Made by a program: the position numbers and the translations under genes. From positions 1-54,186 of IMG/VR virus record IMGVR_UViG_3300022744_000034: a stretch of DNA of 54,186 bases. One strand, given 5' to 3'. Origin of the DNA: a virus. Positions 1 to 54,186 of the stretch are shown here, piece by piece. The notes under the pieces were generated by a model. It saw nothing but the letters and a program-made list of their open reading frames with translations, made no database searches and was not told where the DNA came from. Within the stretch, counting starts at the first letter, position 1; each line of letters opens with the position of its first letter.

Positions 1-1477
1 CGGTAGAGGGCGTATCTCCGTTCAGGTTTTGGTTCAGGGTGGAGCCGCCATTGGAGGGCTCTTGCGGTTGCTGGGACGCCTGCGCGTTGTTAGATTTGAA
101 CATGGTGCCGGAGAGCGGTTTGTAGCCCGGAGGCGGCAACTTGCCGGTCAGCTTGAGGCTGGCTTCTTCGTCAGTGATGAGGCCGAGGCTCAATTGCTCC
201 AACAACATCATTTGTTGAGTTTGGCGGAATGCGGCCAGATCTGCTTCCGGGCGGAGGTCGATGTCCGCGTACCGGAACGTCACTACCACATCGAGGCCGA
301 ACAGCCGCAACGCCAGCGTAAACATCCGGCTGTAGAACTGGTCCAGCTTGTCCTTGATCGCACCTGTCGCCGACTTCATGAACAGCATGGTCTCGGCCGA
401 AGCGATATTGCTGCTGCCAGACTGGAAGCCCAGCACCGTACCCATCGTCTTCGAGCCCGTGGCCAGGCGCGAATCGCCGATGCTTTGCAGGACCTCGTAC
501 TCGGACGCAAGGCCGGCGTTTGACGGGTTCTCGACTTCGAACCCGAGCGAGTTGAAGTACACCAGCGCGTCTTCCGGGCGCAGGCCGTTGACTCGCGCCT
601 CGATGTCGGCGATGAGCGCGCTCATTTCCGCATTCGCGACGTTGCTGTCGACCTGTGCCTCCGGGCTCATGTGCTTGCGGAAGCGGTCCTCGTCGATGAC
701 AACCTTCAGGCGAGGGTGCAGGACCTTCTTGATGATTCGGTGGATGTCCTGCGCGAAGTCTTCCTTGAACAGGACAGGCTTGATCGCGGGTTCCAGCGGG
801 CTGGACGAGTAGGGGTCGAGTAGATCCTGGTCAAGGTTCAGCATCGCGAACGTCGGCACGTCAAGGTCGATTTCGTCCTGACCGATCTTCTGGAACGGCT
901 TGAGCCCCTTGCCTTCCGGCCGGAACTGGATCGTCGTCACGCTGATCGGCTGGATCGACATCGGCAGCCGCGACTTGTCCAGCACCAGTTCACCGGCCAT
1001 CGAGCCGTACATCAACAGTTCCTTGGCCAACGACTCGCTCAGCGACTTCAGGCTCTGGACGTTACTGAAGCCTTCCTCATAGGGCGTCAGCACGTCCATG
1101 CGCGTGATGATCTGCTGGAGCAGCGTCGTCGCCTCGACATCGATCGTGCCGTCGACCGCCGAACATGCGATCGCCGTGAACTTGCTCGGGATGCCAACAC
1201 GCAGGTAGGCCCAAACCGCCGCGCTCAGGTCCGGGCTGGCATACACGTAATCGTGCACGACCTTGCGCGAGTCCGCACCGTTGCGGAAACTCAGCGCATC
1301 GGTATTGGTCAGGCGCCGGTCCGAACGCGGCAACGCCGTCTTCGAATCCGGCTTCGTGCTGGCGAAGAAACTCGGAAACGCCCGCGAGCCCGGCCGCACC
1401 TTTGGCGGCGGGGGCGTCTGCAGCGTTGCCGCCTCCACCTTTGGGCGGCCAAACATGGACCTTAGTTTGTCAAACAT
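1..1477 (-). CDS. Portal protein, C-terminus cut by window edge
   Basis: Read by hand on the minus strand; open from ATG at 1477 to the window edge, about 490 residues. The protein has an N-terminal Pro-rich arm, then a long alpha-beta body with stretches typical of phage portals: SIQPISVTTIQF, the helix DFAQDIHRIIKKVLHPRLKV, and EVLQSIGDSRLATGSKTMGT followed by an AETMLFMKS helix. Portals form the dodecameric ring at the capsid vertex through which terminase pumps DNA. The start is preceded by AAGGTG at a good distance; a second ATG at 1456 is possible. A homing endonuclease gene lies directly upstream on the other strand, separating the portal from the rest of the late operon. Confidence 0.85.
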   Translation of the reverse strand, partial: MFDKLRSMFGRPKVEAATLQTPPPPKVRPGSRAFPSFFASTKPDSKTALPRSDRRLTNTDALSFRNGADSRKVVHDYVYASPDLSAAVWAYLRVGIPSKFTAIACSAVDGTIDVEATTLLQQIITRMDVLTPYEEGFSNVQSLKSLSESLAKELLMYGSMAGELVLDKSRLPMSIQPISVTTIQFRPEGKGLKPFQKIGQDEIDLDVPTFAMLNLDQDLLDPYSSSPLEPAIKPVLFKEDFAQDIHRIIKKVLHPRLKVVIDEDRFRKHMSPEAQVDSNVANAEMSALIADIEARVNGLRPEDALVYFNSLGFEVENPSNAGLASEYEVLQSIGDSRLATGSKTMGTVLGFQSGSSNIASAETMLFMKSATGAIKDKLDQFYSRMFTLALRLFGLDVVVTFRYADIDLRPEADLAAFRQTQQMMLLEQLSLGLITDEEASLKLTGKLPPPGYKPLSGTMFKSNNAQASQQPQEPSNGGSTLNQNLNGDTPST

Positions 1478-1551
1478 GGGCGCACCTTGGGCGATAGTTG
1501 CACAAGATTAGCCCATAAGCAGATTTTATGCAACGAATAGCTTGTACACCG

Positions 1552-1581
1552 TTGGTCGTGGGCTTGGCGCCGTGCTACACT
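1552..1581 (+). promoter_or_regulatory. Putative sigma70 promoter of the homing endonuclease gene
   Basis: TTGGTC (1552-1557), an 18-base spacer and TACACT (1576-1581) form a reasonable host-type promoter. A start near 1588 would place the first in-frame start codon at GTG 1615. This plus-strand gene lies inside a minus-strand late operon, so its own promoter is expected. Inferred from sequence only. Confidence 0.4.
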
Positions 1582-1614
1582 GCCTTCGTTCACATAAAAC
1601 AAATAAGTCCGAGC

Positions 1615-3435
1615 GTGAGAAAAAAGACCACTGCTGAATGGGTTGAACAGGCGATTGCCGTACACAACGGCAGGTACGCTTACCCTGACACCATCTATGC
1701 TGGGGCGAACAAAAAACTCCACATCCTATGTGGAGAGCACGGGATCTTCGAACAGGTGGCCAACAATCACTTGCGGGGAACGGGCTGCCCGAAATGTGGC
1801 GACTTCCGCAAGGGCGAGTCCAAGGTGGTTGGTTTTTCAGAGTTCGTGTCCCGAGTCCGGAAGCAGCACGGGGATAGCTACGCCTACGCCGAGGACTCCT
1901 ACTCAGCGATGTCGGCGCCCGTTCGAATCACGTGCCCCGAGCACGGAGCGTTCGAGCAGATCGCCAGCGTGCACGCCAAGGGTCACGGCTGCCCTAAATG
2001 TGGTGCCCAAAAGACAGGTCATGCGACACGACTTGGATCAAGGCGATTTATCGATAGCGCAGTTCGCGTGCACGGCGATCGCTACGATTACAGCAAGGTC
2101 GAGTACACCCGCAACTCATCCAAGGTGGAGGTCATTTGCCCGGACCACGGCACGTTTCGGGTATCCCCGCAAAATCACCTGGCAGGGAGGAAGTGCCCTG
2201 CTTGTGCACGCGAGCAATCTAAACTCGGCGCAGACGCCTTCATCCAGCGAGCGCAAACCATACACGGCGACGCATACGACTACAGCCGCGTCGAGTACCT
2301 CACGGCAGAGACACCTGTCGTAATGGGGTGCAAGGAGCACGGGTGGTTTGAACAGACACCGCACAGTCACCTGAAGGGGCGCGGCTGCCCCACCTGCGGC
2401 ATTGAAGCAAGGTCATCTGACACAGCCGAGTTCGTACGCAAGGCTGTGTCCGTGCACGGGGATCGGTTTGACTACGGTAAGGCTGTCTACCAGCACTGCG
2501 AAGAGAAGGTTGAGATTGTCTGCCAGAAACACGGCAGCTTTTTTCAGACCCCGTCGAATCACGTCAGCCAACAAACAGGCTGCCCTGCTTGCGCCAACGT
2601 CGGCCCGTCTGCACCACAAATAGAACTCGCTACATTTCTCTCGTCACTGACCGATGTCGAACTCGAATACCGAATGGGCCGTAAGCGTATTGACATCTTT
2701 CTGCCAAAATTCAACCTCGGCGTCGAATACCACGGCTTGATCTGGCACTCTGAAAAGTTCGCCAAGGAGCCGTGGCGGGATATGCTCAGGCATCTTGAGG
2801 CTGAAGATAACGGTATCAGGCTCATTCATGTCTTTGCTGATGAATGGTCCGATAAGCGGCAGATCGTGGAACAGACATTGAAAAGCATTCTTGGCCTGAA
2901 CAATAAGGTCGGGGCGCGGACATGCAACATTGTTCGTCCAGCGTGGGGTGCCGCGAAAGTCTTCCTTGACGCAAACCACCTGCAGGGCGCGGGTGTTAGC
3001 CGGGGTATGAATTACGCGCTTGAGTCTGAGGGTGAGATCGTAGCCGTCGCCGTATTCGGGCCGAGCCGATTCGGAACGGGCGACTGGGAACTTCTCCGGT
3101 TCGCGTCGAGTTGCAATGTGATCGGCGGCTTCAGCCGATTGCTCAAGGCGTTTCGCTCTGAATACGCTGGAAGCGTATTCAGCTTCTCGGACAACCGCTG
3201 GTTCACCGGCAACGTGTACGCCACGGCCGGGTTTAGAAAGTTGGGCGTGACGGACCCCGGCTACTTCTGGACCGACGGGTCTCGCCGTCTGCTCAGATAC
3301 GACACGCAAAAGCACAAGCTGAAAACGCTGTTTGCAGACTGCGACCCCGATACACAAACAGAGTCCCAGATCATGCAGAGCAGGGGCTTCTACAGGATCT
3401 GGGACTGCGGCAACACCCGATGGCTGCTGGAGTAG
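1615..3435 (+). CDS. Homing endonuclease with zinc-ribbon repeats and a VSR-like nuclease domain
   Basis: The N-terminal two thirds hold five repeats of about 65 residues, each with the pattern HGDRYDYSKVEY, then C-x-x-HG-x-F and H-L-x-G-x-x-CPxCG, a DUF723-type zinc-ribbon array that probably reads DNA. Behind it comes a domain with KRIDIFLP and LGVEYHGLIWHSEKF, as in EDxHD/VSR-like homing endonucleases, and a C-terminal part of unknown role. It is oriented against the late operon, between the portal and the fibre gene, as a free-standing mobile gene would be. The frame stays open to ATG 1528, but that would overlap the putative promoter and adds no family-like sequence, so GTG 1615 is preferred; neither start has a strong ribosome site. 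Confidence 0.75.
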   Translation: MRKKTTAEWVEQAIAVHNGRYAYPDTIYAGANKKLHILCGEHGIFEQVANNHLRGTGCPKCGDFRKGESKVVGFSEFVSRVRKQHGDSYAYAEDSYSAMSAPVRITCPEHGAFEQIASVHAKGHGCPKCGAQKTGHATRLGSRRFIDSAVRVHGDRYDYSKVEYTRNSSKVEVICPDHGTFRVSPQNHLAGRKCPACAREQSKLGADAFIQRAQTIHGDAYDYSRVEYLTAETPVVMGCKEHGWFEQTPHSHLKGRGCPTCGIEARSSDTAEFVRKAVSVHGDRFDYGKAVYQHCEEKVEIVCQKHGSFFQTPSNHVSQQTGCPACANVGPSAPQIELATFLSSLTDVELEYRMGRKRIDIFLPKFNLGVEYHGLIWHSEKFAKEPWRDMLRHLEAEDNGIRLIHVFADEWSDKRQIVEQTLKSILGLNNKVGARTCNIVRPAWGAAKVFLDANHLQGAGVSRGMNYALESEGEIVAVAVFGPSRFGTGDWELLRFASSCNVIGGFSRLLKAFRSEYAGSVFSFSDNRWFTGNVYATAGFRKLGVTDPGYFWTDGSRRLLRYDTQKHKLKTLFADCDPDTQTESQIMQSRGFYRIWDCGNTRWLLE

Positions 3436-3441
3436 AGCGCG

Positions 3442-4917
3442 TTAATTCATGCTGCCAGGCACCGTCACGAACAGGGCCTGACGCGCCAAGGTGGCGAACA
3501 CCGACCTGCGCAACGCCGCGATATCTTCCTCGCTCGCCTGCAACTTCAGCAGCACATTGCCAGCGAAGTGGGCGTGCACGGCCGAGTCAACGATCAGGTC
3601 AACCAGCGTCGTCAGGTTCGTAGCCTCAGCCGTGTGTGCCTGCAAGGCATCCTGCACGGCCAGGGTGAGCGCCGTGTCCAGACTCAGGTTGCCTGCAGCG
3701 TGCGCGTGGAAGGCATCCTGGATGCTGAGACTCAGCCCGGCGTAGAGGTCTGCGCTGCTGGCCGCGTGCGCGTGCGCTGCGCCTTGGATAGCAAGAGCAA
3801 GGTCGGCAGACAGCAACACGTTGTCTGCCGCATGCGTGTGCGTTGCATCCTGCAGGATCAGGCTCAAAGCCGCAGACAGAACCGCCTGCGTGGCCGCGTG
3901 TGCGTGCGACGCATCCTGAATACCCAGGTTTGCGGCCGAGTCCGAACTCAGGGTTAGGTTGTCGGAGATATGCGCGTGGATAGCCGAATCGACGATCAGG
4001 CTCAGCGCCGCCGACAGCGCAACGACATCGGCTGCGTGGCCGTGACTTCCGCTCTGAATACTCAGGAAGGAGTCGGACGACAGGCTGAGTGCGTCAGTCT
4101 GATGTGCGTGTGCAGCATTTTCCGGCCCAAGAGACAGCCCTGAGTACAGCCCGAGGCTGTCCGCCAGGTGGCCGTGATTCGCTTCCGCCACCAAGAGGGC
4201 GAGGTCGGACGAAAGTGTCGTGCTGTCTGCTGCGTGGCTATGGGTCGCATTGGCAGATTCAAGGGACAAACCTGAGAACAGCCCGAGGTTGTTGGCCGCG
4301 TGTGCGTGCTCTGACGGCTGGATCGAAAGCGCTTGGTCCGCAGACAGCGTCAGGTTCTCGGCTGTTTGCTCGTGCGCTGCGTCCTGCACGGCAAGTGCAA
4401 GTGCCGCTGACAGCGTTAGATTGTCTGCGGGTTGCTCGTGTACCGCGTCCTGCACGGCAAGCGCAACAGCCGTGTCCAGCGTCAGCCCGTCTGCCGTGTG
4501 GGCGTGAAGGGCGTTTGCCACGACCAAAATGAGGTCAGCGGTCAACGTCGGGATGTCCGCGCCGTGGGCGTGCTGGCTGTCGGCCACGGAGATAGCCAGG
4601 TTGTAACTCAGGGTCAGGGTGTCGGACAGGTGGCCGTGTGATGCGTCTTGAATCGTGAGCGAGACTGAAGCCCCCGTCGTGCTCCACTCCGCGCTCGCAG
4701 TCGGCCCGACGGTCGTCGTGCCGTCGTCCCAGACTACATAAACTGCGTATGCGGTGCTTGCGGCCAGCCCCGAGACATCCGGGACGAACTGATGCTCACT
4801 CGGCGCTGCGGGAGACGTGTCGGCGTCGGTATACACCGGCGAGCCAGACCAGCCCGCCGTGCGATCCCACGTCGGTGACGCCCCGGCCGGATAGACGGCA
4901 AGGTACAGGATGGCCAT
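3442..4917 (-). CDS. Fibre-like protein of 22-residue HxH repeats
   Basis: 491 residues. The first 90 residues look like a fibronectin-type beta domain (SPTWDRTAGWSGSPVY, then SAEWSTTGASVSL). The rest is about 17 repeats of near 22 residues with the pattern IQDAxHAHxADNLxLSxxLxL, nearly every one carrying an H-x-H or H-x-Q pair. Such strictly spaced beta repeats suggest an elongated solenoid or trimeric fibre; in known phage fibres HxH pairs can hold metal ions along the axis, so that role is plausible here but inferred. A short non-repeat tail closes the protein. It abuts the LamG-like gene (4918-5703) with no gap, so they are co-transcribed. Confidence 0.7.
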   Translation of the reverse strand: MAILYLAVYPAGASPTWDRTAGWSGSPVYTDADTSPAAPSEHQFVPDVSGLAASTAYAVYVVWDDGTTTVGPTASAEWSTTGASVSLTIQDASHGHLSDTLTLSYNLAISVADSQHAHGADIPTLTADLILVVANALHAHTADGLTLDTAVALAVQDAVHEQPADNLTLSAALALAVQDAAHEQTAENLTLSADQALSIQPSEHAHAANNLGLFSGLSLESANATHSHAADSTTLSSDLALLVAEANHGHLADSLGLYSGLSLGPENAAHAHQTDALSLSSDSFLSIQSGSHGHAADVVALSAALSLIVDSAIHAHISDNLTLSSDSAANLGIQDASHAHAATQAVLSAALSLILQDATHTHAADNVLLSADLALAIQGAAHAHAASSADLYAGLSLSIQDAFHAHAAGNLSLDTALTLAVQDALQAHTAEATNLTTLVDLIVDSAVHAHFAGNVLLKLQASEEDIAALRRSVFATLARQALFVTVPGSMN

Positions 4918-5703
4918 TTACGTCAGCCCCACGGAAACACGACAACCCGACGCGGTGATGTTGCTGATCGAGGGCGTGCCGAGCGTCGGATATGGTGGGG
5001 AAGTCACGCCAACGCCGATTCGGCCCCCGTTCAGATAGAGCAGCTGCATCGGAGCAGCGTGCAGCGCAGCCATCTCCGCGCCAGAGAGTCGCCTGTTGAA
5101 GATGTAGGCGACATAGACCTCCGCATCTGCATTTAGCGAGGCGAGACCGCCCAGTCCTTGTGCGTAGCCAGCAGCAAGCGGGGCCGACGTTGAAGGCGCG
5201 TTGTATGTGATCGACGAAATCAGCCGCCCATCGGTGTAGCTTTTGCACCCGCTGCTTTCGCCGAACTGTATTGCGAGACCAAACGTTCGGATACCGGCCC
5301 TGTAAGGGCCGAAATTCAACCCGTTAGGGGGTGGGTCATTTGCGAAATTCGCCCCGTCGGTATAAACGCCGATCCCGATTTGGTTTGAAAATAGGTTCCC
5401 TGCAACAACACCAACGGTTGGCGCCCACACGGTTTTTGTTGGCAGCATCTGGACAAAGAAGGAGACCCCAGCACCGAGCTGAGCCATCTCATAGAACTTG
5501 TCGAACCGCGCAGCCCCCCGCGTACCAAGTCCGTTCTCGCAACGCCCAGGCACCACTTTCGATAGCGCAGCGAGGCGCTGTGACACGAGGTTGATTGGCT
5601 CAGTGCCAACAGCAGCAAATACCAGCCCGTGCGACAGCGAGTTAGACCAATCGACCTCGGACGGCCCGGTTGGTAAGCGACGCACTGCAACAAGCTCTGC
5701 CAT
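4918..5703 (-). CDS. LamG/concanavalin-like virion protein
   Basis: 261 residues. The central part has features of a concanavalin-like jelly roll: LSHGLVFAAV near the start, FYEMAQLGAGVSFFVQML, the YTDGRLISS turn, and EVYVAYIFNRRLSGAEMAALHAAP, the last being a common closing motif of LamG domains in phage adhesins. It ends with a Ser/Gly-rich strand. Such proteins usually sit on tails or capsids and bind glycans. It lies between two other virion-type genes and overlaps none; the start ATG at 5703 directly follows the stop of the upstream gene. Confidence 0.6.
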   Translation of the reverse strand: MAELVAVRRLPTGPSEVDWSNSLSHGLVFAAVGTEPINLVSQRLAALSKVVPGRCENGLGTRGAARFDKFYEMAQLGAGVSFFVQMLPTKTVWAPTVGVVAGNLFSNQIGIGVYTDGANFANDPPPNGLNFGPYRAGIRTFGLAIQFGESSGCKSYTDGRLISSITYNAPSTSAPLAAGYAQGLGGLASLNADAEVYVAYIFNRRLSGAEMAALHAAPMQLLYLNGGRIGVGVTSPPYPTLGTPSISNITASGCRVSVGLT

Positions 5704-6144
5704 TTATGCAGCAGCCTTTTCGCTGCGAGGCTTGACCTTCAGCGACCACCCCGCGGCGATGGTCTGTCCAGTGCCGTTGTTGTAGAGATAGTATTCGGCG
5801 ATCTCAGGCAGTTCGCGCGCTAGCAGAACCATCGTCTGCGCCGTTGTTACGTTGTCGACAACAAAAGACCCGATGACGCGCGTGGGGCGCGCAGCCTCTG
5901 GCACCTGAGCATCGGACGTGCCGTCTAAGTCGAGTGGCCTAGCGAGCAGGCTGACCACCGTGCTCTCGGTCGGCGCCGTAGAGAAAATAGCCGTCAGCAC
6001 GAACTCGGCGTCTGGGTAGCCTCCGCCGGTCGTCCCACTGTTGTAGCTTGTCGTTGCCGCTACAACAGCGTTATTCGCCACAGACGCGCCACTGGCTTCG
6101 AGCGTCGTTTGTGCGCCACGCACGATAATTCGTTCGCCTGCCAT
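5704..6144 (-). CDS. Putative virion protein, unknown
   Basis: 146 residues, beta-rich and Thr/Val/Ala-rich, starting MAGERIIVRG and ending SLKVKPRSEKAAA. No catalytic motif is visible. Its ATG overlaps the stop of the upstream gene by one base, showing tight coupling within the late operon. The composition fits a head-fibre or tail decoration protein; the family is not recognised. Confidence 0.55.
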   Translation of the reverse strand: MAGERIIVRGAQTTLEASGASVANNAVVAATTSYNSGTTGGGYPDAEFVLTAIFSTAPTESTVVSLLARPLDLDGTSDAQVPEAARPTRVIGSFVVDNVTTAQTMVLLARELPEIAEYYLYNNGTGQTIAAGWSLKVKPRSEKAAA

Positions 6145-6599
6145 CAGAGCACCATGCGACCTTCGGCGACGTTCAGGGCGTCGCTCACAGCGTTGTAGTG
6201 GATCGGATCAGCCTCGACGCCGAGTTGCAGCAGTGCGTTGATCCCGCCAGCAAGGCTTGGCACCGCTTGCGCATACGCCTGCATCTGGGTACGGGAGGCA
6301 GGCAAGCCCACATCGAACGCGCCACGCTCGATGAGCTTGAGCAACCACTTGATGTTCGGGTCGCTTGCGCCCATCGCCTCCAGCGAGTCGAGGAAAGCGC
6401 CGCCACTCGGTGCCATCACGGCAAGGATGGTGCCAATGCCGATCATGTGCGAGCGCAGACGGACGCGACCAGCGGACAAGACCGCCGCGATTTCCACGTC
6501 GTTCCGGGTCGGCAGCAGAAGGTCGATTGCCGTCACTTCCTCTGCTGTCAGCGTGCGCTTCGCCAGTCCTTCGAGTGCGGATTGTTGTTCAGGGGTCAT
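6144..6599 (-). CDS. Late-operon protein, unknown, helical
   Basis: 151 residues, mostly predicted helix, opening MTPEQQSALEGLAKR. It resembles the next upstream gene product (6601-7080) in its opening (EQ or EA, then QLQAL) and in a closing SDALN motif, so the two may be diverged paralogues. No membrane segment or catalytic motif is seen. Only one base separates the genes. The role is probably virion assembly or tail, judged from position alone. Confidence 0.55.
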   Translation of the reverse strand: MTPEQQSALEGLAKRTLTAEEVTAIDLLLPTRNDVEIAAVLSAGRVRLRSHMIGIGTILAVMAPSGGAFLDSLEAMGASDPNIKWLLKLIERGAFDVGLPASRTQMQAYAQAVPSLAGGINALLQLGVEADPIHYNAVSDALNVAEGRMVL

Positions 6600-6600
6600 G

Positions 6601-7080
6601 TCAGTACCTGTTCAGTGCGTCGCTGATGTCGTTGAGCGAAACAGCGCCTTCCCATCCGAGCGTTGCAGGTGCGGCTTCGGTGCCGGTGCCGACCGCAAAG
6701 ATGCTCTCGGCGCGAGTCGCGGGGCGACGCCATAGGGCGTTGAGGGCTGCGCGAGTCGTTGCGCCAGCGGCCACGCTGAAGATGTCATCGAAGAACGCGC
6801 GCTGGTCGGCGCGAGCAGGCTCGACGGTCTCGTTCCACGCGGCGAAGTTGGCGAGCTTGTCATTGTTGCCCGCCGTGATGGCGGCCAAGGCCGAGGCGAC
6901 GAACGCCTTACCAACCTCGTTCTTGCTGACGCTGGATCGCCATACAATCCGCCCGCTCGGGGCGTTGTAAAGCTCGGCGAGGCGGAAGTCATTGCGGATC
7001 GCCAGGGCGGCGACCACTTCGGTGTCGGCGCTGGATCGGATCGCGCCAGCGAGGGCTTGGAGTTGCGCTTCAGTCATCAT
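6601..7080 (-). CDS. Late-operon protein, unknown, helical
   Basis: About 159 residues from ATG at 7080 (TTG at 7086 and ATG at 7077 are alternatives); AGGA sits about 10 bases before 7080. The protein ends ISDALNRY, matching VSDALNVAEG near the end of the neighbouring product, and both begin with a QLQAL-like helix. It is likely a paralogue of 6144-6599. Function unknown. Confidence 0.55.
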   Translation of the reverse strand: MMTEAQLQALAGAIRSSADTEVVAALAIRNDFRLAELYNAPSGRIVWRSSVSKNEVGKAFVASALAAITAGNNDKLANFAAWNETVEPARADQRAFFDDIFSVAAGATTRAALNALWRRPATRAESIFAVGTGTEAAPATLGWEGAVSLNDISDALNRY

Positions 7081-7082
7081 CT

Positions 7083-7487
7083 TCAAATCCTAGATTTGCA
7101 GTAATCCCCAAGCGTGCCGGGGCTGTAGATTTGCGGGTTCGGCAGTTGCAAAGCAGCGGCGCACCACTCGCTGCAAAACCATCCTGCATCATCGCCAGGA
7201 CGATTGAACACCTGCCGCTTGAGCAGATCGAGCCAGCCGTAAGGCTCGCCCAGCGTTTGCGCGTAAAGCTGCTTGACGTTCGCCTCGCTCGCGCCGGTAA
7301 GCTCGACGAAATCCCAATGCTCCGCGCGCCAGTCGATGCGCTTCGCCCGCACCCCGCCATCACGCAGCGAGGACGTGTAGCCGATGCCGTCGATGACGAT
7401 CTCGCAATGGCTGTAAATCGACCGGCACCACCAGCGAATCAGCGCGTTGCCGATCTGGCCTTTGCCTTTGTAGAGGGCGAGGCGCAT
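7083..7487 (-). CDS. Permuted NlpC/P60-like cysteine hydrolase
   Basis: 134 residues. The pattern fits the circularly permuted papain-like (YiiX/NlpC-P60) family common in phages: opening MRLALYKGKGQ, then IRWWCRSIYSHCEIVI with the conserved His, a GYTSSLRDGGVR turn, and later DAGWFCSEWCAAAL with the likely nucleophilic Cys, closing with IYSPGTLGDY. Members cut peptide or amide bonds in cell wall or lipoproteins. In a late operon it may help DNA entry or lysis. There is no signal peptide. The start is well defined by ATG 7487, and the gene overlaps the possible TTG start of the next gene. Confidence 0.65.
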   Translation of the reverse strand: MRLALYKGKGQIGNALIRWWCRSIYSHCEIVIDGIGYTSSLRDGGVRAKRIDWRAEHWDFVELTGASEANVKQLYAQTLGEPYGWLDLLKRQVFNRPGDDAGWFCSEWCAAALQLPNPQIYSPGTLGDYCKSRI

Positions 7488-7493
7488 GCCAGA

Positions 7494-7718
7494 TCAGTTG
7501 TCGATCTGGAACGTCAGTGCGCCCGCGCCGAAGCTCGGCGCCGCGTCGCCGTTGTTGATCATCTTCGAGGTCGTCAGCGCGGCATGGATCAGCAGGTTCC
7601 CGGCGGTGGCGGCGTCGAAGATGCCCCAGTGCGTGACCATACCCCAGTTCGCGGTCGGCGCAGCCAGCGACGAGGCCGAGAACAGCGATAACAGGGCGGC
7701 AAAAATCATCTTCTTCAT
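7494..7718 (-). CDS. Small fibre-domain protein with a signal peptide
   Basis: 74 residues from ATG 7718, preceded by AAAGGA. The first 19 residues (MKKMIFAALLSLFSASSLA) form a textbook Sec signal peptide with an A-x-A-type cleavage site. The rest (WGMVTHWGIFDAATAGNLL, then NNGDAAPSFGAGALTF) matches the end domain found in many phage tail-fibre proteins. A signal peptide on a fibre-type domain is unusual; it may be exported or the domain may have been recruited for another use. The genes on either side are a cysteine hydrolase and a Lar-like protein. Confidence 0.6.
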   Translation of the reverse strand: MKKMIFAALLSLFSASSLAAPTANWGMVTHWGIFDAATAGNLLIHAALTTSKMINNGDAAPSFGAGALTFQIDN

Positions 7719-7722
7719 GGTT

Positions 7723-7968
7723 TCAGTCCTTTCTGTGAAGCTCGTTCCATCGCTCGATGGCACTGCGTTCGGCTTTGATATGGGGGCGGCCGTCAGGGTC
7801 GGCAGAAAACCGAACCTGAGACCCGCGACAACTGCAGGTAGAGCGTCGACATTCCACATAGACCACACGCTCGCAGTCGCCATACGGCTCTTGGACGACG
7901 CGAGCGGTGTAGCCGCACAGCCTGCAGTTCGAAACAGGCTGGCGGTCCAGGTTAGGTCGGGTCGGCAA
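7723..7968 (-). CDS. Lar-like zinc-binding restriction alleviation protein
   Basis: 81 residues, TTG start at 7968 with GGAAG about 8 bases before. The pattern CRLCG, then VECRRSTC, and a closing AIERWNELH matches the Lar family of restriction alleviation proteins (CPFCG, CxxC, AIEAWN). Lar of Rac prophage modulates type I restriction-modification in favour of unmodified DNA. The expected spacing of the two cysteine pairs is kept, though the second is CRRSTC. It overlaps the fibre-like gene upstream by 17 bases. Its position in the late operon is odd for an antirestriction gene. Confidence 0.5.
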   Translation of the reverse strand: MPTRPNLDRQPVSNCRLCGYTARVVQEPYGDCERVVYVECRRSTCSCRGSQVRFSADPDGRPHIKAERSAIERWNELHRKD

Positions 7969-8332
7969 TTTCGAACTTCCACGCCGGGAAGTTCACGGTG
8001 TTGCCGCCGCCCGCCGTCAGCGCAAGGCTGGTGCAGGTCGTGACGTACAGCAGTTTGCTGTTGGTCACATCCAGCAGCGCCACGTGGTTCGCCGTGCCGG
8101 TCGTGGAGATGGTGACACCCGACTTTGCGGCCACGGTCAGCTTGCGGCCGCTGGTGTCGCCGTTGGCAGCAGTGAAGTCCGTGCTTGCCATCGTCACGTT
8201 GGCCAGCGCGTAGGTTGCGTTGGCTTCGACGAAGGTCGTCGGCTGGGCCGAGCATGCCACTTGGCGCGTGCAGTTGTTCTTGACGATGTTCAGCGAACCG
8301 TCGAGCACGTCATCATGTACGATCTTTGCCAT
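7952..8332 (-). CDS. Putative tail-fibre or decoration protein
   Basis: 126 residues, Thr/Ala-rich and beta-rich, opening MAKIVHDDVLDGSLN. It carries Cys at CTRQVACSAQP and the repeated pattern FVEANATYALANVTMAS typical of small phage fibre or decoration proteins that assign dates or values to surfaces as homotrimers. No enzymatic motif. It overlaps the following gene by 17 bases and lies two bases after 8334-8561, in one transcript. Confidence 0.5.
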   Translation of the reverse strand: MAKIVHDDVLDGSLNIVKNNCTRQVACSAQPTTFVEANATYALANVTMASTDFTAANGDTSGRKLTVAAKSGVTISTTGTANHVALLDVTNSKLLYVTTCTSLALTAGGGNTVNFPAWKFEIADPT

Positions 8333-8333
8333 C

Positions 8334-8561
8334 TCAGTTCACCTCGGGTGCGGCGTGCTCGTGGCCGCCAGCGTGGATTTCGATCGACGCCTCGACGCCT
8401 TCCGCGAGCGCAGCGCCTTCAGCGCCCGCTTGCGCAACCCAGCCAGCCAACAGCGCATCGGCCAACGCCTCGATCTCGAAGTTGGCGCCCGCAATGCGCT
8501 CGCCCTCGTAGTACTTGACCCGTCCGTCGAGGAAGGTCGTCTTCACGTCAAAAAAGTCCAT
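8334..8561 (-). CDS. Small late-operon protein, unknown
   Basis: 75 residues, acidic, opening MDFFDVKTTFLDGRVKYYEG and ending in a His/Ala-rich tail (HAGGHEHAAPEVN). Similar short proteins stand next to fibre-like genes in other phages. No motif with a known function. Spacing of one to three bases on each side shows it belongs to the operon. Confidence 0.5.
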   Translation of the reverse strand: MDFFDVKTTFLDGRVKYYEGERIAGANFEIEALADALLAGWVAQAGAEGAALAEGVEASIEIHAGGHEHAAPEVN

Positions 8562-8564
8562 GTG

Positions 8565-9179
8565 CTACTCCGTGGTGTTTTCAGGTAGAACCGTCAGTAC
8601 CGAGACTGCAAGGCAGAGGCGTTCGACTTCTCCGCCAGCCGTGACCAACTCGATGTCAAATACATTGTTTCCGGCCGTCAGCAGTGCCGTATCTGCAGCC
8701 GGTAGGCGGAACCAGATCGCGTGCTTGACCACGTCGATTTCCAGTTTCCCGTTGGCCGTGCTCCAGTTCGCCCGCAGAGTGCCACCCACCGTGGCCCGAA
8801 CGTTCGCCCGCGCCTGCGTGTAGATGCTCAGGTCCAGCGGCTTGCGCCAGGCCAGTTGCCCGCCGCCCGAATACTTGGCGAACCCTGCGCCGTTCACGTC
8901 GTTGAACTCGACGTGGTCCGCGTCGACGACCGTGACCTGACGCAGGTCGTCATCGCCGGGCGGGTTCGCCTCGGCGTTCAGGTCCTTGGGGCGGAGCACA
9001 TTCATGACCGCGACCCGCCAACCTTCAGGCAGGGCGTGGCCCGTGACCTTGAACTTGACCGGCGCCGTCTGGTAGATGAGTTCGATGGGCGCGTAAGCCC
9101 ACTCATCCGTTTCGACACGAAACGGAATGTTCTCGGTGCTGCCCTGCCGGATGGAGACTTCCAGTTTCGGGTAGTCCAT
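8565..9179 (-). CDS. Putative virion protein, beta-rich
   Basis: 204 residues from ATG 9179; AGG sits 7 bases before it, while the TTG at 9197 has no ribosome site. Beta-rich with a QVTVVDADHVEFNDVNGAG segment and a second half (TQARANVRATVGGTLRANW, then LTAGNNVFDIELV) that reads like an immunoglobulin-like or BppU-type tail domain found in phages. It is the first gene after a promoter-like site at 9264-9292, giving a leader of roughly 80 bases. Confidence 0.5.
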   Translation of the reverse strand: MDYPKLEVSIRQGSTENIPFRVETDEWAYAPIELIYQTAPVKFKVTGHALPEGWRVAVMNVLRPKDLNAEANPPGDDDLRQVTVVDADHVEFNDVNGAGFAKYSGGGQLAWRKPLDLSIYTQARANVRATVGGTLRANWSTANGKLEIDVVKHAIWFRLPAADTALLTAGNNVFDIELVTAGGEVERLCLAVSVLTVLPENTTE

Positions 9180-9263
9180 GCTCACGCCTGCGTTCAACTT
9201 CAGTCACTTGCGACACGCGCAAAGTCTGTCCACATGCAAAACAAGGTGTGGGCAATTTCTCTG

Positions 9264-9292
9264 ACTATAAACTGAATCTATGGCGCCATCAA
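9264..9292 (-). promoter_or_regulatory. Late promoter-like site A
   Basis: On the minus strand: TTGATG, 17-base spacer, TATAGT. The spacer carries GCCATAG, which recurs at the same place in sites B and C. It lies in the gap between phoH and the 8565-9179 gene. Confidence 0.6.
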
Positions 9293-9298
9293 GCAATT

Positions 9299-10006
9299 TT
9301 ATGCCTCGTACCGATCAAGGATTTGCTGGCAGAACCCGGACCGCACCACGTCCTGTCGAGTGAAGGTGACGACGCCGACGCCGCGCATGTCAGCGAGTTT
9401 GACCAAGGCGTCTGCGAGCCCGCTCTCGCGGCGCAGGTCCGACTGGCGGGTATCTCCTTCCAGACAAACTTTCGTGCCGTCGCCCACGCGGGTGAGCAGC
9501 ATCTTGATCTGGGCCGGCGTCGTGTTCTGTGCCTCGGTACAGTGGATGAAGGCATCCGAGAAACTCGATCCGCGCAAATAGGCCATCGGCGCCACACGAA
9601 TGCGCCCTGACTTCAGCAGCAACTTGACGTGTGAGGGGCCAAGGCGCTCTTCGAGAATGTCCATCATCGGCAGCGCCCAGAAGAACATCTTCGATTCGAG
9701 TTCGCCCGGCAGCGCGCCGATCTTCTCGTCCTCGCCATCCACCCCGATCAGGGGCCGAGTCAGAATCAGGCGATCAATCTTGTGCTCGGCCAGAAGTTGG
9801 GCCGCGTAGGCGAGTGCGACGTAGGTCTTGCCCGTGCCCGCGCTCCCTTCCGACAGCGTCAGGGTGTTCGAGCGCAGGCTGGAAAGCAGAAGCCGCTGGG
9901 CCTCGGTCTGAGGCGTCAGCGGCTTCGGGGGAGTAAACCTTTCCCGGTCAGGCTCTTGAACAAGGTGGAGGGCGGGGGTGTCTGGCTTGCGCTTGAACTT
10001 GGCCAT
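9299..10006 (-). CDS. phoH: PhoH-like ATPase
   Basis: About 236 residues from ATG 10006 (GGAG 8 bases upstream; the GTG at 10030 would lie on the promoter). Walker A is GSAGTGKTY around residues 54-62, followed by LILTRPLIGVDGEDEKIGALPG, a PhoH family signature, and FCQQILDRYEA at the end. The usual Walker B ILDEAQN reads IHCTEAQN, so the acidic Asp is replaced by Thr while Glu is kept. PhoH-like proteins are frequent in phages; their role is not settled (RNA helicase or nuclease-linked ATPase). It sits in the late operon directly after the HNH insertion and has its own promoter-like site. Confidence 0.85.
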   Translation of the reverse strand: MAKFKRKPDTPALHLVQEPDRERFTPPKPLTPQTEAQRLLLSSLRSNTLTLSEGSAGTGKTYVALAYAAQLLAEHKIDRLILTRPLIGVDGEDEKIGALPGELESKMFFWALPMMDILEERLGPSHVKLLLKSGRIRVAPMAYLRGSSFSDAFIHCTEAQNTTPAQIKMLLTRVGDGTKVCLEGDTRQSDLRRESGLADALVKLADMRGVGVVTFTRQDVVRSGFCQQILDRYEA

Positions 10007-10028
10007 CAGGGACTCCAGGGTTTGAGTC

Positions 10029-10057
10029 ACTATAAGCCATTTCTATGGCAGCATCAA
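10029..10057 (-). promoter_or_regulatory. Late promoter-like site B
   Basis: On the minus strand: TTGATG, 17-base spacer containing GCCATAG, TATAGT ending at 10029. The start codon of phoH (10006) follows after about 22 bases, leaving just room for a short leader with its GGAG. Same layout as site A. Confidence 0.6.
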
Positions 10058-10107
10058 CCTTCCTTATCGGCATGCGTTAACTTGGCACAGGATTTGAGTC
10101 TGACAAC

Positions 10108-10773
10108 TTAGGCGGTCACGGGCTTGCCACGGTCAGTACAGCGCTTTGACCTCGTTAAAGCGTCCTCCGGTGCCCATCCCATTTGTAACCTACGCGCAAC
10201 CACGCAGTATTCGATACCAAGCGGCTCGGCGTACTTGGCTACAGATTGCGCTAGGGTTAGTGTCTCACCCCATACAGTGATGAAGCGATTGCTTCTTCGG
10301 TTATTGGCCTGCTCAGTTTTTGTAGCCCACTTACAGTTTTCCCTAGAGTACGGACCGTCATTATCGATTCTCTCGATGGAGTACTCTGGCCCTGGCCTAG
10401 GCCCCATGTCATTGTAGAAGTTTTCATAGTCAGCCCACTCATCACAGACCGTGATGCCCCGCCCACCGTACAGCGGGTAACTTCGCACCCTCGGGTTTCG
10501 GCACCTGTTGTGAATGTTCTTCCAGGTTTTATACTCAGGGCACTTATTTGCCATACCGTGCGTAGTTAGCCTGGATATATTAATTGCTAGTTTGTGGCAT
10601 CCGCACGACTTAGTGTGCCCATTCGTAAGGTTGCAGGCTGCGACTACAACTTCGCTGCCGCAATTGCACATGCATAGCCACTGAACTCTACCTGTTGTCG
10701 AGTGCTTAGGGCCTTCACGCAAAACCGTTAAGAAGTTATACGTGTTGCCAGCTAGGTTTATTTTTCTTGTCAT
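10108..10773 (-). CDS. HNH homing endonuclease (copy 1)
   Basis: 221 residues from ATG 10773. N-terminal zinc-type part (LCMCNCGSEVV, SCGCHKL), then the HNH-family core: W-x-x-IHNRCRNP, YGGRGITVCDEW, YNDMGPRPGPEYSIERIDN and GPYSRENCKWATKTEQANNR, then a C-terminal DNA-reading tail. It is clearly related to 37261-37920. Stand-alone HNH enzymes of this type cut DNA at an intron-less or gene-specific site and spread by repair. It lies just behind terL in the same direction, flanked by 14-base direct repeats. Confidence 0.85.
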   Translation of the reverse strand: MTRKINLAGNTYNFLTVLREGPKHSTTGRVQWLCMCNCGSEVVVAACNLTNGHTKSCGCHKLAINISRLTTHGMANKCPEYKTWKNIHNRCRNPRVRSYPLYGGRGITVCDEWADYENFYNDMGPRPGPEYSIERIDNDGPYSRENCKWATKTEQANNRRSNRFITVWGETLTLAQSVAKYAEPLGIEYCVVARRLQMGWAPEDALTRSKRCTDRGKPVTA

Positions 10774-10795
10774 TCTTATCAGCCTATAAAACGGG

Positions 10796-10909
10796 CTGAG
10801 GTCTGCACCCAAACCGTCTGAGAAGGGCGCAGGAGCCCACGGCTAAGGCACAGACCTCAGTACCCTGCAAAGTTCTCGGGCGTTCTCAGGCGCCGTGTCG
10901 AGAGTTTGC
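10796..10909 (-). other. Structured leader between terL and the HNH gene
   Basis: Two sizeable stem-loops occupy this gap: CTGAGGTCTG (10796-10805) pairs perfectly with CAGACCTCAG (10851-10860), and GCAAA plus CTCG near 10867 pair with CGAG and TTTGC ending near 10909, enclosing GGCG/CGCC. It may be part of the mobile HNH unit or a reduced intron; no splice core is recognised. Confidence 0.4.
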
Positions 10910-10934
10910 AATTTACTTTATCTAAGGCAGTCTG

Positions 10935-12629
10935 TCAACTTACGCGGTTTTCTTTCACCTTAAAAGTCGACAACATTGGTAGTCTGACAGTTGACGAACG
11001 ACCTGCGTGGATCATATGGGCAGCTACCCATGCGTACAGTGTTGCATGCCAGGCGTGGTCGACCCCCTTTTGCGACTTTTGCCACTTCACGGATAGTTCG
11101 TGATCACGGTCAAAGGTCTTTATACGCTTCATGTCGCAGGCGTGCGCGATCCATGTCTCATCCGTATTATCCTTACGCTTCTTTACGAACCCCGACTTAA
11201 CATTCTCCATAAGAACGTCAAACGCACGATCTCGGTTGATGTTTACCATTCGCAGGTCGAGTTTCGCCTTGTCAATATTTGCCTCCTGGTCCCGAACAGT
11301 AAACGCTTCAACGCTCTTGTTCTTTGTGTAGACTGCCGCGAACAAATTCGCCGACTCAAGCTGCATTCGGTACACCGATTCGGAGTAGGGCATCGAATCG
11401 CAGACAGCCATTCTCACGTTGTACTGCCGTGCCAGTTCAGACCGTCGTTCCACTAGGCTCCTAAGTGGAATCGCCTCAACATGCACGACAATGATGGTTT
11501 GGTCAGGCATGACGGCCGCGATAACACAGTACGATTCAACGCCAAGGTCCAACCCCATAACATAGCTGAAACCCTTGGACGGCATCTCGTCGATGAGGCA
11601 TCGCCGCATATCCTCGCGCGTAAGCGTCGAGTCTTGTGACTGTGCGGTCAGACCGAGCGTGTTGTTCATCCAGTCTTCACGCAACGAGTATCTTGTGGCG
11701 GCCTCAATCATGTAGCCGGGCGTGTTGTAGCGAGGCACATCAATCGGGCTGATGTGCCAGCCGTGCCTGCGGCCTTTGTACCCAGTATTCTCTGGAACCC
11801 ACTCCCTGTACTCAGGCCCTAGATCCGGCTGTTGTCCGCAACTTGGGCATGCGACATATGCGTCAACATACGAGGGGTGTTTCTGCAGCAAGGAAGGGGT
11901 GATGTTGTAAAAGTCGAAGCCGGGAGCGTTAGGCACACGAACGTCATTGAAGAAATCGAACCAGTGCCACGACCCGCAGTGGGAACACTTGTACATCCGA
12001 TAATGCTTTAGAGAGTCCTTGAAATCTTCGTCAATAGCAAAATCCGGCAGTGTTGGCGTACTCAGACTAATCCTGTGCCGGTGCTCGCTGTGCGTAAGGC
12101 GGGACGTGTAGGCCGATAGAATGTCCTGATCGCAAAAACATGACTCGTCCATGTAAAGCGCTGAGGCCGGGATAGACACCGCTTGCGCCCCCGTAACAGC
12201 CCCTCGCGCGTAAATAAACGAGCTTCCAAAACGTTTCACCTCAGAAGAATTCAGTGCCGGGTCAACAGCATTGCGCATGGCGGGGCTGTCGTTGATGATC
12301 GGGTCAGCCCGCGTCTTCATGAACGTGGTGGCGAATTTGCTTGAGGGCAGGACGTAGATTACCGTATAGCCCTTCATGATGTTAACGCGAGCAAGTGCCC
12401 ATCGGATGGAAAGTTCCGATGCTCCGACCTGCGACGGTTTGATCAGTGCGTGCTCAGGCGCCTTGGACAGCAACGGGCCGAGTTGCCACTCGTGGTCCTT
12501 GAATGACCATGGCCTCCCATTAACAAAGGTATTCTTCTCCATCCAACTCGGTAAAAGGCCAAGGTTATTGTTATACGTCGCCGAGACCTTCAGCCGGTTG
12601 ATGTGTGTACTCCACAGTTCATTGCCCAT
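10935..12629 (-). CDS. terL: Terminase large subunit (GpA type)
   Basis: 564 residues. Walker A-like KPSQVGASE at about 64-72 (the GpA pattern K-x-SQ-x-G-x-SE), Walker B SALYMDES near 157-162, zinc pairs CSHCG (215-219) and CPSCG (261-265), nuclease-type GLDLGVESYCVI in the second half, and HAWHATLYAWVA near the end, all hallmarks of the lambda gpA family. It cuts concatemeric DNA and drives packaging through the portal. The start ATG 12629 has AAGAAGG before it and a promoter-like site 43 bases upstream. The stop overlaps a repeat shared with the end of the HNH gene. Confidence 0.92.
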   Translation of the reverse strand: MGNELWSTHINRLKVSATYNNNLGLLPSWMEKNTFVNGRPWSFKDHEWQLGPLLSKAPEHALIKPSQVGASELSIRWALARVNIMKGYTVIYVLPSSKFATTFMKTRADPIINDSPAMRNAVDPALNSSEVKRFGSSFIYARGAVTGAQAVSIPASALYMDESCFCDQDILSAYTSRLTHSEHRHRISLSTPTLPDFAIDEDFKDSLKHYRMYKCSHCGSWHWFDFFNDVRVPNAPGFDFYNITPSLLQKHPSYVDAYVACPSCGQQPDLGPEYREWVPENTGYKGRRHGWHISPIDVPRYNTPGYMIEAATRYSLREDWMNNTLGLTAQSQDSTLTREDMRRCLIDEMPSKGFSYVMGLDLGVESYCVIAAVMPDQTIIVVHVEAIPLRSLVERRSELARQYNVRMAVCDSMPYSESVYRMQLESANLFAAVYTKNKSVEAFTVRDQEANIDKAKLDLRMVNINRDRAFDVLMENVKSGFVKKRKDNTDETWIAHACDMKRIKTFDRDHELSVKWQKSQKGVDHAWHATLYAWVAAHMIHAGRSSTVRLPMLSTFKVKENRVS

Positions 12630-12671
12630 CGGTGCCTTCTTCTTTTTGTTGTTAGGCGACTGCTTGTTACA

Positions 12672-12700
12672 ACTATAGCGATTAGCCTATGGCTTTATTT
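12672..12700 (-). promoter_or_regulatory. Late promoter-like site C
   Basis: On the minus strand GCCATAG, 8 bases, CTATAGT (spacing one base longer than in sites A and B). The -35 position is A-rich and has no TTG. It lies between the putative small terminase gene and terL, 43 bases from the terL start. Confidence 0.45.
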
Positions 12701-13131
12701 TTTTCCGCAATCACTTCATATCGCTCGAAAAACGCGGCTTTCTCTTGATCCGGCAGTGTCTCAATTGCTTCAAGCAAGGATGTTTCCATCCGCTTGAGTT
12801 GTTCGTCGCGGCCAAGGTCGCTTTGCATCTTCACCAACTGCTGCAAAATACTCGCGACCGAATTGGTCACCTGCGCCTGCTGATTGGCCGGAATATCTTC
12901 CGACGACAACGTTTTCGCCTGCAATTCCACCACGCGATGGTATTGCAATACGAGTTCTTCCTCCAGATTCATCTGCTGAAGCGACGTTGAGGGCAGCGCC
13001 TTGTCGATAGCGCGACGCAAATCCAGTAATTCTTCGATTGATTTATAGCTCAGGTCCGGTAAACCATGCAGCGGTGGGCGAATAAACGCCTCACCGCTCT
13101 GGATTCGCCCTAATTTTTCGTGGTCGATCAT
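12682..13131 (-). CDS. Putative terminase small subunit
   Basis: 149 residues, helical. Segment SSEDIPANQQAQVTNSVASI and the closing ALPDQEKAAFFERYEVIAE (here ETLPDQEKAAFFERYE) resemble small terminase subunits of other phages that bind pac or cos DNA and hand it to the large subunit. The position just upstream of terL supports this. It overlaps the HTH gene upstream by four bases, so the two are translationally coupled. Assignment rests on position and loose resemblance. Confidence 0.5.
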   Translation of the reverse strand: MIDHEKLGRIQSGEAFIRPPLHGLPDLSYKSIEELLDLRRAIDKALPSTSLQQMNLEEELVLQYHRVVELQAKTLSSEDIPANQQAQVTNSVASILQQLVKMQSDLGRDEQLKRMETSLLEAIETLPDQEKAAFFERYEVIAEKNKAIG

Positions 13132-14156
13132 TCGTTTCCTTTGCCTCTGAAGTGGCTTTCCATCACCAACAGGATTTCAGCCACGGCCGCCTGGTGGTGC
13201 AGGCTCAAGGTCAGCGGCTCCATGTTCATTCTGGCGAGTTCGGCACGAAACAAGCCCTCGATCACGGCCGCGTCCCCGCCGCGCTCCTGTGCCAATTCCT
13301 CAAGGCTGATCTCGCCGTTCAAATAGGCGATCAACATGCGTCGTAGCGACGCTTCCCGCCAATTCTTGACTGGCATACTGCGTTTTTGCGTCTTTGTCAA
13401 GAGAAGATGGCGGGATTCAGCCCATTTCCGCCAGGCAACGGCGTGTCGCGGCATCTTCTTGTCAATTTCCCAGGCCAATGCCGAGCGAAAACTCGGGCTC
13501 CAGGCGCTCATCTCGTTCAACGTCTGCGGCCGCAGCACGCTTTCGACATAGCGATGCAGCGTTCGTTTCGAAATTCCGGTGGTTTCTGCGGCTTTGACCA
13601 CGCTCATGCGCCCCTTGATGATGTCAAGAGCGACGGGTTGCGCTTTTTTTGCCGTGAGTTTGTAGCGTCCGTCCGCCTTTGGCTTAGCCTTGATCGATCC
13701 GGGCGCCATCCCGTAGCGCCGACGCAGGTTGTGGACCGTGCTCAGGCTCATGCCCAGGCGCTCGGCCGCGTCCTTCGGGCTCAGCGTGCGGGCGTCGAGC
13801 GCCTTCAGCGTCTCAACCATGAGCGGCAGCCGGTCGTTCCAGTGGGTCAGGATGGTCTTGATCGCGGAGTCGGGCAGGGCGCTGGTGTAGGGGCGCCCTT
13901 CATAGGCGGCAAGCAGCGCGTCAAGGTCGCCGCGCTCCTTTTTCAGCGTCTTCACCGGCGTTGACTTGCGCTCGGCGAAGACCAGCAACTCGTTGATTTC
14001 CACGTCGAGGGCGTTGGCCAGCGCGATGACCCGCTTCGGAGGCACGGCGTTGTGCTTGATCCACTTGATGACGGCCGTTACGGACAGGCCCAGTTTGTGG
14101 GCCACCTCGGACGGCTTTTGAATGTAGTCAGAAAGTTTACTTATTTGTGTTTCCAT
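13128..14156 (-). CDS. Multi-HTH DNA-binding protein at head of late operon
   Basis: 342 residues. Residues about 12-55 form a Cro/YdaS-like HTH (PSEVAHKLGLSVTAVIKWIKH); a second HTH follows near SPKDAAERLGMSLSTVHNLRRR and a third near GRMSVVKAAETTGISKRTLHRYV. It is the first gene of the leftward operon, coupled to the putative small terminase. It could be a late regulator, for instance a protein acting on the shared promoter element, or a packaging initiator that recognises DNA. The C-terminal third (ISLEELAQERGGDAAVIEG) is helical and unassigned. Confidence 0.55.
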   Translation of the reverse strand: METQISKLSDYIQKPSEVAHKLGLSVTAVIKWIKHNAVPPKRVIALANALDVEINELLVFAERKSTPVKTLKKERGDLDALLAAYEGRPYTSALPDSAIKTILTHWNDRLPLMVETLKALDARTLSPKDAAERLGMSLSTVHNLRRRYGMAPGSIKAKPKADGRYKLTAKKAQPVALDIIKGRMSVVKAAETTGISKRTLHRYVESVLRPQTLNEMSAWSPSFRSALAWEIDKKMPRHAVAWRKWAESRHLLLTKTQKRSMPVKNWREASLRRMLIAYLNGEISLEELAQERGGDAAVIEGLFRAELARMNMEPLTLSLHHQAAVAEILLVMESHFRGKGNE

Positions 14157-14471
14157 CTTTTTATTGTAGTCCCTGTGTTTTCGCCCTCGCTCTTGGTTTT
14201 ATAGGGTGGACGTGTGTTGTTTTTGGAGCAACGGGTGGTTGTTTACCCGACATTAAGTTTAAAAACGCTATTAATTTGTGTCATTCGTCACATACAATGC
14301 TGTCCTCGACGCTTAAGATGCCTCCGTTCCTGATGTGCAGGTCGGGTAGCATCGCAATTGTTCACGCCTTTAACTTATATGCCTGCTATTGGATGGCTGA
14401 AAACACATTTTGCAGAGTGCGTGGCACTGCACATGGCTAACGTGTTGACCTTTTCATGAGGTGTGTCAAGT
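14157..14471. other. Intergenic region upstream of the late operon
   Basis: 315 bases without a supported gene, more AT-rich than its neighbours. It should hold the main late promoter; TATAAA occurs near 14198 on the minus strand but no well-spaced -35 was found, nor the GCCATAG element. A hairpin AGTGC-GTG-GCACT lies at 14417-14429, perhaps ending the transcript from the RHH gene. Confidence 0.4.
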
Positions 14472-14807
14472 TTAGTCGGCAGCAGGGTGTTGGGCAAGGT
14501 GGTCTTCGAGAATGATGCGGAGCACGCCCTCGAATGTGAGGTGGGTGCGGGCGATGACGCTTCTCAGGGTGTGGATGCGGTCCGGGTCCATGTAGACGGT
14601 CGTGGGTCGGACCGGGAGCGTGCTCGTGGCCCCGCGTTTGATGTGGCGGCTGATGGCTTCGGCGACGTGGCTGAGGTCGTTGGGCTTTTTCGTGCTGATA
14701 TAGCAGTCGAGGATGTTGTTCAGGGCGTCGCCCGTGGGGCCGCTCTGGCTCTTGATGTGGTCGAGGATGTCGTCGGGTAGGCGCATGGAGAGGGATTTTT
14801 TGGGCAT
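14472..14807 (-). CDS. Double ribbon-helix-helix regulator
   Basis: 111 residues. The N-terminus (SLSMRLPDDILDHIKSQS) and a second segment (TTVYMDPDRIHTLRSVIART, then FEGVLRIILEDHLA) each read as a ribbon-helix-helix unit: a beta strand with alternating residues followed by two helices. RHH proteins are common phage and plasmid repressors. Two pairs of direct repeats lie immediately upstream (14822-14926) and would suit an autorepressed promoter and a divergent rightward one. It may control lysogeny or the early genes. Confidence 0.6.
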   Translation of the reverse strand: MPKKSLSMRLPDDILDHIKSQSGPTGDALNNILDCYISTKKPNDLSHVAEAISRHIKRGATSTLPVRPTTVYMDPDRIHTLRSVIARTHLTFEGVLRIILEDHLAQHPAAD

Positions 14808-14821
14808 GTCCGTGTCCTTTG

Positions 14822-14926
14822 AGGTCTATTTAAGTATAGATATAACTGCACTTGGGGGCAAGGTCTATTTAATAGTGACTAGAAAAGTTTGACGGCTGGC
14901 TATAGTTAATAGTAACTAGAAAAGTT
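14822..14926. repeat. Two pairs of direct repeats, probable RHH operators
   Basis: AGGTCTATTTAA occurs at 14822-14833 and 14861-14872. A 21-base unit with core AATAGTRACTAGAAAAG occurs at 14869-14889 and 14906-14926 with one mismatch, 37 bases apart. They lie just upstream of the RHH gene, where operators are expected. Confidence 0.6.
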
Positions 14927-15084
14927 CCTGATTTTGGTTGGTTTGCAGAAGGGTGCTGTCTAGGCCCTCGATCCCCTTTCCGACACAAAAGCTCTCCCGT
15001 CACCGAACGGCGACCATGACAACATCATCGAACCATGCGCACCAGACGACAACAAATAATCACGTCGAAACCCACAAATAATGC

Positions 15085-15113
15085 TTGCACTACTATCTAG
15101 ATTGCACTATAGT
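15085..15113 (+). promoter_or_regulatory. Strong sigma70-like rightward promoter
   Basis: TTGCAC (15085-15090), exactly 17 bases, then TATAGT (15108-15113). It points into 15194-15871 and onward to the large non-coding region, which may be transcribed from it. Confidence 0.6.
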
Positions 15114-15160
15114 TTAGTCACTGCAACACGAAACGCGCCGCTTCCAGGGAAGCGACCATT

Positions 15161-15180
15161 GCCCGGAACATCGGGCTTTT
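15161..15180 (+). terminator. Hairpin with T-run directly before a ribosome site
   Basis: GCCCG-GAACAT-CGGGC followed by TTTT, then ACTGGAG and the ATG at 15194. It is terminator-like but sits in the leader of the gene. The same layout recurs at several plus-strand genes. Confidence 0.45.
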
Positions 15181-15193
15181 ACTGGAGACTGAC

Positions 15194-15871
15194 ATGATCG
15201 CCACCGCCACCGCCACCGCCACCGCCACCGCCACCGCCGTCATGAGCGTGGCGGGCGTGGGCCTGCCCGCTTCCCTCCCGCGATGGGAGGCTGCCGCGCT
15301 AATCCGTTCCCTCATTGGGAACGAGAGCGCCATCATTGCCCTTGCATCGAACAAGGCGAAGGCTGAAGCCGCGCTAGCGGTTTCACTTGGGATCGCGCTG
15401 CAAAGCGCGATTTTCGGAGACCAATCCGCTCTCAAGCGGATTGAAGGTGCTGCGCGTGCCCATGCCGAAAAGCATGGGTTGTTGGCGAAAGCCGACAAGG
15501 CTGGCAATCGTGCCCTTAAGGGCACGCTCGGGAAAATGATCCAGTCCTTCAAAGGCGCTGCCACGTTTGGCAGCGCATACAGGGACTTGCAATCCCCACA
15601 CTTCGACTTGCAGGGGATGCTCGCATCCCCTCTTTGCCCGGCTTTGCCGGCGCCGAAGGCCGAAGCCACGACCGAAGCCACGACCGAAGCCACGACCGAA
15701 GCCACGACCGAAGCCACGACCGAAGCTCCGGAGCGCAGCGCACGGGAGCAGCAGCAGCGTGATCGTGCCGCAAAGGCACTGCGCAGCATGCGCGCCACCA
15801 TCCGGGCCATGAAAGCGGCGCAGGATGCGCCGGCCCTTCCGGCCAAGCGCCGCAGCAAAAAGGTGGCCTAG
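15194..15871 (+). CDS. Ala-rich low-complexity protein, unknown
   Basis: 225 residues from ATG 15194 with CTGGAG upstream. It opens with a Thr-Ala repeat coded by six GCCACC hexamers, has a helical middle (SALKRIEGAARAHAEKHG, then GKMIQSFKGAATFGSAYRDL), five EATT repeats (15662-15721) and a basic tail (RRSKKVA). The tail and helices suggest nucleic acid binding. Long reverse-strand frames also cross this stretch, but promoter and ribosome site favour the plus strand. It lies just before the large structured non-coding region; a partnership with that RNA is conceivable but untested. Confidence 0.55.
   Translation: MIATATATATATATAVMSVAGVGLPASLPRWEAAALIRSLIGNESAIIALASNKAKAEAALAVSLGIALQSAIFGDQSALKRIEGAARAHAEKHGLLAKADKAGNRALKGTLGKMIQSFKGAATFGSAYRDLQSPHFDLQGMLASPLCPALPAPKAEATTEATTEATTEATTEATTEAPERSAREQQQRDRAAKALRSMRATIRAMKAAQDAPALPAKRRSKKVA
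15200..15235 (+). repeat. Six tandem GCCACC hexamers
   Basis: Perfect in-frame hexamer repeat coding Ala-Thr at the N-terminus of the Ala-rich protein. Such tracts slip easily, but changes stay in frame. Confidence 0.9.
15662..15721 (+). repeat. Five tandem GAAGCCACGACC units
   Basis: Perfect 12-base repeats coding EATT five times, separating the helical middle from the basic tail of the Ala-rich protein; probably a flexible linker. Confidence 0.9.
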
Positions 15872-15878
15872 GCCACTA

Positions 15879-15940
15879 GTCAAACCCCCGATCGGGGGTT
15901 TGACCAAAAGAGAATGCGTATCATTCTCTTTTGGTCAAAC
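15879..15940 (+). terminator. Mutually exclusive hairpins, terminator-like
   Basis: A perfect 26-base palindrome (15879-15904, GTCAAAC to GTTTGAC with a C5/G5 core) is followed by a 19-base-pair hairpin (15898-15940) whose stem ends AAAAGAG/CTCTTTT. The two share GTTTGAC at 15898-15904, so only one can form fully. They may end the upstream message or act as a switch before the non-coding region. Confidence 0.55.
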
Positions 15941-16877
15941 TCAGACCGGTGAAGCGAATCCAGCCGATGGTGATCCATCGGCATGGTGCAGCGAATCCGG
16001 GCGCTCTTTCGACCCTAGGGTCGTCGGCAAGGTTGAGCATCCTTGCCGGTCAAAATCCGGTTATCCGCTAATACATGGGGCAAAGCCTGTGCCGCGTGTG
16101 GTGCGATGAATCCTTGATGCGCCGGTAAAACGGTCGCAAGGTGCAATCAATCCAGACAAAGCCTGTGACAAGCAACATGGTGAGTGCGCGGATAAATCAG
16201 CAGCAGCTAGCACTCGCCCGAAAGGTGCAGAGTGCGCGCTTAACCCGGACAGGATCACTTGCCGAAAGCCCGACGTGGCTGGAAGCAGGGTAGGGGCTTG
16301 TCCAGGGCGTGCCAAAGCAGATGCTAATCCTGTCCTGATACGACGAAACGCACGGTTCCGTGCTTTGCGAAGTAGGCTATCGGACCCGCAGGGTTAGCAA
16401 AGATTGAGCATGTATGCGCAGTGCGGTAAGCCCCGTCGTGAGACTGGCGCGAAACCGCACCGATCGGGGAGTCATGACACGATACGAACCATGTACGGCG
16501 TAGCAAGCAGGCATGGCGTCCCCGGCCCGGCAGACAAGCCGGATCAAACACCCTTACAGCACAAATCGATCAGACGCACATTCCGGCCTATCGGGGATCA
16601 CTGCGCCGCGCTGTAAGGGCAGCAAGGATGATGTAAGACCCTAGGCGAGTCCCAAATTCGCCCTGAAGGGTCACGGTCCGGTCGCCAGTATGAAAGCCGA
16701 ACGCGATCGGAACCGAAACGTCATCCTCGACCTTGCTCGAAGCATTGGAAGTCAAGCGCATCCTTCGGGGTGTGCTTGACTGGCAATGTTGCCAAACGGC
16801 CGTCCGCGCCACGTTCAAGGCGCGGACAGGCTTACCCTTGTCCGCCCGCCTAGAAAGGCACCAGCGGGCGCTTTTTT
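15941..16877 (+). ncRNA. Candidate large structured non-coding RNA
   Basis: About 940 bases with no convincing frame on either strand, packed with stems. Examples: GCCGATGG/CCATCGGC (15963-15982), CGGCAAGG/CCTTGCCG (16025-16048), a long-range 9-bp stem GGACAGGAT (16247-16255) with 16327-16335, GTGCGGT (16421-16427) with 16454-16460 crossed by CCCCG (16431-16435) with 16465-16469 (pseudoknot), CCCTTACAGC (16551-16560) with 16610-16619, GACCCT (16637-16642) with 16667-16672, a 12-bp stem 16674-16685 with 16703-16715, a 14-bp TTCG-capped hairpin 16750-16781, GTCCGCGCC/GGCGCGGAC (16802-16827), then a terminator. GNRA-like GAAA loops also occur. It resembles in style the giant phage RNAs GOLLD and ROOL; no consensus match is claimed. 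Confidence 0.6.
16843..16877 (+). terminator. Intrinsic terminator of the non-coding region
   Basis: CGCCCGC (16843-16849) pairs with GCGGGCG (16864-16870), followed by CTTTTTT. It ends the structured region and stands directly before GGAG and the ATG of the next gene. Confidence 0.75.
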
Positions 16878-16890
16878 GTTGGAGATAGGG

Positions 16891-17061
16891 ATGAACAAGA
16901 ACAGCAATCTTAACCGCGTGTTCCACGCACTAAAGAGGTACCACGCCGGCCGCAACATGAGCCGGCGCAAACTGAAGGCCCTGGCCGTTATCACAGTCAA
17001 GGGGAACCCATGGTTCCACAGGTTTGCGAAGGGGCGCGACACCGCCCCGTGGCTGGGATGA
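16891..17061 (+). CDS. Small basic protein, unknown
   Basis: 56 residues, very basic (HALKRYHAGRNMSRRKLKAL), GGAG ribosome site 8 bases before ATG. It follows directly behind the terminator of the non-coding region. Net charge suggests RNA or DNA binding. Its stop overlaps the ATG of the next gene (ATGA), so the two are coupled. Confidence 0.5.
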   Translation: MNKNSNLNRVFHALKRYHAGRNMSRRKLKALAVITVKGNPWFHRFAKGRDTAPWLG

Positions 17062-17285
17062 ACACCCCCAGCCCGCGCCGAAAACGGCGCAAGACCCTCA
17101 AGCAGGCCGCCTACTGGGCGGCTTTTTTCGTTGTGGCCGCGCTCTCGACCACGGCCGCGAGCCACATTGGCGCCTACATGGCCGACGCCAGCACGAGCCA
17201 AGCCAACGGGCTTGCCCTATTGGGCGGCCTGTTTGTGGCTCTAGTCAGCCTCATCGGCTGGCTTTGCTCGGTTTTAGAGGACTGA
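17058..17285 (+). CDS. Small membrane protein, two TM segments
   Basis: 75 residues. A basic N-terminus (RRKRRKTLKQ) is followed by two hydrophobic segments, about residues 17-35 (AAYWAAFFVVAALSTTAA) and 50-70 (GLALLGGLFVALVSLIGWL). Topology and size fit a small phage inner-membrane protein; a holin-like role is possible but no lysis cassette surrounds it. GCCGCC-TACTG-GGCGGC followed by TTTTTT lies inside the start of the gene and could act as an attenuator. Confidence 0.5.
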   Translation: MNTPSPRRKRRKTLKQAAYWAAFFVVAALSTTAASHIGAYMADASTSQANGLALLGGLFVALVSLIGWLCSVLED

Positions 17286-17776
17286 GAGGCGCTGAGCGCG
17301 AGCAGGCGCGATGAATTTTCACACGCCTAACAGCAAACCTCGATAGCAAACACCTATCGACAAGGAAGCTCGGGCACAAGGCATGGCCCATCGACCGCAA
17401 GGCAAGGCCATGCCAAGTGCATCCAGCCGCATGCCGAATCAATAAAAGTGTGACAGATTGCACAACTTTTAAGCAAACAGGCAAAAGTCCTTTCGGCAAG
17501 CCCTGCAAGCCTGCAAGCCAGTAACTGCAAGGCTTTGAGCCTCTTTCTCTATATAAGAAACTGTCACACTTATATATAAAAAGATTTGGTTGATTCTTTA
17601 GAGAGTAAATACAGAAAAAAATTAGAGGGCAACAAGCAAACGACTTGCCGAAACCCCCACTCCCCGCATCCTCGAAAAAAGTGTGACAGTTTCGAGGCTA
17701 ACCCCTTGATTTATAAGGGACCGACCTATCTGTGACAACCTGCACAATTTTTGTGCAGCCTTTATTGGAGAAGACC
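17286..17776 (+). other. Repeat-rich non-coding region, possible origin or operator cluster
   Basis: 491 bases without a gene. AAAGTGTGACAG occurs at 17445-17456 and 17678-17689 and, inverted, CTGTCACACTT at 17561-17571; a weaker CTGTGACAA lies near 17730. The 17678 copy sits exactly between the arms of an 8-bp inverted repeat (CCTCGAAA 17670-17677, TTTCGAGG 17690-17697). AT-rich DNA fills about 17540-17635. CTGCAAGC/CTGCAAGG is repeated three times at 17503-17532. Iterons beside an AT-rich unwinding zone suggest a replication origin; repressor operators are the alternative. Confidence 0.5.
17740..17758 (+). terminator. Hairpin before the 17777 gene
   Basis: CTGCACAA-TTT-TTGTGCAG followed by CCTTTATTGGAG and the ATG at 17777. 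Same hairpin, T-rich, ribosome-site layout as at 15161, 16843, 23310 and 27570. Confidence 0.45.
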
Positions 17777-17950
17777 ATGAGCAAGTACCAGGGCTTGACA
17801 AGCATCTTGAAAAGTGCCTTGACCATTCAGCAGGACCTAGGCACGCCCGCTGCCGCAACCTTCCTCCGCGACAACAAGGTCAGCATGTGCATCGCCTTGT
17901 ACATGCTTGCAAGGAAGCCGAGCAAAGCCGAAAGCAAAGGGAAAAGGTGA
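17777..17950 (+). CDS. Small early protein, unknown
   Basis: 57 residues from ATG 17777 (TTGGAGA upstream): helical middle (ILKSALTIQQDLGTPAAATF) and a basic tail (RKPSKAESKGKR). First gene after the repeat region, so possibly an early regulator; no family recognised. Confidence 0.5.
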   Translation: MSKYQGLTSILKSALTIQQDLGTPAAATFLRDNKVSMCIALYMLARKPSKAESKGKR

Positions 17951-17955
17951 CTCCC

Positions 17956-18180
17956 ATGCTCAGAACCTACATCCGCCCGCACCTTGAAGAAGGCGCGCTC
18001 CTGACTCGGTACGGGCACGATACCGACTCCCTATCAAAGGCAAAGGCCCGCATCGAGCGCCTGAGCCGTTCAACGACCCTGGACGAGGCCGAGATACGCG
18101 CCGTCATGAAAAACGGCTCTGAGCGGCTCCTGGCGGTACTGAGCAACGGTCTAGTCATCACCATAGGGCCGGAACAATGA
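17956..18180 (+). CDS. Small early protein, unknown
   Basis: 74 residues from ATG 17956 with AAGGTGA before it; GTG 17947 in the same frame is possible. Contains LSKAKARIERLSRSTTLDEAEI and ends LVITIGPEQ. The stop overlaps the start of the PEP-CTERM-like gene. Confidence 0.5.
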   Translation: MLRTYIRPHLEEGALLTRYGHDTDSLSKAKARIERLSRSTTLDEAEIRAVMKNGSERLLAVLSNGLVITIGPEQ

Positions 18181-18503
18181 AATACCTGCCACCCGGAACA
18201 CTGACCAAAGCCCGAAGAAGGGCACGACTTGAAGGTGCCCTTGCAGCAACCTTGGCGATCGCCCTGCTAGGGGTCGTGCTCGTGGCCGCGACGCCAAGAG
18301 AGTTCTACACGTCCGCCCAAGCAAGCCCGACCCCGAGACCCCAAGAACCCTACAGGCACGAGCGCCACGCACTCCCACCTTGCACGGACATGCATGCAAA
18401 GGATTGCATGCAAGACCCAATCCCTATCCCCGAGCCCGGCACAGCAAGCCTCATAGGCGCGGCACTTGCCGGTGCCCTCTATACAAGTAGGAGGACAAAA
18501 TGA
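18177..18503 (+). CDS. PEP-CTERM-like exported membrane protein
   Basis: 108 residues. Basic N-terminus (KARRRARLEG), a hydrophobic segment at about 20-39 (ALAATLAIALLGVVLVAAT) acting as signal or anchor, a Pro/His/Cys-containing middle (PPCTDMHAKDCM), then IPEPGTASLIGAALAGALY followed by TSRRTK. The end has the three parts of a PEP-CTERM sorting signal: PEP, a transmembrane stretch and a basic cluster. In bacteria an exosortase cuts such proteins during export to the outer surface. In a phage early region this is rare; it hints at an exosortase-bearing host. The start overlaps the upstream stop (ATGA). Confidence 0.6.
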   Translation: MKYLPPGTLTKARRRARLEGALAATLAIALLGVVLVAATPREFYTSAQASPTPRPQEPYRHERHALPPCTDMHAKDCMQDPIPIPEPGTASLIGAALAGALYTSRRTK

Positions 18504-18811
18504 GTACCTTAAGCAGACTACAAGCCCATTTGGCTGCACCAGAAATCAAGCCGTTGGAGCAGGGTCGCGAATACAAAAGCCTTGCCCCGCACGTGAAGTG
18601 TGCAGACGGCAGCACCATGAGCGTTCAGGCCAGCGAATATCACTACTGCAACCCACGTGACAATTACGGTCCGTACCTGCACGTGGAAGTGTGGAATTGC
18701 GGCATCGTAGATGCGTGGGCGGAGTTTGTAGGCGACGAGGACCCCTATGCTTTCGTCCCAATTGCACTTGTGGCGGCCGAAATTGACCGTCACGGCGGCT
18801 TCGCAAACTGA
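18500..18811 (+). CDS. Early protein, unknown
   Basis: 103 residues. Contains VKCADGSTMSVQASEYHYCNPRDN and YLHVEVWNCG, read as a beta-rich fold; this resembles small phage proteins of unknown role that begin with a Cys-containing DG-x-x-MSVQ pattern. Its ATG overlaps the preceding stop. Confidence 0.55.
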   Translation: MSTLSRLQAHLAAPEIKPLEQGREYKSLAPHVKCADGSTMSVQASEYHYCNPRDNYGPYLHVEVWNCGIVDAWAEFVGDEDPYAFVPIALVAAEIDRHGGFAN

Positions 18812-18839
18812 CACAAAGCACGTTTTACAGGAGAAAGAG

Positions 18840-18932
18840 ATGGACATCATCAAATACAAAATCGTGGCAGCAATCACCGCCTTGGTCATCCTGTATGGAA
18901 GGTTCAGAGGCATGCGCATCGAGGACGAGTAG
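18840..18932 (+). CDS. 30-residue membrane peptide
   Basis: ATG 18840 with AGGAGAAAG upstream. MDIIKYKIVAAITALVILYG forms one transmembrane helix, followed by a charged tail. Too short for homology calls; good ribosome site and tight spacing to the next gene support it. Confidence 0.45.
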   Translation: MDIIKYKIVAAITALVILYGRFRGMRIEDE

Positions 18933-18934
18933 CC

Positions 18935-19093
18935 ATGACGAAAGAGCAAACCGCCTGCCGCTCCTGCGCCCATCTGGAAGTGCGCAGGAGCCCACACTCT
19001 GAAAGCCGTGTGTGTCTGAAAGGCAAGCACCAACCTTGCCAGTGGCACAGACCGGCCACGGCACCGATTCCTGGCGCACCGACGCCAGCCTAG
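18935..19093 (+). CDS. Small Cys-rich protein, putative zinc binder
   Basis: 52 residues from ATG 18935. Pattern C-R-S-C, then VCLKG-x-x-x-PC, similar to small phage zinc proteins. The start lies two bases after the previous stop. Confidence 0.45.
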   Translation: MTKEQTACRSCAHLEVRRSPHSESRVCLKGKHQPCQWHRPATAPIPGAPTPA

Positions 19094-19168
19094 AGCACGC
19101 CGCTCTGACGTATCACTTGACTAACTATTCGTTACCTTGTGTGTGGACAACGTCAGGGCGGCACCTAT

Positions 19169-19234
19169 CAAGAACCCAAGGCAAGAACCCAAGGCAAGAA
19201 CCCAAAGCAGGAACCAAAGCAGGAACCAAAGCAG
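19169..19234 (+). repeat. Five tandem 12-13-base repeats in a leader
   Basis: Units CAAGAACCCAAGG twice, a CAAAG variant, then AGGAACCAAAGC twice, lying 20-90 bases before the start of the 670-residue gene. Possibly a binding site or slipped duplication. Confidence 0.75.
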
Positions 19235-19256
19235 TATCTTTACAGGAGAAAAGACC

Positions 19257-21269
19257 GTGGCAAGACAATTCAACGAAGGCGACCGTGTCGTCGTCACCCG
19301 CAAAATCAACCCCGGCGAGGTCAACCCGGAAACGGGCGAGCGGTGTACCTGCGACTGGCTTGACGAGATGGACGACCTTGTCGGCCAAGAGCTAAAAGTG
19401 TGTTTTCACGGGCAGATGTCGAACCTTGGCGTCTGCATCGGGGCGCCTTCTGGCAAGACGTACTTTTTCCCGGCGTGGCTCGTCCAACACGTTGAAGATG
19501 AAGATGACAGACTTGAACAGGAAACCAAGTTGAGTCCGGAGCAGGCGCACGAGGAAAACTACGGCCGACTGTTCAACACCGTCTCCAACATCTGGGACTG
19601 GCGCGCCACGAACGCTTATTTCAACGACAGAAACATGCTTCTCAACCTTGTTCGTGCGAAGATTCAGCAAGTTGCGCGTGAAGCAAACTATCTGGCCTGG
19701 AAGCGCAGGCGAGCGGAAAAGCGCGAAGCCCTGAAGCTCCAGCTCGAAGCGCGCCCCGACCTTTACAGAAAGCGGAACGCTAAGAAGTGGTCAGGGCCGA
19801 AACAGCGCCTAGCAGGCGAAAAGGTCAAGCGCGTCGTCAAAGAACTGACTGCGTGGGCCGAGGGACGCAATCCGCAGGCACAGATCGGCCTTTTGTATGA
19901 GATCTACCGCACCCTCCCGCGTCAGGTGACGCTTAAATTGCCGCAGAAGGTAATCGAAGCGGGTGAAAGGTACTCCATGCAAAGGGGCGCGGCCTACAAG
20001 CCCGCCTGGGTCGCGCCCCTGCCTAACGGCGTCGAGGTGTTCAACAACACCCTCGTGCGTGTCTCCGACGACGACCTGACCAAGGTCTGTTATATCCAGA
20101 ACCTGACCAAGTTGATGCACGGCGACGACGGCCTGTGGACGCGCATCAAGCCGGGCCGCTTCCTCGCCAAGTTTCATCCTGAGTTGAGCGAGGACGAGAT
20201 CCGCAAATGGGCTGAGAAGCACGAGGCGGAGCACGCTCCGGTCCAGTTGAAGTTCATCGAGAACACGGACCCGGACGGGTGGGAGCGCGTGTACGAATCC
20301 GCGAGCGGATTCTCGTCCTGCATGCAATACGATCTCCCCAAATGTCGCTATCTGCACTACCTTGCTCACGGCGAGGACCACCCTGTGCGCAGTTACGCCT
20401 ATCCCGGCAACGGCCTGCGCCTAGCCTACATCGGCGAGGATGACAAGGTCTATGCCCGCACCATCGTCCGCGACGACGACGGGAAAAAAGGCTACATCCG
20501 CATCTTCGGCGACAGCCGCATCCACCTCGCCTTGGAGAAGGCGGGCTATAGCAATGAAGTTGACCTTCAAGGGGTCAAGATCGCGCACCGTGAAGCGAGT
20601 TGGGATAGAGGCTTGCTGCTTGTCCCGTATCTGGATTCGATCGGCAGCGTCAGCGACGAGGGCGACCACCTGGTGATCAGCCGATACGGCGAGATCAGTG
20701 CTACGGAATCGAGTGGGGTTGTGTCGCGCTATTTATGCGATCGATGCAACAGCGCTGTCGACGAGGATGAGACGCACTACTCGGAATACGAGAACACGTC
20801 GTACTGCATCCACTGCAAGGGCGACTTCGTGACCGCTGTCGTACATGTTGGCCGGTACGGCGAAGAGCGTGACGCTGTGCTCAGAGACAACGCGATCGAG
20901 GTCGGCGGCACGTGGTATGCGAACGACGAAGATTTGTTGGAAAAGGCGGGGCTCGTCAAGTGCGTGGAGTGTGACGAGTGGGAGGACGAGGATAACGTGA
21001 TAGAAACGTCGCGTGGATTCATCTGCGGCTGCACCGACCTAGTTGAACTCGATGAAGAGGACGACAACGGAAACACGTGGGCGCACCCGGGCGATGCCGT
21101 GAAGGCGCTGGGCCTGCCCGACCTGACCGAAGTCTGGCTGCACGAGGACAAGGAGTTCGACGACACCGGCCTGTCCGACTGCGAGGGCTATGTCCTGCCG
21201 CAAAGCGAAGCCCACCTTGCAATGGTTGCCTCGACGCAGCCGGCCGAACTCAACCTTGAAGCAGCATGA
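19257..21269 (+). CDS. Large early protein with zinc motifs, unknown
   Basis: 670 residues from GTG 19257 (ACAGGAGAAAAGACC upstream); the frame is open further up through the tandem repeats but without a ribosome site. An N-terminal SH3-like stretch (EGDRVVVTRKINPGEV), a long basic coiled or helical part (LAWKRRRAEKREALKLQLEA), a mixed central domain (YESASGFSSCMQYDLPK, then YAYPGNGLRLAYIGEDDKVY), and two C-terminal zinc-type sites (YLCDRCN with YCIHC; VKCVECDEW with FICGC). It ends acidic. The family is not recognised; similar large proteins stand in early regions of other phages. It is the largest early gene before the replication block. Confidence 0.7.
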   Translation: MARQFNEGDRVVVTRKINPGEVNPETGERCTCDWLDEMDDLVGQELKVCFHGQMSNLGVCIGAPSGKTYFFPAWLVQHVEDEDDRLEQETKLSPEQAHEENYGRLFNTVSNIWDWRATNAYFNDRNMLLNLVRAKIQQVAREANYLAWKRRRAEKREALKLQLEARPDLYRKRNAKKWSGPKQRLAGEKVKRVVKELTAWAEGRNPQAQIGLLYEIYRTLPRQVTLKLPQKVIEAGERYSMQRGAAYKPAWVAPLPNGVEVFNNTLVRVSDDDLTKVCYIQNLTKLMHGDDGLWTRIKPGRFLAKFHPELSEDEIRKWAEKHEAEHAPVQLKFIENTDPDGWERVYESASGFSSCMQYDLPKCRYLHYLAHGEDHPVRSYAYPGNGLRLAYIGEDDKVYARTIVRDDDGKKGYIRIFGDSRIHLALEKAGYSNEVDLQGVKIAHREASWDRGLLLVPYLDSIGSVSDEGDHLVISRYGEISATESSGVVSRYLCDRCNSAVDEDETHYSEYENTSYCIHCKGDFVTAVVHVGRYGEERDAVLRDNAIEVGGTWYANDEDLLEKAGLVKCVECDEWEDEDNVIETSRGFICGCTDLVELDEEDDNGNTWAHPGDAVKALGLPDLTEVWLHEDKEFDDTGLSDCEGYVLPQSEAHLAMVASTQPAELNLEAA

Positions 21270-21280
21270 AGGAGAAAACC

Positions 21281-22282
21281 ATGTTTCAACAACGTATCGA
21301 TACCGAAGTCAAGACCCTGCTCGACATGCTGACCTACAAGCGCCCGGCCTACAGCGAGGGCGAGGAAGCGTTCCTAGACAAGTTCGTCAGACCCTATGCG
21401 ACCCACCCCAACGTCACTACCGCGTGGACGGACGAGAGCGGGAACCTGTTCTTTGAAGTGTCAGGTGGAAGCCCGCAGCTTTTCACCTGCCACAGCGACA
21501 CCGTACATGCAAAAAGCATGTCCGACACGCCCGAATCGTTCAAGCAGACCGTGCTCTACGACGCGAACATGATGCTGGCCTACAAGGACGACGGGCTCCC
21601 GCTGGGCGCCGACGACGGCGCCGGGGTTTGGCTCTGCATGCAGATCATCGAGGCCGGCTTGCCCTGCACCGTGGCCGTGTTCAGGGCCGAAGAGCGGGGC
21701 GGGGTCGGGAGCAGCGCCAGTGCCGAAGCCTCGCCCGACTTCTACCGCCAGTTTGATTCCGCCGTAGCATTCGATCGCCGTGGCGCGTCTGACATCATCA
21801 CTCACCAGGCGGCCGGGCGCTGCGCCTCTGATGCGTGGGCGATGGCATTGGCCGACCAACTGGATGCACTCGGCCTGGACTATGCGCCGTGCAATGGCGG
21901 GATCTTCACCGATACCGCGAACCTGACGCATCTGATCCCCGAGTGCTCGAACATCTCGGTGGGCTATGAGAACGAGCACAGCGGGAACGAGACCCTGGAC
22001 GTGGCCCACCTGCTCGCCCTGCGCGATGCCGTGCTCAACGTCGAGTGGTCGGCCTTGCCGACCACTCGGGACCCGAACAAGGTCGACGTGTTGGACGCCT
22101 TCGCCCGTGGCGACGTGCTCTTCCGGGCAGACTTCAACAACAACGAAGAGGGCTATGAGCCGACGATCTACACGGTCGAGGACGTGATCCACATGAGCCA
22201 GGCGGAAATGGTCGACGCTGCAGCCCTGTACCCGGACGAGTTCGCGGCCGCCGTCTATCAACTCATCAACGAGGAATTTTGA
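21281..22282 (+). CDS. M20/M28-type metallopeptidase-like protein
   Basis: 333 residues from ATG 21281 (GGAG upstream; the earlier in-frame ATG 21266 has none). All five metal ligands of the two-zinc exopeptidase fold appear in order: HSD (His71, Asp73), GADDGAG (about Asp111), catalytic and ligand Glu in AEERGG (137-138), Asp165 in FDRRG, and His233 in YENEHSGNETLD. Cellular relatives are aminopeptidases or deacylases. In a phage early operon it might trim peptides or act on a small-molecule amide. No signal peptide, so cytoplasmic. Its stop overlaps the next start. Confidence 0.7.
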   Translation: MFQQRIDTEVKTLLDMLTYKRPAYSEGEEAFLDKFVRPYATHPNVTTAWTDESGNLFFEVSGGSPQLFTCHSDTVHAKSMSDTPESFKQTVLYDANMMLAYKDDGLPLGADDGAGVWLCMQIIEAGLPCTVAVFRAEERGGVGSSASAEASPDFYRQFDSAVAFDRRGASDIITHQAAGRCASDAWAMALADQLDALGLDYAPCNGGIFTDTANLTHLIPECSNISVGYENEHSGNETLDVAHLLALRDAVLNVEWSALPTTRDPNKVDVLDAFARGDVLFRADFNNNEEGYEPTIYTVEDVIHMSQAEMVDAAALYPDEFAAAVYQLINEEF

Positions 22283-22434
22283 TGTTCTACGTAGCAACCA
22301 ATCAGGGTTTTGTGGGAGAGCGCAAGCCTGTCATCAACGTGCGATGGGCCAAGAACTTCGATTCGTTCGATGAGGCGGACGGGTTCGCCCGCTACATCGG
22401 GCTTCGTTACTATGCTGTGCTCAGGAGTTGCTGA
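22282..22434 (+). CDS. 50-residue early protein, unknown
   Basis: ATG overlaps the peptidase stop (TGATG). MFYVATNQGFVGERKP, later RYIGLRYYAVL. Short; coding is supported by the coupled start and stop. Confidence 0.45.
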   Translation: MFYVATNQGFVGERKPVINVRWAKNFDSFDEADGFARYIGLRYYAVLRSC

Positions 22435-22435
22435 C

Positions 22436-22663
22436 ATGGTCGAACTCGCTGGTTTCATCATCACCTTCGTAGCCGTCCCGCTGTGCTGCATCATGGAGCA
22501 CCATGACCTCGACAACCACCTGATGGTCGAGTATTTCGACAGGTGGCAGGAAGACCTTGAAGAAGACCTGTGGTCGGGCGACGAGAAGTCGGTGCGCGAG
22601 GCTCAAATTCGCTGCGCAGGCTGGGACTTGTTCTTTGCTGTGCGTTTGGACCGTGCGAGATAA
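22436..22663 (+). CDS. Small protein with N-terminal TM helix
   Basis: 75 residues. ELAGFIITFVAVPLCCIM is hydrophobic, then an acidic helix (YFDRWQEDLEEDLWSGDE). Starts two bases after the previous stop. Unknown role. Confidence 0.5.
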   Translation: MVELAGFIITFVAVPLCCIMEHHDLDNHLMVEYFDRWQEDLEEDLWSGDEKSVREAQIRCAGWDLFFAVRLDRAR

Positions 22664-22668
22664 AGAAG

Positions 22669-22872
22669 ATGATCGACAACTTTTACATCGTCACCGACAT
22701 GGACGGCAAGATGCCGATGCTGTGCCGGGGCACGCCGAGCCATCCTGGAATGCCGAAGATGGCGTGGGTGAAGTACGTGTCTGATCGGCCGGTGGAGGCC
22801 AAGCCGTACAACGGCCAGGACACGGTCTGCAGATTACTATCTGCAGGAATTTCTCGCCTTGCACGTCGGTAA
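22669..22872 (+). CDS. Small early protein, possibly frameshifted at the end
   Basis: 67 residues from ATG 22669 with AAGAAG near. The frame ends at 22872, but one base out of frame (from 22835) the DNA reads YYLQEFLALHVGKKTCGG and on to a stop that overlaps the ATG of the next gene, like other gene pairs here. The switch point lies on the inverted repeat CTGCAGAT-TACT-ATCTGCAG (22828-22847). A +1 shift would give about 86 residues. Confidence 0.5.
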   Translation: MIDNFYIVTDMDGKMPMLCRGTPSHPGMPKMAWVKYVSDRPVEAKPYNGQDTVCRLLSAGISRLARR

Positions 22873-22923
22873 GAAGACGTGTGGCGGGCGGGACATGCCG
22901 CTTTTTAAAGGGAAGATCATCAA

Positions 22924-23277
22924 ATGAAAGCGATCGATTTCACTGCCGACAACGGCCTCAGGTACAAGGCGCGGCTCCTGACGGGCACCGACAGGTTTGG
23001 CCTGAGCGGCTGCCTGAATCACCTGCGTAAGCACACCAGGGGGCCTGTAGTCGAGTTCTACGTGCAGACCGGCGACATGGTGCATAAAGACCTTGCCTGG
23101 GCCGGCGTCGATGAGCCCTGGTACTTCGTCAGCCGCTACTACCTGAGCAGTTATCGCGGCAATCAAGATCGCCGGCACACCGGCCTGTGCCTGAGCGGCT
23201 ATGAACCCGAGTTCAACCTGAGCGCAGACGACTGCGCCTTCGTTGACCTGTGGCTGAAGAAGGTTCATGGCGTCTAG
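22924..23277 (+). CDS. Early protein, unknown
   Basis: 117 residues from ATG 22924 with AAGGGAAG upstream. Mixed alpha-beta, segments DKFGLSG-like (DRFGLSGCLNHLRKHTRG) and DEPWYFVSRYYLSSY. No known motif. A short AC-dinucleotide run (23293-23307) follows the stop. Confidence 0.55.
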   Translation: MKAIDFTADNGLRYKARLLTGTDRFGLSGCLNHLRKHTRGPVVEFYVQTGDMVHKDLAWAGVDEPWYFVSRYYLSSYRGNQDRRHTGLCLSGYEPEFNLSADDCAFVDLWLKKVHGV

Positions 23278-23309
23278 GATCTGTAACCGGCAACACACAC
23301 ACACACAAC

Positions 23310-23330
23310 GGGCCACGCTTGCTGTGGCCC
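23310..23330 (+). terminator. Hairpin before the 23351 gene
   Basis: GGGCCAC-GCTTGCT-GTGGCCC, then TCTTTATTTGGAGAAAG and ATG 23351. Terminator-like stem with a T-rich tail merging into the ribosome site. Confidence 0.5.
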
Positions 23331-23350
23331 TCTTTATTTGGAGAAAGACA

Positions 23351-23587
23351 ATGAAAGTCTGGGTCGTTGTTTACGACAATAAGTACGGGGCCGACTGCAT
23401 GGCGTTTGATAGCCTAGAGAAGGCGCGTGCGCAGCGTGTGCACATAGCTAACTCCTATTGGGACAAGGACATGCCTAGTGAGGCTGTTAAGCCTGAAGAC
23501 GCTGAGATAATGGCCGATGCTTATTTCGACTACGTACGTGACTTTCTTGGCGAAACTTTAAGCATCTGCGAATACACCGTAAAGTAA
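23351..23587 (+). CDS. Early protein, unknown
   Basis: 78 residues, acidic: KVWVVVYDNKYGADCMAFDS then DAYFDYVRDFLGE. The opening KVWVVVYD recurs loosely in 27834-28022 (KWVVVIYAGED), so the two may be distant paralogues. TTTGGAGAAAG ribosome site. Confidence 0.55.
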   Translation: MKVWVVVYDNKYGADCMAFDSLEKARAQRVHIANSYWDKDMPSEAVKPEDAEIMADAYFDYVRDFLGETLSICEYTVK

Positions 23588-23620
23588 ACTAGGTTAGCTG
23601 TACTTATTTGGAGAAAGACA

Positions 23621-24010
23621 ATGCACAACTATCATACCCGTGTCCTCGTCCTCAATTACAGCGACGAGGACATGCCGCAATTCGAAACGCAAAAGGAAAT
23701 CGACGCCTGGTATCAGGCCGTGGGCCGAATGGTGCTCTACGGCATGCGCAAGGACGCGGCCGAGGGCACGATCCAGCTTGTGACAGCAAGGCTGAGCAAG
23801 AGCCCGACCGAACTGTGTGCTTCGTATTACCCGACGCTGCCCGCCTGCGCCGAGAAATGCTCGGACGGTTTTGGGCGCTACATCGGCAGCATGTCCGAGG
23901 TCGTGGACAATCTCACGGACCAACTTCACGAGCGTAGCCAAGAGCAAGGCCGTGCCTTCGTCATGGGCGCCGTGCTGCATTCGGACGGCACGTGGGGCTT
24001 TCATAGTTAA
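23621..24010 (+). CDS. Early protein, unknown
   Basis: 129 residues from ATG 23621 with the same TTATTTGGAGAAAGACA leader as 23351. Opening HNYHTRVLVLNYSDEDMPQ, helical middle with TELCASYYPTLPACAEKC. No function assigned. Confidence 0.55.
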   Translation: MHNYHTRVLVLNYSDEDMPQFETQKEIDAWYQAVGRMVLYGMRKDAAEGTIQLVTARLSKSPTELCASYYPTLPACAEKCSDGFGRYIGSMSEVVDNLTDQLHERSQEQGRAFVMGAVLHSDGTWGFHS

Positions 24011-24036
24011 CTGCCAGATTTACAGGAGAGAACCAA

Positions 24037-24231
24037 GTGACGGAAAATATTCTCGGCGTCGTGCAGATCGAGGTCGACGACCCGATCCGTGTCGCGATGG
24101 GCGACTGCCCGCAAGCCGTGCGAACAGTGGTCATCACGACCGAACACATGGGTGTGCGCCGCAAGCACACCATCAACCTGTACGGCAGGCGCGTACAGGA
24201 CCTTGAATTGCTGGCTTTGACGGAGAGTTGA
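24037..24231 (+). CDS. Small early protein, unknown
   Basis: 64 residues, GTG start with TTTACAGGAGAGA upstream, as at 19257. Beta-rich (ILGVVQIEVDDPIRV, then RTVVITTEHMGV). Unknown. Confidence 0.5.
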   Translation: MTENILGVVQIEVDDPIRVAMGDCPQAVRTVVITTEHMGVRRKHTINLYGRRVQDLELLALTES

Positions 24232-24232
24232 A

Positions 24233-24490
24233 ATGGAAACGATTACGGTGAATGGCGTCGACTGCAAAGTGGACCTTCGATGGGACGGCGACGTGGTTGA
24301 TGTGTATGACATCAACGGCGACCCGGTTGCGTCAGCCGAGTATGCCCATGGTACGGAACAGGTCTATTACAGTTACATCGGCGATGAAGGTATGATGGAC
24401 GAGTTCGACGGCGTATCAGCCGACCTGTTTCACAACTTCGCGCCGCTGCAGGTGGCGCAGTGGTTGTGCGCTACCCACCCGGAGAACTAA
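24233..24490 (+). CDS. Small acidic early protein, unknown
   Basis: 85 residues, opening METITVNGVDCKVDLRWDGD, beta-rich, acidic; might mimic DNA but no family known. One base after the previous stop. Confidence 0.5.
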   Translation: METITVNGVDCKVDLRWDGDVVDVYDINGDPVASAEYAHGTEQVYYSYIGDEGMMDEFDGVSADLFHNFAPLQVAQWLCATHPEN

Positions 24491-24491
24491 G

Positions 24492-24644
24492 ATGACGACC
24501 CTGGATTGGCAGGAAGCCTTCGCCACGTGCCTGGAGAACCTGATCCACACTCGGCAGGAACTCCAGGCACTGCGCGAGGATTACGAGGACGTGTGCGATG
24601 AACTGGCCGAGTTGCGGGCCGAGATCGAGATGATGGAGGTTTGA
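24492..24644 (+). CDS. 50-residue coiled-coil protein
   Basis: MTTLDWQEAFATCLENL then a heptad-type helix (ELAELRAEIEMM). Starts right after the preceding stop (TAAGATG) and runs into the next gene. Confidence 0.45.
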   Translation: MTTLDWQEAFATCLENLIHTRQELQALREDYEDVCDELAELRAEIEMMEV

Positions 24645-24645
24645 G

Positions 24646-24843
24646 ATGCCAAAATACCTAGTGGAAGTCAGATGGCTCACGAAGCACGTGGAGCGGGCGA
24701 CGGTCGAAGTTGAAGCGGACGATGCGCGCAGCGCGGAAGATATCGCGTATGAAATGGTGCTTGATGATGCTCTAACTTTCGATGGGAGCGACGAGATTGT
24801 GGATGGAGAATACTTCACTGAAACCATAGAGGAACTGAAGTGA
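24646..24843 (+). CDS. Small early protein, unknown
   Basis: 65 residues: KYLVEVRWLTKHVERATVEV, DARSAEDIAYEMVLDD. Resembles phage proteins whose strand-helix pattern recalls half of a ferredoxin-like fold. GAGATG start after the previous gene. Confidence 0.5.
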   Translation: MPKYLVEVRWLTKHVERATVEVEADDARSAEDIAYEMVLDDALTFDGSDEIVDGEYFTETIEELK

Positions 24844-25067
24844 ACTACAACGTAGAAACCCTGTTTACCCCGAACATGGAGCTATCTGGCGAGTACCATA
24901 CAGACTGCAATGACATGCTCGAAGAAATCGCCTCACTCCGCGCCCAGGTCGCCACGCTCACCGAGACCATCGCCTCAGCATCCGCTGCGCTCGCATCGGC
25001 TCCTGCATGGCACCAGGGGATTAGGGATGCCATTGATACGCTGAAGAACTACGAGGTGAAGAAATGA
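24840..25067 (+). CDS. Small helical protein
   Basis: 75 residues from GTG 24840, overlapping the previous stop (GTGA). Ala-rich coiled-coil middle (EEIASLRAQVATLTETIASA). Unknown. Confidence 0.5.
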   Translation: MNYNVETLFTPNMELSGEYHTDCNDMLEEIASLRAQVATLTETIASASAALASAPAWHQGIRDAIDTLKNYEVKK

Positions 25068-25711
25068 GCACGGCAAACGAAAGATCGCTTGCGCTTGCAG
25101 AAGTGAAGGCTGATCTGATGGAGCAATGCCGCTTGCTTGGCGAACAGGAATTGAAGCACCTTGCACAGATCGAATCGCTTGAGCATGAGCGCGACGCCCT
25201 TCGCGCTGAACTAGATGCGCTGAGGGTGCAGAGACCGTTTGACGCAGAAGAAGCGCCATTTCGTTCTGCATTCGAAGCGTGCATCAAAGACGGCCAGTGG
25301 CCAGTAAAACGAAAGGGTGAAGGGTACAGGTCACCGATGACTCAAATGGCGTTTGAGATCGCTTTTTGTGTAGTTAATAAACTCAAATTATACGCCCGCC
25401 ACATCCCTGCGCAGAGCGTGTGCGGAGATCGGGAGGAACATGCAATGAACGAAATCAACAACGGCGGCCCCCGCGTAACGGTTGAACACGGCGAATATCC
25501 AATGCTGTGTTCTGGTATGACGCTGCGCGACTACTTCGCAGCGAAGATCGACATGACCGACGTTCCAATTAGCGCGTTTGAAGCGCTGATCGGAGAGTTC
25601 CCGTCATACGCATCTCCGAAAGACAAGCAGGACTGGCATGCAAAAGGCGAGGCGGCTTTCAGGTTTCACAGGGCCGACGCCATGCTCAAAGCACGGGAGG
25701 CGAAGTCGTGA
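25064..25711 (+). CDS. Early protein with conserved phage C-terminal motif
   Basis: 215 residues. N-terminal coiled coil (ELKHLAQIESLEHERDALRA), then a middle part and a C-terminal segment (GMTLRDYFAAKIDM) seen in many prophage proteins of unknown function. Looks like a fusion of a coiled-coil piece with that domain. Overlaps the neighbours by four bases on each side. Confidence 0.55.
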   Translation: MSTANERSLALAEVKADLMEQCRLLGEQELKHLAQIESLEHERDALRAELDALRVQRPFDAEEAPFRSAFEACIKDGQWPVKRKGEGYRSPMTQMAFEIAFCVVNKLKLYARHIPAQSVCGDREEHAMNEINNGGPRVTVEHGEYPMLCSGMTLRDYFAAKIDMTDVPISAFEALIGEFPSYASPKDKQDWHAKGEAAFRFHRADAMLKAREAKS

Positions 25712-26073
25712 GCGACATCATTAGAAGGTTCAACTCGTTGCCGCTGGACAGGCAGGAAAATATCAAGCAGATCATCGCCAGATACGACGAGAAATGCTTT
25801 CACAACGACGGCAAAGAGAACGACTGGTCACACCTGAACTGCCCGTCATGCGGAGGAAGCGGCCACGTCGAAGATGCTACCGCAGAGCAGGACTCTCGCC
25901 AGAAGCAGGCGCGGATTGAGCGGCTGGAAGCTGCGGTGAAGGAGTTGCGGGATTCGCTTTTCGGGCTTACCGAATACGCAGCAACAAGCGACGAGTGTCA
26001 ATATGGAACGCTTGCCACGTCGTTTGTTCGAAACGTCGCACTAGAAGCACTCAAGAACACGGAGGATGTGTGA
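25708..26073 (+). CDS. Zinc-motif coiled-coil protein
   Basis: 121 residues. A CPSCGGSGHVED motif, as in DnaJ-like or Ead/Ea22 phage proteins, then a coiled coil (RIERLEAAVKELRDSL). Unknown role; overlaps the upstream stop by four bases. Confidence 0.5.
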   Translation: MSDIIRRFNSLPLDRQENIKQIIARYDEKCFHNDGKENDWSHLNCPSCGGSGHVEDATAEQDSRQKQARIERLEAAVKELRDSLFGLTEYAATSDECQYGTLATSFVRNVALEALKNTEDV

Positions 26074-26213
26074 TGGAACTCGGTATCGCGCTATTTCTGG
26101 CCTTCACGCCAATCCTCATGTACTTCAACGCACAAGAAAGGCGGACTCACCTGGAAATAATGAAGAGCTTGGAGGTTGAGCGCCTGAAATATGAGGCGCT
26201 GCTGAAAGAATGA
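26073..26213 (+). CDS. 46-residue membrane protein
   Basis: MELGIALFLAFTPILMYFNA is a transmembrane helix, followed by a charged helix. TGATG overlap with the previous gene supports it. Confidence 0.45.
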   Translation: MELGIALFLAFTPILMYFNAQERRTHLEIMKSLEVERLKYEALLKE

Positions 26214-26455
26214 TCCACTTCAAAGACAAGACCTTCTGTGCCGATGCAGATCAATGCGCCACTCAAGACTGCCACCGCAGGCTGACTGATGACGACATGG
26301 AAAACCCCAATCTCATTGGACTGCCAACCTCAATGAGTTCGTTCAAGGAAGGGTGCATCATTTTTACACTACCGAATAAGGAGAGAACCATGAAAGTGAT
26401 CATCGAGAAGTTCGTGATCAACAACTTCGTGCTGTACCGTGCGAAACGAGGCTGA
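26210..26455 (+). CDS. Cys-rich small phage protein
   Basis: 81 residues: MIHFKDKTFCADADQCATQD then CHRRLTDDD, a pattern found in short phage proteins with several Cys that may bind metal. A second ribosome site (AAGGAGAGAACC) and an in-frame ATG at 26391 could give a 21-residue product as well. Confidence 0.55.
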   Translation: MIHFKDKTFCADADQCATQDCHRRLTDDDMENPNLIGLPTSMSSFKEGCIIFTLPNKERTMKVIIEKFVINNFVLYRAKRG

Positions 26456-26458
26456 ATC

Positions 26459-26815
26459 ATGAAGATCAAAACCAGTGAGATCCTCGGCCCTGCCCTGAAT
26501 TGGGCGGTGGCTGTAGCAGCAAAGAAGCTCCCAATCAGTCACCTACCCTCCAGCAAACACTTCTGGAGCCCCTCAACCATTTGGGCACAAGGCGGGCCGA
26601 TCATCGATCGTGAGAAGATAAAAGTCGCCCCAAATCTAGGCGGTACATGGAGCGCTCAAATCCGCCACACCAAGGATCATCCGCTAGTAGCCCACCCCGT
26701 TCTGACGGGTTGGACAAACAAACATGGCCCCACACCCCTCATCGCTGCCATGCGGTGCTATTGCGCCTCTGTCCTGGGGGACGAGGTTGATGTTCCTGAG
26801 GAGCTACTGAAATGA
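26459..26815 (+). CDS. NinX-like protein (DUF2591)
   Basis: 118 residues. The pattern KIKTSEILGPALNWAVA, WAQGGPIIDRE, GPTPLIAAMRCY and LGDEVDVPEEL matches the P22 NinX/DUF2591 family, often present near ninR-type regions of lambdoid phages. Function unknown. Standard family length. Coupled to the next gene. Confidence 0.75.
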   Translation: MKIKTSEILGPALNWAVAVAAKKLPISHLPSSKHFWSPSTIWAQGGPIIDREKIKVAPNLGGTWSAQIRHTKDHPLVAHPVLTGWTNKHGPTPLIAAMRCYCASVLGDEVDVPEELLK

Positions 26816-27102
26816 CCAAGCAACGGTTGGGTTTAAAAGAAGCCTGCCGAAAGTACGTTCACCGCTTTACCATGGAGCATGTGCCTGCGTGGGGACTCAG
26901 GCGCCCCATCGACCACGGAGGTACCGCAACTTGGTACTACGCTCCACTGTACCGTACCGACCAGGAGTGGTACGACAATACGATCTTCTTTGGTGAGCCG
27001 GGTTTCATTGGACCGAATGCCGATTCATGCTACTCCGCTAATCATACCTGGCCGCTGGGGCAACACCTTGATCAACCTTTCAGGAAAGAGATGAAGTCAT
27101 GA
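26812..27102 (+). CDS. Early protein, unknown
   Basis: 96 residues, Trp/Tyr-rich (TATWYYAPLYRTDQEWYDN). Overlaps both neighbours by four bases (ATGA). No motif known. Confidence 0.5.
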   Translation: MTKQRLGLKEACRKYVHRFTMEHVPAWGLRRPIDHGGTATWYYAPLYRTDQEWYDNTIFFGEPGFIGPNADSCYSANHTWPLGQHLDQPFRKEMKS

Positions 27103-27335
27103 AACCTTACAACGGCCACAAAAGCTACGACTACTGGAACGTGTCCCTGTGGATCAACAACGATGAGGGGCTGTACCGCCACGCTTTGAGCCTGCTAAGG
27201 GAAGAGAAATTACCTCGGTTGGAAGCGGCTCGGCGTATGCTGGACGATCTTCACGAAATGGACATCACCCATACTCCAGATGGGGCCAGATACAACATCC
27301 GGCGCATTTACCATGCAATGGAAGGCATGGTTTAG
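27099..27335 (+). CDS. Small conserved phage-type protein
   Basis: 78 residues opening KPYNGHKSYDYWNVSLWINN, with DEGLYRHAL; this NGHKS...NVSLWI...EGLY pattern occurs in small hypothetical proteins of many phages. Function unknown. Confidence 0.6.
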   Translation: MKPYNGHKSYDYWNVSLWINNDEGLYRHALSLLREEKLPRLEAARRMLDDLHEMDITHTPDGARYNIRRIYHAMEGMV

Positions 27336-27476
27336 GTGAGGCGGTTCCACCGCTGTGGTAAAGTACGACTGGTCTCCGTAAGGGACCACCTATAAGCAAG
27401 CCGCCGACCCTGGGAGTCGCGCTCCGGGGCGTTTCTTGATAACAACAGCCTTCGGGATAATGGCGGCGGCTTCCTT

Positions 27477-27553
27477 GTGGGTGTAGCTCAGTTGGTAGAG
27501 CGGGACGTTTATTCTAGATAGTCTGCGCGCTGGTTCGAGTCCAGCCACCCACT
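27477..27553 (+). tRNA. Atypical tRNA, possibly amber suppressor (CUA)
   Basis: Acceptor arms GTGGGTG (27477-27483) and CACCCAC (27546-27552) pair fully; D arm GCTC-AGTTGGTA-GAGC and T arm GCTGG-TTCGAGT-CCAGC are perfect; variable loop TGCGC. The anticodon arm is irregular: taking GTTTA/TAGTC as stem gives loop TTCTAGA with U33, anticodon CTA and purine 37, but five bases (GGGAC) instead of one separate it from the D arm and one pair is T-T. Alternatively GGAC/GTCT closes a 14-base loop. CCA is not encoded. The anticodon is therefore uncertain. Confidence 0.65.
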
Positions 27554-27569
27554 TCAATTTTTACCAACC

Positions 27570-27590
27570 AAACCCGCCTCGTGCGGGTTT
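27570..27590 (+). terminator. Hairpin before the 27609 gene
   Basis: AAACCCGC-CTCGT-GCGGGTTT, then ATTTATGGAG and ATG 27609. It follows the tRNA and may end its transcript while leading into the next ribosome site. Confidence 0.55.
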
Positions 27591-27608
27591 ATTTATGGAG
27601 AAACTGAA

Positions 27609-27821
27609 ATGAACATAAAAGACGAACTGCACTGCGTTGCGCTGGGCCACCCCAGCGAAGGTAGCCGCTACTTCATCTTCAACGCAGAAGACGACGTTGA
27701 TGCAAGGGCTATTGCCAAAGAGTTTGCCAATAGTTGGCTGGACGAAGGCTGGCACATGATCGGCTTTGGCCCTGCCATTGACTACTGTGACGGCAACATC
27801 CTTGAAATCTGCACGTTCTGA
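27609..27821 (+). CDS. Small early protein, unknown
   Basis: 70 residues: DELHCVALGHPSEGSRYFIF and WHMIGFGPAIDYCDGN. GGAGAAACTGAA ribosome site. No family. Confidence 0.5.
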   Translation: MNIKDELHCVALGHPSEGSRYFIFNAEDDVDARAIAKEFANSWLDEGWHMIGFGPAIDYCDGNILEICTF

Positions 27822-27833
27822 GGAACCTCAGAA

Positions 27834-28022
27834 ATGACCAACAAGTGGGTCGTTGTCATTTATGCAGGTGAAGACCGCCAAGAGGTTGTTTGCGAGTGCC
27901 GTACTTACGACGATGCCTGGACTGCGTACCATGAGCAGTTCACCAACGACGATGAGCGCGACGAATTGGGCGCCGACATCATGAAGCGCCTGGACGACGG
28001 AAGCCTGACTACGGAGTATTAA
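27834..28022 (+). CDS. Small early protein, unknown
   Basis: 62 residues: NKWVVVIYAGEDRQEVVCEC, acidic second half. AGGAACCTCAGAA precedes ATG. Possible distant paralogue of 23351-23587. Confidence 0.5.
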   Translation: MTNKWVVVIYAGEDRQEVVCECRTYDDAWTAYHEQFTNDDERDELGADIMKRLDDGSLTTEY

Positions 28023-28023
28023 A

Positions 28024-28239
28024 ATGGTCGATATGGGGCAGGCCGACGGGTCGCTGAGAATACGTCAGCCCACACTGCGATACGGCTGGGAAGACGTTAA
28101 AGATCCGGTAAGCGTAAGTAATGGCGATTTGTGTGTTATCAGGTCCAGCAATGGAAGCCCTGAGGTTCTACGAATTGAACCGCAGACTTCCTATAGGGAA
28201 TGGGCTGGCTGTTTCACGTACTGCGGAGTACTGAAATGA
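28024..28239 (+). CDS. Small early protein, unknown
   Basis: 71 residues, starts one base after the previous stop and overlaps the ArdA start by four bases. IRQPTLRYGWEDVKDP, SYREWAGCFTYCG. Unknown; ArdA coupling may mean a related role. Confidence 0.45.
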   Translation: MVDMGQADGSLRIRQPTLRYGWEDVKDPVSVSNGDLCVIRSSNGSPEVLRIEPQTSYREWAGCFTYCGVLK

Positions 28240-28724
28240 AAGTGTTTGTCTCAACATATGCCAAATATTACGCCGGTAGCCTCGAGGGCGAGTGGCTGGA
28301 CCTTGAAGACTACAAAGACAAGGACGAGTTTCTGGAGGCGTGCAAGAAACTGCACGACGATGAAGGCTACCCCGAGTTTATGTTCCAGGACAGCGAGGGT
28401 ATCCCGTCCGGGATGGTGAGCGAGTCCTACATCGATGAGAAGTGCTGGGAAGTGCTCGAAGCCTACGACGAGTTTGACGAGGATGCGGTGAAGGCGTATT
28501 GCTACATCTTCTCCGGCTGGGACAAACAGGATTTCCAAGACCGCTACCACGGCAAATACGAGTCGTGGGGGGACATGGCCGAAGAATTGCTGGAAGAGAC
28601 CGGCGAGATTGAGTCGATCCCGGAGAACCTGCGCTTTTACTTCGACTACGAGAAGTACGCTAACGACCTCCGCATCGGTGGCGACTTCTGTGAGCATGAC
28701 GGGTATTACTTCTGGAACCACTAA
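28236..28724 (+). CDS. ardA: ArdA antirestriction protein
   Basis: 162 residues from ATG 28236. Opening KVFVSTYAKYYAGSLEGEWL with DL, then FMFQDSEGIPSG, and the conserved C-terminal block: FQDRYHGKYESWGDMAEELL, ETGEIESIPENLRFYFDYEK and a closing DLRIGGDF. This matches ArdA, an elongated acidic dimer that mimics DNA and blocks type I restriction enzymes. Length is typical. Acidic throughout (many Asp/Glu). It sits mid-operon among unknown small genes, which may be other host-takeover factors. Confidence 0.9.
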   Translation: MKVFVSTYAKYYAGSLEGEWLDLEDYKDKDEFLEACKKLHDDEGYPEFMFQDSEGIPSGMVSESYIDEKCWEVLEAYDEFDEDAVKAYCYIFSGWDKQDFQDRYHGKYESWGDMAEELLEETGEIESIPENLRFYFDYEKYANDLRIGGDFCEHDGYYFWNH

Positions 28725-28726
28725 TC

Positions 28727-29116
28727 ATGAAACCTGTACCACTTTACAGAAGGTTGGCAACTCTCGTGACGGCGATTCGTAACTGCGAGCGGAGCGGTAA
28801 CGTAGCGTGGGGAGATAAGCACAAGGTGCTGCTGGAACACCTAGTGCGCGAGAACATGCCGAGCGGTGGCGGATTTGACAGCGGTACCAAGTTTGACATC
28901 GAGGCGTCGACGCCGGAAAAGTTGGTGTTCGATACATCTTTCCACCACATGGATGATTTTGGTGGTTACGCGGGTTGGACCCACCATCGAATCACGGTCA
29001 AGCCATCGCTGATGCTCGGCTTTCACCTCGTCGTCAGCGGCCGCAACCGTAATGAGATCAAAGATTACATTTACGAAGCATTCGACAACTCTCTTCGCAC
29101 GGAGGTGTCAGAATGA
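28727..29116 (+). CDS. Early protein, unknown
   Basis: 129 residues: an N-terminal helix (LYRRLATLVTAIRNCERSGN), VRENMPSGGGFDSGTKF and a beta-rich second half (HHRITVKPSLMLGFHLVVSG). The GSGFDxGT pattern occurs in small proteins next to ArdA genes on plasmids and phages. Function unknown. Overlaps the next gene by four bases. Confidence 0.55.
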   Translation: MKPVPLYRRLATLVTAIRNCERSGNVAWGDKHKVLLEHLVRENMPSGGGFDSGTKFDIEASTPEKLVFDTSFHHMDDFGGYAGWTHHRITVKPSLMLGFHLVVSGRNRNEIKDYIYEAFDNSLRTEVSE

Positions 29117-29508
29117 AACTTCACGCACCCTTCAAAATCAGCGCCCGCCTCGGGCCGTCGCTGCAGATCGGCGATAGTTGGATCACGCTCATGGGGGTAA
29201 AGCCTGACCCTAGTGGGCGAGAGCGCGCCACGTTCGCTATCGACACCCCGGACTTCGAGCACGTCGACAGCGATCTGCAGTCAGGTATTGGCGGCTTTCG
29301 CTCGATGGTGGAAGTGTTCGAGAGCTACCTCGCTTTCCTAGAAGCGGCTGCTGAAGCCTACGGGTATGGGCCGAAGTCCGAAAACTACAACCTGTTCCCG
29401 CCCAATGTGACGGAGTGGGCTCATGCGCATAACAACGACCTGTCGATGGCGCGATCCGACATATGCGACGAGAACGGCAACGTTCTCGAAGACCTGATTA
29501 CGCTGTAA
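29113..29508 (+). CDS. Early protein, unknown
   Basis: 131 residues, mixed fold: KLHAPFKISARLGPSLQIGD, then FESYLAFLEAAAEAYGYGP. Acidic. Coupled to the upstream gene by ATGA. Confidence 0.5.
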   Translation: MKLHAPFKISARLGPSLQIGDSWITLMGVKPDPSGRERATFAIDTPDFEHVDSDLQSGIGGFRSMVEVFESYLAFLEAAAEAYGYGPKSENYNLFPPNVTEWAHAHNNDLSMARSDICDENGNVLEDLITL

Positions 29509-29525
29509 CGACCTGGAGAAACGAA

Positions 29526-29816
29526 ATGGGAATCGAATTTTCTGCCGTGCTGATGGTCGGCCTGCCATACAACGACGTGGCCGAGGTCAAAGGTATCGAC
29601 GACATGCTACATGAGGGCACGATCGACTATGCTTCACCATACTACGACGCACCACTCCTGGAGTGGTGCGTCGGCATCCGTGTCGCTGGTAGTGGGGATT
29701 ACTCGTACTCGAAGATTGCGCCGCTGGATTCAGACGTACTCGAAGCGGCGAAGTGTAAGTTCCGGGAAATGACCGGGATGGAAGGCAAGGTGTATATCTC
29801 TGTCGATGCTTCGTGA
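29526..29816 (+). CDS. Early protein, unknown
   Basis: 96 residues from ATG 29526 (CTGGAGAAACGAA). Beta-rich: GIEFSAVLMVGLPYNDVAEV, ISVDAS at the end. No known motif. Confidence 0.5.
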   Translation: MGIEFSAVLMVGLPYNDVAEVKGIDDMLHEGTIDYASPYYDAPLLEWCVGIRVAGSGDYSYSKIAPLDSDVLEAAKCKFREMTGMEGKVYISVDAS

Positions 29817-29891
29817 GGTGACGTGACTGCCAGCCAGCCACAACGTTGAAGAATCGGTGAAAGCCGTAGATGTACTTTGAGGAGAGTTGAG

Positions 29892-30110
29892 ATGGGGTAC
29901 TACTGTCAGCCCTGCAAGACGGCAGGGCAGATTAGCCTAGCGGGCAAGGTGCGCATGGAGGTTGTTCTGTGCAAACCCGACGAAGCGGAGTTCTACGGAT
30001 GCTATCGCAAGTTCGAAGACGGCTCGTGTTCCTGGGTGGCAGACTTTGCGTCGCAGTCTGACGCAGTGGAATTCTGTTACTACAGAAACAAGGAGGCCGA
30101 TGAGTATTGA
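29892..30110 (+). CDS. Small Cys-containing early protein
   Basis: 72 residues from ATG 29892 (GAGGAGAG before it). MGYYCQPCKTAGQISLAG opens with a CxxC pair; CYRKFEDGSC follows. Unknown, possibly metal binding. Confidence 0.5.
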   Translation: MGYYCQPCKTAGQISLAGKVRMEVVLCKPDEAEFYGCYRKFEDGSCSWVADFASQSDAVEFCYYRNKEADEY

Positions 30111-30177
30111 CCGTCAGCCAGCCTATGAAGTAGCCACATTCGATAGGTGTCGCAAATTTAAGGAGATGCTACGATGA
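30100..30177 (+). CDS. Possible 25-residue peptide
   Basis: MSIDRQPAYEVATFDRCRKF, then KEMLR, from ATG 30100 preceded by AGGAGG. It overlaps the end of the previous gene and its stop overlaps the next start. Short; supported only by ribosome site and coupling. Confidence 0.35.
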   Translation: MSIDRQPAYEVATFDRCRKFKEMLR

Positions 30178-30455
30178 ACATCACTTTCTCAGCCATCGGC
30201 CTCGATTTCGAGGCCGATGTTTCCTTTACGCCGGGGGTTCCAGGCACCTACTGGGACCCGCCCGAGGAAGGTGAGTTTGAGATCGGCAGCCTAACGTGCG
30301 ACGGGGTCAACGTCGAGTTCCTGCTGGACTCACAGGTCGGCGACACGATCTTCTCTGCAGCCTGGGACGCGGCCGAGAAGCGGGACAAGGCAGTTGCGCG
30401 GGAGCACATGGAAGATCGCGCGGCCGATCGCTTGCTGGATACGCAGGAAGCCTGA
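30174..30455 (+). CDS. Small acidic protein, unknown
   Basis: 93 residues: NITFSAIGLDFEADVSFTPG, WDPPEEGEFEIGSL, and a basic-acidic helix at the end. The middle pattern (TYWDPPEEGEFEIGSL) is seen in other phage proteins of unknown role. AAGGAGATGCTACG precedes ATG. Confidence 0.55.
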   Translation: MNITFSAIGLDFEADVSFTPGVPGTYWDPPEEGEFEIGSLTCDGVNVEFLLDSQVGDTIFSAAWDAAEKRDKAVAREHMEDRAADRLLDTQEA

Positions 30456-30561
30456 CGCAGCACACAACTCAGCACAATACTCAGCACTGAAAGCAAAACA
30501 AAAGAACAGGATTTACATGTCACCTTAAGCAACATAGCACACAAACTATCAGGAGACTCAA

Positions 30562-30836
30562 ATGGAAAGGACCTACGTTGTCAGCACCACGATTGACTGC
30601 CTGGCTATGTCAAGAACACCCTTTTTGTCCGGTTCAAGTCCGGCTGCTCGTACAGTTACGACGGGGTGAGGTACAGCGTTTTTGACGCCTTGAGCAAGGC
30701 TGAGAGCGTGGGCAGTTCTTTCCATCGCCTGATAAAAGGGAAGTATCGATACACCAAATTGGGCTATGACCCTTTCGCTGCCAAAAAGGATAACAATGTT
30801 GCTCGACATTCAGACGAACGCTTCGGGTTTGTATGA
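30562..30836 (+). pseudogene. KTSC-domain gene with a frameshift
   Basis: The ATG at 30562 reads MERTYVVSTTIDCL and then goes off frame to a stop near 30669. One frame over, from 30603, the DNA reads GYVKNTLFVRFKSGCSYSYD, then VFDALSKAESVGSSFHRLIK and GKYRYTKLG, which is the body of a KTSC domain. Joined across the shift the two parts make a normal KTSC protein of about 90 residues. One base is missing near 30600-30605, or a -1 ribosomal shift occurs; no slippery run is present. AGGAGACTCAA precedes ATG. Confidence 0.65.
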
Positions 30837-31158
30837 ACTACGGCCCACTTCAGGCCCGTTGAAAGGCCTACTTGTGGCCACTGCGGAGGTCATCGTGCCG
30901 TATATTGAAACGCGCGAGGGATCTCAACTGCGCAGCGCGTGGGGTATAAGCATCAAGAACGACGCTATTCACGACTACCCGGAACTGTTGCAGGCGATGG
31001 GCATCCGGCGCAGACTGAACGTTCCGCCCGCCCTTCGGGCGAGGAAAGTGCGTGACTGGCGCACGGCGCGTATGCCGGACCGGGACAATGCGGAGTACCT
31101 GGCCCATCGCAAAGAGGAGGGGTTGAAGCGGGCTAAGCGGCATCTGGACCGAGTCTGA
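30796..31158 (+). CDS. Early protein, unknown
   Basis: 120 residues from ATG 30796, overlapping the KTSC gene end. LLDIQTNASGLYELRPTSGP, then a basic tail (RRRLNVPPALRARKVRDWRT, EEGLKRAKRHLDRV). Basic, may bind nucleic acid. Confidence 0.5.
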   Translation: MLLDIQTNASGLYELRPTSGPLKGLLVATAEVIVPYIETREGSQLRSAWGISIKNDAIHDYPELLQAMGIRRRLNVPPALRARKVRDWRTARMPDRDNAEYLAHRKEEGLKRAKRHLDRV

Positions 31159-31166
31159 CCGTCAGC

Positions 31167-31196
31167 GCGGCGCATAGCCATGTCGGTGTGCGCCGC
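31167..31196 (+). terminator. Hairpin before the 31213 gene
   Basis: GCGGCGCA (31167-31174) pairs with TGCGCCGC (31189-31196), followed by CTACTTTGGAGG and ATG 31213. Same hairpin and ribosome-site layout as elsewhere. Confidence 0.45.
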
Positions 31197-31212
31197 CTAC
31201 TTTGGAGGAACA

Positions 31213-31620
31213 ATGGGAATCCTTGAAGCCAACGTTCGTTATTTTCCGTATGAAATGCCGAGCGTCCGATGGACGCAACAAAACTTCTGTGTTGACAAGA
31301 TCAAGATGAACTTGCTGTGGCTTGTCATGCCCGAGGTCGACGACCTCGTCACCCAGCCGTGGGCGGGCAACGACATCAGCCGCAGCATCGACACCTACCT
31401 ATACCGGGATCTGCGACGATCCCTGTCCGGCCCGCCGATCGAGTTCATGCGCGACTTCATGATGCTCGACAGCGACAGCCTGGAACTTACCGCGCCGTGG
31501 CCCTCAGACTACCTCAAGACCATGTGGGCGAGGGCGCGAGAGGCCAACGCGAGACTGATTGGCGAACTGGGCGTCAACGTTGTCCGCGTTGACTTCACGA
31601 CAGGCAGACGATTCGGATAA
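31213..31620 (+). CDS. Early protein, unknown
   Basis: 135 residues from ATG 31213 (TTTGGAGGAAC). Segment FMRDFMMLDSDSLELTAPWP and a helix before the C-terminus. No family recognised. Last gene before the replication block. Confidence 0.5.
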   Translation: MGILEANVRYFPYEMPSVRWTQQNFCVDKIKMNLLWLVMPEVDDLVTQPWAGNDISRSIDTYLYRDLRRSLSGPPIEFMRDFMMLDSDSLELTAPWPSDYLKTMWARAREANARLIGELGVNVVRVDFTTGRRFG

Positions 31621-31659
31621 AAAGAACTTACGCCGATAACTATAACAATAGGGCGCAAC

Positions 31660-33072
31660 ATGAACGCAGTTATTTCAGAGGTCGATAGCTACGACTTCGT
31701 CAGGAGCGAAGGAAAGTTTCCGATCGAGTTGTATCCATTTCAGCAGAAGTCCGTGCGTGAGTTGTCTGCACTAGATAGGCTGGCGCTCTACTTCGACGTA
31801 GGCACCGGCAAGACTTTAACAAGCCTTGCAATAGCAAAGTACAAGCTGATGACTGCCATGGTCGACACGGTACTTATTATCGTGCCGCCCGTCTTGCTGA
31901 CCAACTGGTCGAGAAACATTGCGCGCCTGCCGAACTCGACGCAGGTTGTGTATGCCGGTACGCCAGTTCAGCGCAAAAAACTGGACCTCGACAAGCAGTT
32001 TGTCATCGTCGGCATTCAGATTTTCAAGCGCGACTACAAGTACCTCGTTGATCATCTCGGCGACAAGGCTGTGTTTGGCATCGTCGACGAGGCGCAGATG
32101 CTGAAGAACCCCGGCTCCGACAACTTCAGGAAGGTCCGCGACTTCTTCGTGTCCAAGCAGTTGTGCCTGCTGACGGGGACGCCGATGTCCGTACCAGAAG
32201 ACGCCTACGCGCTCATTAAGTTGGTGTCGCCAAAGGTTTATGCGACGCAGTATCAATTTGAGTCCATTCACGTTACTGAGCGCGACTTCCTAAGTAACAA
32301 GCCAAAAGCCTATGGCAACCTAGATATGCTTACCCGCAACCTGATGTTGAATGCGCATCGGGTTCTTAAAGAGGACGTGCTCCACGATCTACCTGAACTC
32401 ACCTACACACCACTGTACTACGACCTTGACCCTGAACACCTGCGCCTATATCAGAAGCTCGCCGATGAGCAGATGGTCAAGCTGACCAATGGCGAGAAGA
32501 TCGACCTCACGAATGTCAGCGCGCTTTACCAGGCGCTGCAGCAGATCCCGAACAACGCCGAGCACTTCAGCGAAGGTAAGGTACAGAGCACGGTGCTGGA
32601 CCTGATCGACGAGGTGCTTGAAGAATTGAATGGGCGCAAACTCGTGATCTTCTGCCACTACAGAATGACGACTCAGCGGCTGCTCAAGCATCTGGAGCGG
32701 CTCAATGCTGTTGCTCTGTTCGGTGGTACGGCTTCGTCTGAACGTCAGAAGAACATCGACAGGTTTGTTGAAGACGCAAACTGTAAAGTCATTATCCTTC
32801 AACATAAGTCAGGAGGCGCTGGTATAGATTCGCTCCAGCATGTATGTCGCGACATTTTAATGGTGGAGTTGCCCTATCGTGCTGCTGACCTTCATCAAGC
32901 AGTTGCCCGCGTCCATCGTGCAGGGCAGAAGAACGGGGTCAACTGCCGGATCGCCATCGCGCAGAAGACCTTGCAGGTCCGGCTGTGGCAGTTCGTTCAG
33001 GACAACGACAGCCTGATTAACACGGTGATCCGAGGCCCGCAAGATATTCGGGACGCGATCGCTGGCCGGTAA
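31660..33072 (+). CDS. SNF2-type superfamily 2 helicase
   Basis: 470 residues. Q-like FPIELYPFQQKSV, Walker A FDVGTGKT at about 46-53, DEAQ box FGIVDEAQ, motif III LLTGTPM, then the second RecA domain with LVIFCHYRMTTQRLLKHL, SGGAGIDSLQ and the arginine-finger motif QAVARVHRAGQ. SNF2-like phage helicases remodel replication forks or displace proteins. Compact, without extra domains. It starts the replication block; ATAGGGCGCAAC precedes the ATG. Confidence 0.88.
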   Translation: MNAVISEVDSYDFVRSEGKFPIELYPFQQKSVRELSALDRLALYFDVGTGKTLTSLAIAKYKLMTAMVDTVLIIVPPVLLTNWSRNIARLPNSTQVVYAGTPVQRKKLDLDKQFVIVGIQIFKRDYKYLVDHLGDKAVFGIVDEAQMLKNPGSDNFRKVRDFFVSKQLCLLTGTPMSVPEDAYALIKLVSPKVYATQYQFESIHVTERDFLSNKPKAYGNLDMLTRNLMLNAHRVLKEDVLHDLPELTYTPLYYDLDPEHLRLYQKLADEQMVKLTNGEKIDLTNVSALYQALQQIPNNAEHFSEGKVQSTVLDLIDEVLEELNGRKLVIFCHYRMTTQRLLKHLERLNAVALFGGTASSERQKNIDRFVEDANCKVIILQHKSGGAGIDSLQHVCRDILMVELPYRAADLHQAVARVHRAGQKNGVNCRIAIAQKTLQVRLWQFVQDNDSLINTVIRGPQDIRDAIAGR

Positions 33073-33180
33073 GGTTGCCACAACCAGCAGCACGCTCAAG
33101 TTTCAAGAACATCAATTTGCGGAGACCCGTGGCGTTGGGTTACGCTCGACCGCCTGCCAGAATAATAAGGATAAAAGGCC

Positions 33181-36111
33181 GTGTTCTTTTTTGTACAGCC
33201 GACCGGCGGAAGTACCGTCTGGGAATGCGCCCTGGCGTCCGAGCGGGACCGGATTGTCAGTGAGTTAAAGCCCGAGTTTGTGACTGTCCTCGACGTGGAC
33301 AACAGTTTTACCCAGCCGTTGACGGCTGAAGAACAGCAGGCGGTCAAGTATCGGGCGCCGTATGGGTTCTACACGGACTTCGACGGCGACCTTGACGAGG
33401 TCCTGAACCAGGCTCGTGTCTTCCTGCTGAAGCTGGAAAAGGAGCACGGCTTCGACAAGAGTCAGGCGCGTCTGTGGTTCACGGGTGGGCGCGGGGTTCA
33501 TATCGAGATCCCGATCGAGTGTTTCGTGGCGAAGGTGCCGCCTGCCGGCATCGCAATGTTGCCCGCGATCTTCAAAGAGATGGCGATGTCAACATACGTT
33601 GACACACTCGACATGCGTATTTTTTCCGCAAAAAAAGGGCGACAGTGGCGGGTACCTAACGTCAAGCGTGACAACGGTCTGTACAAGGTTCAGGTCACGC
33701 TCAACGAGTTCATGACGGCGTCGGTCGAAGATTACAAATCGATCTGCTCTGCGCCACGGGCTGCGCTGCCGATTACGCCGCCGACCTGCAATGCGAAGTT
33801 GAGCTTGCTGTTCACCCTCGCAAGAGAAAAGGTCGACCTCGCGCTCAAGCGCAGGAAGGCGAAGAAGACCAGCAACGAGCACGTGCAACGGTTTGAAGGC
33901 AAGTGGCCGGACTCGTTCCGTCTGCTGCTCACGGGCGAGGGCGTGCGCGAGACCGTGGGCTGGAACCAGATCGCGATGCAGGTTGCGTCCTTCGGTCTCG
34001 CACTGGGCAAGTCGGAACAGGAGATCATCGACGATGCCAAGGGGCTGATCGATACCCACAGCGGGGACAGCGACCGCTACGGCAGCCCGCGCAAGCGCGA
34101 GCGAGAACTGCGTAACCAGATCCGCTACCAGGACGAAAACCCAGGGTACGAATTTTCCATCGGCGGCATCAAGAGCCTGTTCGCGAAGGGCGCCTACGCG
34201 GAAGACCTTGACTGGTCGGGTGTCGAAACTGCTGAGGCTGACGAAGATGGTGAGCCGGATGAGGGCGACGAGGGTGACGATAGTGCTGAGCCGCTGACGG
34301 ATGAGGAAGCCGAGGCCGAGCGGGCGGCACTGCGGGAGGCGATCAAGAAAGCCACGCAGGAGACGCTGGAGCGCCTTGCCGTAACGTACTCCAGGCAAGG
34401 CGTATTCATGAAGACCGAGAACGGCCCGGTCAAGGTGAGTTCGGCAGGCTTCGCCAAGCCGGTGCGGCTGGGCAAATTGTCTGACGGCAGCAGTATCGGG
34501 TACGAGGTCGAGGTCATTGTCGACGGCCTGAGCCATGGGCGGCGCATCCTGCCGATGGCGTCGATGACCTCGAAGGCGTCTTTTCAATCGTGGCTGTCGA
34601 CATTTGGAACATCCATTTCCGCACCCGACACCGTGGTCCCGCAACTAACGGACCTTTTTAGAATCAGAACACGCGGAGCCATCATGATTACCGTATCGCG
34701 CGAGGGAGTTGATGTGATCACGCCCCCGACCACGCCGGAGTCTAGAACTCAGCGCCCAACCGAGATCATCTTTTCATCGTCGGACAAGGTCCTGAGCCTT
34801 AACGGGACCCAACTTCGTTTCCGTGGGATGAACGACCCGGACGGCGCGTTCAAATCCGACCTTTGGTCGTCACCGTCACTGGAAGACACTGACGAGACAC
34901 GGGAGTTTTTCGACAATTTGTGGGAGATCAATGACCGCGTCACGCTCGGGAAAATGGTCGGCTGGTTTACCGCCTGCTTCATGTGCCAGCCGATCCGTGA
35001 AGCCTACAAACAGTTCCCGATCATGCAGGTGTGGGGTCAGGCCGGCTCAGGAAAGTCGAAGACAACCGAGTTGTTCAACCACATGCACTACTGGCGCCAC
35101 GACCCGAAGAAACTCTCGGCCACGGGATCGACCTTCTTCCCAATCATGGCGGCGGTCACGCAGTCGGCCAGCATCCCGGTGCTGTTCGACGAGTACAAGC
35201 CGCGTGAGATGAGCAAGCACAACAAGGATCTACTATCGAACATTTTCCGCAACAACTATGAGGGCGGGCAGATCGAGCGTGGCTCGTTGACCAAGGACGC
35301 GGGCAATAAGGAGGTCGTGATCAACAGCTATTCCAACGTCGCCCCCGTAGGCTTCATCGGCGAAGCGATCGAGTCACAGACTGCCATCCTTGAGCGTTCG
35401 GTATCCGTGCCGTTCTCGAAGGCGAGCCGGGCGGGGCGCGGCAAGCATTTCGCCTATGTGTTTGCGCGGCGTCGTGCTGGGCCGTTGTCGCAGTTGGGCA
35501 AGTCCCTGGCACAGGCCGTGATGTCGTCCGATGTGCGCTCAATTGCCGCGACGGTCGAGCACTATCAGGAGCAACTTCGCACCCGCGTCGGCGACGCGGT
35601 CAGTGACGACATCGAGCGCCCGATCTTCAACCTGTCCGTTGTGCTGGCAGGCCACGACCTGCTGAAGCAGGTTCTGTCTTCCGTGTTCGGCGACCGCTAC
35701 GACGACAAAGTTGATGCGATGAAGGAGGCGTTGCTCGGCACGGTCGGCCACCTTGTTGTGATGACGATGTCGGAAGCGGCCAAGGTCCTTGACGTCATGG
35801 CTCAACTGAGTCGTGAGCGGGACATTCAGTACAAGCTGGAGAAGAACGTCGAGTTCTACACCGACGAGGTCAACGTCGATATCAAGCTGAAACTGGCGTT
35901 TGCGAAGTACGTCCGCTACAGGAAGTCACTCGGCATGGAGGTTCTGTTCGATAACGAGGACGCCTTCATCGCTGGCATGCGGTCTTACGCAGGTGTCGTG
36001 AGCCTTGACTGCATGGACTCGCCGATACGCAAGACGCCGTTCGAGAAGATTTTCCGTTTCTCATGCGCTCATATGAGCAAGGAGGGGATTGAATCGTTTT
36101 TCGATATGTAA
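33181..36111 (+). CDS. Primase-helicase fusion (AEP-like primase and AAA-type helicase)
   Basis: 976 residues from GTG 33181 (AAGGATAAAAGGCC upstream). N-terminal part has archaeo-eukaryotic primase features: YTDFDGD near residue 65, WFTGGRGVHIEIP near 98, and DMRIFSAKKGRQWRVPN near 144. An acidic linker (EADEDGEPDEGDEGDD) follows near 350. The C-terminal part is an ATPase: IMQVWGQAGSGKSKTTE (Walker A near 618), VLFDEYKPREM (Walker B near 667) and an arginine-containing NAPVGFIGEAIES-like sensor. The single protein would lay primers and unwind DNA at the fork, standing in for separate DnaB and DnaG. Next comes a putative ssDNA-binding protein. Confidence 0.8.
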   Translation: MFFFVQPTGGSTVWECALASERDRIVSELKPEFVTVLDVDNSFTQPLTAEEQQAVKYRAPYGFYTDFDGDLDEVLNQARVFLLKLEKEHGFDKSQARLWFTGGRGVHIEIPIECFVAKVPPAGIAMLPAIFKEMAMSTYVDTLDMRIFSAKKGRQWRVPNVKRDNGLYKVQVTLNEFMTASVEDYKSICSAPRAALPITPPTCNAKLSLLFTLAREKVDLALKRRKAKKTSNEHVQRFEGKWPDSFRLLLTGEGVRETVGWNQIAMQVASFGLALGKSEQEIIDDAKGLIDTHSGDSDRYGSPRKRERELRNQIRYQDENPGYEFSIGGIKSLFAKGAYAEDLDWSGVETAEADEDGEPDEGDEGDDSAEPLTDEEAEAERAALREAIKKATQETLERLAVTYSRQGVFMKTENGPVKVSSAGFAKPVRLGKLSDGSSIGYEVEVIVDGLSHGRRILPMASMTSKASFQSWLSTFGTSISAPDTVVPQLTDLFRIRTRGAIMITVSREGVDVITPPTTPESRTQRPTEIIFSSSDKVLSLNGTQLRFRGMNDPDGAFKSDLWSSPSLEDTDETREFFDNLWEINDRVTLGKMVGWFTACFMCQPIREAYKQFPIMQVWGQAGSGKSKTTELFNHMHYWRHDPKKLSATGSTFFPIMAAVTQSASIPVLFDEYKPREMSKHNKDLLSNIFRNNYEGGQIERGSLTKDAGNKEVVINSYSNVAPVGFIGEAIESQTAILERSVSVPFSKASRAGRGKHFAYVFARRRAGPLSQLGKSLAQAVMSSDVRSIAATVEHYQEQLRTRVGDAVSDDIERPIFNLSVVLAGHDLLKQVLSSVFGDRYDDKVDAMKEALLGTVGHLVVMTMSEAAKVLDVMAQLSRERDIQYKLEKNVEFYTDEVNVDIKLKLAFAKYVRYRKSLGMEVLFDNEDAFIAGMRSYAGVVSLDCMDSPIRKTPFEKIFRFSCAHMSKEGIESFFDM

Positions 36112-36161
36112 GAAAGCAAAAGATGTTGCCAAACTTCAGGGTTTGGTCTACATTACGAATC

Positions 36162-36185
36162 AAGGGCCAGCGTGATCTGGCCCTT
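36162..36185 (+). terminator. Perfect hairpin downstream of the primase-helicase gene
   Basis: AAGGGCCAG-CGTGAT-CTGGCCCTT followed by GTC. Terminator-like stem without a long T tract, in the 120-base gap before the next gene. Confidence 0.45.
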
Positions 36186-36231
36186 GTCACCGGCAGAAAT
36201 TGCCAACCCACACTCAAGAGTGAATACGAAA

Positions 36232-36969
36232 ATGGCCCTCAAAGACATGCAAGCTGACAACACCCTTTCCGCTTCCGCCCCCGCCTTCGAAACCGAGGAT
36301 GAAATCATGACCGCACCTGCTGCCGAAACCACTGCTGTTGCCCCTGTTGCTGCCACCGCTGTTGCTGCACCTTCCGCAGCCAAGTTCAAGATGGCGTTCG
36401 CCGACCTGCAGAACGCCTTCCCTGAAGACGCCGTCGTCGGCCTGTCGCTGGCCGTCCCCCGCATCAAGGCTGAGCAGGGTTCTGCGTACATCGCGGATAA
36501 GAGTCTGGGCGAGAAGTTCAAGATCGAGGTCGAAAGCTGGAACCACCGCACTCTCGTCAGTGCTGGACTGGACTCGAAGGACCCTGGCTATCAAGAGTCG
36601 ATGGAGTACCTGCGCACGTCCTACGATGGCAAGACGATTCATGGCGATGGCCAGACGATTGACGAGTACATCGAGTTCCTGAAGTCGCTCAGCTACACGA
36701 AGGCGCGCTCGTCGAAGTACATCGATCTGTTCGGCTTCCTGACCTGGACTGCGAAGGACGGCGCGGTTGATCCCGAAAAGCGCGAACTGTGTCTCGTGCA
36801 GTTGTCGCAGACCTCGGCCGGAAACTTCGCTGCCTTCTGCACCACGCAAGGTTTGCTGCAGTCGAAGGGTCTGTCGAAGGGTGGCTCGAACGTGATCGAG
36901 ATTCAGGCGGTTGCTCGCTCAAAAGGGGCGATGAAGTATAGTAATTTCGCCTTCGCCGCAGCCAAGTAA
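36232..36969 (+). CDS. Replication-block protein, putative ssDNA-binding
   Basis: 245 residues from ATG 36232; the frame opens earlier without a ribosome site. A low-complexity Ala/Thr/Pro arm (about 25-50), then a compact domain (FADLQNAFPEDAVVGLSLAV, EKFKIEVESWNHRTLVSAGL) and a tail with VIEIQAVARSKGAMKYSNFA. Its place between primase-helicase and exonuclease or polymerase suggests a single-strand binding role. No OB-fold signature could be confirmed by eye, so this is a positional guess. Confidence 0.5.
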   Translation: MALKDMQADNTLSASAPAFETEDEIMTAPAAETTAVAPVAATAVAAPSAAKFKMAFADLQNAFPEDAVVGLSLAVPRIKAEQGSAYIADKSLGEKFKIEVESWNHRTLVSAGLDSKDPGYQESMEYLRTSYDGKTIHGDGQTIDEYIEFLKSLSYTKARSSKYIDLFGFLTWTAKDGAVDPEKRELCLVQLSQTSAGNFAAFCTTQGLLQSKGLSKGGSNVIEIQAVARSKGAMKYSNFAFAAAK

Positions 36970-37012
36970 TCTTCGCCGCCAGCCGGAGGCGGTAGTGTCC
37001 GGCGCCCATGTA

Positions 37013-37228
37013 ACTGCGGAGCTTTCGCGCAGACCCTGAAGGGCAAAGACATCAGGGGGTGTCTCCAACCGCTCGTCACGGACTGAAAGCGCGACGATAT
37101 AACGCCGACCCAGAACACCTTCGGGTGTGGAGCACTGCAACTGAGCAGTCGGACTATGGGTTCACGGGGTCCTCGGCGTAGCGGTCGAGGACCCAGACTA
37201 AGGCGTCTTCAGCGGGCGTCTTAGTCTG
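37013..37228 (+). ncRNA. Structured leader upstream of the second HNH gene
   Basis: No frame fits this 290-base gap (36970-37260). Stems stack closely: CTGCG/CGCAG (37014-37032), GACA/TGTC (37048-37063), ACACC-TTCG-GGTGT near 37115, ACTGC/GCAGT near 37134, GGGTCCTC/GAGGACCC (37167-37194) and a 14-bp hairpin from CAGACTAAG (37194) to CTTAGTCTG (37228). ACCC/GGGT encloses two of them. It may be a group I intron relic linked to the HNH gene or an independent RNA. Confidence 0.45.
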
Positions 37229-37260
37229 GGCAAAGTTGTCAAAATAATAAGAAGAACTAA

Positions 37261-37920
37261 ATGTCGCACATCAGAGCCAAAACAAAATCCAAAATTGGAA
37301 GGAAGTTCAACAGACTGACGTTTGAGTCTGTTGCATGGAATGACACAACTGAAAGTGCGATCGGCACTTTCAGTTGCGATTGTGGGAACACATATACGGG
37401 GAACCCCTATAGCGTGTTCACTGGCAACACTAAATCCTGTGGGTGCCTAGCTAGAGACATTCTGAATGCTAGGAATCACAAGCACGGCATGGCAAGATCG
37501 AAGATATATCAAATCTGGGCGGACATGGTCGCTAGATGTGTAAGACCTACCCACAAGAGATGGTCTGACTATGGCGGCCGGGGTATCACCGTAAGTGAAG
37601 ACTGGCTTAACTTTGAGGCTTTTTACCGAGACATGGGTGATCGCCCGCACGGGTGTAGCCTGGATAGGGTGGACAACAATCTGGGGTATTCTGCATCTAA
37701 TTGCAGATGGGCTACAAGCCATGAGCAAGCAACCAACAAGCGGAACAATAGATACTTAGAGGCGTTTGGTTTCAGCCTACCAATTACATGGTGGGGCCAA
37801 CTGATTGGCATGGGCTCGTCAGACCTTGGGCGCAAACTTAAGTCTGATCTCAGCCTAGAAGACATCGTGGTGGCACGAGTCGGCTTGGCCGGGGCCGAGT
37901 ATATTTGGAGTCATTCATGA
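37261..37920 (+). CDS. HNH homing endonuclease (copy 2)
   Basis: 219 residues from ATG 37261. Same plan as 10108-10773: FSCDCGNTYTG and KSCGCLARD zinc-type part, YGGRGITVSEDW, YRDMGDRPHGCSLDRVDNN, GYSASNCRWATSHEQATNKR, then an arm with FGFSLPITWWGQL. It lies between the putative ssDNA-binding gene and the exonuclease gene, same direction, behind a structured leader. Stop overlaps the next start. Confidence 0.85.
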   Translation: MSHIRAKTKSKIGRKFNRLTFESVAWNDTTESAIGTFSCDCGNTYTGNPYSVFTGNTKSCGCLARDILNARNHKHGMARSKIYQIWADMVARCVRPTHKRWSDYGGRGITVSEDWLNFEAFYRDMGDRPHGCSLDRVDNNLGYSASNCRWATSHEQATNKRNNRYLEAFGFSLPITWWGQLIGMGSSDLGRKLKSDLSLEDIVVARVGLAGAEYIWSHS

Positions 37921-38603
37921 GAAATCAATGGCTCTATGCCGACGTTGAAACCACTGGAGTTACGCAGGGCTCTGGAGTTGTTGAAGTTGCGTGGATACTC
38001 GTTGATGACTATCTGGTTGTACATGATAAGGGCCACAGCATCATCGACCCCGAGATGCCTATTCCACCAGAATCCAGCGCGGTTCACGGCCTAACAAGCA
38101 GGGACGTAGTCGGTGCTCCGACCCTTGACGAGTATTTTTCTATCGTGCTAGGCGGCATCTTTAGTGCGTGCGATGTTATTTTTTGCGCGTACAACAGCCC
38201 GTTTGATTACAGGTTTTTGCACCAATACCTGCCAGACTGGACTCCGCAAATGGATCTCCTTCGCCTTGCGCGGAGGATATACCCAACGGCGCCTAACCAT
38301 AAACTCTCAACAATGGTTTACTTCCTTGATCTAAATGTGGACAAGGGAAGATTTCACTCAGCCGATGGTGACGTGAGTGTTCTTCTGGACATGACAAAAC
38401 GAATGTCCGACGACACGGGCCGCAGCCTGTACGAGTTGTTCGAATTGGCCAATGCGCCGGTCGAGCACTTAACCATGCCATTCGGCAAGCACCTTGGCCT
38501 GCCGCTGAAGGATGTCCCTCCGCACTACGTCAAGTGGTTCATGACCAAGGCTGAGAACCCGGACCCGGACCTTGTCCGAGCCTTCAAGAAACTGGGTTAC
38601 TGA
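37917..38603 (+). CDS. DnaQ-like 3'-5' exonuclease with a DUF3820-like tail
   Basis: 228 residues from ATG 37917 (GGAG 9 bases upstream, ATGA overlap). DEDDh set: LYADVETTG (Asp/Glu), a VHGLT segment, AYNSPFDYRFL, and GRFHSADGDV with the His. The last 50 residues (MPFGKHLGLPLKDVPPHYVK, LVRAFKKLGY) resemble DUF3820, often joined to such exonucleases. Likely proofreading, end processing or host DNA breakdown. Confidence 0.85.
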   Translation: MRNQWLYADVETTGVTQGSGVVEVAWILVDDYLVVHDKGHSIIDPEMPIPPESSAVHGLTSRDVVGAPTLDEYFSIVLGGIFSACDVIFCAYNSPFDYRFLHQYLPDWTPQMDLLRLARRIYPTAPNHKLSTMVYFLDLNVDKGRFHSADGDVSVLLDMTKRMSDDTGRSLYELFELANAPVEHLTMPFGKHLGLPLKDVPPHYVKWFMTKAENPDPDLVRAFKKLGY

Positions 38604-38677
38604 CCCGAACCTCTGCGGCGGCAAGCGGGTGTCGCAGGGGCCAACTATCCCGCTGACAACAATAAGAAGGAAAAATC

Positions 38678-38950
38678 ATGTCTGCTATCACTCTGTATCG
38701 CGCCACCGACGGTTTCCTGTTCGAGACCGAAGGCGAGCAACTGGCACATGAGGCCCTGCTGGAAAACAAGGCCCGCATCGACGCTTTCGTTGATCGTCAC
38801 TTCCCGATCCCGGAACCCGAACTGCTGTTCAACGAAGACGGTTCGCCGAAGCTGAACGAGAAGGGCGAGCAGGAGAAGAAGGTCAAGCAGGCGGCGGGTC
38901 GCGGCCCGGTGCGTAAGGCGATCGCACTCTGGATCGCTGAAAACGCCTGA
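38678..38950 (+). CDS. Small replication-block protein, unknown
   Basis: 90 residues: SAITLYRATDGFLFETEGEQ, a Lys/Glu-rich segment (EKGEQEKKVKQAAGRGPVRK). AATAAGAAGGAAAAATC before ATG. No function known; the terminal motif KAIALWIAEN is helical. Confidence 0.5.
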   Translation: MSAITLYRATDGFLFETEGEQLAHEALLENKARIDAFVDRHFPIPEPELLFNEDGSPKLNEKGEQEKKVKQAAGRGPVRKAIALWIAENA

Positions 38951-38975
38951 CACTTCAGCGCTTAATCAGAACACG

Positions 38976-38999
38976 GACCCCGTCATTGACGGGGTCTTT
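38976..38999 (+). terminator. Hairpin before the methyltransferase gene
   Basis: GACCCCGTC-ATT-GACGGGGTC followed by TTTA. Likely ends the upstream message or meters entry into the methyltransferase gene. Confidence 0.6.
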
Positions 39000-39022
39000 A
39001 CTTGGCCTACTTCAAAGACAAG

Positions 39023-39922
39023 ATGAGCGCCTACTACAACGAGATTGACCCGTTCGCTGCGCAGTGGCTGAGAAACCTCATCTCGGCCGGACTGATTGCG
39101 CCGGGCGAGGTCGATACGCGGAGCATTGAAGATGTCAGACCTGACGACCTACGAGGATTCACCCAATGTCACTTCTTCGCCGGAATCGGCGTCTGGTCTC
39201 ACGCCCTACGACAGGCGGGATGGCCGGATAGCAAACCCGCCTGGACCGGATCATGCCCGTGCCAACCTTTCAGCACGGCAGGCAAAGCAGGCGGGTTTGA
39301 TGATGAGCGGCACCTGTGGCCTGCCTTCTTCCACCTCATCTCGGAGTGCAGACCTCGCGTCGTGTTTGGCGAGCAGGTTGCAAGCGCGGACGGCCTCGGC
39401 TGGTTCGACCTTGTACAGACTGACCTGGAAAACGAGGGTTACACCGCAGCAGCGATCGATCTTTGCGCTGCGGGCGTCGGTGCCCCGCACATCCGCCAAC
39501 GCCTCTACTGGGTGGGTCACGCCGACGACGAGGGATTGGAAGGATACGCCGGGGATGGCGACAGCGAGCCGCAACCCCGATGGCACTATCAGGCGGAGGC
39601 TGGACCAGTTACCGCGTCAGGCGTTTCAGTGGGCAGGGCGGGTCACTCCGACAGCAACAGATTCGAAGAGAGGTTGCAAACCCCCGAGGCCGCACGACAA
39701 GGACGTACCGCTGACGCAGATGGCCGGACTTCTGGATTCTGGGCAGATGCCGACTGGCTGCCCTTCCTCGATGGAAAGTGGCGTCCTGTTGAATCCGGGA
39801 CTTTCCCGGTGGCTTATGGGTCTCCCGGAAGCGTGGGACGACTGCACGCCTACGGCAACGCCCTCGTAGCGCCACTCGCCACAGAGTTCATTACAGCATT
39901 CATGCAAACACAAGGAGCATAA
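39023..39922 (+). CDS. DNA cytosine-C5 methyltransferase
   Basis: 299 residues from ATG 39023 (TTG 39002 is in frame and possible). Motifs: IDPFAAQWLRNLI opening, FFAGIGVWSHALR (AdoMet site), SCPCQPFS (the PC motif with catalytic Cys), VVFGEQVASADGLGW (ENV-like), GVGAPHIRQRLYWVG (the RQR-type motif), then a region with a lowered complexity and RLHAYGNALVAPLATEFI (motif X). The variable target-recognition stretch is short. It would protect phage DNA from host restriction. A second frame inside it codes another protein (39132-39869). Confidence 0.88.
   Translation: MSAYYNEIDPFAAQWLRNLISAGLIAPGEVDTRSIEDVRPDDLRGFTQCHFFAGIGVWSHALRQAGWPDSKPAWTGSCPCQPFSTAGKAGGFDDERHLWPAFFHLISECRPRVVFGEQVASADGLGWFDLVQTDLENEGYTAAAIDLCAAGVGAPHIRQRLYWVGHADDEGLEGYAGDGDSEPQPRWHYQAEAGPVTASGVSVGRAGHSDSNRFEERLQTPEAARQGRTADADGRTSGFWADADWLPFLDGKWRPVESGTFPVAYGSPGSVGRLHAYGNALVAPLATEFITAFMQTQGA
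39132..39869 (+). CDS. Nested overlapping gene inside the methyltransferase gene
   Basis: About 245 residues from ATG 39132 on the same strand, a different frame. The text is not random: MSDLTTYEDSPNVTSSPESA opening, FALRASVPRTSANASTGWVT, PTTRDWKD and a closing LNPGLSRWLMGLPEAWDDCT. These match a family of phage proteins known next to or over methyltransferase genes (SGWPTPTARDW, NPALSRWLMGYP types). The whole gene lies within 39023-39922. Function unknown; Ser/Thr-rich. Recognition is from memory of such proteins, not from a search. Confidence 0.55.
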   Translation: MSDLTTYEDSPNVTSSPESASGLTPYDRRDGRIANPPGPDHARANLSARQAKQAGLMMSGTCGLPSSTSSRSADLASCLASRLQARTASAGSTLYRLTWKTRVTPQQRSIFALRASVPRTSANASTGWVTPTTRDWKDTPGMATASRNPDGTIRRRLDQLPRQAFQWAGRVTPTATDSKRGCKPPRPHDKDVPLTQMAGLLDSGQMPTGCPSSMESGVLLNPGLSRWLMGLPEAWDDCTPTATPS

Positions 39923-39925
39923 CGG

Positions 39926-40282
39926 ATGGATATCAGCACCTACGAGATCAAGACGGCGGGCCTTCTCAAGAACCTAGACACGCCGACGGACGACCTTGCG
40001 CACATGGCAATGGGCTTGGCCGGGGAGGCGGGCGAGGTCCTTGACGAAGTCAAGAAGCATTTTGCCTACGGCCGGCAACTCAACCGCGACAAGGTAATCG
40101 AGGAACTTGGCGACTGCATGTTTTATGCCAATGGGCTGTGCCAATTTCTCGACCTGAGCCTGGGAGATGTGCTTGACATCAACATCAAGAAACTCGAAGC
40201 TCGCTATCCCGACTTGAGGTTCGATGCCGAGCGGGCCAACAATCGGGACGTGGTTGCTGAGGCGGCCGCGATGAAGCGATGA
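39926..40282 (+). CDS. MazG-like nucleotide pyrophosphohydrolase
   Basis: 118 residues. LAHMAMGLAGEAGEVLDEVKKH holds the EAGE-x-x-DE motif, and VIEELGDCMFYANGLCQFLD the EELGD motif of the all-alpha NTP pyrophosphatase fold. It would hydrolyse (d)NTPs to monophosphates or lower ppGpp-type alarms. Fits the nearby dNMP kinase, dCMP deaminase and ThyX genes. Overlaps the next gene by four bases. Confidence 0.85.
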   Translation: MDISTYEIKTAGLLKNLDTPTDDLAHMAMGLAGEAGEVLDEVKKHFAYGRQLNRDKVIEELGDCMFYANGLCQFLDLSLGDVLDINIKKLEARYPDLRFDAERANNRDVVAEAAAMKR

Positions 40283-41127
40283 AGCCGATTCCGCGTGCGA
40301 GACTGCTGCGCGCGATCGCCGACCATCTCGTGACGCGCTTCCCGCCCGGCAGCGCGTACCAGAAGAAGCGCCGCGTCGAGATTCCAATCCCGCCCATGCT
40401 GACGCAGCTGGCGTTCGAGGGCGAGTCGCTGGCCGACTTCATGATCCCGACACTCAACATCCGTCATGACGTTGCGATCGATGCGTTCTCGAAGATTCTG
40501 TTTCAGGACATGCAGCCCGAAGTTCTGGATGGGGAGCGCGTCAGGGGAGCCATCTCGGACCAGGTGCTACGCCTTGTGCGCGGCAGCCCTGAACGATACA
40601 TCGTCTGGCTTGGTCAGCAGCCGGGATGGGAGATGGTGCAGGGGCCGAACTCCCTGTACGCACACAACGAGGTCGATGTCGTCGGAATCATGGATGGCGT
40701 CGTCAAGTGCCGGTATTCGGAGTGGCTGACGAGCCCTAAGCGGGACGTGCGTTGGCCCGACATCAACGACTGGAGTACGTATGGAACGCATGACAAGGCG
40801 CTGATCTACATCTCGGAGCGGCTGGAAACCGAGTACGACCGCGCCCTGCTTGGCGCGTGTGCGATGGTTCACATCACCAAGTTCATCAACCTCTTCGCTC
40901 CTGCTGTCCGGCGCGTTCCACAAGACCTGAAGGAGCAGGCGATCGAGATCGTGACCGGGCGGCACGACATCATGGGCAAACTCTTCAAACTGCTGGTCCC
41001 CGCCGTCGTTGACAAGCGCACTTTTTACCGAATGTTCGGTTGCCCGTCACGATGGAAGTTGCGTTACCCCGAGTACCTGCGCGAGCGACTGTATCTCAAG
41101 CTCAAGAACGCGGGACTCATTGACTGA
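40279..41127 (+). CDS. Replication-block protein, unknown
   Basis: 282 residues, helical and basic. Opening KPIPRARLLRAIADHLVTRF, YIVWLGQQPGWEMVQGPNSL in the middle, EQAIEIVTGRHDIMGKLFKL and a tail RYPEYLRERLYLKLKNAGL. No family recognised. Coupled with mazG and next to the dNMP kinase. Confidence 0.55.
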   Translation: MKPIPRARLLRAIADHLVTRFPPGSAYQKKRRVEIPIPPMLTQLAFEGESLADFMIPTLNIRHDVAIDAFSKILFQDMQPEVLDGERVRGAISDQVLRLVRGSPERYIVWLGQQPGWEMVQGPNSLYAHNEVDVVGIMDGVVKCRYSEWLTSPKRDVRWPDINDWSTYGTHDKALIYISERLETEYDRALLGACAMVHITKFINLFAPAVRRVPQDLKEQAIEIVTGRHDIMGKLFKLLVPAVVDKRTFYRMFGCPSRWKLRYPEYLRERLYLKLKNAGLID

Positions 41128-41149
41128 CAATACAAATAGAAGAACTCAA

Positions 41150-41719
41150 ATGCCTAAACTGATTTGCATCACCGGCAAGGCCGGCAGCGGTAAGGACACG
41201 ATGGCTGACCGCCTATGGGAGAACCACGGCTTCGTGAAGATCGCTCTTGCGGATCCACTCCGCCTTGCGGCCAGTGCCGCGTTCGGCGTCGGCGCCAATT
41301 TCTTCTTCGATCGCGAGAAGAAGGAGGAAGTCATGGAGTATTGGGGGATGTCGCCCCGAACCATGCTCCAGAAGTTGGGCACTGAAGCGGTCAAGGGCAC
41401 GTTCGGCGAGGATGTATGGCTCAAGCGGTGGTACCTGTCCTTCGCCGCCCTCAAGGACACGGATCATATCGTGGTCCCCGATGTGCGCTTTGAGTTGGAG
41501 GCAGACTTCTTCCGCCGTATCGGCGGCACCGTCGTGCATTTGTCTCGACCTGGGGCAGGGCTGGCGGGTGCAGCGGGTTCGCATTCCAGTGAGCAGGGTG
41601 TGGCTGTGTGCGTGGGAGACATTGAGGTTACCAACGTCGGCACACTGCAGCATCTTTTCGAAACGACCGATACCGTTGTTGACATGGTCGAGGATCGCGA
41701 GAACCGCATCAAGGACTGA
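41150..41719 (+). CDS. Deoxynucleoside monophosphate kinase
   Basis: 189 residues from ATG 41150. P-loop ITGKAGSGKDTMAD at the start, a LADPLRLAASAAFG segment, the WGMSPRTMLQKLGTEAVKG motif seen in T4 gp1-type dNMP kinases, and VVPDVRFELEADFFRRIGG. It lifts dTMP, dGMP and dCMP-type products to diphosphates, following ThyX in the pathway. AGAAGAACTCAA precedes ATG. Confidence 0.8.
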   Translation: MPKLICITGKAGSGKDTMADRLWENHGFVKIALADPLRLAASAAFGVGANFFFDREKKEEVMEYWGMSPRTMLQKLGTEAVKGTFGEDVWLKRWYLSFAALKDTDHIVVPDVRFELEADFFRRIGGTVVHLSRPGAGLAGAAGSHSSEQGVAVCVGDIEVTNVGTLQHLFETTDTVVDMVEDRENRIKD

Positions 41720-41723
41720 GCGC

Positions 41724-41951
41724 ATGGCAGATGAGATCGACCGCGCCAACCACCTTGCTGAGTTGGCGACACAGGACTCGGTCGCGCACTACCGGCGCCT
41801 CGCGGCGCCGGAACAGGACCCGGACAACCTCGACCCTTATTGCGCAGACTGTGGCGACGAGATCGAGGATGCACGATTACTTATGTGCAAGATGCGCTGC
41901 TTCAGTTGTCAGAGCGCGAAAGAAATTCGGGAAAAGCAACACGCACGATAG
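41724..41951 (+). CDS. DksA/TraR-type zinc finger protein
   Basis: 75 residues from ATG 41724. A helical front (ADEIDRANHLAELATQDSVA), then YCADCGDEIEDAR and CFSCQ, the C4 zinc finger of TraR/DksA, with a short helix. Phage relatives bind RNA polymerase in its secondary channel to shift promoter use. Length typical of TraR. Lies just before the polymerase gene. Confidence 0.8.
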   Translation: MADEIDRANHLAELATQDSVAHYRRLAAPEQDPDNLDPYCADCGDEIEDARLLMCKMRCFSCQSAKEIREKQHAR

Positions 41952-41962
41952 CGAGGTTAGGG

Positions 41963-44900
41963 ATGAAACGTTTGATCGTGGACATGTCGTCGGTCATCAA
42001 GCGGTGTTTGTTCGCAGGCGTCGACGCAGAAAACGGGAAGAAGGTCGAGTTCAACGGGAAGGAGGTTCAGGTCAACAGCGGGGTCTATGGTTACGACAAT
42101 GCGATCAACAGCATCGTCGCCTGCCTTGAGACGCTGAACATGGTGCCGGCCGACATGATTCTCGTAGTCGAGTCGGGCCAGTCGAAGTCTCGTCGGCAGC
42201 AGATCTACAAGGGCTACAAGGAGGCACGCGAAGAGCGTCCGCCTGAACTGAATGCGGCCTACGCGGAAGCGCTCGACCTCGTGGTCACGGCGATGCGCAA
42301 CCTCGGCGCCACGGTCGTCACCCAGCCGCACATCGAGGCGGACGACGTGATCGCCTACCTTGCCCGGAACCTGAAGGGGGCGAAGGTCATCTTCTCAGAG
42401 GATGGCGACCTAGCCACGCTGCTTGGCCCGGACGTGTCGCTGTACCGGCAAGGGCAACTCGTTACCGAGAACCCTTACGGCCCGTTCGAGCCGAAGTTCA
42501 TTCCGCTCATGAAGTCGCTGGTTGGCGATGGCAACGAGTACAAGGGCGCGGCCGGGTTCGGGCCGAAGGCGTGGCTTGACCTCCTGGTCAACTACGGCAA
42601 CTACCTCGGCGCACTCGAAACGCTGATCCGGGATCGGCGGCTCGAAGAACTGGAGGACGACGCCAAGGACTTCAAGCCGTTCCGCAAGGTGATCGATGGC
42701 GCGGCCCACGTCTACGAGTCGTATCAGTGTGCACTGCTGCATTCGGAGTGGGTGAATCAGCCCGGAAAGCCGTGGCAGGTTCAAGGTCCGATTCGCGGCG
42801 CTGAAGTGCAGGACTACCGGCTTCGCAGTTTCGGCGCCACAACATCGGTGGTCACGCCGAACTTCACGACGCTGGCCGCGATCACGGCACCGGAAGACGA
42901 CACGAATGTCAAGCGTCGATTCGTCGCGTTTGACTCCGAAATCATTGGCGACGAGCGGCCTGTGTTCCTGACCTGCGCGCAGATGATCGACACGGGCGAG
43001 CAGTTCTCGTTCTGGGCGCACAAGCCGGGCGACATGGCGGCTCTCGCGAAGATGCTGTCGCGCAAGGACCTGACGTGGGTTAGTTTCAACGGTATCAACT
43101 TCGATGCGCCGATCAACGCGCTGGCCGTGTTCGAGGCTTCGGACACGGAAGGGCAGACGCAAGAGCGCGTGTGCGACATCAAGGCGATGGCGCAGGCGAT
43201 CATCGTCGAGAACGTCAAGCCGTGGGAGTTGGGCGAGCGATTCACCTTTCGGGAACTCAGTTTCGATCACATCGACCTCGCTGAGCCGGCGCCAGGTGTT
43301 CGCATCAGCCTGAAAGCCTACGCAGCACGGCTGGCCTACAAGACGATGGTCGACATGCCGTTTGCGCACGACCAGGATCTGACTGAAGACCAACTGCCCG
43401 ACCTTGAACGGTACTGCTTCAACGACCTTGGCGTGACGATCGAACTCTTCAACGCGCTGCGGCCCGAACTCGAACTGCGGGCAAAGATGGGTGCCGAGTA
43501 CGGGGTCGAGTTGCGGAGCAAGTCTGATGCGCAGGTTGCTGAAGCGGTGCTGCGCAGCGTGCTCGGCATCCGTGGTCGCGTTGAGCGCGAGATTCCGCGT
43601 CGCGTTCGCTACACACCGCCGTCGTTCATTCAGACGGATAGCGAGGTGATCCTCGATCTGATGGAAAAGTTGAGCGCGCATGAGTTCGTGGTCAACTACG
43701 CCAATGGATCACCCGAGGCGCCGTCGTTCCTGGATGAACCGATCGAGTTGGGTCACGGCACCTACAAGGTCGGGATCGGTGGCCTGCACAGCACGCATGA
43801 CAAGTCCGTGTTCAAGGAGGCGACGCAGTTCCGATCAATCAGCGACTTCGACGTAGCGTCTTATTACCCAAACATCATGATGAATGCGGGTATCCTGCCG
43901 ACGTTTGGCGGGGACGCCGACCTTGGCAAGAAGTTCATCGACACCTACCGCGACATTTACGAACGGCGTGTCGCTGCGAAGCGAAGCGGGGACAAGTCTG
44001 CGGCCAACACATTGAAGATTGTCCTGAACGGAACGTTCGGCAAGTTGGGCTCACCGTACAGTGCCTTTTACGACCCCGCGCTGATGCTCGGCGTTACGAT
44101 CACGGGCCAGTTGAACTTGATGTGCCTGATCCATGAACTGGAGAAGTTGCCGGGCGTGCTTGTCCTGTCGGCCAACACGGACGGCGTCATGGTTTCGTAT
44201 GGCAACGGTCAGCGTGACAACGTGCTGAAGGCGATCGCGGACAACGCCACGCGCACCGGCTTTGAGTACGAAGAGACGCCCTACGCAAAGGTCGCGGCGA
44301 AGGATTTGAACAACTACATCGCCATCACAGCCGAGAAGGACGCGGCAATCATCAAGCCTGGCGACGTTATCGAGTTGAGCAAGTCGAAGGGCGGTAAGGC
44401 GAAGCGCAAGGGGCTGTATGCGTCCAGCCGCAAGGAAGAGAACCCGCTCTTCCTGATGAAGAACCCGACGATGGAAGTGTGCAGCCGTATGGCGATCGAC
44501 TATCTCATCGACGGCACGCATCCTCGCGAGGCGATCACGAAGTACACGGAAATGCGCGACTTCGTGGCTGTGCGCAGTGTGAAGGGTGGGGGAATTCAGC
44601 CCGATGCAGCCGTTCCGGTCGATGACTGGGTCCTGGTCGTTGACAACGGCAGCGCCAAGAACCTGTGGATGAGGCAGAAGCACATCGACGAAGGGTTCAC
44701 ACCTGACGACAAGTGCGTGGCGATGCGCAAGTCCAAGCCGCATCCTGTCGAAGAGTACATCGGCGGCGAACCGTTTGGCCGACTGGCGCGATGGTACATG
44801 ACGACGGACAAGTTGCCGCCGATCGTCTACGCCAGCAACCGAAACAAGGTTCCGAAGACGGAAGGCGCGAAGATTTGTATGACGCTGCCTGACGAACTGC

Positions 44901-44998
44901 CGACCGACCTTGATCGTGAGTGGTACATCAACGAGACGCTGGAGATTCTGGCAACGCTCGGCGTTCAAGTCACGGAAGAAGTCGCCACAACCGAATAG
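41963..44998 (+). CDS. FEN 5' nuclease fused to family B DNA polymerase
   Basis: 1011 residues from ATG 41963 (TTAGGG upstream). Residues 1-260 form a FEN/5'-3' exonuclease: RLIVDMSSVIKRC, QSKSRRQQIYKGYKEAREER, HIEADDVIAYLA, IFSEDGDLATLL, and H3TH SLVGDGNEYKGAAGFGPKAW. Residues about 320-490 are a DEDD 3'-5' exonuclease (FDSE, SFNGINFDAP, YCFNDLG). The polymerase part has motif A DFDVASYYPNIM near 628, motif B NGTFGKLGS near 688 and motif C NTDGV near 738 (DTD reduced to NTDG). FEN domains are usually joined to family A enzymes; this joining is uncommon. Confidence 0.85.
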   Translation: MKRLIVDMSSVIKRCLFAGVDAENGKKVEFNGKEVQVNSGVYGYDNAINSIVACLETLNMVPADMILVVESGQSKSRRQQIYKGYKEAREERPPELNAAYAEALDLVVTAMRNLGATVVTQPHIEADDVIAYLARNLKGAKVIFSEDGDLATLLGPDVSLYRQGQLVTENPYGPFEPKFIPLMKSLVGDGNEYKGAAGFGPKAWLDLLVNYGNYLGALETLIRDRRLEELEDDAKDFKPFRKVIDGAAHVYESYQCALLHSEWVNQPGKPWQVQGPIRGAEVQDYRLRSFGATTSVVTPNFTTLAAITAPEDDTNVKRRFVAFDSEIIGDERPVFLTCAQMIDTGEQFSFWAHKPGDMAALAKMLSRKDLTWVSFNGINFDAPINALAVFEASDTEGQTQERVCDIKAMAQAIIVENVKPWELGERFTFRELSFDHIDLAEPAPGVRISLKAYAARLAYKTMVDMPFAHDQDLTEDQLPDLERYCFNDLGVTIELFNALRPELELRAKMGAEYGVELRSKSDAQVAEAVLRSVLGIRGRVEREIPRRVRYTPPSFIQTDSEVILDLMEKLSAHEFVVNYANGSPEAPSFLDEPIELGHGTYKVGIGGLHSTHDKSVFKEATQFRSISDFDVASYYPNIMMNAGILPTFGGDADLGKKFIDTYRDIYERRVAAKRSGDKSAANTLKIVLNGTFGKLGSPYSAFYDPALMLGVTITGQLNLMCLIHELEKLPGVLVLSANTDGVMVSYGNGQRDNVLKAIADNATRTGFEYEETPYAKVAAKDLNNYIAITAEKDAAIIKPGDVIELSKSKGGKAKRKGLYASSRKEENPLFLMKNPTMEVCSRMAIDYLIDGTHPREAITKYTEMRDFVAVRSVKGGGIQPDAAVPVDDWVLVVDNGSAKNLWMRQKHIDEGFTPDDKCVAMRKSKPHPVEEYIGGEPFGRLARWYMTTDKLPPIVYASNRNKVPKTEGAKICMTLPDELPTDLDREWYINETLEILATLGVQVTEEVATTE

Positions 44999-45016
44999 TG
45001 TGGTAAGTTAACACCT

Positions 45017-45036
45017 AGGCGCCCTTACGGGCGCCT
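45017..45036 (+). terminator. Hairpin after the polymerase gene
   Basis: AGGCGCCC-TTAC-GGGCGCCT between the polymerase and the 45057 gene, followed by CACCATTGAGAAG. Terminator-like stem, weak T tail. Confidence 0.5.
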
Positions 45037-45056
45037 CACCATTGAGAAGAACAAGA

Positions 45057-45269
45057 ATGCAAACCAGAAAATGGTCCATGATCGAGGCGCTGAGCAATGT
45101 CGGTGTCGGGTTTGTTGTCTCGTTGGTCAGCCAACTCGCGATCTTCCACCTGTACGGGATCGAGTTGGCGCTGCTGGACAATATCGCAATCACGCTATGG
45201 TTCACGTTGATTTCTATAGTCCGCAGCTATGCCCTGCGTCGTGCCTTCAACAAGTTTAGGGTGGCGTGA
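45057..45269 (+). CDS. Small two-TM protein (DUF7220-like)
   Basis: 70 residues from ATG 45057 (TTGAGAAGAACAAG). A first hydrophobic segment (VGVGFVVSLVSQLAIFHLYG) and a second (NIAITLWFTLISIVRSYALR) with basic tail. The pattern EALSNVGVGFVVSL fits small phage membrane proteins. Function unknown; overlaps the next gene. Confidence 0.6.
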   Translation: MQTRKWSMIEALSNVGVGFVVSLVSQLAIFHLYGIELALLDNIAITLWFTLISIVRSYALRRAFNKFRVA

Positions 45270-45733
45270 TGGCAAGGAAGTTCTCTCCTGAGTGGTGGGC
45301 CGAGCAGCGGCCGGAAGTGGTTGGCAAGGCGACCGAGAAGTTGATCGAGGACGTGTTCGATGAGCTAAACAAGTCGATGTTCTTTGCCTGGCATCGTCTA
45401 CCAGATTCGAAGGCAGCACGTGGCGTTCTCGCGGCACAGCCGGCCGATCACGTTTTCTTCCACATGGGTGTCGGCGGCTTCATCGAGATTAAGGCTCTGA
45501 AGCATGCGTTCCGACTACCTCGTGATCGTGTTTCGCAACTGGCTGTACTGCACAAGTTCGATCATGCCGGTTCGCGCAACTTCGTCATTGTCCACCACTA
45601 CATGACGGGCGTGTGGCGCGTGCTGCCGACGACCAGCCTTGAGGTCGGAGTCCCGAGTTGGGACCTTCGCCCGTTCCCGGAATATCGATCCGCCAACGAG
45701 GCGGTCGCGGCGGTGCTTTCGAGCCTTAACTAG
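45269..45733 (+). CDS. PD-(D/E)XK nuclease, possible Holliday junction resolvase type
   Basis: 154 residues from ATG 45269 (GTG 45266 is an alternative). After a helical start (GKATEKLIEDVFDELNKS) come RLPDSKAARGVLAAQPADHV and GGFIEIKALKHAFRL: Asp then E-I-K form the usual active site of RecU-like or VRR-type nucleases, then LAVLHKFDHAGSRNFVIVHH. It would resolve recombination joints before packaging. Placed before ligase and SbcCD. Confidence 0.65.
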   Translation: MARKFSPEWWAEQRPEVVGKATEKLIEDVFDELNKSMFFAWHRLPDSKAARGVLAAQPADHVFFHMGVGGFIEIKALKHAFRLPRDRVSQLAVLHKFDHAGSRNFVIVHHYMTGVWRVLPTTSLEVGVPSWDLRPFPEYRSANEAVAAVLSSLN

Positions 45734-45742
45734 GATGACGAC

Positions 45743-46615
45743 ATGAGCAATTTCAAACCGCTGCTCGCAGCAACCGCAGACCTGGACAAGGTCCAGTTCC
45801 CGTGCCTGATTTCGAGAAAACTCGACGGCATCCGTGTGGTCGGGATGAATGGCAAGGCGATGACTCGCACGATGAAGGAGTTGCCAAATAGATTCGTGCA
45901 GTGGGTCTTTGCCACGGGCGCGTTCGATGGGCTCGACGGGGAGATCATCGTGGGTCCGGCCAATGCGCCTGACGTATATCGCGTCACCAACAGCGCGGTA
46001 ATGAGCCGTGACGGCGAGCCGGACTTCCGCTTCCACGTTTTCGACTCCTGGCCACAGCCTTTCCTCGGGTTCGAGGCCCGCCTTGAGACCCTCGTCGAAA
46101 GCACGCACCCGCGCATCGTCCCGGTCAAGCAGATCAAGGTGCACGACATGGCGGGCCTGCTCGATATGGAAGAACAGTGGTTGAGTGAAGGCTACGAAGG
46201 TGTGATGGGTCGGTCACTCGACGGGATTTACAAGCACGGCCGATCCACGATGAAGGAGGGCATCCTTTGGAAGCTGAAGCGCTTTGCCGACCACGAGTAT
46301 GAGGTCGTCGGCTTTGAAGAGTTGCTGCACAACAATAACGAGGCCACGATCAATGAGCTTGGCCGTACTGAAAGAAGTTCGCATATGGAAAACAAGTTCG
46401 GCGGAGGCGTTCTCGGCGCACTTGTAGTCCTACACCCGGAAGCGGGGGAGTTTAGATGCGGTACTGGGTTCAGCGCCTTGGACCGAGCCGAGATTTGGGC
46501 CAATCGCGACAGCTATCTTGGCCGCATGGCCAAGATCAAGCACTTCGAGATCGGTGTTAAGGACAAGCCTCGGTTCCCTGTCTGGTTAGGTTTTCGTGCT
46601 TTGGAGGACATGTAA
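45743..46615 (+). CDS. ATP-dependent DNA ligase
   Basis: 290 residues. Motif I SRKLDGIRVV (adenylated Lys26), DGLDGEIIVG (motif III type), GYEGVMGR (IV) and WKLKRF (V), then an OB-type tail. Compact, like T7-type phage ligases without extra domains. Seals nicks left by the nuclease-polymerase and repair. ATG four bases after an AACTAG region; the stop overlaps the next ATG. Confidence 0.9.
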   Translation: MSNFKPLLAATADLDKVQFPCLISRKLDGIRVVGMNGKAMTRTMKELPNRFVQWVFATGAFDGLDGEIIVGPANAPDVYRVTNSAVMSRDGEPDFRFHVFDSWPQPFLGFEARLETLVESTHPRIVPVKQIKVHDMAGLLDMEEQWLSEGYEGVMGRSLDGIYKHGRSTMKEGILWKLKRFADHEYEVVGFEELLHNNNEATINELGRTERSSHMENKFGGGVLGALVVLHPEAGEFRCGTGFSALDRAEIWANRDSYLGRMAKIKHFEIGVKDKPRFPVWLGFRALEDM

Positions 46616-46758
46616 TGGGTCCTGTCACTATCATTGCTATGCTGGAAATTTTGTTAATTGTGGCATTAGTTGTTGCCTGTCTTGTTTTCGCCGGCATGGG
46701 CGCCCACATCTGGTTTCTCTTTTTCAAGGACTTCTCTGAGTGGAGAAAGGGCAAGTGA
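46615..46758 (+). CDS. 47-residue membrane protein
   Basis: TAATG overlap with the ligase gene. MGPVTIIAMLEILLIVALVV and on to a long hydrophobic helix, then a short charged tail (FSEWRKGK). Its end overlaps the GTG of the SbcD-like gene. Unknown. Confidence 0.5.
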   Translation: MGPVTIIAMLEILLIVALVVACLVFAGMGAHIWFLFFKDFSEWRKGK

Positions 46759-47780
46759 AAGTCAAACTGACTACTGACTGGCACCTTGCCAGCAAGCGAG
46801 TGGCGGGCGCGACGCCTGCTTCCAATCAAGCCCTGCAACAGTATCTGGTCGATAGCCTAGATTCTGCGCTGGACCCGGCCTACCCCCACCTGATTTGCGG
46901 CGACCTGCTCAACGACTTCACGGTGGACGCCGGCAACCTGATCGCAGCCTACGGGGTTCTGGCAAAGTTCCTCTCCACGGGCCAGGAAATGGCTGTGCTT
47001 CGGGGCAACCACGACCACCATCCGCGCGGCTTGCAGGTCAGTTCCTTCGACCTGCTGATGTCGATCCTGGAGGCGCAGTTCCCGCGCAATCTGACTGTCG
47101 TGCGCGAGGTACGGCACTGGGCACACTTCATCCTTGTGCCGCATCTGCCCAATAACGAGATTCTGAAGATCGAAGTCGAGAAGTTGGCCGATGTGCGCGA
47201 CAAGGTCGTCGTCTTCCATGCCAACTACGACAACTTCCATGCCGCCGACACGGCTCATTCCCTCAACGTTACACCCGAAATGGCTGCGATGCTGATCGGC
47301 AACGGCAACGTGCTGGTGTTCGGCCATGAGCACGATCATCGCACGCTGTTCGGCGGCAACCTGCTCGTGCTCGGCAACGGCGCCCCGGCCTCAGTCTCGG
47401 ACTGCCTCGGGTCCGGCTGCAAGTTCTCGGCCCTGTTCGATGGTCTGAACTACGAACTGGAGAAGATGGTTGTCATCGACGACGTGTTCGCTCGCGTCGA
47501 TTGGCGCAACGTGGCCGACGCCCCGGACAAGAAGTTCATCCGGGTCGAGGGCGAGGCCACGGCAGCGGAGGCGGCCGAGGTCGTGAGCGCGGCCTCGGCC
47601 CTGCGCCAGCGATCCAATGCGTTCGCCATTTCCAACGCGGTCAAGGTCGACGGCGTGGCCGAGTTCGAGGCGCTGACCGAGATGTCGCTCGATCAAATCA
47701 CTGCGTTCTCGGTGCTTGACGCCTTATTGGCTGAACTCGAACCGCGAGAGCAGGACGTTGTCAAGGAGTTGCTGAAATGA
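46755..47780 (+). CDS. SbcD/gp47-like nuclease subunit
   Basis: About 341 residues; GTG 46755 with GAGAAAGGGCAA before it is preferred to GTG 46740. Calcineurin-type phosphoesterase motifs in order: TDWHL, CGDLLND, RGNHDHH, FHANYD, FGHEHDH. Forms a complex with the SbcC-like ATPase coded by the next gene, coupled by a four-base overlap. Processes DNA ends and hairpins, as T4 gp47. Confidence 0.88.
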   Translation: MKVKLTTDWHLASKRVAGATPASNQALQQYLVDSLDSALDPAYPHLICGDLLNDFTVDAGNLIAAYGVLAKFLSTGQEMAVLRGNHDHHPRGLQVSSFDLLMSILEAQFPRNLTVVREVRHWAHFILVPHLPNNEILKIEVEKLADVRDKVVVFHANYDNFHAADTAHSLNVTPEMAAMLIGNGNVLVFGHEHDHRTLFGGNLLVLGNGAPASVSDCLGSGCKFSALFDGLNYELEKMVVIDDVFARVDWRNVADAPDKKFIRVEGEATAAEAAEVVSAASALRQRSNAFAISNAVKVDGVAEFEALTEMSLDQITAFSVLDALLAELEPREQDVVKELLK

Positions 47781-49873
47781 TCAAGTCGCTGACGCTGACC
47801 TGCTTCGGCAAGCACGAGCAGGCTATCTTTAATTTTTCAGAAGGTACAACGGTCTGGAGGGGTGCCAACGAGAGCGGCAAGTCGACGGCGCTATCCGGGC
47901 TGGCCTACGCGCTGTTCGGTAGCCGTACGTTACCCTCCACCCTTGAGGATATGGTGACGTGGGGCCGCAATGTGCGCGAACTCAAGGTCGTCGTCGAGTA
48001 CGGGGACTTCACGATCACGAGGTCGAAGGCCGGCGCTGAAGTCACGAGCATGGGGCAGGTTCTCGTGACAGGTCAGGTCGAGGTCACGAAGTTCTGCGAG
48101 AACCTGCTCGGGTGCGATGCCAGCACCGCGACAAACATGATGTTCGCCGGGCAGACAGGGCTGCGCGGCGTGCTGGAGTCGGGGCCAAAAGCCACGGCAA
48201 CTTTGCTTGAGCAGGTGTCTGGATTTGACCTGTTCGACCGGGTGCTCGATGCTGCACAGAGCCAGATGTCGCTGGGCTCGGCGGCGATCCAGGAAGACCG
48301 ACTGCGCAACCTCCTGTCTCAGTTGGAAGCGCTGCCCCGAGTCGAGGCGCCGGACGAGGTTTCGTACCAAGCTGCGGTCGGATCGATGAACAGCCGCTCG
48401 ACCGAGATCGCAGACGAACTCAAGGCGCTTCAGCCGAACCTCGACGAGGTCGATGCGGCGATCGCGGCTGAGGTTCATGTCCGCACCCAGCGCGATCAGG
48501 CGGTCTCTGAAATCAACCGCGTTCAGAAGCAGATCAAGGACAACGACGCGGAAACCGCCCGCATCCCGCGCGACGGCAAAGTCAGTGACACGTCTGCACT
48601 TGAGAACCAGATCGCTTCTGCTGCCGAGCACGCGACAACGTTGGCGGCCTATCAGAAGTTTCAGGCTGTGCCAGAGGTTGAGCGGTGGGCTCGTGCGGAG
48701 TTTGATACACACCTGGCAGACATTGACGCTGCGCTCAAAGCAGAGCAAGGCCGTAAGGTGGATCTGAGTCAAGCCACCAAAGTGGCTGAGGCCAAGCTGA
48801 TTTCTAGCAGCACGTGCGGGTTCTGTGGGCAGGACGTGAGCGCGTTTCCCGAAGTGGCCCGGAAGAACGCCGAACTGCAGGCTGAGATTCAGGCAAGTGC
48901 AAACGCACTGACGGAAGCGGATCGGACGATCAAGCACCTTGAGTCCTGCCGCCACGATCTTCTGTCTATTCAAGTGCGGGCACCCCGTGTTCTGGCTGCA
49001 GTCAAGGGCATTGAAGCCTATCTTGACCGTGACGACAACCTTGTCCCGCCGAAATTCTCGTGGCGCGGCGAGGTACCGTCTGCGGAGCAGGTTGACGTTG
49101 CCGCACTGCAGAAGGAACTGGCTACGCTGAAGGAGGCGAACCGTGCCACAATAGCGAACACTGCCAAGTTGGAGTTGTTGATCGAGCAGGGCGCGAAGTT
49201 GCAGGCTCGGCTGCGAGAAGTGACCGAGCGCCGTGACAAGATCCGCGTCATGGGCGACGACGATTTTCAGTACCTGATGAATAAGTCGACGGTGCTGCGG
49301 GCAACGATCGAGTCGCTGGGCAAGGAGCGGGAGAAGGTCGCGGCCGAGGCGCTGGCGCTGGAGCAGGCGTACACCAAGGCACTGGATCAGTGGCGGCAGA
49401 GCGAGAAGGCGAGGGTCGACATCCAGGCCCGTATCGAAGAGACGAAAGCCGAGATCGAGACGTTACAGTTCAACAACCTGCTGGTGCGCAAGATCCGCGC
49501 CGCGCGCCCTGTCGTCGGCAACAAACTGTGGTCGATGGTGCTGGCCAGCGTGTCCGCGATCTTCTCCCAGATGCGGGGCGAGGACTCGATCGTGCAGAAG
49601 GGCGAGGCCGGGTTCCTGATCAATGGCAAGGCGGCAACATCGTACAGCGGCTCGACCCTTGATCTACTGGGCTTGGCGCTGCGCTGTGCTCTGATCAAGA
49701 CGTTCGTGCCGAACTGCAGTTTCCTCGTGCTCGATGAGCCGAGCAGCGCGTGCGATCAGGCCAGGACGAACGCCATGCTTGGCTACATTGCCGCGAGCGG
49801 ATTCAAGCAAGTGCTGCTGGTGACGCACAACGAGGCGAGCGAGAGTTTCGCAGACAACCTGATTGAGTTGTAA
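47777..49873 (+). CDS. SbcC/gp46-like SMC-type ATPase
   Basis: 698 residues. Walker A GANESGKST (29-37), a Q-loop FAGQTG, coiled coil arms, zinc hook CGFCG near residue 346, ABC-type signature YSGSTLDLLGLAL, and Walker B FLVLDEPSSACD near 650. Matches Rad50/SbcC/T4 gp46; it works with the upstream SbcD-like nuclease. Standard layout, a little shorter than E. coli SbcC. Confidence 0.92.
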   Translation: MIKSLTLTCFGKHEQAIFNFSEGTTVWRGANESGKSTALSGLAYALFGSRTLPSTLEDMVTWGRNVRELKVVVEYGDFTITRSKAGAEVTSMGQVLVTGQVEVTKFCENLLGCDASTATNMMFAGQTGLRGVLESGPKATATLLEQVSGFDLFDRVLDAAQSQMSLGSAAIQEDRLRNLLSQLEALPRVEAPDEVSYQAAVGSMNSRSTEIADELKALQPNLDEVDAAIAAEVHVRTQRDQAVSEINRVQKQIKDNDAETARIPRDGKVSDTSALENQIASAAEHATTLAAYQKFQAVPEVERWARAEFDTHLADIDAALKAEQGRKVDLSQATKVAEAKLISSSTCGFCGQDVSAFPEVARKNAELQAEIQASANALTEADRTIKHLESCRHDLLSIQVRAPRVLAAVKGIEAYLDRDDNLVPPKFSWRGEVPSAEQVDVAALQKELATLKEANRATIANTAKLELLIEQGAKLQARLREVTERRDKIRVMGDDDFQYLMNKSTVLRATIESLGKEREKVAAEALALEQAYTKALDQWRQSEKARVDIQARIEETKAEIETLQFNNLLVRKIRAARPVVGNKLWSMVLASVSAIFSQMRGEDSIVQKGEAGFLINGKAATSYSGSTLDLLGLALRCALIKTFVPNCSFLVLDEPSSACDQARTNAMLGYIAASGFKQVLLVTHNEASESFADNLIEL

Positions 49874-49890
49874 CAACACGGAGAAGAAGA

Positions 49891-50094
49891 ATGAACGGTG
49901 CTGTTCTGATTGGCCTCGTCCCTGGCGAGGAAGGTTACAAAATCGGCATGTCGATCAATGGGCAGAAGATGACGACCATCGGGCTCGACCAAGCCCTGTC
50001 TGTAGCGGAAACGCTGACGACCTTGCTGGACGGGCTGGGCTTCTTCGGTGAGGAAGAGGGTGAAGATGAAGGTGACGCAGGGAGAGTGCATTGA
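49891..50094 (+). CDS. Small acidic protein, unknown
   Basis: 67 residues from ATG 49891 (ACGGAGAAGAAG). Beta hairpin-like start (LIGLVPGEEGYKIGMSINGQ) and an acidic tail (GEEEGEDEGD). It sits directly behind sbcC; might modulate it. Confidence 0.5.
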   Translation: MNGAVLIGLVPGEEGYKIGMSINGQKMTTIGLDQALSVAETLTTLLDGLGFFGEEEGEDEGDAGRVH

Positions 50095-50537
50095 TTAAGC
50101 CTCATCCCACGGAAGACAAGTGGGATCACAGATTCCTAGATCTGGCGGAACATATCGCGCTGTGGTCAAAGGACGATAGCACGAAAGTTGCTTCCGTTAT
50201 TTCCGACTCTACGCACCGCATCATCAGCCTCGGATACAACGGATTCCCGAGAGGCGTCGACGACTCGATACTGAGTCGTGAGCAGAAACTCATGCGGACA
50301 ATTCACGCCGAGGCTAATGCGCTACATTTCGCAGGCCACAACGTATCCGGGTGCAGCCTCTACGTCACGCACCCGCCCTGCAGCCACTGTGCTGCGCACA
50401 TCATTCAGCGGGGTATTGCTCGCGTGGTGTTCAACCGACCTGACGAGCAGTTCTTGAGCCGATGGTATGCGTCATACCAAGAGTCACTTGCTATGTTTAG
50501 TGAGGCCGGAACGATTGTTCTTGAGAGATTAAAATGA
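50091..50537 (+). CDS. dCMP deaminase
   Basis: 148 residues, TTG start at 50091 with GGGAG upstream. Zinc motifs: TIHAEANAL (His and catalytic Glu) and HPPCSHCAAHI (two Cys), plus STKVASVI and YNGFPRG, typical of phage dCMP deaminases. It feeds dUMP to ThyX coded next door. Overlaps both neighbours by four bases. Confidence 0.88.
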   Translation: MIKPHPTEDKWDHRFLDLAEHIALWSKDDSTKVASVISDSTHRIISLGYNGFPRGVDDSILSREQKLMRTIHAEANALHFAGHNVSGCSLYVTHPPCSHCAAHIIQRGIARVVFNRPDEQFLSRWYASYQESLAMFSEAGTIVLERLK

Positions 50538-51334
50538 AGAAAGAAGCTATCTCGTGCGAATACATCATGCATATGGGCGACGACCTGAACGTAGTCAACA
50601 ACGCCCGCGTGTCTTTTGACAAGGAAAGCGACGCTCTGACTGAGAGTGATGCGGGTCTTATCCGCTTCCTAGCCACGGGCTTTCGCAAGTCCGAGTGGAA
50701 TAGGATGATCCGTGGCGTTCGGACGATGAGCGACCTAGAAGTCCATCGCCTGTTCCTGATGTTGCGCCGACACGCCACGCATTGGGCACCAATGGCCCAC
50801 CCGCATGTGCAGATGCGGATCACTGCGCCGCTGTTCCTGGCTCGCCAGTACGTGAAGCACCAGGTCGGCCTGACGTGGAGCGAGGTGTCACGCCGCTACG
50901 TGGATGATGCGCCCAGCTTCTGGTTCCCGGATGGGTGGCGTGCTCGCCCTGAGGGCGGGATCAAGCAGGGGTCAAGTGACGCCCTCGTGACCTCGCTGAA
51001 GGCTAAAGACGGCAACGGGGAGTTCTACGTTGACCCGGCCAACGTCTCTGAGGAGCTTGCCGCGATCAACCTAGAGGTCTACATCGAGATGGTCAGGGCG
51101 GGCATCGCCCCCGAGCTTGCTCGCATCAACCTGCCGCAGAACATGATGGTCACGTGGCGCTGGACGGGCAGCCTCGCTGCGTTTGCTCGCGTTTGCCAAC
51201 AGAGGCTCGATGAGCACGCGCAAAAGGAAGCGCAAATTCTTGGCAAACAGATCAGCGAAATTCTTCAGCCTCTGTTTCCGGTCAGTTGGGATGCGATGGT
51301 CGGGGAGTGCTTGGGTCACTTGGAGATAAAGTAA
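50534..51334 (+). CDS. thyX: FAD-dependent thymidylate synthase
   Basis: 266 residues. ThyX signature RQYVKHQVGLTWSEVSRRYV (R-x-x-x-H-Q-x-x-x-x-S-E-x-S-x-R-Y), the early NNARVSFDKE segment and PQNMMVTWRWTGSLAAFARV near the end. It makes dTMP from dUMP with FAD, NADPH and methylene-folate, so no separate DHFR is needed. Coupled to the dCMP deaminase; dTMP then goes to the dNMP kinase. Confidence 0.92.
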   Translation: MKKEAISCEYIMHMGDDLNVVNNARVSFDKESDALTESDAGLIRFLATGFRKSEWNRMIRGVRTMSDLEVHRLFLMLRRHATHWAPMAHPHVQMRITAPLFLARQYVKHQVGLTWSEVSRRYVDDAPSFWFPDGWRARPEGGIKQGSSDALVTSLKAKDGNGEFYVDPANVSEELAAINLEVYIEMVRAGIAPELARINLPQNMMVTWRWTGSLAAFARVCQQRLDEHAQKEAQILGKQISEILQPLFPVSWDAMVGECLGHLEIK

Positions 51335-51396
51335 TGGTTGCCCCACCGCTTCCAGGCAGGATGCCTCCACCGCCCGACAAGCAATAACTAGTCACC

Positions 51397-51489
51397 GCCC
51401 GCCTGTGGGGCCACTCGGCCCAGGCTATCGTCAGGTCAGCATGACGAGCATACTGAATAAAGGATGCTGCGGGAAAAACGCAGGCGGGC
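51397..51489 (+). ncRNA. Compact five-stem structured RNA element
   Basis: Between thyX and the zinc ribbon gene. P1 GCCCGCC (51397-51403) pairs with GGCGGGC (51483-51489). Inside: GGGCC-ACTC-GGCCC (51408-51421), TCGTCA/TGACGA (51428-51447), GCAT/ATGC (51448-51467), TGCG/CGCA (51468-51482). The last three stems and the closing strand of P1 follow one another with no unpaired base. The ribosome site AGGAGAAG comes 10 bases later. Could be a cis-regulator of the following genes or a small RNA. Confidence 0.5.
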
Positions 51490-51510
51490 ACCTCAACTAG
51501 GAGAAGCAAG

Positions 51511-51852
51511 ATGACTTGCCACTACTGCGGGGAATACGACACGCGCTCGATAGACGACGAGCGCGTGTGCATTTACTGCTTCGAACATCTGCAGAATGTT
51601 CAGAATGTTCAGAAAGACGACAGGAAAGGATTCATCGACGCTAGGCTTCAGAAACTCTACGACCTGCTTGTCGTGGCGCAGTCGCCTTCACCCTACATCA
51701 AGGGTTGGGTGGAAAGCGTTGTGCGCCGGCTGGCCTTTCTTCGACACGCAGCATCTGTTGCAGTGACTGTTGAGAAGGTCGAGGTTGTCGCACCTGCTGC
51801 ACCTGCCAAGAAGTCCGCCCCGCTAAAACTAAAGATCAAGAAGTTTCGATGA
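51511..51852 (+). CDS. Zinc ribbon protein
   Basis: 113 residues. CHYCG and CIYCFEH give a C4 zinc ribbon within the first 30 residues; a helix and a Lys/Ala/Pro tail (KKSAPLKLKIKKF) follow. Likely nucleic acid binding. Coupled to xis by overlap. Confidence 0.55.
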   Translation: MTCHYCGEYDTRSIDDERVCIYCFEHLQNVQNVQKDDRKGFIDARLQKLYDLLVVAQSPSPYIKGWVESVVRRLAFLRHAASVAVTVEKVEVVAPAAPAKKSAPLKLKIKKFR

Positions 51853-52148
51853 TGGAGACGATGAACCTTGAAGAGGCGGCGGCGTTCCTGAAGCTGCACC
51901 CGACCACGCTTTCCGAGATGGCGCGGCGCAAGGAAGTTCCATGTGCCAAGCCCGGAAAGCGTTACGTTTTCATCAAGGAAGACCTGGTCGGCTGGATCAG
52001 GTCTTCGTACAAACAGGAGTCAGTGCAATGCCCATCTTCCTCCGAGGCGGTGTCTATTGGATCGATATTCGTCACGGCAAAAAGCGTGTCCGCAAAACTA
52101 CAGGGACTTCGGTCGAAGCCGACGCGCAGCGGCTACACGATGAACTGA
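51849..52148 (+). CDS. xis: Excisionase-type HTH protein
   Basis: 99 residues. MNLEEAAAFLKLHPTTLSEM with ARRKEVPCAKPGKRYVFIKE and DLVGWI is the winged HTH of the AlpA/Xis/MerR-like helix_turn_helix_17 family. The C-terminal 40 residues overlap the start of int in another frame. Position next to the integrase supports an excision directionality role. Start at 51849 or the adjacent 51852. Confidence 0.75.
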   Translation: MMETMNLEEAAAFLKLHPTTLSEMARRKEVPCAKPGKRYVFIKEDLVGWIRSSYKQESVQCPSSSEAVSIGSIFVTAKSVSAKLQGLRSKPTRSGYTMN

Positions 52149-53044
52149 AGGCTGCGCTCTGGAAGAGTGAAAAACTCGGGGCGCCGCTACCCTACACGTT
52201 CGCCCAGGCCGTCGACAAGTGGGTCGATGAGCACAGCAGCAAGCGATCGATTGCGACGGACGCCTTCCGCCTCACCTGGCTGATTGACCATATCGGCGAT
52301 ACCAAACTCGTCGACATCGACGAGCGCGTCGTCGAGGGGCTGATCACGGCGAAGAAAAAGGAGAAGCGGCGGGGTGGGGCGGTCAGCAATGCTACCGTCA
52401 ATCGCCATCTTTCAGCCCTGTCCGTGGTGCTCAAGGCGGCGGTCAAGTGGAAGTGGCTGGAGCGCGTGCCCCCGATCCGGCGCCTCGGTGAGTCGCTACC
52501 CACGCCCCGGTTCTACAGCCGCGAGCAGGTCGTGGCGCTAGTCAGCCACCTGCCGATGCTTCACGCCAGCATCTTTTCCTTCGCCCTGGCTACCGGGCAA
52601 CGCGCAGCAAACGTCCTGTCCCTGAAGTGGGAGCAGGTCGACATCGAGAACGCCTGCTTCTGGATCATGGGCGAAGACTTCAAGAACAAGGCAGCCCACA
52701 ATGTGCCGCTGAACGCGGACGCGCTCGCTGTCCTGCACCTGATGGCGGGCGAGAACGATACCTACGTCTTCGCCGGGCGGGGCGGCAGGCCGCTCAAGCG
52801 CATCAGCGGCGAGGCGTGGTACGGGGCGATGGGCAAGGCCGGCATCCCGCATGGGCAACGCAAAGGTTTCACCTTCCACCACACTCGCCACACATGGGCG
52901 AGTTTTCACACTATGAACGGCACGCCGAAGGAGGCGTTGCTGGCGCTGGGCGGATGGAAGACTGCGGCGATGGTCGAGCGCTACGCCCACCTTGCCCCAG
53001 GGTTTGCAGCCCAGTACGCGAACAACACCAAGATCAACCGTTAA
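52028..53044 (+). CDS. int: Tyrosine recombinase integrase
   Basis: 338 residues from ATG 52028 (AGGAGTCAGTGCA). An arm-binding start (FLRGGVYWIDIRHGKKRVRK), core-binding SAM-like domain (60-150), then the catalytic domain: Arg192 in ATGQRAANVL, HxxR at 284-287, GGW 308-310, Tyr319 in VERYAHL. It joins attP to attB in tRNA-Leu. The gene ends 70 bases before the attP core. Overlaps xis by 121 bases. Confidence 0.93.
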   Translation: MPIFLRGGVYWIDIRHGKKRVRKTTGTSVEADAQRLHDELKAALWKSEKLGAPLPYTFAQAVDKWVDEHSSKRSIATDAFRLTWLIDHIGDTKLVDIDERVVEGLITAKKKEKRRGGAVSNATVNRHLSALSVVLKAAVKWKWLERVPPIRRLGESLPTPRFYSREQVVALVSHLPMLHASIFSFALATGQRAANVLSLKWEQVDIENACFWIMGEDFKNKAAHNVPLNADALAVLHLMAGENDTYVFAGRGGRPLKRISGEAWYGAMGKAGIPHGQRKGFTFHHTRHTWASFHTMNGTPKEALLALGGWKTAAMVERYAHLAPGFAAQYANNTKINR

Positions 53045-53059
53045 ACTTGGTAGACACAA

Positions 53060-53093
53060 AATGGCCACACCCCTCGGCGTGGCCATTGATTTA
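53060..53093 (+). terminator. Terminator of int
   Basis: AATGGCCAC (53060-53068) pairs with GTGGCCATT (53079-53087) with a 10-base loop, then GATTT. It lies between int and attP; a second hairpin (ATAAGG.GCT/AGCCTTAT, 53093-53112) follows and abuts the att core. Confidence 0.65.
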
Positions 53094-53113
53094 TAAGGGC
53101 TTTCAGCCTTATC

Positions 53114-53174
53114 GCACTGGATTTAGGTTCCAGCGCCGCAAGGCGTGAGAGTTCGAGTCTCTTTCCCCGCACCA
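53114..53174 (+). other. attP: 3' half of a tRNA-Leu(TAG)
   Basis: GCA, then anticodon arm CTGGA-TTTAGGT-TCCAG (53117-53133), variable arm CGCC-GCAA-GGCG, T arm GAGAG-TTCGAGT-CTCTT, acceptor TCCCCGC, A and CCA (to 53174). No 5' acceptor is present, so this is a tRNA fragment of the kind that restores a host tRNA gene on integration. The D-arm-like TTGGTAGACAC occurs at 53047-53057, separated by the int terminator. Confidence 0.85.
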
Positions 53175-53302
53175 CTTTAGAATCAACAACTTAGCTCGAT
53201 TACGTAGTCTGTAAGCAGAGCCAGAAAGTTGTCAGACTGAGACCAAATATGGCCGTGTTGGGCACAGTTTGGTCACAGTCGGACACAGTTTGGGCACTCG
53301 CC

Positions 53303-54186
53303 TCAGACCCGCAACACGGACACGCTGTGCTTCTGCAGGCTCAACAGGCTGCTTCTCGACGACTCCAACTCGATCGTCAGTTGCGTATCCCCCGGAGGGA
53401 CGAGTTGCTCAGGCGGCGTGAATGCTGTGGTATGCAGGGCCGTGCCCTTGATGATGTAAAGGTCCTGAATGTAGCCTGCGTACTCATTTGTTGTAGTGTT
53501 GTTGGCGCCAACATACACGATGTTCTGAACGGCGTTGTATGCCGCAAGGCTCCCGCTCGCAGCAAGTGCGCCATTCAAGAACAGGTACCAGTTAGAGCCG
53601 CTGCGGTTTACCTCAAGGTGGTGCCAAGCGTCCTGAGTGACTGCCCCAGCAGTTGCGGCAACCACAGTCGTGTATCCGGCCGAATACGTAGCTAGGTAGG
53701 GGGCACACTCATTGGCGACACCCGCGTTAGCATAAAGCCAAAGGCCGCCGTTAGTGTTGTCGTTTCCGAACTGGACCAACCTTTGGTACGTTTGCGCATC
53801 GCCCGACTTCTTGTTGAACCACATCCCGATCGTGAAGTCGCCCGTGCCGAGGTTGAAGTCGGCGTGAGACGCGGCACTCAACCTATCGCCGGACCCATCG
53901 AAATACCCGCTCGAACCGTAGTATTTGCTCGTACTTGTTACTGTTACCGCACCACTTCGAGTAATGGTTTTCGGCACAGTGGAGTAATCAGTGAACGCAG
54001 TGCCGTTATTTGCCCCGAACATGGGCAGCAGCAGGGCGATTGTGCCCGACAGCGAGGTGCTGGCCTGCGTGTACGTGTACGTCGTCCCGGACAAGCCCGA
54101 GAGCGATCTGCGTAACACACCTCCGTCCCCGTAGACTCGCAGATTGTATGTTGTTCCTGCCTCCGGGCCGATGTTCCCCGCAGTGG
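53303..54186 (-). CDS. Virion protein with LamG domain, 5' end beyond window
   Basis: Open from the window edge; the codons above GTG 54118 stay in frame, so the protein begins outside. Starts in view as GPEAGTTYNLRVYGDGG; a Ser/Thr/Gly-rich stretch, then a LamG/Laminin_G_3 fold: GDRLSAASHADFNLGTGDFT, IGMWFNKK, QDAWHHLEVNRSGSNWYLFL, NEYAGYIQDLYIIKGTALHT. The end (SSRSSLLSLQKHSVSVLRV) is short. Likely tail or fibre-associated, glycan binding. It is the last leftward gene before attP. Confidence 0.75.
   Translation of the reverse strand, partial: TAGNIGPEAGTTYNLRVYGDGGVLRRSLSGLSGTTYTYTQASTSLSGTIALLLPMFGANNGTAFTDYSTVPKTITRSGAVTVTSTSKYYGSSGYFDGSGDRLSAASHADFNLGTGDFTIGMWFNKKSGDAQTYQRLVQFGNDNTNGGLWLYANAGVANECAPYLATYSAGYTTVVAATAGAVTQDAWHHLEVNRSGSNWYLFLNGALAASGSLAAYNAVQNIVYVGANNTTTNEYAGYIQDLYIIKGTALHTTAFTPPEQLVPPGDTQLTIELESSRSSLLSLQKHSVSVLRV

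Follow-up and report, generated by a model that had tools for sequence, protein, structure and literature searches.

We found that a gene in the early, regulatory region of a temperate tailed phage encodes a small protein ending in a PEP-CTERM sorting signal. As a reading of the sequence alone had proposed, the signal belongs to a phage early-region protein, and it is conserved in a family of six. The protein is most likely an inner-membrane protein that the phage would hand to the exosortase A of its host, and from its sequence and relatives we put the probability that it is a real exosortase substrate by design at about 70%. The sorting signal is already known; the conserved phage family that carries it is new. 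It appears that certain phages draw on a pathway by which the host sorts envelope proteins, and which is not known to serve phages.

A small membrane protein in a coupled early operon

The window, by which we mean the whole 54,186-nt stretch analysed here, is the IMG/VR virus record IMGVR_UViG_3300022744_000034. Besides the phage genes listed in Table 1 it encodes an SbcC-like nuclease subunit and a ThyX-type thymidylate synthase, and the tyrosine integrase indicates that the phage is temperate. Queries with the terminase and a peptidase yielded no closely related phage. The gene proposed to carry the signal was found as an exact open reading frame, and its ATGA overlaps with both neighbours indicate a coupled operon. 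The upstream neighbour had no Pfam or NCBIfam match, and the downstream one had no match in these databases and no convincing match in PHROGs (best E 0.38). About 490 bp of non-coding sequence precede the operon start, and the three exact GTGTGACAG sites of the whole window, at 17448 (+), 17561 (-) and 17681 (+), cluster there, two of them within a perfectly inverted 15-nt match. By their arrangement they are likely operator or replication sites, and because this region holds all three, the operon looks early and regulated.

Table 1. Positions of the features discussed, in window coordinates.
Feature	Position	Strand	Details
Large terminase	10935-12629	-	
Regulatory-looking non-coding region before the operon	17440..17760	.	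Three exact GTGTGACAG copies; AT-rich stretch 17545-17600
First gene of operon	17777..17950	+	57 aa
Upstream gene, same operon	17956..18180	+	74 aa; ATGA overlap with 18177
Phage PEP-CTERM protein (predicted hairpin)	18177..18503	+	108 aa; ATG start; ATGA overlaps on both sides; TIGR02595 over cut-off; family of six
First hydrophobic segment (signal anchor or signal peptide)	18222..18290	+	After basic LPPGTLTKARRRAR; hydropathy; AlphaFold2 helix 8-38
Two-cysteine motif C-TDMHA-KDC in linker	18381..18407	+	P-C and K-D-C invariant in 6/6 members
PEP-CTERM: IPEPGT, short TM segment (TASLIGAALAGALY), basic tail SRRTK	18426..18500	+	HMMs, shuffles; AlphaFold2 helix 87-107
AGGAGG	18489..18494	+	RR codons of tail and Shine-Dalgarno of gene at 18500
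Downstream translationally coupled gene	18500..18811	+	103 aa; ATGA overlap; Shine-Dalgarno AGGAGG
DNA polymerase	41840-44998	+	
Tyrosine integrase	51941..53044	+	phrog_1, E 2e-53
attP core	53113..53174	+	62 nt identical to 3' part of Thauera tRNA-Leu(TAG); downstream of integrase

The encoded protein (MKYLPPGTLTKARRRARLEGALAATLAIALLGVVLVAATPREFYTSAQASPTPRPQEPYRHERHALPPCTDMHAKDCMQDPIPIPEPGTASLIGAALAGALYTSRRTK) consists of a basic N-terminus, a transmembrane (TM) segment, a 45-residue proline-rich linker, IPEPGT, a short second TM segment and RR, so that every element described earlier is present: the hydrophobic stretch near the N-terminus, IPEPGTASLIGAALAGALY and the tail with RR. Hydropathy places the first hydrophobic segment at about residues 16-43, with a long, conserved cytoplasmic N-terminus, and the linker cysteines are spaced C-x7-C (PPCTDMHAKDC). 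The AlphaFold2 model (mean pLDDT 69) has two helices joined by a disordered linker and contains no folded cargo domain. From this model we infer a membrane hairpin with the exosortase signal as its second helix. The length of the first segment and the conservation of the cytoplasmic N-terminus (LPPGTL) differ from a typical cleaved signal peptide and count against the substrate reading. This long, conserved segment may instead stay in place as an anchor, and in that case the protein would be unlike ordinary exosortase substrates.

The PEP-CTERM signal and its conservation

The window protein passed the TIGR02595 model (18.1 bits, cut-off 16) and narrowly missed Pfam PF07589 (20.1 bits, cut-off 20.7), so that the profile search suggested by the sequence-only reading supported the signal in one model and fell just short in the other. 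The HMM matches lie at residues 83-107 of 108, the extreme C-terminus. For an independent test we made a PEP-CTERM HMM from tails in Rhodocyclaceae-family loci; it gave the real protein 24.2 and no more than 13.5 to any of 20,000 composition shuffles. For every family member, 0/20,000 shuffles reached the real score. The expected basic RR tail is present. However, RR alone is weak evidence, because its codons, AGGAGG, double as a perfect Shine-Dalgarno sequence 5 nt ahead of the ATG of the next gene, and we rejected it as proof by itself. An in silico variant with RR changed to SS still scored 17.5 with the independent HMM, above all shuffles. As a caution on background, one antisense frame in 16 related viral records exceeded the TIGR02595 cut-off (16.5 bits). 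This match, in a relative at a similar distance by DNA polymerase, had looked syntenic; it runs antisense to a tail-fibre-like gene and was set aside as chance. The PEP-CTERM motif of the window protein is not a chance match.

The next gene's AGGAGG, the slightly low Pfam score and the spurious antisense match would all suit an ordinary two-TM phage membrane protein (superinfection-exclusion, holin-like or regulatory) with no exosortase involved. In such a protein a PEPGT turn, an Ala/Gly-rich TM segment and a basic tail would merely resemble PEP-CTERM, and the tail would follow the positive-inside rule and be partly forced by the Shine-Dalgarno sequence. The shuffle results argue against this explanation, and so do the relatives of the protein.

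Single-sequence searches of INPHARED, PLSDB and IMG/VR found no relatives of the window protein, and PHROGs gave no sequence match. Relatives emerged only through a degenerate PEPGT DNA pattern and profile searches. The pattern, written for (I/V)PEPGTxxLxG and run on IMG/VR, matched 53 contigs, and nearly all of these matches were true C-terminal PEP-CTERM ends. Three were full-length homologs: L043 (47% identity, 110 aa), L032 (37%) and L028 (28%). L032 is a Thauera prophage, since it is identical to a Thauera sp. 2A1 contig over 7.4 kb; the homolog of the 2A1 prophage has 115 aa. Searching 299 genomes of the bacterial family with a profile added a full-length member, L085 (E 2e-28). Furthermore, we stripped the PEP-CTERM from the profile (alignment A4) and searched 29 Thauera genomes, which recovered L032, L085 and a third copy, L123/L126 (E 5e-24), from another Thauera genome. 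This copy also ends in a PEP-CTERM, VPEPASAALVCLGLAALALTRKSRNPVTEYTS, and has ten more residues after VPEPASAALVCLGLAALALTRKSR. Because the profile lacked the motif, this last member is free of selection bias. L043 was also found again with a PEP-free query, one built partly from L043 itself. The six members are therefore the window protein, proteins of two other viral contigs and those of three Mu-like Thauera prophages.

In the six-member alignment the five homologs share 34-51% identity with the window protein, and PEP is invariant and always at the extreme C-terminus. Invariant residues elsewhere are mostly those of P-C...K-D-C and P-x-E-x-Y. Five of the six have a basic LPPGTL N-terminus; that of L028 is basic without LPPG. 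All six pass the TIGR02595 cut-off and all five homologs the PF07589 gathering score, which leaves the window protein the weakest of the six for Pfam, a point that counts against the substrate reading. Basic tails are kept where the codons do not form a Shine-Dalgarno sequence (KR in L043, RKSR in L123, RKRPR in L028), although the tail of L085 is poor in basic residues (FHRSQA), which again counts against it. An ordinary two-TM protein is difficult to reconcile with a PEP that is invariant, scores above the TIGR02595 cut-off in every member and recurs in one found motif-free.

The three Thauera copies lie in Mu-like transposable prophages, between or near transposase/MuB and Gam/HU/gp16-like genes. 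L043 adjoins a DUF2303-type phage gene (phrog_210), and L028 has a terminase gene about 3 kb away on its contig. The family therefore crosses unrelated phage types, mainly in early regions. A holin or spanin is not supported: the window protein has no PHROG match and is placed among early genes, and the prophage homologs lie in Mu-like early regions rather than lysis cassettes. PEP-CTERM proteins are typical host genes, and two of the prophage-carrying Thauera genomes, 2A1 and G178, encode 7-8 each, which would suit a host gene caught at a prophage boundary, a moron of purely host origin with a role in the host matrix. This origin is highly improbable: in the window, L043 and the Mu-like prophages the gene sits inside translationally coupled phage early operons, and in the 299 family-level and 29 genus-level genomes full-length homologs were found solely in phage contexts.

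Other matches of the searches fall outside the six. L060, on a Mu-like phage fragment, shares the plan of the six, including a KDC motif, and perhaps belongs to the family as a more distant relative; L081, L082 and L102 were out-of-frame or unrelated matches and were rejected. Dozens of further IMG/VR contigs carry PEP-CTERM genes (L022-L074), in recurrent clusters (for example L050/L058/L059/L061; L025/L030/L057/L069; L029/L033/L034/L042), and the gene of L061 stands beside terminase, portal and major head genes. From these contigs, PEP-CTERM morons would seem to be common among phages whose hosts have an exosortase. Three contigs (L027, L031 and L037, 150-aa frames) encode a second, unrelated small phage protein of the same plan, with a charged cytoplasmic N-terminus, a TM segment, a short linker and a VPEPGT-TM-basic tail.

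The likely host genus and its exosortases

Of the 299 genomes from the bacterial family, seven have a tRNA-Leu(TAG) that matches the attP core at 62/62 or better; all seven are from Thauera, and among 399 genomes of the order the only perfect match was Thauera 2A1. Because perfect matches occur only in Thauera, this genus is the likely host of the window phage. One Thauera genome, G274, has two tRNA-Leu attB copies 8.6 kb apart (C1:2055173 and C1:2063805), as if an integrated element lay between them.

An exosortase (PF09721) is encoded by 22 of the 29 Thauera genomes and by all three that carry the family, and those of Thauera 2A1 and G178 are XrtA (TIGR03109, 331-338 bits, cut-off 208) with a fused EpsI domain. 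Thauera sp. 2A1 thus carries both a homologous prophage and XrtA. With a base rate of 22/29 already, the co-occurrence in 3/3 genomes is statistically uninformative. Furthermore, an exosortase is missing from two of the seven Thauera genomes with a perfect attB, G330 and G087, the latter with the longest match of all, and it is therefore possible that the window phage's own host lacks the enzyme. The prediction that the host encodes an exosortase accordingly holds for the prophage carriers and most of the genus, and fails in these two candidates. The two exosortase-free genomes would fit the ordinary two-TM protein, whereas the exosortases of all three prophage hosts speak against it; taking this together with the family and shuffle results, we regard that explanation as quite unlikely.

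Possible functions at the envelope

PEP-CTERM proteins are reportedly sorted by exosortase A (TIGR02595 and XrtA TIGR03109; Haft et al. 2006). Exosortase substrates are known as cellular proteins of the exopolysaccharide (EPS) matrix. The phage family resembles them in its C-terminal (I/V)PEPGT, short TM segment and basic tail, and in that the hosts of the prophage homologs encode an exosortase, of the XrtA-EpsI kind in the two that were typed. Unlike those substrates, the family is phage-encoded, only 108-139 aa long and outside any EPS locus; it has a long conserved cytoplasmic N-terminus and a first TM segment that is perhaps uncleaved, and in the AlphaFold2 model the window protein lacks a folded mature domain. 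Phage superinfection-exclusion proteins are small early or moron membrane proteins of temperate phages, a description that the window protein shares; we know of none with an exosortase signal. The C-terminal 24 residues also align with PepA, a flocculation PEP-CTERM protein (NF033554; PMC9850573), but the sorting signal alone matches (21.5 bits against a family cut-off of 80), with no similarity in cargo. In the titles and abstracts of the literature searched (PEP-CTERM or exosortase with phage), we found no description of a phage-encoded exosortase substrate, and the passages on PEP-CTERM in PMC12642866 concern Microcystis genes.

Judging from its anatomy, the protein would be inserted into the inner membrane by Sec, with the basic N-terminus in the cytoplasm, TM segment 1, a short periplasmic proline-rich linker with C-x6/7-C (KDC) and then the PEP-CTERM. 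Exosortase A would recognise this signal and cut or transfer the protein there, as the conserved motif and the XrtA of the prophage hosts suggest, and the C-terminus would be freed from the membrane. The product would be a short periplasmic tail on segment 1 or, should this segment be cleaved off, a small peptide that is set free. It might then alter the envelope or matrix of the infected or lysogenic cell to the benefit of the phage, in the simplest forms by keeping competing phages out or through competition with the PEP-CTERM matrix proteins of the host. We infer this downstream role, whether exclusion, matrix change or enzyme decoy, and hold superinfection exclusion or an envelope change only tentatively. 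PEP-CTERM proteins are required for floc formation in activated-sludge bacteria (PMC9850573; PMC9012009), so that the matrix, phage access and effects on the exosortase are natural hypotheses.

One form of this idea is a decoy, in which the phage protein would keep host XrtA busy at an early stage of infection or lysogeny. Host PEP-CTERM matrix proteins would then mature later and the floc or EPS cover would change, so that competitors are excluded or release is easier. The very short disordered linker, the missing cargo domain, the placement beside regulatory sites or Mu-type early genes, the conserved, uncleaved-looking anchor and the dependence of sludge flocs on such host proteins would all agree with it. 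On the other side, the linker's conserved Cys-Cys/KDC motif hints at a separate function for this part of the protein, and we consider a decoy unlikely. In a broader version, several phage lineages would have captured the exosortase A pathway with early mini PEP-CTERM substrates, perhaps decoys, that remodel the envelope or EPS against competing phages; this is conceivable, though we would not favour it over its negation.

If real, such a capture of the pathway would be the Gram-negative equivalent of phage use of the LPXTG/sortase route. The conserved family ties phage biology to the poorly understood exosortase pathway, and it offers a 108-aa substrate with which to study how exosortase acts on proteins. 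It also points to manipulation of the matrix machinery by phages of floc-forming sludge bacteria.

Elsewhere in the window, ARAGORN identified a tRNA at 27477-27553 (+) with anticodon CTA, labelled Pyl, a possible amber-suppressor tRNA of the phage. Sense recoding of TAG through it is unsupported: long genes stay open under the standard code, and TAG serves as stop in 3 of 37 genes checked. Repetitive coding sequence occurs at 15194-15871, where the protein of an open reading frame contains runs of simple sequence (ATATAT and ATTEATTE repeats) whose length could vary, and at 19150-19260, where a tandem-repeat-like QEPKARTQ/KQEPKQEP stretch lies upstream of an early protein of 670-710 aa.
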